A stretch of 45,492 bases of DNA, taken from positions 1 through 45,492 of the forward strand of contig JAJZCD010000006.1 of assembly GCA_021851735.1 (NCBI GenBank), read 5' to 3'. The stretch comes from a bacterium (GTDB lineage Bacteria > Patescibacteriota > Saccharimonadia > Saccharimonadales > UBA4665). The position numbers and the translations under genes are program-made. This document shows, in pieces, positions 1 through 45,492 of this stretch. Within the stretch, counting starts at the first letter, position 1; each line of letters opens with the position of its first letter. The notes under the pieces were generated by a model. It did no database searches. It was not told the DNA's origin and saw nothing but the letters and a program-made list of their open reading frames with translations.

Positions 1-5
1 CTTTT

Positions 6-31
6 ACCAACTGGGCTTACGCCCCGTTGGT
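6..31. repeat. Inverted repeat, terminator-like hairpin (ACCAAC-T-GGGC ttac GCCC-C-GTTGGT)
   Basis: 10 of 11 pairs with a 4-nt loop, followed by TTTT. Confidence 0.45.
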
Positions 32-34
32 TTT

Positions 35-712
35 ATGTTAACAGATGATCTAAACCGGTTCAGACTGAGTGTTGATTATATGGGGAGCCTGACAGGTGAC
101 CCAACATATAACAACTGGGTTAATCCTCGTTATATTTTACCGGGTGAGACGATTGCGCAGTTACTTGAGGACTCGCACCGAGTGAAAATATTAGAGAATT
201 GCCAATCGAGATATCTGGCGCTTGATCTTAACTTTCCAAATATGGTAACGGAATCAGATTTTCATGGAAGTGATGTACTCTATGATTCCAGTAGAAGCTT
301 CGTCCAGCACGATAAGAGTAGTGCGGAGTTATTTAAAGAGGCTGCTGAACATATGAAAGACTTCGTTTTAGTTGGGATACAAGACTATGTTGAAGAGTCA
401 CTAATCCTGCTTTCCTACAGGATGGGCTGGCAACCGCCGTCGCGAGTTGACAGAATGATGATGACAAGTGACGACGAGCAGCGAGCAACACTGCACGCGA
501 AGCATTATAAGATTTTAGAAAGTATCAATACGGTGGATATAGCACTGTATGAACAGTACAAGAAAATATTCCAAGTTGACTATATCAATCTTATTAACAA
601 AAAGCTTGAACTGTCCGTAACATGGGAAGAATTCCTTCGGCGTAGGTACGAGCTCAATCAGGCGCTTCGCGAGCAATTGAGTGACGATCTCTTGTCTGGC
701 GCTAACGGGTAG
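35..712 (+). CDS. Possible C-terminal part of a sulfotransferase-like protein; frame is open to the left window edge, so the CDS is probably truncated
   Basis: 225-aa ORF; the segment VGIQDYVEESLILLSYRMGW...INTVDIALYEQYKKIF resembles the C-terminal pattern of Sulfotransfer_2-type proteins; no in-frame stop between base 2 and 35; no P-loop N-terminus visible. Confidence 0.4.
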   Translation: MLTDDLNRFRLSVDYMGSLTGDPTYNNWVNPRYILPGETIAQLLEDSHRVKILENCQSRYLALDLNFPNMVTESDFHGSDVLYDSSRSFVQHDKSSAELFKEAAEHMKDFVLVGIQDYVEESLILLSYRMGWQPPSRVDRMMMTSDDEQRATLHAKHYKILESINTVDIALYEQYKKIFQVDYINLINKKLELSVTWEEFLRRRYELNQALREQLSDDLLSGANG

Positions 713-773
713 GTAGCCGCGCTTAACGGACTAGTCGTAAGTGTTGTTGGGGACAAGCATTAAGCTTATTTGA

Positions 774-1724
774 TTAGTGCAGATATAACATAGCATAGCC
801 GTCAACTAAGCTAATGAGCTCCTCGTAAGACGAAAGGTTAATGCTCTCGCCTGTTTTTGTAATTGCTTTTCTGTTTGGGAAATCATTCATAAGCTGTTCA
901 AAGAATTTTTTGGGATCTTTATAGCCGCTTGGAGTGAATTCTAGAAATACAGTAATTCCAGGGTTATCACCTATAGTCTTGAGCATACCCTGATACGCTT
1001 GGTCTTCAAATCCTTCGATGTCAATTTTTATGAAATCAACCTTTTGTATTTTTTCGGCTGCAACATAGCTATCTATAGATGACTGCTTTACGTTAAACGT
1101 GTCTGAACCGTTTAGGCGCTCTAGAGAATCATCTTCGTATCGAATGCTGCGTACGCTTCCGCTGCCAAAGAACTCTCGTGGCACATGCAGCACTAAGTTT
1201 CCAGACTCACTCCCAATGGCGATTTCGTTTATACGTCCGCGGCTTCCAAGGCCATTGATGGATATAGTTTTACGAATGTAGTGTGCAAGAGTTGGGTTGG
1301 GTTCAAAGAAGTGTATGGATCCTGTACGAATCTTTGTTGCTGCTATGAGGCCAAAATAACCAAAGTTTGCACCCACATCCAAAAGAACAGAGTCAGTGTG
1401 TAGTTGATTTAGCAGAAGTTTTGTTAGAGGTTCTTCCCAGACGCCATCTAGCATCAGGTGGGGGGCTAAAGATATATCTCTGGTATCCACGTACATTTTT
1501 TGGCCAGTAAAGATGCGAGTTAGTGCTTCAAACTCACCAGTTTTTATTGTCACGCTGTTTCTAATCTGTTGTACAAGCTCGAGATTGTCACCAAGCCTTG
1601 TCCCATTCTGGCTATCATTACTTGGGGCTGAGAGGCGGCTAACGTTTTTTATGAAGGTTGTTGGGTTGGAGTATCCCTTTTTAGTGAGGGATCCAGGAGC
1701 GCCATTATGATTACGATACTTCAT
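774..1724 (-). CDS. FkbM family methyltransferase
   Basis: SAM-binding VLLDVGANFGYFGLIAA and KVDFIKIDIEGFE motifs. Confidence 0.9.
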   Translation of the reverse strand: MKYRNHNGAPGSLTKKGYSNPTTFIKNVSRLSAPSNDSQNGTRLGDNLELVQQIRNSVTIKTGEFEALTRIFTGQKMYVDTRDISLAPHLMLDGVWEEPLTKLLLNQLHTDSVLLDVGANFGYFGLIAATKIRTGSIHFFEPNPTLAHYIRKTISINGLGSRGRINEIAIGSESGNLVLHVPREFFGSGSVRSIRYEDDSLERLNGSDTFNVKQSSIDSYVAAEKIQKVDFIKIDIEGFEDQAYQGMLKTIGDNPGITVFLEFTPSGYKDPKKFFEQLMNDFPNRKAITKTGESINLSSYEELISLVDGYAMLYLH

Positions 1725-1726
1725 AG

Positions 1727-3055
1727 CTATGTGTCTCCGTCAATTCTCTGTAGTGATTTACCGACGCGTTGTTTAAACTTGCTAAATGTGAAGTCTTTGT
1801 GAATGCTACTCCCGTTGCTAACTAGCTGTTTGCGTAGGTTCTCATCCTTTGTAATACGAATTAGACCATGAGCTATTTCCTGGACGTCATAGGGGTTCTC
1901 TATGTAGAATGCTCCGTTTCCGGCCGCCTCAGGCAATGCTCCCGTGCGTGTAGTTAGCACTGGTATTCCATAGCTCATAGCTTCAATAACTGGTATGCCA
2001 ATGCCTTCATAAAAACTTGGAAAAACGAACGCTCGCGCATTTTTAAATAACGTAAACTTGTCCTCTTCACTAACAAAACCAGTAAAGAGTACGTTATTTT
2101 GAATATGCTGAGGCAATGCTTCGTATTTGTCTATAAGCTGCTCAAATCCGTATCCTGGAGCGCCTACTATAACCAGCGGCATCCTTAGTTCGTCGTAAGC
2201 GAGCGCGTATGCATCTATAAGCCCCTCGACATTCTTACGCTTTTCAATCATTGCTGCAAATAATAGGTAGTTGTTGGGCTGCAAATTCTTTACGGTGAGA
2301 ATTGCGCTATCAGTAATCTCACTTGGTGCACTCGAGACTACGCCGTAGACTACATCAACCTGCGCCTTCGGGAATAGTGCATTAATTTTATTGGCTGTAT
2401 CGGTAGAATTTGCCATGAGTAAGTCTGAATGGCGGATAGCTGTCTCGAGCTCACGAGCGAACCGAATTGGCGTATCGCTCTCTGCGGGCGTCTCAAGCAT
2501 TTCTACAGGCATAATGTCGTGGATGAAAGTAGCGAGCTTTGTATGGCTGCCCAGGTCCTTACTGCGCAGCTTGGTCGGGGAAACAGCAACTACTAAGTCG
2601 ATGCTGTAGGCTCGACATATCCTGCCGACAACGTAACGACTAATGCGATCATTACCCTTAGCGATGAAACGGTAAATAAATGGGGCTCGTACTATAAAAT
2701 CCAGTTCGTGCGCAAGGTTACGTTTACCAGACAAGAGTTCTGGTCGGACCTTCATGTATGCATGTTTAAGAAATTTACCCTTTAGCATAAATTTATAAAG
2801 ATTACGCCTTCGGTACCCACCGGGCAGCATAACTCGGAAGCTTTTTTTCCCATCGATAACATAATGCTGTAAGTGGACATGTTCTATGCGGTCGCGTAGC
2901 TCCGCATTTCCTCCGTAAGCGCGCTCGTATGGTATGCCAGTCAGCAATCCTACTTCGTGACCATCTTCACGGGCAGCCCGGATAAGGTTTTTTAAGATGG
3001 CGCCAATACCGCGTAAGCTGTATTCAACGTCTACAGTTAAAAACAAAATTCTCAT
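1727..3055 (-). CDS. Glycosyltransferase family 4 (group 1)
   Basis: FVFPSFYEGIGIPVIEAMSYGIPVLTTRTGALPEAAG motif; N-terminal Rossmann start MRILFLTVDVEYSLRGIG. Confidence 0.93.
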   Translation of the reverse strand: MRILFLTVDVEYSLRGIGAILKNLIRAAREDGHEVGLLTGIPYERAYGGNAELRDRIEHVHLQHYVIDGKKSFRVMLPGGYRRRNLYKFMLKGKFLKHAYMKVRPELLSGKRNLAHELDFIVRAPFIYRFIAKGNDRISRYVVGRICRAYSIDLVVAVSPTKLRSKDLGSHTKLATFIHDIMPVEMLETPAESDTPIRFARELETAIRHSDLLMANSTDTANKINALFPKAQVDVVYGVVSSAPSEITDSAILTVKNLQPNNYLLFAAMIEKRKNVEGLIDAYALAYDELRMPLVIVGAPGYGFEQLIDKYEALPQHIQNNVLFTGFVSEEDKFTLFKNARAFVFPSFYEGIGIPVIEAMSYGIPVLTTRTGALPEAAGNGAFYIENPYDVQEIAHGLIRITKDENLRKQLVSNGSSIHKDFTFSKFKQRVGKSLQRIDGDT

Positions 3056-3156
3056 ATAAACTCCTCATATTTTACCAAAGGCTGTGGCAGACTTCGTATG
3101 AATGTATTGTGTTTGTCAACCTATGGTATGCCAGCATCGGTGAGATGATACTTTCC

Positions 3157-4119
3157 TTATGCAACGAATGGGGTCTTCATTGCTAATATCATTGACCAGC
3201 CGTGTTCTTCGGTTATAGCTGCTAGCTGATTGTATGTGCTAATAGATTTCAGTTCTCCGGCTTGATTTATGGCGTACACAAACTTAAAATCTTTTATAAT
3301 TTTATTGTAGAATTTCTCGGGGTTTTTATATGATGCAGGAGTGAACTCTAGAAGTAGTTTCATATTTGGGCTCTGCTTGATAATTCGTTTCATTCCAGAG
3401 TATGCAGCTTCCTCAAATCCTTCAATGTCAACCTTTAGAATGTCAATGTGGTCAATTTTGTACCTTAGGCAATAGGAATCAAGGGTGGTAACCTTAACTG
3501 TTTTGCTTCTAGTGTCAGATATGTCAAAGCGTTCTCGGCTGCCTGTTACCTGGGAGTCGGAAAAACTTGAGCTGCCCCAATAATCGCCCATGAGTTGTAA
3601 CTCTAGGCTGGAATCCTTATCGCCAATGCCAATATTTGATATGGTAGCAATGTCCTCCATGCCATTCACTGCAACAGACTTACGGATGTAAGGCATAAAG
3701 GTGTTGTTCGCCTCTATAAAATACACTCCGCCTTCGTGTTCTACAGTTGTGCCTGCTACTATACCGAAATAACCAAAGTTTGCACCCACATCAATGACGA
3801 TGCTATCTCGTTTTATAAGAGATCGATACACTTTAGTTATTTCCGGCTCCCATATTCCATCAAGCATCAAATGCGGCGCAACGGATATATCTCTGGTATC
3901 CACGTACATTTTTTGGCCAGTAAAAAGTGCAGTGAGCGCTTCAAACTCACCGGTTCTGACCGTAAGTCCGTTCTTTAAACGATGAATAAAGAATAATGCC
4001 TCGTTAATCTTCTGTGTGTGGTCATCTAATGTGTTAATTATCTGTGTTTGTGTGTAAGATCTTGTCAATGTACGTTTTGTCCTACCCGCCAACCCCCTAA
4101 ATTTTGGGCTTTTTTGCAT
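3157..4119 (-). CDS. FkbM family methyltransferase (paralog of 774..1724)
   Basis: VIDVGANFGYFGIVAG and HIDILKVDIEGFE motifs; start chosen at MQKSPKFRG, preceded by GAGGGA. Confidence 0.9.
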   Translation of the reverse strand: MQKSPKFRGLAGRTKRTLTRSYTQTQIINTLDDHTQKINEALFFIHRLKNGLTVRTGEFEALTALFTGQKMYVDTRDISVAPHLMLDGIWEPEITKVYRSLIKRDSIVIDVGANFGYFGIVAGTTVEHEGGVYFIEANNTFMPYIRKSVAVNGMEDIATISNIGIGDKDSSLELQLMGDYWGSSSFSDSQVTGSRERFDISDTRSKTVKVTTLDSYCLRYKIDHIDILKVDIEGFEEAAYSGMKRIIKQSPNMKLLLEFTPASYKNPEKFYNKIIKDFKFVYAINQAGELKSISTYNQLAAITEEHGWSMILAMKTPFVA

Positions 4120-4341
4120 GTGTCCCTCGCTTTTAATGTCATCTCTTACTATAGTGTAATTACACAAGAAAATATAGTTATCTGGTCATGTAGCTTGGGC
4201 GTGATATTGTATTGAGAATACGGTGCTACGCTAGTCTAAACTCGCTATATGATTCGTCGTTCGTAGTTTAACTGAATGATTGCCTGGGTTATTTTAGCAA
4301 CTTGAATAAAAAAAGAAGTATTTATGCCGAGTCAATGTTAT

Positions 4342-6696
4342 TCATGGGACAGTAATCTTAAAGAAGCCGGCACCTCCAATGTTCCATTGCGGGTCTAATT
4401 CCAGCACAGGTTCAATATTCTCAGTATATGTACCTGCTGTTGTATTTGATGGCACAGCATAGTTATAGCTGAACTTGATTATATCTCCCGGCTCCGCTAT
4501 GTGCTGATTAGGTGCTAACGTTGTGCCGTCGCTTTCATATACGGCCGCAAAGTTACCTGCCGGGCGATTGTTATTAAGCCAGGTAGATGGGTCGTAGAAA
4601 ATGCTCACGCGGTTGATCGGATTAGTGTCTGCTAGATGCAGGGGGTAGCTTCCTTGTGGAACGCTGGAATTGTCATACAGAGGCAAGGCGCCCGTATTCT
4701 GGTACTCTATCCAGACATTTTGCGACGATCCGGGACTAATGGTTGGGTATGACGACATCTTGTAGTAAGTAATTTGATGATCCGGAGGTTTTTTGATGGT
4801 TACATTTATAAAACCAGTAGCTCCTATATTCCAGTCAGTTGCTCCTTCTAACACGGGCTGTATGGCCTCTGTATATGTCGTGTATGTTTGGCCGAACGGG
4901 ATGTCGTATGTAATATTGAACTGTGCAATTTCGCCAGGTTGTACCACATGCTGATTAGGTGCTAACGTTGTGCCGTCGCTTTCATATACGGCCGCAAAGT
5001 TACCTGCCGGGCGATTGTTATTAAGCCAGGTAGATGGGTCGTAGAAAATGCTCACGCGGTTGATCGGATTAGTGTCTGCTAGATGCAGGGGGTAGCTTCC
5101 TGTCGGTACGCTCGTATTGTCGTACCACGGCTGTGATCCGGTATTCTCGTATCTTATCCATGAACCCACCTTCGTCCCTGGGTAGCCTGAAGGGTAATCT
5201 TGTAGGGCGGTGTAGTTGGCGCGGTAGGGCGGTGTAGTGACGGTAATCTTAAAGAAGCCGACACCTCCAACGTTCCATTGCGGACAATGCTCTCGTACGG
5301 GCTGTATCCACTCAGTATAGGTCCCATTAGGCGTATTAAGTGGCACGGTATATGTGTAGCTAAATTTTACGATTTGTCCTGGTTGTATCATGTCCTGGTC
5401 TGTGGCGAGTGTCGTACCATCACTCTCGTATACTACGAACTGACTACTTGGGCGATTATTGTTTAACCAAGACGAGCTAGAGAATGAGCTCACGCGGTTG
5501 ATCGGATTAGTGTCTGCTAGATGCAGGGGGTATTGCCCGACAATACTAGCTAAAGAATCATCATAAAAAATGCCTCCTCCGGTATTCTGATATTCAATCC
5601 ACACCGTTGCGCTCTGACCAGCTGTTATGCTTGGGTAGGGGGCCATAGCATGAAAGCTGAGTGCATAATTACTGGTTAGAGTACTACCAAACCATTCATT
5701 AAAATACCACCAGAAGTTTCTGTTGCCATAAGTGCTGCATGAATCACCAAGCCCGCCATCGCTAGAGTTGGTAACATTAGCTAGAGCTGCGGCGTTTGGC
5801 TGATAGGGGGTATAATCGTATAGTGCGGCTGTTGCTTGGTTTTGGATGGCTACAGTTGAAGCTCCACAGCTAGAGATTGGGTTGTAGTCTATGGTGTTGT
5901 CACCTACGACATAGTTATAATTGTTGGGGTAATTTAGATACTGTCGAAACTGCCAAGCAGCGCTGATGACCTGATTCGAAAAACCTGCATAGTTGGATGC
6001 GCATGGAGCGGTGTCAGGGCAGCCGTAGCCGGTAGCCTCTTCGTATTCGTAAGATGCGGGCCACGTGTCCGTCACTAGACCCTGCTCTTTTTGCAGCAAC
6101 ACAATTAAAACCTGCGGATTTATGTTGTACTGTTGAGCGGCGTTGTATATGATTTGCGCTGCAGATATAGCTCCGCTGGGGGTGCCTAAGCCTGTTGTTT
6201 GTAACGTGGGTATTAAATGATCGAGTCCATTTTTATAGTTTCCACTTCCACAACTAGGTGTTCCAGAGTAGCCTTTATATACTGGACATAATGCGGTTAC
6301 TCTGTAGGCATTGTTGTTGTAGTAGGTGCGCGATCCTGTTTGAGTCGTGCCACTGGTATTTTCGTAGGAAAATCCAACTGTGTAAGTAGAGTTTGGATTT
6401 TCGTAGAAATCTTTGAGGCAGACAAACGGTGGATTGTAGATGGTGCCCGAGCCACCAGTGAAACCAGTATGATTGGTATCGCATGTGGGCACTTCGGAGT
6501 TTAGAAAATTTTGAATGTTCTGTGCCGACATAGAAGTACTGTTAGTAAAGATGGAGTCGTCGATAATATGACCAGGATTAAAGTCGCTACCCGAAAGGGC
6601 AAATACTTTATGTGAGTGCATGAGCGGTATGGCAATGAGCGCCAGCAGAAAAACAGAAAAGCCAAACTTTAAGGTTTTGGCGTACATTATCTCCAC
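4342..6696 (-). CDS. Secreted protein: signal peptide, lysozyme/hemagglutinin-like N-terminal domain, three tandem beta-type repeat domains
   Basis: Hydrophobic N-terminus; QYNINPQVLIVLLQKEQGLVTDTWP...ATGYGCPDTAPC motif; three copies of YPLHLADTNPINRVS...WLNNNRP...VYESDGTTLA. Confidence 0.85.
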   Translation of the reverse strand: MEIMYAKTLKFGFSVFLLALIAIPLMHSHKVFALSGSDFNPGHIIDDSIFTNSTSMSAQNIQNFLNSEVPTCDTNHTGFTGGSGTIYNPPFVCLKDFYENPNSTYTVGFSYENTSGTTQTGSRTYYNNNAYRVTALCPVYKGYSGTPSCGSGNYKNGLDHLIPTLQTTGLGTPSGAISAAQIIYNAAQQYNINPQVLIVLLQKEQGLVTDTWPASYEYEEATGYGCPDTAPCASNYAGFSNQVISAAWQFRQYLNYPNNYNYVVGDNTIDYNPISSCGASTVAIQNQATAALYDYTPYQPNAAALANVTNSSDGGLGDSCSTYGNRNFWWYFNEWFGSTLTSNYALSFHAMAPYPSITAGQSATVWIEYQNTGGGIFYDDSLASIVGQYPLHLADTNPINRVSSFSSSSWLNNNRPSSQFVVYESDGTTLATDQDMIQPGQIVKFSYTYTVPLNTPNGTYTEWIQPVREHCPQWNVGGVGFFKITVTTPPYRANYTALQDYPSGYPGTKVGSWIRYENTGSQPWYDNTSVPTGSYPLHLADTNPINRVSIFYDPSTWLNNNRPAGNFAAVYESDGTTLAPNQHVVQPGEIAQFNITYDIPFGQTYTTYTEAIQPVLEGATDWNIGATGFINVTIKKPPDHQITYYKMSSYPTISPGSSQNVWIEYQNTGALPLYDNSSVPQGSYPLHLADTNPINRVSIFYDPSTWLNNNRPAGNFAAVYESDGTTLAPNQHIAEPGDIIKFSYNYAVPSNTTAGTYTENIEPVLELDPQWNIGGAGFFKITVP
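4502..4654. repeat. 153-bp perfect direct repeat, copy A (inside the 784-aa exported protein gene)
   Basis: tgctgattaggtgctaacg...gggggtagcttcct is identical to 4949..5101 (offset 447 bp). Confidence 0.95.
4949..5101. repeat. 153-bp perfect direct repeat, copy B
   Basis: Identical to 4502..4654; a 45-bp core recurs at 5488..5532. Confidence 0.95.
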
Positions 6697-6698
6697 GA

Positions 6699-7280
6699 TT
6701 AACTCCCACTCGGAATAGTTACGTCAGTCGATCCAGATGCTTGTTGGTTGTTATCGGTAACAGTGAGCGCAAGCTTCCATACGCCAGAGGCTGGGAAAGT
6801 TTTAGTGGTGACATTGATTGCGCCGCAGTCGTAATTGTTAACATCTTGTCGGACATTCGTGTTAGCAAGTGTAATTGTCTGCTGGCCCGATTTGATTGCA
6901 GTGAGAGTGCAAGTACCCGTTGTTACGCCGCCAACTAGCGTTCCGATATGTAGATTACCGTTTGCGATGTTTTGGCTTACAATCTCGGCTGTAAAGTCTT
7001 GATTGTGAATAGCCGTTGGACCATTGTTGAGGGTGGAGGCAGGCGACGGACTTGCCTTACGTTCATTGTTAATGACGTTATCGTTGGGCATCGACGAGGA
7101 AGTATGAGTAGATTTTAAGCTACTGCTCACTTTTGGTCCGCCCAAAGCTGTTTTAGTTGATGGATGCGTGTGGTAATATTTCAGCAATACTAAAGCTAAA
7201 ATAGCTACCAATAAAATCACGAAGAAAAAAACTAGTGATTTAGTTGAGACACCACGCTTATTTTTATTTGTTTTTTCCAT
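6699..7280 (-). CDS. Membrane-anchored extracytoplasmic protein, unknown function
   Basis: Lys-rich N-terminus, one TM helix (LVFFFVILLVAILALVLL), Ser/Thr-rich linker, beta-rich C-terminus; adjacent to the exported protein gene. Confidence 0.75.
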   Translation of the reverse strand: MEKTNKNKRGVSTKSLVFFFVILLVAILALVLLKYYHTHPSTKTALGGPKVSSSLKSTHTSSSMPNDNVINNERKASPSPASTLNNGPTAIHNQDFTAEIVSQNIANGNLHIGTLVGGVTTGTCTLTAIKSGQQTITLANTNVRQDVNNYDCGAINVTTKTFPASGVWKLALTVTDNNQQASGSTDVTIPSGS

Positions 7281-7353
7281 AATAAAATTTGCCAACAAGT
7301 TAATTATAGATTATAGTAGAAAACTTGTAAATGCTCGTGTTTAAAGTTGTAGA

Positions 7354-9021
7354 TTAGCCATTGAATCCACTGTGGTTGATTTTTGTCCTAATGTCGTAAT
7401 GGTAAATATAAAGGGTTGCGGTACCGTGTTCGTTAAGTAGGCTTGGCACTTGTTCGACTTTTGTCGGAGTGCCGTAGATCGATTTAATACTTGAGAGTGA
7501 GCACATCGCCTCAGCCTTTGAGCTGGCGCTGTTATCGATTAATAGCCCCGCAACGTGCACACTACTGCTAGGAATGAGCCAGCTAGCATTATTGGTACTA
7601 GATGATGGCACGTTACACGATATAAGTTCAACAATCGGGCTTATAGTTCCCTCACTGTAAAAACGTATCGTGGCATATCCGTTTGGCGCAAGTATGGTTT
7701 GAACGTCGTTTTGCTTGGCGGTATGTACGATCTGTTGTATGCGATTTCTCTCAGATGACGCGTTGTCGGCTAGCTGGGTGTACTTAGCGTGAATTTTGGG
7801 GATACTTAGTAAGATGATAGATATAAGTACCACACTCGCAAACACGTCAGCGTTTGGAAAACGAGTGCGCAAGCTAAAGATGAGCCAAGCAAGATAGGTT
7901 ATACCGATATAAACAATGCCCGTTAAATAACGAGTGTTGCCAGCGCTGGCAAGGTTGCTGAATATGTAGGCTAGCACTATGAAGGTTCCAAACATGCTAA
8001 GGCAAAGATGTAGAAAATAACGTTCGTCGCCGATCTTCTTAATACCCAACTTATGAATGCGGTGGATAGCATAAATAATGAGCGTAACTAGTGCGAAGAG
8101 CAAGAAGGTCGCAACAAATCGTAAGCGGACGGGCACACCAAATATTACAGCCCCAAATAGGCTAAGTATCTGATGGGTTGTTAAGACTATTAGTCCTGGC
8201 ACGTTCTCAAGATGAGGTGTCTGCGTAGGGGTGGCATAACCGTGGATAAGGGTCATCAATCCTAGGCCGACTGCCTTTGTAATAATAAGACCAAAGACCA
8301 CGCCTATAATGGGCATGACCAGTGTATAGATGGCGGTTTTTGTTAAGCGCCCTAGCTTAACCGCATATATGACACTCGCCACCATAATTGCTGGGGCGAG
8401 AGTGTACAAAAAGAAATGGTCGTGCAAAATGAGTAGGCCAAGTAAAGTAGCTGGGGCTATGAGTTTACGCCAGGATAACGTCCGATCGCTGAAAAACTGG
8501 GTACACCAATAAATGATCAATAAACCCAAAGGATACTCGATATTTCGTATAGTTACTTCTGTAAGATTCAAAATAAACGAAGTAGAGCAGAAGCTAAACG
8601 TTACAAAAAGCAAGGCTGTCAAGCCTTGGATCTTGCGGTTAAAAAGTTTTCCGACAAGGTAAGACCAAAGCGCAAATGAGCCAAACACGACTAGATAATT
8701 CAACACAACGTAGCTTGTATACGTAAAGTGTATGTTTGCGAATAACCATACTAGCGGAACCTTAAGGATGTCAGTGTGCGAAGCTGCGGCGTGGATATAC
8801 CCAGGAGAAGCATTCTTAAATATGTAGGTTGTTACAAATTCATCTGCAACGTATGAGAGATAATAGCTCATATGCGCGACAATCCAACCGGTAGCGATAG
8901 CTAAGATAGTCCATTGCGATGCAAGAATAGCCCATCGAGTACGTGGATCGTCCAAGTGTTTTAAGTAGGGTCTAATCTTTTGCTTTATTCTAGCTAGGGT
9001 GAATTGGGTTGAAGGGTTCAT
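7354..9021 (-). CDS. Polytopic membrane protein, probable GT-C-type glycosyltransferase or related
   Basis: Many TM segments; neighbours are a GT2 and GtrA pair; overlaps the GT2 gene start by 4 bp. Confidence 0.7.
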   Translation of the reverse strand: MNPSTQFTLARIKQKIRPYLKHLDDPRTRWAILASQWTILAIATGWIVAHMSYYLSYVADEFVTTYIFKNASPGYIHAAASHTDILKVPLVWLFANIHFTYTSYVVLNYLVVFGSFALWSYLVGKLFNRKIQGLTALLFVTFSFCSTSFILNLTEVTIRNIEYPLGLLIIYWCTQFFSDRTLSWRKLIAPATLLGLLILHDHFFLYTLAPAIMVASVIYAVKLGRLTKTAIYTLVMPIIGVVFGLIITKAVGLGLMTLIHGYATPTQTPHLENVPGLIVLTTHQILSLFGAVIFGVPVRLRFVATFLLFALVTLIIYAIHRIHKLGIKKIGDERYFLHLCLSMFGTFIVLAYIFSNLASAGNTRYLTGIVYIGITYLAWLIFSLRTRFPNADVFASVVLISIILLSIPKIHAKYTQLADNASSERNRIQQIVHTAKQNDVQTILAPNGYATIRFYSEGTISPIVELISCNVPSSSTNNASWLIPSSSVHVAGLLIDNSASSKAEAMCSLSSIKSIYGTPTKVEQVPSLLNEHGTATLYIYHYDIRTKINHSGFNG

Positions 9022-9986
9022 GGTCGTGTTGCTCCAATGCCTAGTGAATTTTCGGAATCTATAATGTAGAGTGGCCTATTCTGTGTTTCCGTGTATATGT
9101 GTGATAAGTAAAGGGCTGTAATCCCTTGTGAAATTAGTACCATTCCAAGCAAAAATAGCACGAGCATTACTAGATAGGCAGTACCGGTAATGTGCAGGTG
9201 TAAAGGGTCGTGCAGCAGCATCTCGAGACCAGACCCAAATGCTAATGCGACTGATGCTGGTAATATAACGAGGCCAATGTAAAACGATAGATATAACGGT
9301 TTTAGTGAAAGAGAAACGAAGCTGTTTAACGCCAATGAAAAGAGCTTCGAAAAACTATATCCTGCCGTTCCGGCTATACGGGAATTGGCATGAAAAACTA
9401 TGTATTCCTGTTTGAACCCTAACCAATCGACTAAGCCGCGAGTTATTCGATTACGCTCGGTCATTCGCGCAAATTCGTGTTTTACTACCCTATCGATTAA
9501 ACGAAAGTCTGTTGTGCCGGGTACTAGCTTGGTAGTCGCTATAGAGTTGAATAGGCGGTAAAAGAGCTTCGATCCGTACCTTTTAACAACTCCCTCGTTC
9601 TGATTAGTTGCTCGTATGCCGACTACGACCTTGGCACCCTGTTCCCATTTTCGAATAAAGGCTGGAATAAGTTCTGCGGGATGTTGACCATCAGCGTCGA
9701 TAATAATTAGTGCGTCCCCGTTTGCGTGGTGGATGCCAGCTGTAGTCGCAACTTCCTTGCCGAAGTTACGAGATAAATTCAGGATCCGAATTCGTCTATC
9801 TTTCTTTGCGAGCGTGTGGAGTTTTTGCAGCGTTTTATCTAGACTGCCGTCATTAACGTAAATGAATTCATATTCGTACGAACTATCACTAATTGCGTTC
9901 GTAAGGGATTTATAAAAAGGATCAACGTTGTCGTACTCGTTATAACAAGGAATAATTATTGAGATAAGTGAACGTTTCGTCTTCAT
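9018..9986 (-). CDS. Glycosyltransferase family 2 (DPM1/GtrB-like) with C-terminal TM helices
   Basis: SIIIPCYNEYDNV, IIDADGQHP and GTTDFRLIDR motifs plus two C-terminal TM segments. Confidence 0.93.
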   Translation of the reverse strand: MKTKRSLISIIIPCYNEYDNVDPFYKSLTNAISDSSYEYEFIYVNDGSLDKTLQKLHTLAKKDRRIRILNLSRNFGKEVATTAGIHHANGDALIIIDADGQHPAELIPAFIRKWEQGAKVVVGIRATNQNEGVVKRYGSKLFYRLFNSIATTKLVPGTTDFRLIDRVVKHEFARMTERNRITRGLVDWLGFKQEYIVFHANSRIAGTAGYSFSKLFSLALNSFVSLSLKPLYLSFYIGLVILPASVALAFGSGLEMLLHDPLHLHITGTAYLVMLVLFLLGMVLISQGITALYLSHIYTETQNRPLYIIDSENSLGIGATRP

Positions 9987-10039
9987 ATTACTGTACTCCC
10001 AAGAGTACGCTCGTACCACTTGCCATAAGTCATTATCCT

Positions 10040-10450
10040 CTAGTCTATAATGGCAGGCTTGAAAATGCGAGTTTTATATAGGTAGAAGTTCCAAAGGGTT
10101 GTTGCGCCAATGGCAAGCGTTCTTGTCACTACTGCGGGTAATATGGATTGCAGTGCTGCTGTTACCGCTATAGTAAAGAGGAAATTAAATGCTACGAGAC
10201 AACCAACCAAAGCAGCTTGCTTCAGCAATAGTTTATGGTGTGTCCGTTTGTCGCCGAACGAGAAGAACTTCTGTAATATGAATGAATACGTTAGGCCGAT
10301 CCAGAAGCTTAGTGCGACAGCGAGCACATTGCTAGTGCCAGCTTTTAGGGCAACTAATATAACTGCCATTTCGATTACATACGCACTACCACCCACAAGC
10401 ACATACCGTACGAATTGTCGCTCGAGCAAGGCATGAATTTTTTGTAACAT
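10040..10450 (-). CDS. GtrA family protein
   Basis: Four-TM protein: FVRYVLVGGSAYVIEMAVILVAL...FWIGLTYSFILQKFFSF...NFYLYKTRIF. Confidence 0.88.
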   Translation of the reverse strand: MLQKIHALLERQFVRYVLVGGSAYVIEMAVILVALKAGTSNVLAVALSFWIGLTYSFILQKFFSFGDKRTHHKLLLKQAALVGCLVAFNFLFTIAVTAALQSILPAVVTRTLAIGATTLWNFYLYKTRIFKPAIID

Positions 10451-10527
10451 AAGTCATTAGTAGTATAGCAGGAAACCTTGTATTTGAAGCACATCAGTAT
10501 ATAAGATTGCTCTAGGGTGAGCGCTTC

Positions 10528-10551
10528 GTTCTCTCGGACGCTAGAGAGAAC
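10528..10551. repeat. Inverted repeat GTTCTCTC-ggacgcta-GAGAGAAC in the divergent intergenic region
   Basis: 8-bp perfect arms, 8-nt loop. Confidence 0.7.
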
Positions 10552-10594
10552 TGGCACACTAACAATATACAAGATTACCTCACATGGACGATGT

Positions 10595-10609
10595 ATGTGA
10601 TCGTCACAT
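10595..10609. promoter_or_regulatory. Candidate operator palindrome ATGTGA-tcg-TCACAT just upstream of a TATACT -10-like box
   Basis: 6-bp perfect arms; TATACT at 10616-10621; manC-like gene begins at 10662. Confidence 0.4.
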
Positions 10610-10661
10610 TGAGCTGTATACTAGATAGCGTTCATACGAATAAAGAGAGGATATAAACGTT

Positions 10662-11741
10662 TTGAAACTTTTAGTGACTGCAGGTGGGCAGGGAACAAAA
10701 ATGTGGCCATACAGCCGCCAGGGTAAGCCTAAGCAATTCCAGCCGATTATCGGCAACGTGTCGAGTTATGAGCAAACCATCAAGACGCTACTTAAGGAGT
10801 TTACGCCCGAAGATATTTATATCTCTACCAAGCGCAAGTTTATAAAATACGTATCCGAGCAATCCCCACAAATTCCTCTAAAAAACTATATAGTTGAGCC
10901 AGATATCGCCAAAGACCGAGGTCCGGGTGAGGGGTTGGCCTTTCTGCGCCTTAGTATGAATCATCCCGACGAGCCGTTCTTTCTAGTACAAGCAGATTGT
11001 CTTCGAGATCCCGAAGAGGGATTCTTGCAGATGATCCATGAAGCGGAAGAGATCGTTAAGAAGCATCGCAAACTTATTACGGGAGGTATAAAGGCAACTG
11101 ACGTTAATATGGGCGCCGACTTTCTGAAGCTGGACGGCGAAATAAAGAACTCCCGCGAAGCATATAACATTCAAGAATTTCTGTTTCGGCGCAAGAGCAT
11201 CAAAGAGACCCGTGAGCTGGTCCGAAACTTCCACGTGGTGCTGCACTGTAACCATACCTGTTGGTACCCGGACTTGATGCTCGAAGCCTATAAACAGTAT
11301 CGTCCTGACTGGTATGACGCCCTCATGAAGATCAAAGACGTTATAGACAAGCCAGGTGAGAATGAGGCTATAGAAGCGATCTATACCACGATGGAAAAAG
11401 GCCCAACGGAAGATGTCACAACACACGTGATGAATAATGGTGAAGCCATGGTAATCTTGCTCCCCTATAAATGGACAGATGTTGGCACCTGGAATTCGGT
11501 GTATGAGTTTTCTGAAAACGGCGACGGTAACTATAAGGATGGCAATGTTATTGCCATGGACGTGTCCGGTTCGCTTATAAAAACCGATAGTAAAGAGAAG
11601 CTCATTGCGGTTGCTGGCGTACAGGACATGATAGTCGTCGATACTGCCGATGCATTGTTAGTCGTGCCAAAAGAGCAGATTGACAAGATTAAAGACATCT
11701 TGAAGACACTGGAAGAACGCGGTACGACTCAATACCTCTAG
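10662..11741 (+). CDS. manC: Mannose-1-phosphate guanylyltransferase-like nucleotidyltransferase (TTG start)
   Basis: AGGQGTKMWPYSRQGKPKQF signature; AGAGAGG upstream of TTG. Confidence 0.88.
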   Translation: MKLLVTAGGQGTKMWPYSRQGKPKQFQPIIGNVSSYEQTIKTLLKEFTPEDIYISTKRKFIKYVSEQSPQIPLKNYIVEPDIAKDRGPGEGLAFLRLSMNHPDEPFFLVQADCLRDPEEGFLQMIHEAEEIVKKHRKLITGGIKATDVNMGADFLKLDGEIKNSREAYNIQEFLFRRKSIKETRELVRNFHVVLHCNHTCWYPDLMLEAYKQYRPDWYDALMKIKDVIDKPGENEAIEAIYTTMEKGPTEDVTTHVMNNGEAMVILLPYKWTDVGTWNSVYEFSENGDGNYKDGNVIAMDVSGSLIKTDSKEKLIAVAGVQDMIVVDTADALLVVPKEQIDKIKDILKTLEERGTTQYL

Positions 11742-11752
11742 TACGGTGCCTA

Positions 11753-11784
11753 AACGTGCTGAACCAGTTTTTAGCCAGCACGTT
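11753..11784. terminator. Hairpin between convergent manC- and manB-like genes
   Basis: AACGTGCTG...CAGCACGTT, 9-bp perfect arms, 14-nt loop; no clear T-tract. Confidence 0.5.
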
Positions 11785-11794
11785 GCTGCACAGT

Positions 11795-13231
11795 CTACTT
11801 GCCGGCAATTACTTCAGTGTTTGCTGAGATCTTGTTATCCCATTCCACCTCGGGGAATTTGTGCAAAAGATCTGACATGTAAGATCGGAGCTTCTCGTAG
11901 CCTGCTTCAGTTTTCGACTCCAACTTAATGCCTAAGTATGGGCCGTTCTGTGAGTAACGGACGACAAACATGCCGTCCGGCAGCTCCAGACGCACACCAT
12001 CGCCAGCCCGCTCGTCGTCTACAACTTCTATAGCTTCCGGGAAGTCCTTCTTCAAAATTGGTACCAGCTTTTCCACAAGTGCTACTTTCTTATCGTCAGC
12101 GCAGGCAAGCTTGACTTCGGGGCTGGAGACGTATTTCGGAATAGCCTCCAGTGCTTCAGACAAGCTCTGGTTGGTCTCGGACAAGTAGTGCAGGATGCGC
12201 ATGGTAGAGTAGAGACCGTCATCGTGGTTATAAAAGTCTGCCGAGAAAAAGAAGTGACCAGAAAGCTCACCAATAAAGGCTGCTTTAACCTCTTGGTTCT
12301 TCTTCTTTAGGAACGAATGGCCGGTACGCCACATGAACGGTTTGCCGCCGTTTGCTGTGATAGTCTCGGGCACTGCCTTGGAACAAAATGTGTTAAACAT
12401 GATTTTGGAACCTGGATGTGCGCGCAACACGTCGGTTGCAAAAATAGCTACTAATACGTCATTCCAGATCAGAGTACCTTGATTATCAACAATACCAATG
12501 CGGTCACCATCAGCGTCATATGTAAAGCCAACATCGGCTTTTGCATCAAGTACTTCTTGACGGAGCCGTTCCATGACAGTTTTTTCAGTAGGGTCAGCTA
12601 TACCCATCGGGAAGCTTGAGTCAACTGTAGTGTTGTGTTCTATGACCTCGCAGCCAGCCTGACGGAGTATGGCGGGTGCGATATCTCCGGCAGTGGTACA
12701 ACTAGGGTCGATAACTACTTTGAATTTTTTACGTATCGGGAGACGCTTAATGAGGTCGGCGAAATAGGCTGGCCGAATGTCCTCTTGGCGTACGGTACCG
12801 GGTTTTTCACCTTGCTCGTAATCTTCCGCTTCAACCAGGCGCTTGAGTTCCAGCATTCCCTCGGTTACGAGCGTCTCGGAGAAATCATTGGCAAATTTAA
12901 ATCCGTTAAATTCCGGCGGATTATGACTGGCACTGACGTATACGCCGCCCCGGCGCTTGAGGTAGTGCTGCGACCAATAAAACATACCAACCATTTGCAT
13001 ACCGATATCGATAACATCTACACCCGTCCACGACAATCCTCGAATGAGTGCTTCGCTGTACGCCGGGCTGGTAGCCCGGCTGTCGCGTCCGACAACAGCT
13101 TCAGTGATACCGTTCCGCTTGAGATATGTACCAAATGCTTTACCGAGGTGCTCGGCCAGTTCAGGGCTCAATTCACTGCCCACTAGACCGCGAAGGTCGT
13201 ATGCTCTAAAGATATTCTGACTAACTTTCAT
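11795..13231 (-). CDS. manB: Phosphomannomutase/phosphoglucomutase
   Basis: VYVSASHNPPEFNGFKF catalytic Ser loop, DADGDRIGIVD metal loop; SD AAAGGAGG before ATG. Confidence 0.95.
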   Translation of the reverse strand: MKVSQNIFRAYDLRGLVGSELSPELAEHLGKAFGTYLKRNGITEAVVGRDSRATSPAYSEALIRGLSWTGVDVIDIGMQMVGMFYWSQHYLKRRGGVYVSASHNPPEFNGFKFANDFSETLVTEGMLELKRLVEAEDYEQGEKPGTVRQEDIRPAYFADLIKRLPIRKKFKVVIDPSCTTAGDIAPAILRQAGCEVIEHNTTVDSSFPMGIADPTEKTVMERLRQEVLDAKADVGFTYDADGDRIGIVDNQGTLIWNDVLVAIFATDVLRAHPGSKIMFNTFCSKAVPETITANGGKPFMWRTGHSFLKKKNQEVKAAFIGELSGHFFFSADFYNHDDGLYSTMRILHYLSETNQSLSEALEAIPKYVSSPEVKLACADDKKVALVEKLVPILKKDFPEAIEVVDDERAGDGVRLELPDGMFVVRYSQNGPYLGIKLESKTEAGYEKLRSYMSDLLHKFPEVEWDNKISANTEVIAGK

Positions 13232-13290
13232 TATTGCCTCCTTTGGGTGTCCTCATTTAAGCATATACGTAGTAGCAATACTGTCGTTTT

Positions 13291-15120
13291 TTATTCTACG
13301 GTCACTGATTTAGCAAGGTTGCGCGGTCGATCCACATCGTAGCCTTTCGTAACGGCAACGTAGTAGCTGAATAGCTGCATGGCAATAGCAACGAGCAGCG
13401 GGCTAGTCTGATCAAGTGTCTCAGGTATGTATATAACATCATCGGCGAGCCGTGCAATTGTTTCATTTCCTTCAGTCGCGATGGCAAGAACCTTGCCTTG
13501 ACGGGCGCGGATTTCTTCTATGTTGCTGTAAGTTTTTTCGAGCAGCGGTGAATGCGTCGCAATCGCAAACGTAGGGAAATCCGGATCGATCATGGCGAGG
13601 GGCCCATGCTTCATCTCGCCAGCAGCATATCCTTCAGCGTGAATGTAGCTAGTCTCCTTAAGCTTGAGGGCCCCTTCCAATGCGCATGGATAGCCGTAGC
13701 CGCGTCCCAAAAACATGAAATCCCGGTAGTGCGCATATTTCTTGGCAAGGCGTTTCATGCTTGCCGCCTGGGCTAATATAGTTTCGGCTTTCTTGGGTAG
13801 CGCATCAAGTTCGGCAAGGAGTGGTCTATACAGCTTGCTCGCACCGTTGGAAAGATGTAGGGCGATCAGTGTCAGTACGGTGACCTGAGCGATAAATGCC
13901 TTGGTGCTAGCTACGGCCTGCTCAGGCCCGGCATGACAATATACGCCAGCATCGGTCATGCGTGCGATTGTGCTCCCAACGGTATTTACGACGCCGAGTC
14001 TCAGACAACCGTAGTCTTCCACCTTTTTAAGTGCGGCGATGGTATCTGCAGTTTCTCCCGATTGGCTAATTGCCAGTAGTGCCGTAGAACGTGAGAATGG
14101 CTCGTTCCGGTATTTGAACTCACTAGCCAGCTGAACCTCTACCGGTATGCCGGCAATCTCTTCAATGAGGTACTCACCGACTAGCCCGGCATAGTACGAG
14201 GTACCACAGGCAACAATGACGAGGCGGTCAATGTAGCGTAGTTGACTCGTAACGTTCTCAAGCCCGCCCAGTTTTGTAGTACTGCTTTCAACGCGTATAC
14301 GTCCCAAGGTGGCTGAACGTAGTGTATACGGTGCTTCATAGATTTCCTTAAGCATAAAGTGGGCGTAGTCTCCCTTGCCTGCTTTGGTGGCGTCATAATC
14401 GAGCACCTCGGCTTTGCGGCTGACAGGCAGGGAATGTTTAAAATCTTTTATGTGATATGTGCCGTCACGTTCTGCACGTATGAACTCGTAGTCGTTCAGG
14501 TATACGACACGGCGAGTATGCTCCATGACCGCCGAAGGATCACTCGCTACGATACACATGCCGTCACCTACGCCCAGTACGAGCGGACTGGAGAGACGGG
14601 CAGCATAGAGTACGTCCGGTTCTTCCGCTGTTATAACGCCAAGTGCGTAGGCGCCACGTAGCTGCCCAAGCGCTTGTTCAAATGCTTCCTGGAACGTTTT
14701 ACTGGAACGGCGATATAAATCGATGAGGTGTGATACGACCTCGGTGTCGGTATCCGATACAAATATGTAGCCCTGTGCGCGCAAGGAGTTCCGGAGTTCT
14801 ACGTGATTCTCGATAATGCCGTTGTGCACAACAGCGATAGTTTGGTCACTATTGTAATGCGGATGCGCGTTTTTAATCGTGACGCCGCCGTGTGTAGCCC
14901 ATCGGGTGTGGCCAATAGCGGTCATTGCTGTTTTGTCATCTCCTAATGCATCCCTGAGCGCCTGTACGCGGCCAACTTGTTTGTTCGTTATTATTGTCTC
15001 GCCGTCTAAGAATGCGATGCCCGCTGAGTCGTACCCACGATACTCCAGTGCTGTTAGTCCGTTCAGTACAGCATCGATAGCCCGCTGTTGGCTGCCGATA
15101 TATCCTACAATTCCACACAT
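13291..15120 (-). CDS. glmS: Glutamine--fructose-6-phosphate aminotransferase (isomerizing)
   Basis: MCGIVGYIG N-terminal Cys nucleophile; SIS domains; C-terminus DVDRPRNLAKSVTVE; SD GGAGGA. Confidence 0.98.
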   Translation of the reverse strand: MCGIVGYIGSQQRAIDAVLNGLTALEYRGYDSAGIAFLDGETIITNKQVGRVQALRDALGDDKTAMTAIGHTRWATHGGVTIKNAHPHYNSDQTIAVVHNGIIENHVELRNSLRAQGYIFVSDTDTEVVSHLIDLYRRSSKTFQEAFEQALGQLRGAYALGVITAEEPDVLYAARLSSPLVLGVGDGMCIVASDPSAVMEHTRRVVYLNDYEFIRAERDGTYHIKDFKHSLPVSRKAEVLDYDATKAGKGDYAHFMLKEIYEAPYTLRSATLGRIRVESSTTKLGGLENVTSQLRYIDRLVIVACGTSYYAGLVGEYLIEEIAGIPVEVQLASEFKYRNEPFSRSTALLAISQSGETADTIAALKKVEDYGCLRLGVVNTVGSTIARMTDAGVYCHAGPEQAVASTKAFIAQVTVLTLIALHLSNGASKLYRPLLAELDALPKKAETILAQAASMKRLAKKYAHYRDFMFLGRGYGYPCALEGALKLKETSYIHAEGYAAGEMKHGPLAMIDPDFPTFAIATHSPLLEKTYSNIEEIRARQGKVLAIATEGNETIARLADDVIYIPETLDQTSPLLVAIAMQLFSYYVAVTKGYDVDRPRNLAKSVTVE

Positions 15121-15135
15121 GTATGAATCCTCCGT

Positions 15136-15714
15136 TTAATACAGTCCGGCAGTGCCAGCCATAATACTCTTTAATACTACGCTTAGTTGGTCCTTGTCTG
15201 TAAACTGAATTGCCCTTAAGCCCATATGGCGTGCCGCTATAACGTTAACCTCATTGTCATCGATAAAGACGGTCGTCTCAGCGCGCGCTCCAAGACGTTG
15301 TAGCGCTAGGTTAAATATGGCGGGATCGGGCTTCGCGAGGCCGGTTTCCGATGAGATGATAATCTCGTCAAAAAGTTCACGCACTGTATGCATACTGGCG
15401 ATACGGTTGAATTCCTCGGTGCAGGTGTTCGACAAGAGGCCAATACGTGCGTTTTGTTTGAGTGTAGCGATCAAACGAACAACTGCCTTATTGAGTAAGT
15501 GGGGCGATGTAAACGCTCGCGTTAGATCAGTAACACATTCGTCACTGATACGTGCCAGGTACGCAAGGTATGTATCATAGGGGATTCTACCAGTATCAAG
15601 TAGGTACGCGGCTCGAGCTACTGCGGGTTCTAAGTGGGGGTGTCTGCGTAGCAATAAGTGTTGTGGATCATCGCATATGACGCCGAAAAAATCAAAAAGG
15701 ATGGTGTCATGCAT
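15136..15714 (-). CDS. HAD-IA family hydrolase (putative sugar-phosphate phosphatase)
   Basis: TILFDFFGVICDD motif I, GLLSNT motif II, KPDPAIF motif III, FIDDNEVNV motif IV; internal start overlaps the upstream stop by 8 bp (ATGCATGA). Confidence 0.88.
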   Translation of the reverse strand: MHDTILFDFFGVICDDPQHLLLRRHPHLEPAVARAAYLLDTGRIPYDTYLAYLARISDECVTDLTRAFTSPHLLNKAVVRLIATLKQNARIGLLSNTCTEEFNRIASMHTVRELFDEIIISSETGLAKPDPAIFNLALQRLGARAETTVFIDDNEVNVIAARHMGLRAIQFTDKDQLSVVLKSIMAGTAGLY

Positions 15715-17197
15715 AGCGTGTCGTTTCCTGTAAGTCGCGAATAATTTGGTACATGCGCCACTGCAAGCGTACCTGAGCCAGGTGGCTACTTTGCTTATCT
15801 GGGAAACGGTTACTGTCCCATGCGAAGTAGTCAGTATCGACCATGTCATTCATGAAGCGCATTGCCAGCTCAAGCGCGATGTGTTGGGTGGCGAGGAGAG
15901 CGGTGGCGTAAAAGGTGGCACTGTTTGCCTCAGGTCGTGCCACTGTTCGATAGCCTTCAACGATGGCGTGTAGCGTTTCAGCTGCGGGTGCATGATCCGC
16001 CGCAAGGCCGTTTGCAAGCGTGGCGCGCAGCAGGTCGCCTATATCGAGCCAGATGGATCCCTGCATGACTGTGTCGAAGTCGATGTAGGTGTAGGGCTTA
16101 CCGTCGCGGAATAGTATGTTCGTGAGCTGCGGGTCGCCATGGATAAGCTGTGGTTTTTCGAGCGGCAGTTTGGGAAGCGCGCGATAAGCGTGCAGTAGAT
16201 CATTCGCAAGATCACGTGCCTCAGAATTAGGCAAACGGTGTTTTAATCCTTCTAGATGCCCGGCGTAGTAAGCGGTGTCATGAAAATGCTCAATACCGGA
16301 AGTAGGCTTGTAGTCAAGCGTAGCAAGTGTGGTATGTAGCTTACCGAGCAGGGCCCCTACATCATATAGACTCTCCTGACTAAGTACGCTAGGCACACCG
16401 CCGTCTGATTCTATGAAACTAAGCTGTCGCCACAGTCTGTCCAGCTGATCGCGGTGCCATAGTGCTCCATCGACAGTAGGGATAGTTTGCGGCGTATCCC
16501 ACCCGGCTACTGCCAGTTTGCCGGCTACGGCCGCATTGTCCGCTACCAATGCTTGATCAAAAGCCGCGTTCAATTCCTGCAGTATTCTCCGCTGCCCACG
16601 CGAGTTGGCTAAAAACGTACGGTTTATGAGACCATTACCGAACGAGCCGGTGGTAGTTGTGGTATCGCCAAAGAAACCTCGTATAACATCTTGTGGCACT
16701 GCAGTCGTTATTATTCGCTCCGGCACGGTAGCTGTATAATGCCCGACGGTCCCGGGTATTTGGGTCGCTCCCATACGTTCGTAGAACTTTATAGCGGCAG
16801 TCCGGCTCGTCTCTGTATTGAGTGTGAGTTTGGCGAGTCCATTGTCTCGACACCACTGCAACATATGTTGCCATGCAATTTGGGCGGCACCTGTGCCACG
16901 AGCTTCTTCGGTTATGACAAAGCCATTCAACTCGGCTGACCAAGCCTGCCAGTGCTGTTCAATGATACGTTGTAAGACAAACGTACCGATGATGTGTTCG
17001 TTTCGTTCGACGATGAACATGCTACGCTCTGGGTCCGGCCCTGGGCCCATGAAGTACTTTTGGAACGTGTCTTCTGGCATGGCCCACGGAGAGAATGACG
17101 CGTCAAGGGCTGGCATACAATCGCCGATTGCCTGCATAACTGACTTGTCATATTCTGAGACAATCCCAACGGATATATGCGGTTTTGTTTCTGCCAT
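15707..17197 (-). CDS. Bifunctional fusion: N-terminal GNAT acetyltransferase plus C-terminal APH/NahK-like (N-acetylhexosamine kinase-type) domain
   Basis: GNAT core FVITEEARGTGAAQIAWQHML...AAIKFYERMGA; kinase GNGLINRTFLANSRGQRRILQELN, EHFHDT, LIHGDPQLTNILF, YIDFDTVMQGSIWLDIGDLLR; start at ATG after CAGGAA. Confidence 0.85.
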   Translation of the reverse strand: MAETKPHISVGIVSEYDKSVMQAIGDCMPALDASFSPWAMPEDTFQKYFMGPGPDPERSMFIVERNEHIIGTFVLQRIIEQHWQAWSAELNGFVITEEARGTGAAQIAWQHMLQWCRDNGLAKLTLNTETSRTAAIKFYERMGATQIPGTVGHYTATVPERIITTAVPQDVIRGFFGDTTTTTGSFGNGLINRTFLANSRGQRRILQELNAAFDQALVADNAAVAGKLAVAGWDTPQTIPTVDGALWHRDQLDRLWRQLSFIESDGGVPSVLSQESLYDVGALLGKLHTTLATLDYKPTSGIEHFHDTAYYAGHLEGLKHRLPNSEARDLANDLLHAYRALPKLPLEKPQLIHGDPQLTNILFRDGKPYTYIDFDTVMQGSIWLDIGDLLRATLANGLAADHAPAAETLHAIVEGYRTVARPEANSATFYATALLATQHIALELAMRFMNDMVDTDYFAWDSNRFPDKQSSHLAQVRLQWRMYQIIRDLQETTRYA

Positions 17198-17270
17198 GTA
17201 CGGTTCCTGTTTAGTACCCGTATTATTCGATGTTCCGCTCAAAAAGTATAATTTTTTGGCAACAATTTAT

Positions 17271-17284
17271 TGACAAATATACCG
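17271..17284. promoter_or_regulatory. 14-bp direct repeat TGACAAATATACCG, copy 1, overlapping a TTGACA -35 box
   Basis: Perfect repeat with 17314..17327, 43 bp apart. Confidence 0.7.
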
Positions 17285-17305
17285 ATGTTCACCATAGTTT
17301 GGCAT

Positions 17306-18067
17306 GTGGAAAATGACAAATATACCGTTCAGAAACTACTCATTGAACTAGGACTGCAAGCGAGTGACGCTGAAACGTATTGGGCACTCTTAAATTTGGA
17401 TACCGTATCAATCCGCAAGGTTGCAGAACAAAGTGGTATTAATCGCGGTACAACCTACGAAGCGATTAAACGCTTGCTCGCAGTGGGGCTCGTTGCTACG
17501 CGGCGGAGCGGGCAGCGTGAATACTTTACCGCCGAATCACCTGAAAAAATCTACGATCTTATACGCGATAAACGTAAAGCACTGTGGCAGGTCCAACAAA
17601 AAGCCCGAACACTCGTACCGGAGCTGTTGGCTAAAAAGGCTCGGCCGATGGGACGGCCGTTAGTCCGCTACTACGAGGATGACGATGGAGTCGTAGCAAT
17701 CCTAAAAGACGTGCTGCATACCTGCGGTCAACTTACTGAGCCGGCGTACTACGCGTACTCGTCCCGGCCATTGCGGCAGTACTTGTATCGTAAATTTCCT
17801 GAGTTTACCGACCAGCGAATTGCTGAAGGTATTGCAGTGAAAGTAATTGCAGTAGGCAAGGGTGGTGATCCAACCGCAATTAGTGAGCGCAAGTGGCTGG
17901 CTGAGCCAGATAAAGCGCACGTTTCGAGTTATACGCTCATCTACGGAGACAAGGTTGCTAGTATTTCTATCTCGGCAGATGATACGCCATATGGGGTAGT
18001 TGTGGAAGACACCGGTGTAGCTGCTATGCAGCGGTTACTGTTTGAGCAGTTGTGGCGTATTCTCTAG
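17306..18067 (+). CDS. TrmB family transcriptional regulator
   Basis: LLIELGLQASDAETYWALLNLDTVSIRKVAEQSGINRGTTYEAIKRLLAVGLV winged HTH; GTG at 17306 is 7 nt after a CATAGT -10 with TTGACA 17 bp upstream; longer TTG (17270) and ATG (17285) starts are possible. Confidence 0.82.
   Translation: MENDKYTVQKLLIELGLQASDAETYWALLNLDTVSIRKVAEQSGINRGTTYEAIKRLLAVGLVATRRSGQREYFTAESPEKIYDLIRDKRKALWQVQQKARTLVPELLAKKARPMGRPLVRYYEDDDGVVAILKDVLHTCGQLTEPAYYAYSSRPLRQYLYRKFPEFTDQRIAEGIAVKVIAVGKGGDPTAISERKWLAEPDKAHVSSYTLIYGDKVASISISADDTPYGVVVEDTGVAAMQRLLFEQLWRIL
17314..17327. promoter_or_regulatory. 14-bp direct repeat TGACAAATATACCG, copy 2
   Basis: Perfect repeat of 17271..17284; at the start of the TrmB-like gene. 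Confidence 0.7.
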
Positions 18068-18090
18068 AGGCGTCTAGCGATGATAAAGGG

Positions 18091-18597
18091 CTAAATGGTG
18101 CGTAGCTGTAGATCTAAAAGTGTAAACCCTTCAAACGCAGCAGTTCCCACGAACATCTCTTCAGGTTTGAGAGTCAGGAGCTTGTCTAGTATGGGCTGCA
18201 TGTCGGCGAACGTAGTAAGGTTTTTGACGCGAGTTGTTTGCACCCAGTGTAACTCACCTTCTAAAGTAGATTGCATCACCTCATCATGCGTCTCGCCTAC
18301 AATGATGAAGTTCACGATATGTTTGCCTGCAAACCCGCTGCTATTTATGACGCCCTTTATTCTCGGGTGTAAAAGAGTAATGCCGGCCTCTTCTTTCGCT
18401 TCTTTGATGGCATTCTCGATGATATCTTCTCCTTCTTCGACGTGGCCGCCAATAGGATTATAGATACCTTTCCTGTCCGACTTTTCTTTAGTCTGGTGCG
18501 TTCCCTTGCCGGAGTATTTCATCAGGAGCAGCTCATCATCACGAAATACGAATATAAGGGTGCGAATGAGCGCCGTATAGCGTTGTTGTTCTGTCAT
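18091..18597 (-). CDS. NUDIX hydrolase
   Basis: GGHVEEGEDIIENAIKEAKEEAGI Nudix box. Confidence 0.95.
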   Translation of the reverse strand: MTEQQRYTALIRTLIFVFRDDELLLMKYSGKGTHQTKEKSDRKGIYNPIGGHVEEGEDIIENAIKEAKEEAGITLLHPRIKGVINSSGFAGKHIVNFIIVGETHDEVMQSTLEGELHWVQTTRVKNLTTFADMQPILDKLLTLKPEEMFVGTAAFEGFTLLDLQLRTI

Positions 18598-18669
18598 CCT
18601 ATCAGTATATATCGTGCTCTATCTATATGCTCCAAAGTAGTCCCTCCTACGGCACGATAAAGTGAGGCT

Positions 18670-19779
18670 CTAGGATTGTTTCATGACGGTACGTATGTAC
18701 CGTGCCATACTGCGCTGAAAGTGTTCCTTTGCAAAACGTTTGGCAAATGTGGCTATGGCGGTGCGGTTATACCGTTCGGGTTTGAAGGTTTTAAGTACGC
18801 TCGCCAGCGATTCTGCAGTTGGCTTGGTGAAAAACTCGCCGGTTTTGCCAGGTATGACGTAGTCGAGTGCGCCGCCAGCTTTGTAGGCAATAACGGGCGT
18901 GCCTGATGCTAGGGCCTCTACAGGAGTGACACCGAAGTCGTCTAAGCCAGGGAAAATGAACGCTTCAGCGCTAGCCATTTCTTGCTCGGTGATGGCATCG
19001 GACGCCTTGCCTAAGAAAGTAATATCATGACCAGCCAGCTTGCGTAAACGTTGATGGTCGGGTCCATCACCAATAACTGTTAGCAGTAACTCCGTTTGGT
19101 TACACGCTGCTACGGCAATGTCAAATCGCTTGTAAGGAGTCTGTCGTCCGGCTATAAGGAACCCGTCACGAGGTAAACGCCGGTTCTCGGGTTTTTGGAA
19201 ACGCTCCAGGTAAACTGGTGGATGTATAACGGTACTGCTACGACCGTAATACTTTTTAATTTGGCTCTGTATATGCGTTGAGTTAGCAATCATGTAATCG
19301 GGTCGTTGTGCGGCCTTGTAGTCCCATGCTCGAAGCGGTGCAACGAGCAGGCGGAGTCCGATGCGTGCTAACCAATCGAATATGCCAAAGCCTGGTTCTC
19401 GTAAGTATTGCTCGTAGCGGCTCCAATAATAATGAGTGGGGGCGTGGCAGTAGTTTATGTGCAGGGTACCTTCGGGAACATGTATCCCTTTTGCTTCGGC
19501 GCCGGAGCTGCTAATGACTAAGTCATAGCCTGTAAAATCTAAGTGCGTAAACCACCAAATGCGGAACAAGGGGATAAATTTTCGTATAAATCCTAGCGGC
19601 TGTAGCCAGCCGGTGCGTACTTGGTTATCGAGCCGCTGACGCCATTCGCGCGTGCAGTACGATGTGTAAATCGGTGCGTCCGGGTACATTTTATGTAGCT
19701 GCTCAACCACCAGCTCGGCGCCACCGCCTACCAACCAATCATGAACGATAGCGACTTCGAGCGGTGGTCGTTGTTTCAC
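18670..19779 (-). CDS. Glycosyltransferase family 4
   Basis: AIVHDWLVGGGAELVVEQL N-terminus; AFIFPGLDDFGVTPVEALASGTPVIAYKAGG. Confidence 0.94.
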   Translation of the reverse strand: MKQRPPLEVAIVHDWLVGGGAELVVEQLHKMYPDAPIYTSYCTREWRQRLDNQVRTGWLQPLGFIRKFIPLFRIWWFTHLDFTGYDLVISSSGAEAKGIHVPEGTLHINYCHAPTHYYWSRYEQYLREPGFGIFDWLARIGLRLLVAPLRAWDYKAAQRPDYMIANSTHIQSQIKKYYGRSSTVIHPPVYLERFQKPENRRLPRDGFLIAGRQTPYKRFDIAVAACNQTELLLTVIGDGPDHQRLRKLAGHDITFLGKASDAITEQEMASAEAFIFPGLDDFGVTPVEALASGTPVIAYKAGGALDYVIPGKTGEFFTKPTAESLASVLKTFKPERYNRTAIATFAKRFAKEHFQRSMARYIRTVMKQS

Positions 19780-21206
19780 CGGGCGCCCCGTCGATCAAAA
19801 ACTGCTCGAATGGTTTTAAGCAAGATCACAGTATCGAGCCAAAAACTCCAGTTTTGCACATAGTATAAATCTAATTTGCGACGTTCCTCAAAACTAATAT
19901 CGCGACGCCCTGACACGACTGCCAGCCCAGTAACACCAGTTTTTACACTGAGCATCAGATTTTTCTTATCGTAGTTACTGAGCTCAAACGGCTCAAGGGG
20001 GCGTGGCCCTACGAGACTCATATCACCCTTTACTACGTTGAGTAGTTGCGGTAGCTCATCCAGGCTGGTCTTGCGCAGGAACCGCCCCAGACGAGATATA
20101 CGCGGATCATGCTCAAGAAAGTCACCGTTGGCGCGGAACTGCTTGGCGAGTTCGGGACGTCCCATTTTTGCGAATCCTTCTTCGGGAGTCATGCGGTGAT
20201 AGGCGTGGAGCTGGGTGCGAAACTTGTACATGCCAATCTCGGTGCCAAATCGTGAGAGCCGTTTATTGCGCCATATTGGATCGCCATGATCGAAGACAAT
20301 CATAATGCAGCAGATGATGAGAATTACCGGTGAGGCTATCAGGAGCAAAATGCTGCCAAAGATAATGTCAAACAGCCGTTTGGCGATTCTTCCCCACCCG
20401 AATAGTGCTGTCTGTCGAACGTTGATGACTGGGATCGAGTTACGGAACAACTCAACGTCAATATTACCAACGAACAGTTCACTGTTGCCGGGCACAAAGC
20501 GATAGCTGACATGGTGTTCCTGGGCGTAGGTTAGGATCTCGGCATTACGATTCTCATCGGCGTACAATTCAGTTTGAATAATACTGTGCAGGTTGGCGGG
20601 GGCGCTGTCTATAAACGTGCTGAATGACGGGTACGTCGCAATGTTGTGCGGACTAGCTTGTCGCCTGTCTCCCACTACTGCAACCACCTTATACCCCGAG
20701 TGCCGGCTGTCCGATAGTGTAGCAATGAGCTCTTTACTTATGTTGCTTGTGCCGACGATGGCAACATTCGTAATGCCTATATCAAATCCGAATAATGCTA
20801 TACGGACTAGGCGGGCAAGTGAACGGAACAGTACTAAAAGCACGAAGCTGAACAGGAATCCATAAATGGGGACGAGTTTTGCCGGGAAAATCGGTTTGAC
20901 AGTTATGAAGTTCCAGAATATGACGAATAGCATACCTATGAAGGATCCAACGAGTAATCGTCCAACTTCGCTAAAGCGTCGTTCGTAAATGTTGCTGTTG
21001 TATAAACCAAGTAATGCGAATATTAAAATCCAGAATGACAGTATAGCCAAAAAAATATAAAAGTAAGCGCGGCCGCTTATGGGGTGAGCGACTGGAACCG
21101 AACTATGTGCACGCACTACAAAGGCCACAACAAAAGCTGCTATTAATGCTAAAAAATCACCAATAACAAGAAAAAGATTATATATGAGTGAGGCATTTGA
21201 CTTCAT
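19776..21206 (-). CDS. Polyprenyl glycosylphosphotransferase (sugar transferase)
   Basis: N-terminal TM helices; [49 protein letters not shown]. Confidence 0.95.
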
Positions 21207-21231
21207 AGGTTATATAATGATTGTAACACTT

Positions 21232-22548
21232 ATGAAACAGCACTCTACACGCGTAGCTAAACTAGCCGATTATCTTGTGATGATAATTCTAGTCGTAGTA
21301 CCCTTCCAGGGCTTTGTAACAGTTTGGGGACAGTCGTTGGTTGGTCACTATACGTTGCTCCGTCTATGGGACGAAGTATTATTTCTAATCCTATGTGTGA
21401 TTATTGTGTACTGGCTGTATAGAGATCAAACGTTGCGTCGGTGGTTTATGGGAAGCATGCTGGTGCGGTTAATAGCAGTATACGTCGGGCTGACGCTGTT
21501 ACTAGGAATCGTTGCGCTCGCAAAGAGCGAAGTATCCCTAAAGGCACTTACCTACGGAGTTCTGGTAGACCTACGGTTTTTTGTGTGGTTTTTGGCGGCA
21601 TTACTGGTGGCGCAACGCTCACCATTTTTAGCGCGAACATGGCCCCGAATAGTGCTTATACCGGCTGCCATCGTCGTTATCTTTGCTAGTTTACAATACA
21701 CGGTTTTACCACATAATTTTTTGACACATTTCGGGTATAACGCCCACACCACAATTGCCCCTATTGAAACTATTAACCACAACAGCAAATACATACGGGC
21801 GCAATCAACGCTGCGTGGGGCAAACCCACTCGGTGCGTATTTAGTGCTAGTGCTGTCTATACTAGGTGCGCTATTCTTTCGCGGTAAACGCAAGCTAGCG
21901 TGTGCTATATTTGGCGCGGTTGCGTTGTTTGCGCTATACGCGAGCGGATCACGGAGCGCCTGGATCGGGACGCTGCTGAGTTTAGCGGCTCTGGTATGGC
22001 TGCAACTGAAAAGCTATCGGCAGCGTTTGTACTTAGGGGTTGCAGCTGCTGTGTTAGCGGTAGCTGCGGTCGGTGGATTTTTACTGATACACAACAATGT
22101 CAGTGTGCAGAACGAAGTGCTACACACCCAGGCTCATTCAGCTATCAAGATCGGCTCTGACCAGGCTCACATCACCGCGCTTAAAAAGGGCATTAGCGAT
22201 GTGCTACGTCAGCCATTTGGTGATGGGCCGGGTACAGCAGGGCCGGCTAGCGTATATAACAGGTTGCATCCGGCACGTATAGCCGATAATTACTTTATAC
22301 AAATCGCCCAGGAGCTTGGCTGGTTTGGGTTGGCGTTATTCTTGACTATTGCCGTATTGGTCACCCAGGAGCTGTACCAGCGAATCGGCCAGTCACGATT
22401 AGCATTGGCACTGGTTGTCGCACTGGTTGGTATTTCATTCGTCTGCATGTTGTCACACGCTTGGACGGATGACACATTGGCCTATTTGTGGTGGGGACTG
22501 GCGGGTATAGTGGTAGGCTCAGTTGTGCCAGAGCGGGAAAAAGCATAA
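21232..22548 (+). CDS. O-antigen ligase/polymerase-like (Wzy/WaaL) membrane protein
   Basis: About 11 TM segments; LRGANPLGAYLVLVLS, ASGSRSAWIGTLLSL, DNYFIQIAQELGWFGLALFL. Confidence 0.85.
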   Translation: MKQHSTRVAKLADYLVMIILVVVPFQGFVTVWGQSLVGHYTLLRLWDEVLFLILCVIIVYWLYRDQTLRRWFMGSMLVRLIAVYVGLTLLLGIVALAKSEVSLKALTYGVLVDLRFFVWFLAALLVAQRSPFLARTWPRIVLIPAAIVVIFASLQYTVLPHNFLTHFGYNAHTTIAPIETINHNSKYIRAQSTLRGANPLGAYLVLVLSILGALFFRGKRKLACAIFGAVALFALYASGSRSAWIGTLLSLAALVWLQLKSYRQRLYLGVAAAVLAVAAVGGFLLIHNNVSVQNEVLHTQAHSAIKIGSDQAHITALKKGISDVLRQPFGDGPGTAGPASVYNRLHPARIADNYFIQIAQELGWFGLALFLTIAVLVTQELYQRIGQSRLALALVVALVGISFVCMLSHAWTDDTLAYLWWGLAGIVVGSVVPEREKA

Positions 22549-22556
22549 GGCCCCAC

Positions 22557-23018
22557 ATGATCGCCTGGGTCGTAGCACGCCTGTTCGACGGGTCAGCCGA
22601 ACGGGAAAGGCAGATCAAACAGTTTATAAAATATATGGTGGGTGGCAGTTTGTATTTCTGGGTAGGGTATACTGTATTCGCTCTATGCTACAGTGGGCTC
22701 CAGTGGAACTGGCTACCGTCTAAAATCATGGCCGACGCTATCGGTTGGACGCTAAACTATTTAGTGCAGCGGTTTTGGGCGTTCAGCGATCAGGTGCATC
22801 TCAGTGAAATGCAGCATGCTGGCCGGTACGTATTCATAGAAAGTATTGGCTTCGTGCTCGATTACGCCATTATCTGGGGCCTGAAATCTATCGGCATCAC
22901 GCCGTACATTGGTTTCTTTATATCGGCCGCTTTCTTTACGGTCTGGTCATGGCTCTGGTATAAGTATTGGGTTTTCCCTGAAACCGGAGGGAAGAAGACA
23001 GCGCAGCCGAACCTGTGA
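22557..23018 (+). CDS. GtrA family protein
   Basis: IKQFIKYMVGGSLYFWVGYTVFAL...ADAIGWTLNYLVQRFWAF...WSWLWYKYWVFP. Confidence 0.85.
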   Translation: MIAWVVARLFDGSAERERQIKQFIKYMVGGSLYFWVGYTVFALCYSGLQWNWLPSKIMADAIGWTLNYLVQRFWAFSDQVHLSEMQHAGRYVFIESIGFVLDYAIIWGLKSIGITPYIGFFISAAFFTVWSWLWYKYWVFPETGGKKTAQPNL

Positions 23019-23141
23019 GGAATACGATACGTTGTGGCTAACTATTTTGAGCATGACGCAGGGTTGTTTAAGTGAGGCCTTGGATTACACCCACTGGCAT
23101 TCTGTGCAAACAGTCGTGCCAAGCTTTGCTAATATAAATTC

Positions 23142-23687
23142 ATGAATAGCATTACCATAACCTGCAAACATGACACTGTAACCGAGCGAAATGCAGCCAA
23201 GCGGCTTGAGAAGCTATTAGGAGCGTATGATATATCGAGGTTCTACTTTACATATTCGGTTTTAATAGAAGACCGGGCCATACCCCACGATCTGCCGGCG
23301 CTGACGCTTAATTCTTTTCCTTATTCTGACGAGAATATCGTATTAGAAACGTTTCTCCATGAGCAGTTGCACTGGTATCTAGAGTCTGGCGATGAACGGG
23401 TCAAATGGTCCGTAGCCCAGGCAGTTAACGAGCTACGAGTGAAATACCCGCATGCGCCATGGGGTTATCCACTTGGCTGTAAAGACCTTGATTCAACGTA
23501 CCTTCATTTGATCCTGTGCTATCTTTCCAACAAAACAATGCAGGATGTTGTTGGGCTAGAACCAGCGGCACGAGTCCTATACTATTTGCAGAACCATCAT
23601 TACCTTATGGTATTTAGAACTGTAGAAAGAGATAACGAATATCTCGCGGCACTAGTGGACAAGTATAAATTACACGTTACCGGGTAA
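23142..23687 (+). CDS. Hypothetical protein with an HExxH putative zinc metallopeptidase motif
   Basis: ETFLHEQLHWYLES contains HEQLH. Confidence 0.6.
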   Translation: MNSITITCKHDTVTERNAAKRLEKLLGAYDISRFYFTYSVLIEDRAIPHDLPALTLNSFPYSDENIVLETFLHEQLHWYLESGDERVKWSVAQAVNELRVKYPHAPWGYPLGCKDLDSTYLHLILCYLSNKTMQDVVGLEPAARVLYYLQNHHYLMVFRTVERDNEYLAALVDKYKLHVTG

Positions 23688-23848
23688 CGTAGTGGCCATG
23701 CAGTGAAAATCAGTAAAAAGGGTGCACACGTCATTGGTCTTGTTGCAACATTTTGTATGCGGATAGAGTGATGCCCTCAAGAAGTTTTCCATTTTGTCGC
23801 TAACGCAGTTTTGTAGTGCTCTATATACAGGTGCGCTACAATATACAT

Positions 23849-24358
23849 ATGAACGAAAAACAAACAGCTAGTGCGATCGCGGCAACGCCAACCGTACGAC
23901 CAACTAAAAAACAGAAAGAATTACTAGCGTATATAGAAGCATTTATTGCTGAACATGGCTACAGTCCTAGTTACCGCGAAATTATGAACGGGCTGCAGTA
24001 TAGCTCAGTAGCAACTGTAGCGTTGCACGTTAATAGCCTGATAAAGCGCGGTCACCTTCGCAAGCGTGACCACAGCGCCCGTTCGCTCGAAGTCGTCACG
24101 CACGGTATATCTACAGACAAGCTGCTCAAAACTAATATTGTCAAAGCAGACGAAGAAAAGTGGTTCGTGCAGAAGGTTGAGGGATTCTTTGCAGAAGCAG
24201 AGGCGTCGCTACTGCCGACAGACGGGCAGCTTGAGCATATACGGGTGCTTCTTGAAGCATTGCGGGTGCTGGGTATGGACGGTGCTGCCCAAAGTTTTAT
24301 AGAACGTTTTGGCGCACTTAAAGCACGTCAAGCTCCAGCGCCTGCGGTAGACCAGTAA
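23849..24358 (+). CDS. LexA-type winged-helix DNA-binding protein lacking the S24 autoprotease domain
   Basis: TKKQKELLAYIEAFIAEHGYSPSYREIMNGLQYSSVATVALHVNSLIKRGHLRK; remainder shows no Ser/Lys peptidase motifs; TACAAT 6 nt before ATG. Confidence 0.8.
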   Translation: MNEKQTASAIAATPTVRPTKKQKELLAYIEAFIAEHGYSPSYREIMNGLQYSSVATVALHVNSLIKRGHLRKRDHSARSLEVVTHGISTDKLLKTNIVKADEEKWFVQKVEGFFAEAEASLLPTDGQLEHIRVLLEALRVLGMDGAAQSFIERFGALKARQAPAPAVDQ

Positions 24359-24434
24359 AGTATAAACAGGTTGGAATTGCTGGCACTGTTTGCCTGTGGG
24401 TACTGATGCATATGTCGTCCCGTACGTAGTGGTG

Positions 24435-24650
24435 CAGTTGTATACAAAAATACTATATCTAGCGCTTCGTTTACTTGCTACACTACTATCACTATTAACA
24501 ATATGGGTTGGAAGCAAGTGAGAATCTTGCGCTGTGCCGCAACGGTGTATCCTCTAAGCGATTTGAGGGAAGTCCGATACAACTGTTTAAATCTTCCGAG
24601 CAGAAGTGTGCCAAAAACTGGTGACGATTGCTCGGGGACAAGGAGCTAAT
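24435..24650 (+). promoter_or_regulatory. Cobalamin (B12) riboswitch-like RNA with expression platform
   Basis: GGAAGCAAGTGAGAATCTTGCGCTGTGCCGCAAC core, AGTCCGATACAACTG B12-box-like 3' part; CAGTTGTAT (24435-24443) pairs perfectly with ATACAACTG (24577-24585); hairpin CCGAGCA/TGCTCGG follows; AGGAG then GTG start. Confidence 0.8.
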
Positions 24651-24651
24651 C

Positions 24652-25023
24652 GTGAGCCGAGCAGCCACAATAAAAATCAGTATAGTAAGCGCTATCGTCA
24701 TCGCTGCGCTTGGCTTTGGGAGTTGGGCATATGTTGCCAACCTACCAAGCCATAAAGTGTCTGTCGTAACGAATGCACAGCATCAGATCACACAACTGAG
24801 CTACCGTGGGCAAAACGGTCAAAACGCTTTGGCGCTGCTTAAAAAACACGCTACAGTCAAAACAAAACATTATTCATTTGGCGATATGGTCATGTCTATA
24901 GACGGCGTAACAGGTAATGGCCCAAAGTATTGGACATTTTATATTAACGGTAAAGAAGCAAAAGTGGGCGCAGGTGCGTATAGTACCAAAAGCACGGATA
25001 CGATAATGTGGAGGTTACAATAA
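24652..25023 (+). CDS. DUF4430 (transcobalamin-like) domain protein, membrane-anchored
   Basis: N-terminal TM, then GQNALALLKKHATVK...GPKYWTFYINGKEAKVGAGAYSTKSTDTIMWRL typical of DUF4430; AGGAG SD before GTG. Confidence 0.85.
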   Translation: MSRAATIKISIVSAIVIAALGFGSWAYVANLPSHKVSVVTNAQHQITQLSYRGQNGQNALALLKKHATVKTKHYSFGDMVMSIDGVTGNGPKYWTFYINGKEAKVGAGAYSTKSTDTIMWRLQ

Positions 25024-25559
25024 TGAATGAGAAACGATTTAGTATTGGGTTAGCCATACTACTGATAGCGCTTGGCGTTAGCTTACGTATTGTCCCGCAC
25101 CCGGCTAATTTTGCACCTGTAACCGCCATAGCAATATTTGGCGGAGCAGTACTACCACGTAAGCTTGCTATATGGGTACCTGTGGCTGCGATGATGGTAT
25201 CAGACGCAGTGATTGGGTTTTACAGCATGATGCCCGTTATCTGGGCCTGCTATGCGCTCATTGCATTGGCGAGCAGCTTGCTGCTCGGGAGGGGGCGTGG
25301 ACGTGTAGTACGGGGTAGCGCCCTGACACTTGGCTCATCCTTATTCTTTTTTATAGTGACAAACTTTGCAGTTTGGGTCATGAGCGGCATGTACAACCAT
25401 ACGTGGGCGGGATTAGTGCAGTGCTACACGTTGGCAATTCCATTCTTCCGGGGTACCGTAGCTAGTGATATCGTGTATACTGCTGCACTCTTCGGAGTCT
25501 TTGCTGTAGTCCGGTTCATGGCACGTGGCCACCTTAAGCCAGCGGCTCAGAACGTATAA
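25023..25559 (+). CDS. DUF6580/ECF-transporter S-component-like membrane protein
   Basis: HPANFAPVTAIAIFGGAVLPRK...WVPVAAMMVSDAVIGFY; start overlaps the previous stop (TAATG). Confidence 0.8.
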   Translation: MNEKRFSIGLAILLIALGVSLRIVPHPANFAPVTAIAIFGGAVLPRKLAIWVPVAAMMVSDAVIGFYSMMPVIWACYALIALASSLLLGRGRGRVVRGSALTLGSSLFFFIVTNFAVWVMSGMYNHTWAGLVQCYTLAIPFFRGTVASDIVYTAALFGVFAVVRFMARGHLKPAAQNV

Positions 25560-25641
25560 CTATACCGGGTTAGCCAAGATCTTCATTGCATGACTGTTTG
25601 CATGGTTACTCTATGAGTATCAGAAGACTATAATGAAACCC

Positions 25642-25713
25642 ATGAGAATGGGTGTGTATATTAAGCTGGTGATAGTATTGACGCTAAAGGGTGCTGCAGG
25701 TATACGGCAATGA
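25642..25713 (+). CDS. Putative leaderless micro-ORF (23 aa, MRMGVYIKLVIVLTLKGAAGIRQ)
   Basis: TATAAT (25629-25634) ends 7 nt before ATG; stop overlaps the next gene start (ATGA at 25710). Confidence 0.4.
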   Translation: MRMGVYIKLVIVLTLKGAAGIRQ

Positions 25714-26375
25714 TTAGGACTAAAAAGACTGAAGTTCACTATGGCTTTCGGCCGGGAACGCAGCCGGTCGTGGTCAAGCAAAAGAAATTACCACGAGCCG
25801 GTATTTATAGCGGCAGTTTCGACCCAGTCCACGCTGGGCACATAATGTTTGCATTACATAGCCAGAGTATCGCCGGATTGGACTGCGTATATTTTGTACC
25901 CGAGCGTCGCCCCGAGAAAGACGGTGAACCTGAGCACTATGTACATCGCAGTGTTATGTTGCACAACGCGCTGCAGCCATATGAGCAGTTTCGGATGTTT
26001 GAGTTGCCAGATGCACATCTCACCGTCCGGAGTCTGCACCGCATGCTGAGCGCGTTGCCCGAGGCGGAATATAGCCTACTTACAACGGCTAGCGAGTTAC
26101 TGTGGCGCGAAGGCAGCCTGCCGATCCTATATCAAAAACTTCCTTTGATTGTTGCTGTAGCATCACATACCCAAGTTGCTGAGGTCTTAGCACGGTTAGC
26201 TAAAGAGAAGCATCCCATACAGAGTCTCACATTTGTTGACATTGGAACGAAACGCGTTACTTCAGCTACTGTGCGCATGAGTATTCGCACGGGTCGGCCG
26301 GTGCAGGGTATCTTGCCAAGCGTATGGCGCTATGCTCGCAAGCAGTGGCTATACTTGCCGCCTATCCACCGTTGA
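25710..26375 (+). CDS. NadD-like nucleotidyltransferase
   Basis: AGIYSGSFDPVHAGHIMFALHS; ..VDIGTKRVTSATVRMSIRTG. Confidence 0.85.
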   Translation: MIRTKKTEVHYGFRPGTQPVVVKQKKLPRAGIYSGSFDPVHAGHIMFALHSQSIAGLDCVYFVPERRPEKDGEPEHYVHRSVMLHNALQPYEQFRMFELPDAHLTVRSLHRMLSALPEAEYSLLTTASELLWREGSLPILYQKLPLIVAVASHTQVAEVLARLAKEKHPIQSLTFVDIGTKRVTSATVRMSIRTGRPVQGILPSVWRYARKQWLYLPPIHR

Positions 26376-26657
26376 TATAAGTGCGTGGTATCCAAAGTTG
26401 ACGAAGCGTAAGTGTTTTGCTAAACTCAACTTAATCTAGGCGCAAGCGAGAGCGCTCAAGAGACAAAAAGTTACAAACATAAAACAGTGCACAAGCATCA
26501 TTTTGCGAGGGGTGTTAGTAGTGTACTGGGAGACAAAAACGTGCCCATAACTGTAAAACTTGCGCACAATAGAAAAGTTGTTGTGCCAGTTCATGTGCGG
26601 CGGCCAAGCTGGCAGCAGTATATCGTATACTGACAGTCCGGTCGTAGACATAAAACA

Positions 26658-26686
26658 AGGCTACACGATTTGCGTAGCCTTTTTTA
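26658..26686 (+). terminator. Rho-independent terminator (AGGCTAC acgatttgc GTAGCCT TTTTTT)
   Basis: 7-bp perfect stem followed by a T-tract. Confidence 0.88.
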
Positions 26687-26755
26687 TAATCGGCGTAGCT
26701 AGACTCCGCTAAAACCTAAAACGCATAGGTATATGGTCAAGCGTAGGTATGCTCG

Positions 26756-27415
26756 TTATTTTGTATTCTTGAGTGCGGCGTTAATGACTGAGCTGAAAGC
26801 AGCAACGCTGGGCCCGCTACTGTTGATCAGTTTGGTGTTAGGAACGTATTTACCATTCAGGAAGAATGTAGGCGTAGCTTCTTGCTGGCCGGTATTGTTA
26901 AAGGCTGCAATATCGGCCTGTATACGGTCGTTTACCGTACTACTGGCGAAATCTTTCTTAAACTGCGTAAGGTTTAAGCCAAGTTGGGAAGCGTACGTCC
27001 AGAAGTACGGATCCGGGTTGCTACTGGTTGACCACTCCTGCCAGTTCTGCGGGGCGTACAACGTGTTGTGCATTTGCCAGAACTTCCCTTGAAGTGATGC
27101 GGCTTCGGCAGCACGGGCGCCAGCTAGGGCGTTGGGGTGGATCTGGGTAAGCGGCAAATTGCGGAACTGGAACTTAATCAATTTCGCGTACTTTTGCTGT
27201 ACCTGTGTCACGGTAGAATAGTAGCTCTCGCAGACAGGGCATTCGTAATCGCCATATTCCACCAATGTTACCTTACTGGTCAGGTCACCTATAACATGGT
27301 TAGTCGGTTTTGCATTTGTTGTGTTGTTATTACCTGATTTGTTGCTATGGAATACTAAAATGCCCCCAAATATAACTACAATGAGAGCTATGATCCCCCA
27401 AAAACGCTTGTCCAT
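26756..27415 (-). CDS. DsbA-family thioredoxin-fold protein, membrane-anchored
   Basis: N-terminal TM; YGDYECPVCESYYSTV CxxC motif; EATPTFFLNGKYV cis-Pro loop. Confidence 0.95.
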   Translation of the reverse strand: MDKRFWGIIALIVVIFGGILVFHSNKSGNNNTTNAKPTNHVIGDLTSKVTLVEYGDYECPVCESYYSTVTQVQQKYAKLIKFQFRNLPLTQIHPNALAGARAAEAASLQGKFWQMHNTLYAPQNWQEWSTSSNPDPYFWTYASQLGLNLTQFKKDFASSTVNDRIQADIAAFNNTGQQEATPTFFLNGKYVPNTKLINSSGPSVAAFSSVINAALKNTK

Positions 27416-27522
27416 ATATCCCAGTTTACTCCATTAACTTTACTATCTATAGTACCACAAAATGATTTTTCTAACCTCGTAAGACGCTTTGCATTACGCA
27501 GCGTCCATCGTAAGATAGGATT

Positions 27523-28599
27523 ATGCTTAATTTTGTTCTTGGCTTAGTACTTGCAGGCGTTGCCGTTACGATATGGACGCTAGAGCGTACCTACCAGCAT
27601 ATGCCTCGGCATGAAATGAAGCGGCAGGCACGGAATGGCGATGAAGTAGCTCGGCTATTGTATAGAGCGGCGGCATACGGTACAAGTCTACGCGTGCTGT
27701 TGGGCGCGGCCACTATCGTGTTTGCGACCATTGCACTAGTGCTTTTAGTCCAAGTGCTTGGATCCGTCTGGGGGGTATTGGTAACGCTAACGGTGCTGGG
27801 TGTGTGTGTCTTTGTTTTTACGACGGATGACGGGTCAATTACTACCAGACTAACGCTTGCTAAATGGGCGACGCCAACCATTTCGTGGTTACTCGAGTGG
27901 TTGCAGCCAATGTTAGCGACGGTGGTCCGCGTTGTTAATGAACGCCGCCAAGTACGTGTACATACTGGCCTATATGAAAAATCTGACGTTGTTGCGCTAC
28001 TGGAACGACAAAAAAACCAAGTAGATAATCGTATCTCATTGAGTGAAATTGATATGCTGGAGCATGCACTAACATTTGGCGACCGGCTTGTGGGCGACGT
28101 ACTGATTCCGCAGCGAGCAGTTCATAGTGTGGCCGCAAGCGAACACATTGGTCCGGTGCTGATGGATGAATTGAGTAAGAGTGGTCATAGTCGTTTCCCA
28201 GTGTACGATCAAGACCGTGGCAATATTGTGGGGATCTTGTACCTGCATGAACTGGTGAGTAGACGGCAAACGGGTACAGTTGCCGACGTGATGAGTCATA
28301 AGCTAACATACGTCCACGAAGATTTTACACTCTATCAAACATTGCAGGCATTTCTACGAACCAAACAGCAGCTATTTTTGGTGGTAAATGGCTTTGAGGA
28401 ACTGGTGGGCATTATTACGGTTGAAGATATCGTAGAACAAATAATCGGTCAACCGATCGTTGATGAATTTGACAGGTACGATGATCTGCGTGCCGTGGCC
28501 GCAGCCACTGCGCGGCAAGAGCACACCGCGCACCAAAAGGACAAAAGTGAAGTCGAGAACCATGATAGTCCTGAAGTAACACAATCAGCTGAGGATTGA
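27523..28599 (+). CDS. CorC/hemolysin-family protein with CBS domains
   Basis: GDVLIPQRAVHSV, HSRFPVYDQDRGNIVGILYLHEL, VEDIVEQIIGQPIVDEFD; TAAGAT 6 nt before ATG. Confidence 0.88.
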   Translation: MLNFVLGLVLAGVAVTIWTLERTYQHMPRHEMKRQARNGDEVARLLYRAAAYGTSLRVLLGAATIVFATIALVLLVQVLGSVWGVLVTLTVLGVCVFVFTTDDGSITTRLTLAKWATPTISWLLEWLQPMLATVVRVVNERRQVRVHTGLYEKSDVVALLERQKNQVDNRISLSEIDMLEHALTFGDRLVGDVLIPQRAVHSVAASEHIGPVLMDELSKSGHSRFPVYDQDRGNIVGILYLHELVSRRQTGTVADVMSHKLTYVHEDFTLYQTLQAFLRTKQQLFLVVNGFEELVGIITVEDIVEQIIGQPIVDEFDRYDDLRAVAAATARQEHTAHQKDKSEVENHDSPEVTQSAED

Positions 28600-28698
28600 C
28601 GGCACATATATACGAAGGTCATGCATCCATGCGAGTACAATAATCTACCGGCCTGCAGAGTGAGTAAAAGGGTGAATTTTAAAGGGGTAGGTGGTACA

Positions 28699-28714
28699 AT
28701 ACCATCGATGGTAT
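28699..28714. repeat. 16-bp perfect palindrome ATACCATCGATGGTAT upstream of aspS
   Basis: Self-complementary over 16 bp; overlaps the -10 box and a micro-ORF start. Confidence 0.85.
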
Positions 28715-28824
28715 GGCTCAAACGGAATATGAATCCACGGGTCGGCAAGTAACAGCCGGCGCTGCTATTTGTGCATTCGACCCACTTTCCAAAGCCTCTA
28801 CTCTAATATAACCAGGAAATTCTT

Positions 28825-30570
28825 ATGAGAACATTTATGGCCGATACGATCGGTAAGGTGGGTGAAGTAGTCACTGTACAAGGCTGGGTAAACTCACGCC
28901 GTGATCACGGCGGCCTGATTTTTATAGACGTGCGCGACCACACTGGTGTGGTGCAACTGGCCATTCGTCCGGAGCAAGCCGAAGCGTTTGCACTCGGTGA
29001 ACAGCTGCGCGACGAGTTTGTGATTAGTGCTACCGGTACGGTACTACAGCGCGAAGAAAGCTTACGTAACCCAAGTATTGTCACTGGTAATGTGGAAATT
29101 AAGGTCGCTGAACTACGGATTCTGAATCGCTCTGCGCCACTGCCTATACAGATTCAAGGTGACGCTGTAGCGAATGAAGAACTACGATTGAAGTATCGCT
29201 TTTTGGACCTGAGACGTCCCAAGATGCAAGAACGCCTGAAGCAGCGAGCCCAATATTACCGTATCATGCGTGAGTATATGGATGCTCACGACTTTATCGA
29301 AGTTACGACGCCGATCTTGGCTAACAGCAGCCCTGAGGGTGCTCGTGACTTTTTAGTGCCAAGCAGGGTGCACCCTGGCAAGTTCTATGCCTTGCCTCAG
29401 GCGCCACAGCAGTTTAAGCAGCTGCTAATGGTAGGTGGCGTGCCGCGATACTACCAGATAGCTACTTGTTTCCGGGATGAGGACCCTAGAGCTGACCGGC
29501 TGTATGGTGATTTTTACCAGTTAGATTTAGAGATGTCGTTCGTAGAAGAAGGTGAAGTGGTACGCACGACCATAGAGCCGCTCATTAAAAAACTGGTAAG
29601 TGAGTTCGCGGGCAAGGAACTACTTACTGACGACATTCCACGCATTCCATATGCAGAGGCTATGGAGCGCTACGGAACTGACAAACCGGACCTGCGCTTT
29701 GGTATGGAACTAGTGGAGCTGACCGAAGTAGTGAAAGACACTGAATTTGGCGTGTTTAAGAATGCCGAATGTGTCAAGGCAATATGCGTGCAGGGTGCCA
29801 GTAGTCTCAGTCGTTCGCAGATTGATCACTTCACCGAAGTTGCCAAGAGTGAGGGCGCTGGCGGCTTGGCGTACTTGACATATAAAGACGGGGATGTGCA
29901 GTCACCGATTGCAAAGTTTCTGAAGCCTGACGAGTTGGATGCTATTAAACAAGCCCTGCATGCGCAAGATGGCGACATAGTGTTCTTTGGAGCTGACACT
30001 CGAAATGTAGTTAACAAAGTACTGGGCCGGCTACGCAATGAGTTTGCTACGCAGTTTAATCTGAAAGACCCGGATGTTATTGCTCTGGCTTGGATTGTTG
30101 ATTTTCCGTTTTACGAGCGGGACGAAAAAACCAGCAAGTTGGACTTCGGCCACAACCCATTTAGTATGCCGAAAGGTGGCCTGCAGGCCTTGGAGACTGA
30201 AGACTACTTAGGTATTATTGCCGACCAATATGATATGGTGATGAACGGCTATGAGATTTGTTCCGGCGGCGTACGCAATCATAGCGCGGAGATTATGTAC
30301 AAAGTGTTTGGGATACTTGGATTCAATGAGCAATATGTAGATGAGCGCTTCGGCGGCATGATCAACGCGTTCAAGTACGGTGCGCCACCGCACGCTGGCT
30401 GTGCATTTGGTATAGATCGCATGTTTATGGTGCTGGTAGGTGAAGAAAACATTCGGGAAGTGGTTGCGTTCCCTAAAAATGGCAGTGGTGTTGATGCTAT
30501 GATGCAGTCGCCGAATACAGTAGAAGTGATGCAACTTGATGAACTGAATCTCCGTATTATTGAACATTAG
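28825..30570 (+). CDS. aspS: Aspartate--tRNA ligase
   Basis: GWVNSRRDHGGLIFIDVRDHTG; FRDEDPRADRLYGDFYQLDLEMSF; GCAFGIDRMFMVL. Confidence 0.98.
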   Translation: MRTFMADTIGKVGEVVTVQGWVNSRRDHGGLIFIDVRDHTGVVQLAIRPEQAEAFALGEQLRDEFVISATGTVLQREESLRNPSIVTGNVEIKVAELRILNRSAPLPIQIQGDAVANEELRLKYRFLDLRRPKMQERLKQRAQYYRIMREYMDAHDFIEVTTPILANSSPEGARDFLVPSRVHPGKFYALPQAPQQFKQLLMVGGVPRYYQIATCFRDEDPRADRLYGDFYQLDLEMSFVEEGEVVRTTIEPLIKKLVSEFAGKELLTDDIPRIPYAEAMERYGTDKPDLRFGMELVELTEVVKDTEFGVFKNAECVKAICVQGASSLSRSQIDHFTEVAKSEGAGGLAYLTYKDGDVQSPIAKFLKPDELDAIKQALHAQDGDIVFFGADTRNVVNKVLGRLRNEFATQFNLKDPDVIALAWIVDFPFYERDEKTSKLDFGHNPFSMPKGGLQALETEDYLGIIADQYDMVMNGYEICSGGVRNHSAEIMYKVFGILGFNEQYVDERFGGMINAFKYGAPPHAGCAFGIDRMFMVLVGEENIREVVAFPKNGSGVDAMMQSPNTVEVMQLDELNLRIIEH

Positions 30571-31114
30571 CGGCGTCTTGTAACCGTTGCAGGCTCATCG
30601 TAAGGAGTATCCCAAAGGCAATCTGAAATATGATTTCTGTTTGGAGCAGGAATCCGTGCGTTGGCGCTAAATAGATAGCCGATAAAATACCTGCGGTACA
30701 TTCTATGACAATCAGTAGTACGGCCCACCATATATATCGCAGTCGTTGCACCAGATATATACTAAGGAGTAATTGCAGTGAGAACAATGCTGATCCGCTG
30801 CCAGTATGTACGTAGTCAACCCACGCGCCTGCAGTGTAGGGTGTGAAGGCTAGCAGAATAACTAGTGGAATATAGATCTGGAGGGCGGTGCGTACTATAC
30901 GCTCGTTTACGGGGAGCTCTGCCAGTATTCGAGTTGTAAAATAGGTGGCACCGAGAAGTGCAAAAGCATATAACGGGAATGTTTCTCGAAAGGTTCCGTA
31001 GTAGCTGATGCCGTTATTAGTGGTTAAACCGGCAGGCTTAAGCATAGCGCAGACAGCTAGTCCGATATACAGACAAACTTGTCCGAAGAGACCGTACATA
31101 GTCGCTAGTTTCAC
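30557..31114 (-). CDS. Hypothetical polytopic membrane protein
   Basis: Six hydrophobic segments; overlaps the aspS 3' end by 14 bp (convergent). Confidence 0.7.
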   Translation of the reverse strand: MKLATMYGLFGQVCLYIGLAVCAMLKPAGLTTNNGISYYGTFRETFPLYAFALLGATYFTTRILAELPVNERIVRTALQIYIPLVILLAFTPYTAGAWVDYVHTGSGSALFSLQLLLSIYLVQRLRYIWWAVLLIVIECTAGILSAIYLAPTHGFLLQTEIIFQIAFGILLTMSLQRLQDAANVQ

Positions 31115-31161
31115 ACTAGCAGTATAGCGCCACGACTATCGGGCATGCGAACGGTGTCGTG

Positions 31162-32298
31162 TTAATTGATCACCCTGGCAATTGCGGGAACCAAACGTTC
31201 GTCAAACATACTAGGGATGATTTCCTCGGCTGATGGGTGTGCAACAAGACTAGCGATAACTTCTGCGGCAGCAATCTTGTGGGTGTCGGTGATTTGGTGT
31301 ACATGGTTGTCAAGAGCCCCACGGAAAATGCCAGGGAATGCTAACGAATTATTGACTTGGTTAGGGAAATCGTTGCGACCGGTCGCAACGATAGCGGCGC
31401 CGCCGGCTTTGGCGACATCAGGAAGAATTTCTGGGTCAGGGTTTGCCAGCGCGAAAAGTATAGGGTCTTTCGCCATAGTACGTACCAGGTCTTCGTTCAG
31501 GAGGTTCGGTGCCGATGTAACGCCGATAAAAATATCTGCGCCGGCCAATGCGTCTGCAAGTGAACCAGAAATATCGGTGCGATTCGTGAATTCCAGCAGC
31601 CGTAGCTTAGACTCGTTCAAATTAGCACGATCACGACTCAGTATGCCGGTGCTGTCAACGGCAACTATGTGCGGGTTGGCGTATATATGGAGCAACTTTG
31701 CAATGGCGACGCCAGCAGCGCCAGCGCCAGCTATAACTATATTGCAGTCTCCCAGGCTACGATTGGTAAGTTTACACGCATTTATAAGACCGGCCAGTGC
31801 CACAACGGCAGTACCATGTTGGTCATCGTGCATGACAGGAATCGGGAGTAGTTTCTTGAGACGCTCTTCGATCGCAAAGCATTTTGGTGCGCTAATGTCT
31901 TCCAGATTTATTGCACCAAAGCTTGGTGCGATAGCTTGTACGACTGTTACAATTTCGTCGGGTGTGTGTACATCGAGCACGATAGGTACACTATCTATGC
32001 CGCCAAAATGTTTGAACAGCATAGATTTTCCTTCCATGACCGGCATGGCACCCTCGGGACCGATATCGCCCAAGCCAAGCACGGCTGAACCGTCCGAAAT
32101 GACTGCTACTAGGTTGTTTGTCCAGGTGTATTCGGGTAGTTTGCTATGGTCCGCCGCGATTACCCGACTGACGTGTCCGACGCCGGGGGTATAGTATGCG
32201 CTCAGTTTTTGTTTAGTGAGCTCAGGATCACGAAGTGCCGTCGTAAGTTTGCCGCCAAATTTTTTGTGTAGTTCTAATGCTAGTTTATTTATATCCAT
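31162..32298 (-). CDS. NAD(P)-dependent malic enzyme
   Basis: YTPGVGHVSRVIA, SDGSAVLGLGDIGPEGAMPVMEGK, HDDQHGTAVV, FALANPDPEILPDVA. Confidence 0.97.
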   Translation of the reverse strand: MDINKLALELHKKFGGKLTTALRDPELTKQKLSAYYTPGVGHVSRVIAADHSKLPEYTWTNNLVAVISDGSAVLGLGDIGPEGAMPVMEGKSMLFKHFGGIDSVPIVLDVHTPDEIVTVVQAIAPSFGAINLEDISAPKCFAIEERLKKLLPIPVMHDDQHGTAVVALAGLINACKLTNRSLGDCNIVIAGAGAAGVAIAKLLHIYANPHIVAVDSTGILSRDRANLNESKLRLLEFTNRTDISGSLADALAGADIFIGVTSAPNLLNEDLVRTMAKDPILFALANPDPEILPDVAKAGGAAIVATGRNDFPNQVNNSLAFPGIFRGALDNHVHQITDTHKIAAAEVIASLVAHPSAEEIIPSMFDERLVPAIARVIN

Positions 32299-32465
32299 TG
32301 CACTAGTATATACTGCGGAACGTAACTTTTTCGTAAGATAGGCGTGAAACGTCGAGGGTGGTCCGTGTAGTAAGTAGTATGGGGTATTGTATGTATATGG
32401 GTGCGTGGTTGTTTCGTTAAACGGTCCAAACAGGAGGTATGCAAGGTAGTAACTTGTCTGAAGGT

Positions 32466-32636
32466 CTAGGGTTTTTCACTTCGTATGCTAGATTTTACCT
32501 TTTCAACGGCTTTTAGAAGTGCGGCTAACTCTTGCTCACTACGAGCACTTATTTCTTGGAGTCGTTGCTGCAGGCGATATTTTCTAGTAGCGGGTGTGTC
32601 GTGTACTGACGTCAATGGATGTCTATTCTGTTTCAT
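32466..32636 (-). CDS. Small protein, 56 aa, charged and probably helical
   Basis: MKQNRHPLTSVHDTPATRKYRLQQRLQEISARSEQELAALLKAVEKVKSSIRSEKP; AGAGG about 6 nt before ATG; below the 60-aa cutoff of the ORF track. Confidence 0.6.
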   Translation of the reverse strand: MKQNRHPLTSVHDTPATRKYRLQQRLQEISARSEQELAALLKAVEKVKSSIRSEKP

Positions 32637-33087
32637 GACTGGCCTCTGGAGAATTTACGATGTTCAAGGTAATCGATACACAATGATTGAATCTTTGGAA
32701 GATACAGTGTTATATAATACCTACAATTTGTAGTATACCAGGAGTAACATCGGTCAAAGTGTGCTTTTCGTCACAGATACAACAATGCTGTCCGGCCTCC
32801 GGTTAGAACGCTACATGGAAACTGTGTCGTACTTGGGTTATCCGAGTTTTCTTGATGACATAAGTCTGGAGTCTTGGCTCTGCCTCCTGCTGCAAAATTA
32901 CTGTACGGCAATGCGAACAGAAGGTGCATGTGCGGCAGACCAGTCAGTCATTTCTAATAAAATTATGCAACCGTAAAATCATTATGGCCTCGCGCGTTGA
33001 TATAGACGATGGGTCTTGTGTTGCAATATGTCCGGTATTGTATGCGATCGTAGCCGTATCTAATATAGCGGGGGTATAATTATAGCC

Positions 33088-33984
33088 ATGGCTACGCGTC
33101 CATCCCCCACCAGCAGATATGACCAATATGACGGCCCAGACGCCTTAAATGAGCATATGCGTAATCCGGGTGATCCGGACGGTGTTGTCGCCGAGGAGTT
33201 GCGTCGTAGGCAGTCACAAGGCCACCCTGAGCCGCCACATTCACCAGAGGTGCACTATCGGATTAAAAAGCATCACCTGCGCAAGCCGAACATACATTGG
33301 AATGGTATACTCGGCGCATTGCTTATACTGGCGGCGCTGGGTGCCGCATATTGGATGGGGTTTCAGCGGGCATCAAACCCACCAAAAAGTCTGATAAGTA
33401 AACCCAAAATACAGCACGGTCGAACAGCAGGCGCAGTAGCGGCCCCTATGACGCATTATGATTCCAGCATATATGCAATTGGCATAAGTTATCCTGACAA
33501 TTGGATAATCTCCGATACGCCAGCAAAACTCACGATAACGTCGCCAAACTACAATATGACAACCGTAGGCGGTAAGACGGTGGGACATATTATAATAACC
33601 CTGCAAAACCAACAGAAAACCGTGCCCGGTTTTCCAGCGGGTGGCGCTACGGCCAGCCTAGAATCTACCAAACTCACGTACACGAACCCTACGGCCAACG
33701 TGCAACGCGCACAGACATACGTGAGCTATCTGGACTTTGGTGGTATTAATGGTATAGACGCCATCTACCTTACCGGTAACTATGGCTACAAAAAAGGTCA
33801 AGTGGTACCCATGAGTGACGTTGCAAAAGGTGATCCGCTGATAAGCGTAACATTCGCTACATGTAGCGTGAGCTACTGCACTAAGGGTACTCCTACGCCT
33901 ATTACTCTGCAGACACAGAGTTGGGCTACGGCTACATTCAAGAGCACAATTATGAACATATTGCAGTCACTGACAGTCCAGTAG
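33088..33984 (+). CDS. Hypothetical single-pass membrane protein with extracytoplasmic domain
   Basis: TM at ILGALLILAALGAAYWMGF; beta-rich C-terminus; TATAAT 7 nt before ATG. Confidence 0.8.
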   Translation: MATRPSPTSRYDQYDGPDALNEHMRNPGDPDGVVAEELRRRQSQGHPEPPHSPEVHYRIKKHHLRKPNIHWNGILGALLILAALGAAYWMGFQRASNPPKSLISKPKIQHGRTAGAVAAPMTHYDSSIYAIGISYPDNWIISDTPAKLTITSPNYNMTTVGGKTVGHIIITLQNQQKTVPGFPAGGATASLESTKLTYTNPTANVQRAQTYVSYLDFGGINGIDAIYLTGNYGYKKGQVVPMSDVAKGDPLISVTFATCSVSYCTKGTPTPITLQTQSWATATFKSTIMNILQSLTVQ

Positions 33985-34033
33985 TATATCTCGCGTATGA
34001 AGTTTGCTATAGTATCAGGCAAGGATAAGCGAG

Positions 34034-35932
34034 ATGGCGGACACAAACGAACCAAAACCTATGCATGATCTTTTTAGGCGGTCTAAACCGGGGACCGCTC
34101 CCGAGTTAGGCAATGGTACGTCTACTTCTGTCACACCCGACGTCTCAGTGACACCTATGGTATCCGAATCTGATGATCCAGTGGTAGATGCCGCCGTGAC
34201 GGACATCATTAAATCTGATGCTGATGAGGCACTTAAGATCCAAGACCAAGAGGCTGAAGCAGCCGTCATACCCCCTCTAAGTAGGAGACAACGCGTAAAG
34301 ACGTGGCTGAAGCGGCCGCGCGTGTACTTCTCTCTAATCGGTATAGGGTTGTTGGCGTTGGCTATACTTGGTGCTATTCCGTCTACGCGGAATAATATTG
34401 CTGGCTTACTTATGGAAGCATCGGTTACGGTGACCGTAGTAGATAGCAAAAGCGGCGCGCCTGTAAGCGGCGCAACCGTACAGGTTGGCGGTGTGACCGC
34501 TGAAACTGGAGTTGGAGGTAACGCTACGTTGCGAGTGCACGCTGGTAACCGTGTCCTGCGAATTAGCAAACAGTACTACAAGAACGTTACGCGGACTGAG
34601 CTAGTCGCGCTCACGGGGAGTACCTTTACGGCAAAATTGGTAGCGCTTGGCCATAAGGTTCAGGTAAAAGTCGTAAACAAGCTCACGGGCAAACCAGTCA
34701 GCGATGCTGATGTCTCTGTTCATGGTACTACGACTAAAACAAGCGCCAATGGTACTGCCACGGTAGTACTTGCTTCAAGTGCTTCTACGCAGTCAGCTAG
34801 TGTTAGCGTGGGGGGTTATAATACCACCAAAGTAAACATTATCGCGGGGGGCGTCTTAGCGCAGAATACTTTCAGTGTAACGCCAACGGGAAAGTTGTAC
34901 TTTCTCTCAAATCTGAGCGGTCTCATAAATGTCGTTAAGACAAATTTGGATGGGTCAGACCGCCAGGTAGTACTGCAGGGCACTGGCAATGAAGACCCCA
35001 ATACTATGGAGCTCATGGCGTCGCATGACTGGAAATATCTTGCGCTGGTCGCGAAGCGTTCCGGCGGTAATGCCGACGTGTATCTCATTAATACTACAAA
35101 TGGTGATAGCCTTACTACTATTGATAATACAAACGCTACATTTCACATTGTTGGCTGGAGTAACGACCATCTTATATATAGTCTGGTACAGAATAATGTA
35201 CCTGATTGGCAGACTGGCCAAAGTGAACTTAAGAGCTATGATGCGACAACCGGTCGAGGCTTAGTACTTGATCAGACACAGGCAACAGGCACTGATAGCA
35301 ATAACTATGTGAAGCAGACGTTCGGTTCGGCGTATATCATGGGGGACCAGGTCATTTACGCTAAGAACTGGCAGGGTGGCACATCTGCGGCCGGTCAGCT
35401 AGCGTCAGCGTCTGCTACACTTGACAGTATTAATGTCGATGGTTCCGGGCACACGGTCATAAAGACGTTTGGTATACAGAGCGGTTCAACGCCGGCGACC
35501 CCATATATCGGTCTTACCTTGCAGCTATACGAGCCAGGTGTGTTGCATATTATGTTTCAAGGAAACACTAGCAACGGCTACTATAGCTATACCAATGGAC
35601 AGGTGACTGCTGATAGTGCGCTCAATGACAGCAACTTCTACCAAACATCCAACCCCGCGTATTATCTGTCTCCATCCGGGCAACAAACCTTCTGGGCGGA
35701 TCAGCGTGACGGTAAAAATACGTTACTCGTGGGTAATCAAGATGCCGGTGGCCAAAAACAGGTTGCCTCACTGAGCGATTATAGTCCGTACGGATGGTTT
35801 ACCGATAACTACCTCTTAGTTTCTAAAAATGGCGATGAGCTATATATCATGCCAACAAGTGGTGGCACCCCGTACAAAGTGACCGACTACTACAATCTAC
35901 CCACCGTGAATAGTGACTACGGCAGTTTATAA
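34034..35932 (+). CDS. Membrane-anchored protein with two Ig/carboxypeptidase-regulatory-like domains and a TolB-like beta-propeller
   Basis: TM FSLIGIGLLALAILGAI; VTVVDSKSGAPVSGATVQVGG and VKVVNKLTGKPVSDADVSVHG; YFLSNLSGLINVVKTNLDGSDRQVV repeats. Confidence 0.8.
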   Translation: MADTNEPKPMHDLFRRSKPGTAPELGNGTSTSVTPDVSVTPMVSESDDPVVDAAVTDIIKSDADEALKIQDQEAEAAVIPPLSRRQRVKTWLKRPRVYFSLIGIGLLALAILGAIPSTRNNIAGLLMEASVTVTVVDSKSGAPVSGATVQVGGVTAETGVGGNATLRVHAGNRVLRISKQYYKNVTRTELVALTGSTFTAKLVALGHKVQVKVVNKLTGKPVSDADVSVHGTTTKTSANGTATVVLASSASTQSASVSVGGYNTTKVNIIAGGVLAQNTFSVTPTGKLYFLSNLSGLINVVKTNLDGSDRQVVLQGTGNEDPNTMELMASHDWKYLALVAKRSGGNADVYLINTTNGDSLTTIDNTNATFHIVGWSNDHLIYSLVQNNVPDWQTGQSELKSYDATTGRGLVLDQTQATGTDSNNYVKQTFGSAYIMGDQVIYAKNWQGGTSAAGQLASASATLDSINVDGSGHTVIKTFGIQSGSTPATPYIGLTLQLYEPGVLHIMFQGNTSNGYYSYTNGQVTADSALNDSNFYQTSNPAYYLSPSGQQTFWADQRDGKNTLLVGNQDAGGQKQVASLSDYSPYGWFTDNYLLVSKNGDELYIMPTSGGTPYKVTDYYNLPTVNSDYGSL

Positions 35933-35963
35933 ATGCGCTAAGAAGCACGTGTCGCCACTGGGG

Positions 35964-36800
35964 TTATCTCAGTTCGCAAATAGTAATGCGGCCGTCGGTT
36001 TGTAAATGGCCACGCCACGCCCGATTCCGTAACGAAAACGGCTGGTTAACTACAATGGTTTTGCTGCCGGATAGTTTTTGAGCGTGCCGTAAGTCGCGTA
36101 CAATTTTACGGCGCTCACTATTGGTGTCGGGATCGATCATGTGGGTAAGTTGCGCATTATGTCGTATTGGCGCAAAACCAACATCTTTGCTAGCTGCGCC
36201 AACCCATAGATAAGCGTTTGGGCTATGCTGCTGTGGCTGGTAAAAACGTCGCCAGAAATGAACATCGTTGACAAGCTTTTGCGTTAACTTAGGATCGGCC
36301 GCCCAGAAGCGCACGTGGTGCCGGCGCACGTGACTACCGGGTATGCCTACTTCAAAGCTAAGGTCTTGCTTTCTACCAAACAGGTACAGGTGACTCATAG
36401 GTGCGCTTGGGTATACTTGTCCTAAGACCGTTGTTATGATTTGCCGCAGAACGTTGAGTGGTGAATGGCGGTCGGCCAGGTGCCAACCTGCTGCATGCAT
36501 AGCCTCAATGACCTGGGTGTGTGTACCAATTAGGGCGATGTTTATAGGATCACTCGCAAAGCCGTCTGGCGTCGTACAGTACAGTGGCACGTGAATGGGG
36601 TTATAGAATAGGCGATAGACGCGGAACAATATCGGGATTATGCCGTATGCCATAACCACATACGTACTGAATAATGCCAGTGCTACTGGTACGCGGTTCT
36701 CAAAGAAGGGAAATACCCTCCAAACTGCCAAGTATACAAAAAATACACCTACCAGTAGCACTGCCAGGCGTTTCGCTATGCGTGTTAGGAGCGGCATCAT
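35964..36800 (-). CDS. LssY C-terminal-domain-like membrane protein
   Basis: DPINIALIGTHTQVIEAMHAAGWHLAD...SHLYLFGRKQDLSFEVGIPGSHVRRHHVRFW. Confidence 0.75.
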   Translation of the reverse strand: MMPLLTRIAKRLAVLLVGVFFVYLAVWRVFPFFENRVPVALALFSTYVVMAYGIIPILFRVYRLFYNPIHVPLYCTTPDGFASDPINIALIGTHTQVIEAMHAAGWHLADRHSPLNVLRQIITTVLGQVYPSAPMSHLYLFGRKQDLSFEVGIPGSHVRRHHVRFWAADPKLTQKLVNDVHFWRRFYQPQQHSPNAYLWVGAASKDVGFAPIRHNAQLTHMIDPDTNSERRKIVRDLRHAQKLSGSKTIVVNQPFSLRNRAWRGHLQTDGRITICELR

Positions 36801-36841
36801 GTGGGTGGTCGTCTCATCTACTTTGCTATATCATACCAGCC

Positions 36842-37660
36842 ATGGAGATCGACACTCAATCGAAGCAGGCCTTTATCGATACATTGTGGGAATTCTATGC
36901 TCATGGTAGACGGGCTGACCTACCATGGCGCCAGCCAGAGCCTAATGGCAGCTTTGACCCATATAAAATTATGGTTAGTGAGCTAATGCTTCAGCAGACA
37001 CAGGTAGCTCGAGTGGTTGCAAAGTACAAAGTATTTTTGCAGTATTTGCCGGACGTAGATACCCTTGCACAGACAGAGCTGGGCGACGTACTGCGCATCT
37101 GGCAAGGGCTAGGATATAACCGCCGTGCCAAGTTCTTATGGCAGGCGGCTCAGGTAATAACAAGTCTTGATCTTTTCCCTGAATCCCCTGAAGCATTACT
37201 AAAATTGCCTGGGGTGGGCGTAAATACGGCGGGGGCAATAGCCGCTTACAGTTACAACTATCCTGCGGTGTTTATTGAAACGAACATTCGTACCGTATAT
37301 ATCCACCACTTCTTTCCAGACTGTACCGATGTATCCGACAAAGCCATCTTGCAGCTTGTTGTGCAGACGCTTGATTACGAAAATCCACGCGAGTTTTACT
37401 GGGCACTTATGGATTATGGCAGCCATCTGAAGGCTACGATAGGTAATCTCAACACAATAAGTAAACAGTATGTCAAACAGTCTACGTTTCATGGTTCGCG
37501 CCGCCAAGTGCGCGGCAAGGTCATTCGTGCGCTGAGTATTGAGCCGCACACGTTACGTACACTGCAGGCAGTCATACAAGACGAGCGACTTGGTTTAGTA
37601 TTACGCGATCTATTGCATGAGGGCATGATTCGAAAAAGCGCTGGCAAGTATTCCTTATAG
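36842..37660 (+). CDS. A/G-specific adenine glycosylase-like (MutY family) HhH-GPD protein without a 4Fe-4S Cys cluster
   Basis: PYKIMVSELMLQQTQVARVV, LPGVGVNTAGAIAAYSYNYPAVFIETNIRTV; no C-x6-C-x2-C-x5-C after ALMDYG. Confidence 0.85.
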   Translation: MEIDTQSKQAFIDTLWEFYAHGRRADLPWRQPEPNGSFDPYKIMVSELMLQQTQVARVVAKYKVFLQYLPDVDTLAQTELGDVLRIWQGLGYNRRAKFLWQAAQVITSLDLFPESPEALLKLPGVGVNTAGAIAAYSYNYPAVFIETNIRTVYIHHFFPDCTDVSDKAILQLVVQTLDYENPREFYWALMDYGSHLKATIGNLNTISKQYVKQSTFHGSRRQVRGKVIRALSIEPHTLRTLQAVIQDERLGLVLRDLLHEGMIRKSAGKYSL

Positions 37661-37733
37661 GTACATAACACGGATGAGCTAGCCAGGTGTAACGGGTCGG
37701 AAATCTACCGTTAAAATGGTACAATTTGGTGTG

Positions 37734-37796
37734 ATGAACGTAAAGCCAGAGCCGGCCAAAGCTAAACCTGTGCTCAACAACAGTAAGAAGGCGTAA
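37734..37796 (+). CDS. Putative micro-ORF (20 aa, MNVKPEPAKAKPVLNNSKKA) preceding the tsaC-like gene
   Basis: TACAAT at 37720-37725, 8 nt before ATG (5 nt before an in-frame GTG); stop 8 nt before the next ATG. Confidence 0.35.
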   Translation: MNVKPEPAKAKPVLNNSKKA

Positions 37797-37804
37797 CGAT
37801 TGGT

Positions 37805-38404
37805 ATGAGAGTATTCACCAGTATTACTGACCCTGAACTTATAACGCTTATACAAAAAGGCGCTGTGGGTGTATTGCCCACGGATACGGTGTATGGATTA
37901 GTGTGTAACGCTGCGAACCCGGCATCTGTCAAGCGGTTGTACGAGCTGAAAGCACGTATAAATAAACCCGGTACGGTTATTGCCGGCAAGGTGCAGCAAC
38001 TGATTGATCTGGGCCTGCGTGCTCGATACCTAAAGGCTGTTGAGCATTTCTGGCCAAACTCACTCAGTGTCATTGTGCCATGTGATCCGGAACTCCAGTA
38101 TTTGGATTCAGGTAAGGGTCTGGCAGTACGTATACCTGCGCATGCTATCGTGCACACATTGTTGCTACAGACCGGGGCACTCCTCACGAGTAGTGCGAAC
38201 CAGCCCGGACAGCCAACAGCAACGACACTTGCTGAAGCACAGAGCTATTTTGGTGACTCAGTAGACTTTTATGTCGATGGTGGTACGATAGCTGATCATG
38301 CACCCTCAACGGTTGTTCGCGTGGTTGATGACGTTGTTGAAGTACTGCGGGTGGGGGCAGTAAAACTCGATGAATATGGAAGGATTATAACCAATGACCT
38401 TTGA
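37805..38404 (+). CDS. tsaC: L-threonylcarbamoyladenylate synthase (Sua5/YrdC/YciO)
   Basis: GVLPTDTVYGLVCNA; RINKPGTVIAG; LLTSSANQPGQP. Confidence 0.93.
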   Translation: MRVFTSITDPELITLIQKGAVGVLPTDTVYGLVCNAANPASVKRLYELKARINKPGTVIAGKVQQLIDLGLRARYLKAVEHFWPNSLSVIVPCDPELQYLDSGKGLAVRIPAHAIVHTLLLQTGALLTSSANQPGQPTATTLAEAQSYFGDSVDFYVDGGTIADHAPSTVVRVVDDVVEVLRVGAVKLDEYGRIITNDL

Positions 38405-38723
38405 CGAATACCAGAAACTCTCAAAGAGCACTGCACAGTACAGTGAATTTGTGCCTCCGTGGGTGTATTTAGCACTCGGCCTTGCTGGCGAAAGCGGTGA
38501 GGTTGTCGATAAGCTTAAAAAGGTTGTACGCAATAACAATGGTACGTTCTCAGATGAAGCAAAAATAGAGCTACAAAAAGAGTTAGGCGACGTGCTGTGG
38601 TATGTTAGCCAATTGTGCGAGGAACTGGGATTCTCGATGGATGAGGTAGCCCGTATAAATCGTGCCAAGCTGGTTGATCGTAAGGAGAGAAACGTTATAC
38701 AGTCCCGTGGTGACAACCGGTGA
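38394..38723 (+). CDS. MazG-like nucleotide pyrophosphohydrolase
   Basis: LALGLAGESGEVVDKLKK...LQKELGDVLWYVSQLCEELG. Confidence 0.92.
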   Translation: MTFDEYQKLSKSTAQYSEFVPPWVYLALGLAGESGEVVDKLKKVVRNNNGTFSDEAKIELQKELGDVLWYVSQLCEELGFSMDEVARINRAKLVDRKERNVIQSRGDNR

Positions 38724-38779
38724 GTACTGTAGTCGAACACATTGAAGATACGCAAAAAAAATTATAAAATATTCTTATC

Positions 38780-40420
38780 ATGGAGAAGGAGCCAAGGGGG
38801 CTAGGCCTGGGTACAATCAACCCAGACGACCCCAACAAAAAAAAGACACGTAAAAAGTCCGGGATCGGGATGAATGCTCCTGGACCGGTTCGTGACAGCA
38901 AAGAGCCGGATAGGGAGCGGCAGGGCCAGCAGGAACCTAGTGAACTCGGAGGGGCCTTGGCGAGACTAGTCGTAAAAAAGGGTACCGACGGTGGCGAACA
39001 CGCTGAAACTGATAAACACGAAACGGGTAATAATGAATCATCCGACATAACTCCCCGAGAAGCCCAATTCGAGGTAGCTGACAACGCATCCTCGCAAGAT
39101 CGTACCGGTGACTATGACGTCGGCCTCAACGAACAAGCAGATGAGCCGCACCTACGGCCGAATAGTGCCGAAGTCATAGACTTGCGAAACGGCATAGTGG
39201 AAGGCGAAATATCTTGGAGCAACGTGTCGTCGGGGCCTCCGGAAGAAAACATTGATAATTCTGAAGGACAAGTTGCAGTCGATCAAACGGGGCAAGCGCA
39301 GCATTCTGAACAATCCGGGCGTGAGTCTACCAGTAATGAGCCACTAGAGGCATCACCGGCAACGGGTGGTGGTAACGGTAATATCCCACCAGAACCGCCA
39401 GAGGCGTCGTCTACATCCGCTGGGCAACCGCCAGAACGTCCCGGAAGTGCTATGCCTGACGGTCCAGGATTGCCGCCATCGTACTACGAATCTGCACAAG
39501 GTACTACTACGTTTGGCAGCCAAGCAGCAGCAACTACAGCTGGCGAAACAATTACCAAGGATGATTTAGAGGATGCGGTGTATCGGGCGACCAAGGTTGG
39601 TCAAAATCGTGGGGTGCTTGCAGGGCTACTCGCTGGCGCTGGCTTTGAGCATATTCGGCATAGGAGACGCGAAAAGAAGGCGGAAAAGCGATACAAGGCA
39701 CAAGACAAAAAAAATCAGGCCAATCAGCAAGCATACAAGTTCAGTCTCGAAGAACAGCAACGGCAAAAACATGCGGTGGAACGTCGTTTAGCAAACGCGG
39801 AACGTAATCTTGCTGGCACGGAGCAACGGCTTAAGGATGCAATGCAGACGAATCAAACTATGGGAGAAGTGCGGCGACAGACTGCTGTCGAAGAGCATCC
39901 TCTGCCACTCGGTACTGAGCGACGTTTTATCGATACGTTGCATCAAAAAGAGCGATCTGGTGTAGTGCCAGAACAACCGGATACAGCCGATCAGCAAGCT
40001 ACCGTTCCGTCCGACCGTCGCAGGGAATCCAGCGCCTGGCATAGTATAGAGGTTGACGCGAAAACAGGTAAACCAGTTGAGACGCCCACGTTCCAATATG
40101 GACGGGAATATTACCGTGAGCGTGCGTCAGAGAAGCGGCCTGTGCAGCAACGCCACGCTGCGGCTGGTGAAGCCATGCTGGCTGCGGCTATAGCCGCTGG
40201 ACAGCAGAGTTCCGCCACATCAGGTAAGGACAACGCGGCGTCATTGCTAAACGTACCAAGTGCGACAATGCAGGGGCCGCCTCCGTCGCAAGCGAAACAG
40301 AATGCGCCGAAGACGACATCAAGGGATCTTGTGAGTGCTAGCCGAACCAGTGCGCCCTTGTGGCCGTGGATCTTGGCACTTCTCGTTGTTATTATGTGCC
40401 TGGTCCTGATTCTACGGTAG
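38780..40420 (+). CDS. Large hydrophilic, disordered/coiled-coil, tail-anchored protein
   Basis: Acidic/Pro/Gln-rich; coiled-coil with Lys/Arg/Gln repeats; single C-terminal TM PLWPWILALLVVIMCLVLILR at the extreme end. Confidence 0.75.
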   Translation: MEKEPRGLGLGTINPDDPNKKKTRKKSGIGMNAPGPVRDSKEPDRERQGQQEPSELGGALARLVVKKGTDGGEHAETDKHETGNNESSDITPREAQFEVADNASSQDRTGDYDVGLNEQADEPHLRPNSAEVIDLRNGIVEGEISWSNVSSGPPEENIDNSEGQVAVDQTGQAQHSEQSGRESTSNEPLEASPATGGGNGNIPPEPPEASSTSAGQPPERPGSAMPDGPGLPPSYYESAQGTTTFGSQAAATTAGETITKDDLEDAVYRATKVGQNRGVLAGLLAGAGFEHIRHRRREKKAEKRYKAQDKKNQANQQAYKFSLEEQQRQKHAVERRLANAERNLAGTEQRLKDAMQTNQTMGEVRRQTAVEEHPLPLGTERRFIDTLHQKERSGVVPEQPDTADQQATVPSDRRRESSAWHSIEVDAKTGKPVETPTFQYGREYYRERASEKRPVQQRHAAAGEAMLAAAIAAGQQSSATSGKDNAASLLNVPSATMQGPPPSQAKQNAPKTTSRDLVSASRTSAPLWPWILALLVVIMCLVLILR

Positions 40421-40451
40421 TTAGCATACTGATGGCGATACGTACGTTATG

Positions 40452-41747
40452 TTATCGAACGAATGCTTCACGAAGCCACTCATCAAGGCTATTACCGCCC
40501 CCGGCACTTAAGCAGAGTACTGTATCACCCGCTTCAAGGTGCTTGATGATAGCCATACGCAATTGAGAGTCTAGCCGTGCGGCATCAGTGATGGTTTGAG
40601 TCCGAGCGCTGAGTAATAGCTTTAAGTCGTCTGGGGTTAGAAGCTTAAGCGATTCGTCTTCGCGGGCCAGGTAGCTTGGGACAATATACAGGTGTTTGAC
40701 GCCGTCAAATAAGTGCTCTAGCTCTTCCTTGATAAAGTGTTGTCGGGTATTGTGCAGACCTTCATACACGACCACGACATTTTGTCTGGCAACCTCCTGG
40801 GCTAACTGCAGAGCCCCACGTATTTTGGGCGGGGTATGGGCATAATCGGTGTACAGGCCAGGCACTAGCTCTTCGAAGCGACGTGAAATGCCAGGAAATG
40901 CATTGATGTGCCGTAGTAGCTCATCAAAAGGTACGCCAAGTAAGGGTTGCAACGCGCGTACAGCTAGCCAGGCGTTTTGCCTATTAACAATGCCTGGCAG
41001 GGTAATCACGGTGTTTATGGCGGGGTTTGTCTCGTCGAGTAGTGTTTGCGTGCTGTTTGGCGTCAGGTTGAGCCGATCGGCGTCTAGCTGCCACAAGACA
41101 GCTTGTTGGCTTTGCTCAAGAAATTCGCGGAAGGCTGCTGTGTACGCTTCACGCGTGGGGTAACTATCCGGGTGGTCCCAGTCTATACCCGTTATGAGGC
41201 TCACGTATGGTTCAAAACTTAGGAAGTTGCGGTCAAACTCGTCAGCTTCATATACGAAATATTGAGCGTTTTGTGCATAGGCGCCCATGTCGGCAAAGCT
41301 ACTTTTTGCCGGCAAAATGTAACTGAGCGGTACACGCAGTTGCTGTAGCAACCATACGGCCATAGCGGTGGTAGTGGTTTTGCCATGCGTACCGGCGACG
41401 GCAATAAGGCGCATTTTTTTGTCAGTGATAATCTGTTTGATCAATGCATCACGCTTGCTCATACGAATGTTTTGCTCGGTGCAGTACGTAAATTCCGGTG
41501 CATCGGGCTGCTCTATACCTACTGCTGATGAGTACACATACCAATCTATTGGTGTGCGTTCATGTACGGCTGCGATCTGTTTTGCTGACTGGCCGATATG
41601 TATATCTGTGATGCCGTGTGTTCGTAGGTGAGTAAGATACGGCGAGTCTTGCTTGTCAGACCCTGAGACTGTATAACCGGCTTGCTTAGCAACCAGGGCA
41701 AGTGGTCCTATACCTGCTCCGCCAATGCCGGAGAAGAAAATATGCAT
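40452..41747 (-). CDS. murC: UDP-N-acetylmuramate--L-alanine ligase (Mur ligase)
   Basis: MHIFFSGIGGAGIGPLALVAKQAGYTVSGSD; AVAGTHGKTTTTAM; YTDYAHTPPKI. Confidence 0.92.
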   Translation of the reverse strand: MHIFFSGIGGAGIGPLALVAKQAGYTVSGSDKQDSPYLTHLRTHGITDIHIGQSAKQIAAVHERTPIDWYVYSSAVGIEQPDAPEFTYCTEQNIRMSKRDALIKQIITDKKMRLIAVAGTHGKTTTTAMAVWLLQQLRVPLSYILPAKSSFADMGAYAQNAQYFVYEADEFDRNFLSFEPYVSLITGIDWDHPDSYPTREAYTAAFREFLEQSQQAVLWQLDADRLNLTPNSTQTLLDETNPAINTVITLPGIVNRQNAWLAVRALQPLLGVPFDELLRHINAFPGISRRFEELVPGLYTDYAHTPPKIRGALQLAQEVARQNVVVVYEGLHNTRQHFIKEELEHLFDGVKHLYIVPSYLAREDESLKLLTPDDLKLLLSARTQTITDAARLDSQLRMAIIKHLEAGDTVLCLSAGGGNSLDEWLREAFVR

Positions 41748-41859
41748 AGTGGCAGTGTATCATTGCTACTCATTTGTTTCATAAAATACGACCGTTGTGA
41801 AATTTTAATAGAAGGTCTTCGCACCGACATGAGTGACGTGGGGTATAATCGTAGGTAAT

Positions 41860-42456
41860 ATGAATAAGCGGCATCTGCATCATGTATGGCGAATCTACCG
41901 TCAGGTAAAACCATGGTATTTCATTGCGGCGTTCGTCCTCTTCGGGACTATGAGTTTAGTCAGTCTGCGTCACAATAACGAGCAGATGATCCATTTACGC
42001 AATGCAGTGTATGCAGCCGATAAAGCTAATGGAAATGTGGAGGGTGCGTTGCGCCAGTTGCGCATATACATCTATAGCCATATGAACACCGGCTTAGCAA
42101 GTGGCCCAGACGCCGTTTATCCGCCAATACAACTCAAATACACCTATGAACGGCTGCAGAAGGCGCGAGAGAACGCCCTTAGCCAAGGTGACAGCACGTT
42201 ATATACTGCAGCTCAAAATTATTGTGATAATCAGACGCAGGTCGGTAGCCAGGTTATAGCGTGCATACAACGGTATGCCGCGGAGCATGGTGCACCCCTT
42301 GCACCTGTTCCCGCTAGTCTATACGAATTTGATTTTACTGCGGCCAAATGGTCATTTGATATGGCCGGGTGGAGCTTGATCTTTACCGGTTTGTCACTGC
42401 TAGGATTCCTGATCTCTGCCCCATACCATTGGTGGGCGAAGAAGTACCTGTCTTAA
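41860..42456 (+). CDS. Hypothetical membrane protein with two TM segments flanking an extracytoplasmic domain
   Basis: TMs at YFIAAFVLFGTMSLVSL and WSLIFTGLSLLGFLISA; GGGGTATAAT upstream. Confidence 0.75.
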   Translation: MNKRHLHHVWRIYRQVKPWYFIAAFVLFGTMSLVSLRHNNEQMIHLRNAVYAADKANGNVEGALRQLRIYIYSHMNTGLASGPDAVYPPIQLKYTYERLQKARENALSQGDSTLYTAAQNYCDNQTQVGSQVIACIQRYAAEHGAPLAPVPASLYEFDFTAAKWSFDMAGWSLIFTGLSLLGFLISAPYHWWAKKYLS

Positions 42457-42569
42457 ACCGATAATAGCTTGCAGACAAGGTAGGCTTACCTCTCATTGCA
42501 CCCAAGCCAATGTGTTTGAAAATAATCTTGTGATACGGGTTGTGCGGCCAAGCAACGTTTCCGCAGCCT

Positions 42570-43625
42570 TCATGCCGTGGTGAATCCTGTCTCTTCAAAC
42601 TCGCGTGTCTTCTGGATTACTGTATCGAGCGCAACTCGGCTCAGGCCTACACCGTGGCCACCTTTGTTAGTCTGAACAAGTTCAACATGTTTAGCCGCGC
42701 CACTTACTTCCATCTGCTGTCTAATTCTCGCTGTTCGAAAGGCAAGATCTTGCTTATCGCTTAACACCAGTACCGGTACGCCGCTTTCAGAAACGGCTGC
42801 TAATACTGATCCTATATCTACATAAGCGACGGCTCGTTGATCTGGTCGGTCGCGCTGTTGCTTTGCGATCGCTTTTACCCTCGGTAATGTGGCAATCATT
42901 CCTGCCGCAATCGTATCGGACTTACGCGCTCGTCTTTCATTGCGACCCTGTTTGATTGCATCTACATGCGTTTGTAGGAACGAGCGGTCATCTAGGCCCG
43001 CCGAGTCAACCAACACTAAGCGAACTCTAGGTACGGATGAGGCATGGTTCTTAGCGGATGTTACTAATTCGTTAGCAAGCAGTACTGCTCTAGGCCCGCC
43101 AGCCGACTCAGCCACGATGAGCATCTCATCCACACGCATCTTATCCACATCATTGAGGTGAGCGATCATGCGTAAAAGATCATCGGTACGTTGTATATCA
43201 AGCTCAGGTATTACCGCACCAGGACGATAGCCTCGCATGCCTGGTTTAACAGGTTTCGGGCTGGTGCTAGGTCTATTGTAATAGCGCAGCCCCATTACCT
43301 GCCGTTGGTCGTGTTGAGCCCAGTACAGCATGATGTGCTCTAGCTTGCGGTCACCGTTCATGCCCTGTATGTACAATAACGGCGCGACTGGCTCGTCTGT
43401 TGTCACATCAGTGCGTATGACCGATGGAGTAAAGCGTATGATCTCACCGAAGCCAATGTCATAGCGTTCTTCGCCACATGGCGGTAATTCAGTGGTGCCC
43501 GAAGGGGTGGGTCTCTCTACTCCGGATAGCTGCAGAGCCTCCATGCCAAGCCTAGGGGGCTTGTCTCCCAGTACAACTGACCCGCGCTCTTCTCCAGGTA
43601 ATCGGTTGCTGTTGTTCACTGACAT
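42570..43625 (-). CDS. Alpha/beta-hydrolase-like protein
   Basis: MLIVAESAGGPRAVLLANEL nucleophile-elbow-like; VPVLVLSDKQDLAF; GGHGVGLSR; AAAGGGGA SD. Confidence 0.7.
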   Translation of the reverse strand: MSVNNSNRLPGEERGSVVLGDKPPRLGMEALQLSGVERPTPSGTTELPPCGEERYDIGFGEIIRFTPSVIRTDVTTDEPVAPLLYIQGMNGDRKLEHIMLYWAQHDQRQVMGLRYYNRPSTSPKPVKPGMRGYRPGAVIPELDIQRTDDLLRMIAHLNDVDKMRVDEMLIVAESAGGPRAVLLANELVTSAKNHASSVPRVRLVLVDSAGLDDRSFLQTHVDAIKQGRNERRARKSDTIAAGMIATLPRVKAIAKQQRDRPDQRAVAYVDIGSVLAAVSESGVPVLVLSDKQDLAFRTARIRQQMEVSGAAKHVELVQTNKGGHGVGLSRVALDTVIQKTREFEETGFTTA

Positions 43626-43633
43626 GCAGTTTT

Positions 43634-43771
43634 TTATCCCCTTTCCTGTGGTGGATCTTGTGACTGCATGGGCAATAATGAAACTGTCTCAATATCGCTC
43701 GCTCCTAAACAGTATAGCGATAGGGTAATTCGGAACTTATCTTCCGATTTCTCCGTGCACGGTAATCTCAT
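43634..43771 (-). CDS. Possible small ORF (45 aa) just upstream of the hydrolase gene
   Basis: MRLPCTEKSEDKFRITLSLYCLGASDIETVSLLPMQSQDPPQERG; stop 8 nt before the hydrolase ATG; frame stays open further upstream without a standard start. Confidence 0.3.
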   Translation of the reverse strand: MRLPCTEKSEDKFRITLSLYCLGASDIETVSLLPMQSQDPPQERG

Positions 43772-43854
43772 CCTCTTGGTGTTAAACTCAGTGACATGTT
43801 CGGCTTCTGTACTGTATACGGGAATACCGTTAAGCAGGTTATGGTTTAGTGACG

Positions 43855-44526
43855 CTATTTTTTGGTCTGCGGATTGGCGTTTGTAGTGCCCGTAGTAGCA
43901 CCCTGAGTCGCACTACTGCTGGCTTGTGTCTGGCTACTCACTTGCGAACAATTTGGTCCGTTCGGGTTTTGCTGCTGGAACTTCTGTATGCTGCTCACGA
44001 CCTTACCTTTGTTCTGTAGATTCTCCCAGAAGGTAACTTGGCTATGGTTTATTACCATAGCATCATATGGATCATGTATCTGCTGACACCCCAGCTTGAT
44101 CAATGAATAATTGCTGCTGCTCGTATTGGTACTTGTACTACCGTTCTGGGTAAGGTAATAGATATTTGTGAGGCGTACATATTGGCTGTTCAGCGCGGTG
44201 ATCTTACCAAAGTATACCTGTCCATTGTTCAAGAAGACGGCTTGATATTTATTGGTGTCGACATACTGGCTCTCATTAGGTCTGTTAGTAGAAGCCTGTA
44301 TGGTCATTAATGCTACACTGGCGACTAGTAGGCCTATGCTAACGAGCATGACACCGCTAAAGATTTGCATCCAATTCCAATTGCGTCTGTCTTCTTTGCC
44401 TACGCGAGAATCGCGTCCTCCTTTTGGTTCAGGAATGTGTGAAGTTTGAGGAGTGGGGTTTGGGCGGCCACTAACGGGCTGAGTTATTTGACGAAAATCC
44501 ATTTCTTTATTAACCACCTTTAGCAC
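43855..44526 (-). CDS. Hypothetical single-pass membrane protein
   Basis: TM IFSGVMLVSIGLLVASVALMTI; Gln/Ser/Thr-rich C-terminus; true start may be MDFRQ at 44502. Confidence 0.75.
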   Translation of the reverse strand: MLKVVNKEMDFRQITQPVSGRPNPTPQTSHIPEPKGGRDSRVGKEDRRNWNWMQIFSGVMLVSIGLLVASVALMTIQASTNRPNESQYVDTNKYQAVFLNNGQVYFGKITALNSQYVRLTNIYYLTQNGSTSTNTSSSNYSLIKLGCQQIHDPYDAMVINHSQVTFWENLQNKGKVVSSIQKFQQQNPNGPNCSQVSSQTQASSSATQGATTGTTNANPQTKK

Positions 44527-44683
44527 TGATTAGTATCAACCATAAGTGTAATACAATTGATCTCTCTTCGGCAAGCTTTCGGAGCATTCTATTGGCTTTT
44601 TTATCGTGATACCTGTTGACAAACGAAAACGCACCAGAGTATGTTAGGGGTACTAACATTAGTCATAAGGGGAGATAAGCGTT

Positions 44684-44878
44684 ATGGCATATAAGCACAC
44701 GAACTCAAAGGGCGTCACGTACTATTTGAATAGCAAAGAAGTAACCCTCCGTGGTGGCAAGAAGCAGACTATCTACTACTTCTCCAAAGATGAGCGCCCT
44801 GAAGGTACTGACCTACCTGCTGGTTTTTCAGTTAATGAAAACCCGCGAAATGGCTTCCTGACCGTTAAGCGCGGTTAG
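44684..44878 (+). CDS. Small basic protein, 64 aa
   Basis: MAYKHTNSKGVTYYLNSKEVTLRGGKKQTIYYFSKDERPEGTDLPAGFSVNENPRNGFLTVKRG; TTGACA-N18-TATGTT promoter-like; AGGGGAG SD. Confidence 0.82.
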   Translation: MAYKHTNSKGVTYYLNSKEVTLRGGKKQTIYYFSKDERPEGTDLPAGFSVNENPRNGFLTVKRG

Positions 44879-44951
44879 CGCCAAACTGCACATTTGGTGT
44901 GGTCGTGGATATTTCGCAGGTTACGCTAGTGCATGCAGTACGGGAAAACAT

Positions 44952-44987
44952 AAACATAAACACCCTGGAATACCAGGGTGTTTATGT
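44952..44987. terminator. Bidirectional-type hairpin AACATAAACACCCTGG aata CCAGGGTGTTTATGTT
   Basis: 16-bp perfect inverted repeat with a 4-nt loop, between the 64-aa gene and the ABC gene. Confidence 0.85.
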
Positions 44988-45030
44988 TATGTTTGGTGAT
45001 AGCTGGTCGTTGTGGTAGCATGTTAGCGAA

Positions 45031-45492
45031 ATGAGCAAAAGTAATGAGCCGATTCTACGCGTCAAAAACCTACGAAAGCGATACGGCGATACGGAAGCTG
45101 TACGAGGTATTAGTTTTACCGTTAACAGAGGTGAGATCTTTGGTATATTGGGTCCCAATGGCGCTGGCAAGACTACAACATTCGAAATGATTGAAGCGAT
45201 GCGGTCTATTGACAGTGGCGAGATAATCGTTGACGGTATTGATGTGCAGAAAGATCCATGGGCGGTGCGCCATATCATTGGCGTACAGCCACAATCCCCC
45301 TCGTTCCAAGATAAACAGAAATTATCTGAGATCATTGAGATGTTTGCTGCTACCTACGGCGAGCGCGTTAATACCCGTGAATTTTTAGATGACGTTGGCT
45401 TAGGTGACAAGGCGGGCGATTATGCCGAAAGTCTTTCAGGCGGTCAGCGACAGCGCTTAAGTATCGCTGCCGCACTAGTGCATAGCCAGATC
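45031..45492 (+). CDS. ABC transporter ATP-binding protein, truncated by the window end (absent from the ORF track)
   Basis: Own translation: MSKSNEPILRVKNLRKRYGDTEAVRGISFTVNRGEIFGILGPNGAGKTTTFEMIEAM...YAESLSGGQRQRLSIAAALVHSQI; Walker A and LSGGQ signature. Confidence 0.95.
   Translation, partial: MSKSNEPILRVKNLRKRYGDTEAVRGISFTVNRGEIFGILGPNGAGKTTTFEMIEAMRSIDSGEIIVDGIDVQKDPWAVRHIIGVQPQSPSFQDKQKLSEIIEMFAATYGERVNTREFLDDVGLGDKAGDYAESLSGGQRQRLSIAAALVHSQI

Follow-up and report, generated by a model that had tools for sequence, protein, structure and literature searches.

We analysed a window of 45,492 nt, the whole stretch of DNA under study, from a Saccharibacteria-like genome that is 97.7% complete in 53 contigs. 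The minus strand of positions 15707–17197 reads as a single open frame of 496 codons plus a stop, and the plus strand of the same interval contains stops throughout. Two Pfam models matched the encoded protein above their gathering cut-offs: PF00583 at residues 53–143 (E = 6.7e-15) and PF01636 (APH) at residues 186–405 (E = 1.2e-16). A fused ORF with these two domains far exceeds chance. These data confirm the claim of a preliminary description that one ORF joins a GNAT acetyltransferase to an APH-fold kinase, and all the kinase motifs quoted in that description were found in the fused ORF. The features of the locus are listed in Table 1.

Table 1. Features at the locus, with window positions, strand and basis of assignment.
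Feature	Position	Strand	Basis
Phosphoglucomutase/phosphomannomutase, PgmG-like	11795..13231	-	59 nt after glmS; not GlmM by cut-off
glmS, glutamine--fructose-6-phosphate transaminase	13291..15120	-	TIGR01135, 756 bits, above cut-off
HAD-IA hydrolase, YihX/epoxide-hydrolase-N-terminal-phosphatase-like	15136..15714	-	PF00702; YihX and HAD-1A3 models below cut-off; alignment
Fused GNAT-kinase ORF, 496 aa (P0001)	15707..17197	-	Open frame; PF00583 and PF01636 above cut-offs
NahK-like APH-fold kinase domain, aa 162-496	15710..16714	-	PDB profile search, NahK alignment, model
Fusion junction: out-of-frame TAATAA (16708-16713), in-frame GTG (16699-16697)	16697..16720	-	Sequence reading
GNAT acetyltransferase domain, aa 1 to about 161	16715..17197	-	Pfam; alignment with three unfused GNATs; AlphaFold model
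TrmB-family regulator, divergent from operon	17270..18067	+	PF01978; homologues adjoin glmS or kinase elsewhere

The order on the minus strand is GNAT-kinase, HAD hydrolase, glmS and PgmG-like mutase. The HAD gene (ATG at 15714) overlaps the 3′ end of the fusion gene (stop at 15707) by 8 nt, and glmS, preceded by GGAGG, lies 15 nt beyond the HAD gene. Judging from this spacing, GNAT-kinase, HAD and glmS look co-transcribed. Motif I of the HAD protein lacks the +2 Asp that is usual in phosphatases; YihX also lacks it. The preliminary description placed the fusion next to glmS; the HAD gene in fact intervenes, but the argument from context for aminosugar metabolism is supported by the operon and by the cassette described below. 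A promoter-like site (TTGACA-17-CATAGT) at 17270–17298 overlaps the TTG that is listed as the start codon of the TrmB ORF, suggesting that the true start is probably farther inside the ORF; in a promoter scan, such sites were not in excess over shuffles. Elsewhere in the window, a block encoding an O-antigen-ligase-like protein, a sugar transferase (PF02397), a glycosyltransferase and glmS (18670–24358) is common to many Saccharibacteria (loci L067–L084), and this block often adjoins dTDP-rhamnose-type or ManC/PMM genes. Two methyltransferase-like ORFs (774–1724 and 3157–4167, minus strand) share KMYVDTRDIS.APHLMLDG.WE and are likely a duplicated pair.

We compared the kinase domain with proteins of known structure. 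In a phmmer search of the PDB, NahK matched at 4e-19 and the second-best kinase at 0.02. A profile built from seven homologues scored NahK at 121.7 bits, followed by YtaA at 30.8 bits and aminoglycoside kinases at 19–22 bits, and three further homologues searched singly each found NahK first by a wide margin (75, 50 and 101 bits). When the AlphaFold model of the domain (pLDDT 89.6) was searched with Foldseek, the best six matches were six NahK entries (2.5e-17), followed by homoserine kinase. Homoserine kinase, which gave weak NCBIfam matches for two relatives, was rejected as an identity, always falling far below NahK in the PDB searches. The window kinase is ~27% identical to NahK and conserves the catalytic Asp355 (NahK D208), the metal Asp373 (D228), Arg447 (R306) and Tyr457 (Y317). 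Nine homologues aligned to NahK are invariant at D208, N213, D228, D230, D243, R306, D310, Y317 and F318. We take R306, Y317 and H31 to be sugar contacts of NahK, residue type and number agreeing with the alignment; the His31 position is Leu190 in the window protein.

We also built a tree of the nine homologues, NahK, two further phosphotransferases, and SrkA and ThiK of E. coli. Each homologue grouped with NahK against SrkA/ThiK with moderate support (73/94), although B. longum NahK and two Bacteroidota proteins formed their own clade (100/99), with the window kinase outside it. Since NahK is the closest relative but its own clade excludes the window kinase, we describe the domain as NahK-like and not as an established orthologue. 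The Bacteroidota relatives are annotated as "aminoglycoside phosphotransferase family", yet they adjoin GH2 glycosidase or SusCD-type genes. The PDB profile, Foldseek and the tree agree with the earlier proposal that the kinase is closer to NahK than to antibiotic kinases. Sequence and model, then, place the kinase with NahK and not with the aminoglycoside kinases, and its predicted activity is ATP-dependent phosphorylation of GlcNAc or GalNAc at C1.

The GNAT domain has an intact acetyl-CoA motif (RGTGAA), and its AlphaFold model (pLDDT 87) has the GNAT fold. Its profile matches are generic GNATs, and the model superposes best on AAC(3)/meta-AAC0020 and generic GNATs, not on GNA1. No specific likeness to GNA1 was found by profile and structure comparison, GNA1-type entries being weaker than many generic GNATs. 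The domain is non-specific, and neither its sequence nor its fold points to one substrate. A bifunctional aminoglycoside-modifying enzyme like AAC(6')-APH(2'') would share the order of acetyltransferase then kinase, and would fit the superposition of the GNAT model on meta-AAC0020 and AAC(3)-Ia at 2.5–2.7 Å. Nonetheless, we consider this identity extremely improbable: no NCBIfam APH model matches at E ≤ 0.01, the AAC(6') group E model reaches 18.6 bits where 140 are required, the kinase is far nearer to NahK than to any APH in the PDB, the gene lies in a chromosomal operon with glmS, and no entry of a plasmid collection matched over 80% of the protein. With no APH/AAC equivalog model above cut-off for the fused ORF, aminoglycoside resistance was rejected.

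Among 393 genomes of the class, the fusion occurs only in the window's genome. Unfused kinases of the same group are encoded in six class genomes (G204, G266, G232, G357, G073 and G069); in G232, G204 and G266, GNAT, kinase and HAD are separate overlapping or abutting genes in the window order, and the cassette is present in 4 of the 393 genomes. A scan of the genome collection with a four-row alignment found nothing beyond the three known Saccharibacteria. In G357, the kinase gene starts 2 nt after the end of a glmS-like gene; together with the window, this gives two different arrangements that couple kinase and glmS. The chance of two of eight kinases adjoining glmS in 1000-gene genomes is ~1e-4, a crude and lenient figure given that the HAD gene intervenes in the window. 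A TrmB-type regulator neighbours the kinase not only in the window but also in G232 (35% identity) and G661 (25%). In G028 (73%) and G007 (65%), where no cassette accompanies glmS, a homologue lies next to glmS or close by, and the regulator thus links kinase and glmS. The cassette is not always accompanied by glmS and a nucleotidyltransferase: by the models used, G204 has the cassette but neither a glmS over cut-off nor a PF00483 nucleotidyltransferase. Similarly, G661 has the kinase and TrmB, but no glmS, MurA or PF00483 nucleotidyltransferase. These sequence comparisons indicate that the cassette is rare and conserved, and that the window fusion is one form of it. A viral origin was rejected: a search of IMG/VR found nothing, and the two matches to phage-labelled contigs, which carry no annotation, were weak. 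On a Methylobacterium plasmid (L138, 1314–2705), a GNAT gene directly precedes a phosphotransferase gene whose product falls outside the NahK-like group.

At the fusion junction, TAATAA lies out of frame directly after ...TVPER, where the GNATs of unfused relatives end, and the GTG before the kinase core is a possible kinase start. A one-base indel, whether a recent mutation or an assembly error, would split the fusion into two genes, as in relatives. The fusion is known from one contig, and it may stem from a single-base change, either a very recent one or one introduced by the assembly. Because an out-of-frame stop could well fall near the joint by chance, the TAATAA is only suggestive. Together with the GTG and the two-gene arrangement of the cassette relatives, it speaks for an assembly or sequencing artefact in an organism with separate GNAT and kinase genes; we assign this explanation a small probability, because the other window genes that were read are intact, making an indel in this ~80-nt stretch a priori unlikely, and the joint has no long homopolymer. 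The operon argument is independent of the fusion.

To place the cassette in the cell-wall sugar pathway, we searched for GlmU and GlmM. GlmU over cut-off was absent from the window's genome, 40 relatives and seven cassette or kinase genomes, whereas the search gave matches in 14 of 14 control genomes; full GlmS over cut-off was present in 24 of the 40 relatives, and GlmU over the curated cut-off in none of the 40. In the window's genome, the GlmU search matched only GalU-like nucleotidyltransferases, the acetyltransferase half of GlmU had no match, and no GlmM was found over cut-off, the sole match being the PgmG-like gene of the window. By contrast, MurA is present at full length in this genome, under the strict cut-off, and a MurC-like ligase is encoded in the window, indicating that UDP-GlcNAc is needed. 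TM7x has been stated to be unable to make UDP-GlcNAc (PMC10768705). The cassette may stand in for the seemingly missing GlmU, but since it is rare while GlmU is missing generally, it does not serve the lineage as a whole in this way. Another nucleotidyltransferase encoded in the window's genome (L013; G000:C21:8845-9609) scored 120 bits with the archaeal GlmU N-terminal half and 118 bits with GalU, and is a candidate enzyme for the final step towards a UDP-sugar.

We therefore weighed several roles for the cassette. In our best reading, whose probability falls a little short of even, the fusion is a bifunctional amino-sugar enzyme whose gene is co-transcribed, as one module, with those of a HAD phosphatase and GlmS, the substrates and step order being as we infer them. 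GlmS would make glucosamine-6-P, the GNAT domain would N-acetylate glucosamine-6-P (or glucosamine), the HAD protein would take off the 6-phosphate, and the NahK-like kinase would add phosphate to the anomeric hydroxyl, converting the N-acetylhexosamine into its 1-phosphate. From this, a GalU-like nucleotidyltransferase whose gene lies elsewhere would form the UDP-sugar for peptidoglycan or the surrounding surface glycan. The chain GlcN-6-P → GlcNAc-6-P → GlcNAc → GlcNAc-1-P is the simplest account of the operon. This reading is supported by the NahK margin, the invariant residues, the cassette order, the glmS coupling, TrmB, the absence of GlmU over cut-off, the presence of MurA and the published statement on TM7x. 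Against it count the 27% identity to NahK, the position outside the NahK clade, the non-specificity of the GNAT domain and the HAD motif I; the gene content of G204 and G661 and the rarity of the cassette are weak points of the GlcNAc-1-P chain. That the GlmS operon encodes every step from glucosamine-6-P to GlcNAc-1-P independently of GlmM and GlmU, possibly allowing host-independent cell-wall aminosugars, is more doubtful, although conceivable. Our best reading shares its logic with a proven route in Pseudomonas, that of MupP (a HAD phosphatase), AmgK (an anomeric kinase) and MurU (PMC5371407); there, MupP and AmgK carry out on MurNAc the kinds of step that end the chain above. The earlier aminosugar interpretation is supported in part; it missed the HAD partner, the separate-gene cassette elsewhere and the absence of GlmU.

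A serious rival, which we nevertheless judge unlikely, is salvage: the cassette would capture environmental or host GlcN, GlcNAc or MurNAc and phosphorylate it at C1, HAD and GNAT would deal with those forms that are phosphorylated or de-N-acetylated, and the glmS linkage would be incidental or regulatory. This would explain why G204 retains the cassette without glmS, and G661 the kinase and TrmB without glmS or MurA; it is also consistent with the glycan-uptake (SusCD-type) or GH2 genes beside the related Bacteroidota kinases, and with the role of Pseudomonas AmgK in salvage (PMC5371407). However, the window cassette shares an operon with glmS, which encodes a de novo enzyme, the G357 kinase is coupled to a glmS-like gene, and GlcNAc salvage requires no acetyltransferase. 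Less probable still is that the cassette provides an unusual N-acetylated hexose-1-phosphate to the surrounding surface polysaccharide rather than GlcNAc to peptidoglycan. A sugar transferase, a glycosyltransferase, ManC and PgmG are encoded around the cassette, and glmS within a glycan locus is conserved across Saccharibacteria, but the cassettes of G204, G266 and G232 lie outside that glycan block.

Other bacteria serve as hosts to Saccharibacteria, of which one studied member reportedly cannot make UDP-GlcNAc yet builds peptidoglycan from it. If, as in our best reading, the cassette supplies GlcNAc-1-P without GlmU, it would show how some Saccharibacteria escape UDP-GlcNAc dependence. On the substrates proposed here, the fusion would also be an example of an acetyltransferase-kinase protein that belongs to amino-sugar metabolism, although its kind is annotated as aminoglycoside phosphotransferase.

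Four known systems bear comparison with the window protein. Bifidobacterium NahK/LnpB (PDB 4OCJ, 4WH1) has the same fold, catalytic Asp and metal Asp as the window kinase, and shares the D-x-D-T-x-M-x-G-S...D-x-G-D signature and the R306 and Y317 positions; the window kinase differs in its sequence divergence and clade, its fusion to a GNAT domain, the Leu at the His31 position and its context, which is glmS, HAD and TrmB rather than lacto-N-biose catabolism. AAC(6')-APH(2'') likewise has a GNAT domain followed by an APH-fold kinase, whereas the window protein has no APH/AAC equivalog match at cut-off, a NahK-like kinase and a chromosomal biosynthetic context. Relative to the GlmM-GlmU route, the proposed route would reach the same product from GlcN-6-P without a mutase, with a GNAT in place of the left-handed beta-helix acetyltransferase and with acetylation preceding C1 phosphorylation. 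Lastly, AmgK-MupP-MurU of Pseudomonas (PMC5371407) combines a HAD phosphatase, an anomeric kinase and a uridylyltransferase to bypass part of the de novo route, a likeness in which AmgK is compared by logic, not by sequence; the route proposed for the window would add a GNAT and GlmS, and would act on GlcN/GlcNAc instead of MurNAc.

Follow-up and report, generated by a model that had tools for sequence, protein, structure and literature searches.

The host, a tiny, episymbiotic bacterium, has a genome of 1.13 Mb that is assembled in 53 contigs and is 97.7% complete; the window analyzed here, the whole 45,492-nucleotide stretch of DNA, is its contig C43. The closest named relatives of this genome are metagenome-assembled genomes of Candidatus Saccharibacteria. 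Two overlapping genes in the window are preceded by a putative regulatory RNA, with the following features:

24494..24607, plus strand: cobalamin-riboswitch-like leader, consisting of an aptamer core (24494-24590) and a conserved 3' hairpin
24593..24606, plus strand: hairpin CTTC-CGAGCA-GAAG, with the loop CGAGCA kept and the stem letters varying among orthologous leaders
24629..24635, plus strand: TGCTCGG, located shortly before the ribosome-binding site of DUF4430; its reverse complement, CCGAGCA, is found without mismatch at 24596-24602
24652..25023, plus strand: DUF4430 gene, GTG start at 24652, TAA stop at 25021-25023, 123 aa (PF14478, E=1.9e-14)
25023..25559, plus strand: DUF6580 gene, ATG start at 25023, 178 aa (PF20221, E=2.8e-46)

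Each gene has a good ribosome-binding site (AAGGAG at 24640-24645 for DUF4430 and GGAGG at 25010-25014 for DUF6580), and the TAATG overlap between them that was described in the initial annotation is real and correctly placed. Also in agreement with that annotation, no EcfA or EcfT gene adjoins the pair at this locus. A gene for a regulator with a LexA-like N-terminal domain (23816-24358) is located just upstream of the leader, and its orthologue is found upstream of the DUF4430-DUF6580 pair in L019 as well.

The riboswitch-like leader

At the Rfam gathering thresholds, no match was detected in the whole window. The AdoCbl-II model (RF01689) aligns with positions 24494-24590 at 25.9 bits (E=7.7e-4 in a 461-base search), short of its gathering score of 36.5, and judged by this score by itself the leader is marginal. 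Given the lack of a match at the gathering threshold, a leave-one-out covariance model, R1, was built from seven orthologous leaders, including those of L013, L019, L068 and L071 and excluding the window's own. R1 recognizes the window leader with 72.7 bits (E=6.5e-15) and has matches in 56 of the 59 genomes of the host's family, generally one in each. Several orthologous leaders exceed the Rfam thresholds: in the same position, the leader of L013 matches the AdoCbl model at 62.3 bits and that of L019 matches the Cobalamin model at 32.1 bits, and on other CPR contigs the leaders L068, L071 and L118 pass RF01689. The aptamer matches of L016, L010, L017 and L007 are better than that of the window copy but below the Rfam threshold. 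The orthologous leaders thus back the earlier claim that both genes lie downstream of a cobalamin-riboswitch-like element. The window leader resembles the riboswitches of RF00174, RF01482 and RF01689 in its aptamer core and in its site upstream of predicted uptake genes, but differs from them in that this copy stays under the gathering score and that different orthologues are best fit by three different Rfam models.

The 3' hairpin is likely to form the kissing-loop arm, and the TGCTCGG segment, together with its complement CCGAGCA, represents a possible expression platform. This pairing is present in the single-strand fold of the leader; TGCTCG also occurs in L017 but is absent from some orthologues. 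Promoter and terminator scans gave results at about chance level, and the total folding energy of the leader is not unusual (z -0.24), so no structural claim made here relies on these scans or on the energy. In the genome G304, an R1-type element is located directly upstream of class I nrdA-nrdB genes (L172, G304:C37:132-3999). Repression by B12 classically acts on these genes, whose enzyme does not depend on B12, and this location supports the identification of the leader as a real B12 sensor.

Relationships of the two proteins

The S-component-like nature of the DUF6580 protein that had been noticed in the initial annotation is supported by two lines of comparison. A DUF6580 profile of 25 sequences has a sole sequence match in the PDB, 6FNP chain A (E=2.7e-5, residues 4-162 of 182), which is the ECF-CbrT B12 transporter (PMC5997447); with a wider DUF6580 profile, the match to the same structure has an E-value of 4e-4. 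The AF2 model of the protein (pLDDT 94.3) is helical throughout, and its best Foldseek match is BtuM with bound cyanocobalamin (8C7P; probability 1.00, TM 0.66, E 0.08), the other confident matches being S-components of ECF transporters (RibU, FolT, ThiT). DUF6580 thus combines sequence homology to the CbrT family with the S-component fold, so that the sequence and the predicted structure independently point to two experimentally characterized B12 S-components. No paper mentioning DUF6580 was found in our literature searches.

At its N-terminus, the DUF4430 protein has a hydrophobic helix, modeled at residues 3-29, and it contains no lipobox cysteine. The top PDB match of a DUF4430 profile of 21 sequences is transcobalamin-1 (4KKI, E=4.1e-6), and the AF2 model (pLDDT 82) matches transcobalamins, intrinsic factor, haptocorrin and the R. 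gnavus protein 3U7Z in Foldseek with probabilities of at least 0.96, transcobalamins being the best of these. Because the Foldseek E-values are modest (0.004-0.08, with 0.004 for the best match to transcobalamin), the weight is carried by the sequence matches and the gene context; the relation to transcobalamin suggested earlier holds for both sequence and fold. In common with transcobalamin, haptocorrin and intrinsic factor, the protein has the DUF4430 beta-domain with the YW...GAGxY...W motif; unlike the members of that family, it is bacterial, membrane-anchored and only 123 aa long. We propose that it is a corrinoid binder, with a predicted membrane anchor and an extracytoplasmic fold similar to the transcobalamin beta-domain. 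A bacterial B12 operon thus includes a protein related, through the beta-domain, to the carriers of B12 in vertebrates.

Transcobalamin itself uses both an alpha-barrel and the beta-domain. The N-terminal alpha6/alpha6 barrel is absent from the window protein, in which only the membrane helix and the beta-domain are present, and this favors a rival scheme in which DUF6580 alone imports the corrinoid and the DUF4430 protein stabilizes the transporter or binds something else. The fold match of DUF4430 to cobalamin carriers is specific, which argues in the opposite direction, and on the whole evidence, including the genomic contexts described below, we regard import by DUF6580 alone as unlikely. 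In four loci (L022, L023, L025 and L026), the DUF4430 gene is located just before, or overlaps, a gene for a protein resembling alpha/alpha-barrel repeats, as if transcobalamin had its two domains split between neighboring genes; the genomes G003, G005 and G019 have DUF4430 together with such a barrel-like gene, and DUF6580 elsewhere in the genome.

Genomic context of the pair and of DUF6580 in other lineages

Among 296 Saccharimonadia genomes, DUF6580 scores over the cut-off in 25 and DUF4430 in 23, and the two genes form an adjacent pair in 21. All 21 pair loci bear a mark of B12 metabolism, namely a riboswitch, an adjacent class II ribonucleotide reductase (RNR) and/or the corrinoid adenosyltransferase CobA. 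The pair is not always linked to a riboswitch, a point that the initial annotation had singled out for checking: the riboswitch is present at eight of the 21 loci (L001, L007, L008/L169, L010, L013, L016, L017 and L019), and the remaining 13 adjoin class II RNR and/or CobA. Class II RNRs of three B12-dependent kinds (PRK08665-type NrdJ, PRK06556-type NrdJ and RTPR) adjoin 12 of the pair loci, and CobA is encoded within two genes of the pair at 10; by chance, about 0.1 loci would be expected for each, under the assumption of about 1000 genes and of independent loci, which related genomes do not provide. Literature searches for cobalamin riboswitches or class II RNR in Patescibacteria or CPR found no papers. 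In three genomes, G051, G076 and G252 (L014, L018 and L020), the pair is located beside an RTPR-type class II RNR, and neither CobA nor PduO is detected above the cut-off, so that these organisms may import AdoCbl directly or adenosylate the corrinoid in another way; the adenosyltransferase PduO, considered as a substitute where CobA is missing, was found only in G003.

The association between the two families is also reflected in their divergence, which is correlated (r=0.73, Mantel p=1e-4), in part owing to shared species history. Both this correlation and the adjacency at the 21 loci argue against the scheme with DUF6580 as the only importer. The exceptions to the association bear on the same question from the other side. 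DUF4430 is not located beside DUF6580 in G005, G019 and G003, and in G005, DUF6580 is found next to CobA and NrdJ without DUF4430, which identifies DUF6580 as the constant part of the system.

We further examined 80 DUF6580 loci from many phyla, 26 from CPR and 54 from other bacteria; these loci were gathered by searching for a conserved-motif pattern and were ordered by their resemblance to the protein in the window, which means that the proportions given here are no census. The neighbors of DUF6580 at these loci include TonB receptors, PduO, CobA, class II RNR, MetH, MTHFR, B12-binding domains and periplasmic binding proteins, and RF00174 was detected at 10 of the 14 non-CPR loci tested. DUF4430 is encoded within the examined neighborhood at 22 of the 26 CPR loci (mostly adjacent, in some cases a few kb away) versus none of the 54 others, and TonB receptors are encoded at none of the 26 CPR loci versus 27 of the 54 others. 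This distribution fits a division in which bacteria with an outer membrane feed DUF6580 through a TonB receptor and CPR cells feed it through a tethered binder. Given its absence from beside DUF6580 at the sampled non-CPR loci, as in the three Saccharimonadia genomes, DUF4430 is not essential for DUF6580 in general, an observation consistent with import by DUF6580 alone; its presence near DUF6580 at most of the CPR loci speaks against that scheme. Among the neighbors at the 80 loci, the Diphthami_syn_2 family (PF01902) is found eight times.

The identity of the neighbors also bears on the nature of the cargo. B12 riboswitches are known to control genes for the uptake of precursors as well, and the transported compound could in principle be a corrinoid precursor or fragment instead of a complete corrinoid, for example dimethylbenzimidazole, the cargo of CblT. 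We consider this very improbable: the relatives that were identified, CbrT, BtuM and transcobalamin, bind whole corrinoids, and the adenosyltransferases and AdoCbl-dependent enzymes encoded nearby point to a finished corrinoid.

Energy coupling, host use of B12 and other entry routes

The initial annotation had raised the possibility of a shared ECF module encoded elsewhere in the genome, but none was found. EcfT (PF02361) scores over the cut-off in none of the 296 Saccharimonadia genomes, the host included, compared with 9 of 14 control genomes; among 48 other genomes with DUF6580, five are positive, none of them CPR, and no EcfT was detected in the 21 CPR carriers searched. It follows that in CPR DUF6580 must work without a recognizable ECF module. 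A true ECF transporter, with a T-component and ATPases too diverged for PF02361, or energization of DUF6580 by an unrelated ABC ATPase, nevertheless has to be considered, given that weak sub-threshold PF02361 matches occur in three f2 genomes and that CbrT, the closest relative by sequence, depends on EcfA/A'/T and did not support growth as a solitary protein without this module (PMC5997447). Against the detection of EcfT in most control genomes, the lack of matches above the cut-off in the 296 Saccharimonadia genomes and in the other CPR carriers searched, and the lack of any EcfT family in the tallies of DUF6580 neighbors, make such a hidden module quite unlikely.

The lack of an ECF module does not refute uptake since solitary B12 S-components are known: BtuM of Thiobacillus denitrificans functions without an ECF module in E. 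coli and is active in organisms that lack such a module (PMC6072759). DUF6580 shares with BtuM the S-component fold, the B12 context and a host without detected EcfT, but shows no detectable sequence match to it and, in CPR, is paired with DUF4430. Furthermore, Cys80 of BtuM from T. denitrificans is an invariant cysteine that serves as a cobalt ligand, whereas none of the cysteines is invariant among 74 DUF6580 sequences, the best candidate being C134 (Cys in 63 of 74, Ser in 10 of 74). DUF6580 is therefore not classified as BtuM but is expected to work like one, and it looks like a solitary, BtuM-like S-component. With CbrT of Lactobacillus delbrueckii (6FNP), the profile similarity of DUF6580 is nearly full-length, and a corrinoid substrate is accordingly expected; the available portion of the CbrT report describes no DUF4430 partner (PMC5997447), unlike the situation in the window.

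The host has a use for B12. It encodes CobA and, as the only RNR detected in the genome, NrdJ, which scores 1373.6 bits (cut-off 859); no NrdB was detected. Thus, of the two circumstances that the initial annotation had jointly held against its proposal, the first partly holds, in that no ECF energizing module was found, but the lack of any use of B12 does not.

Taken together, the relationships to CbrT, BtuM and transcobalamin, the B12 marks at all pair loci and the presence of NrdJ and CobA in the host support the earlier suggestion of a corrinoid uptake module: the pair is likely to be a two-gene system for the salvage of corrinoids (vitamin B12) under the control of a B12-sensing RNA. In the proposed pathway, the membrane-anchored DUF4430 protein would capture the corrinoid outside the cell's only membrane and hand it over to DUF6580. 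The latter, an S-component-like carrier, would bring it into the cell independently of an ECF module, in the manner of BtuM. Adenosylation by CobA would then convert the corrinoid to AdoCbl and so trap it inside the cell, and AdoCbl would be used by NrdJ and would close the riboswitch, the direction of control that we infer for the leader.

A more specific version of this pathway is an ECF-free importer that combines an anchored transcobalamin-like receptor with the solitary S-component DUF6580 and is driven by intracellular adenosylation and trapping rather than by ATP; it would correspond, in CPR, to the combination of a TonB receptor with the same inner-membrane carrier in bacteria that have an outer membrane. 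We put this forward tentatively, at somewhat short of even chances. If it is correct, DUF6580 is a widespread, previously unassigned family of B12 transporters; if an ATPase proves dispensable for a solitary S-component that has a tethered binder, this also bears on how other solitary S-components such as BtuM are energized. The analysis offers a testable function for DUF6580 across many phyla and a proposal for cofactor acquisition by CPR bacteria that depend on a B12-dependent RNR.

The pair is one of at least two B12 routes in the host's family. Most genomes of this family encode NrdJ and CobA and have the riboswitch but lack the DUF4430-DUF6580 pair, so another entry route for B12 must exist. 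A FecCD match in the host (28 bits, G000:C16) was considered as a potential BtuC and rejected, given that the contig also encodes an ATPase, a substrate-binding protein and a Fur-like regulator, which makes a metal ABC importer likelier. The BacA/SbmA-like ABC family (PF06472), another alternative B12 importer, was found in none of the 59 genomes. We inspected 17 riboswitch loci that lack the pair (L149-L163, L167 and L168). Their first substantial downstream gene encodes an unrelated, hypervariable soluble protein, approximately 380-550 aa in length (truncated at a contig end in one case), with cysteine-rich C-terminal motifs that contain pairs of cysteines; none of the nine such proteins examined matches a Pfam family. 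The pair-less riboswitch is often found at the same genomic site, before genes for nadD-like, DsbA and CBS-domain proteins. In G193, the pair and a hypervariable protein (one of the 17 loci) are encoded at separate loci, each with its own riboswitch, and in G211 (L169, G211:C1), a 633-aa open reading frame of the hypervariable kind shares one riboswitch operon with DUF4430 and DUF6580.
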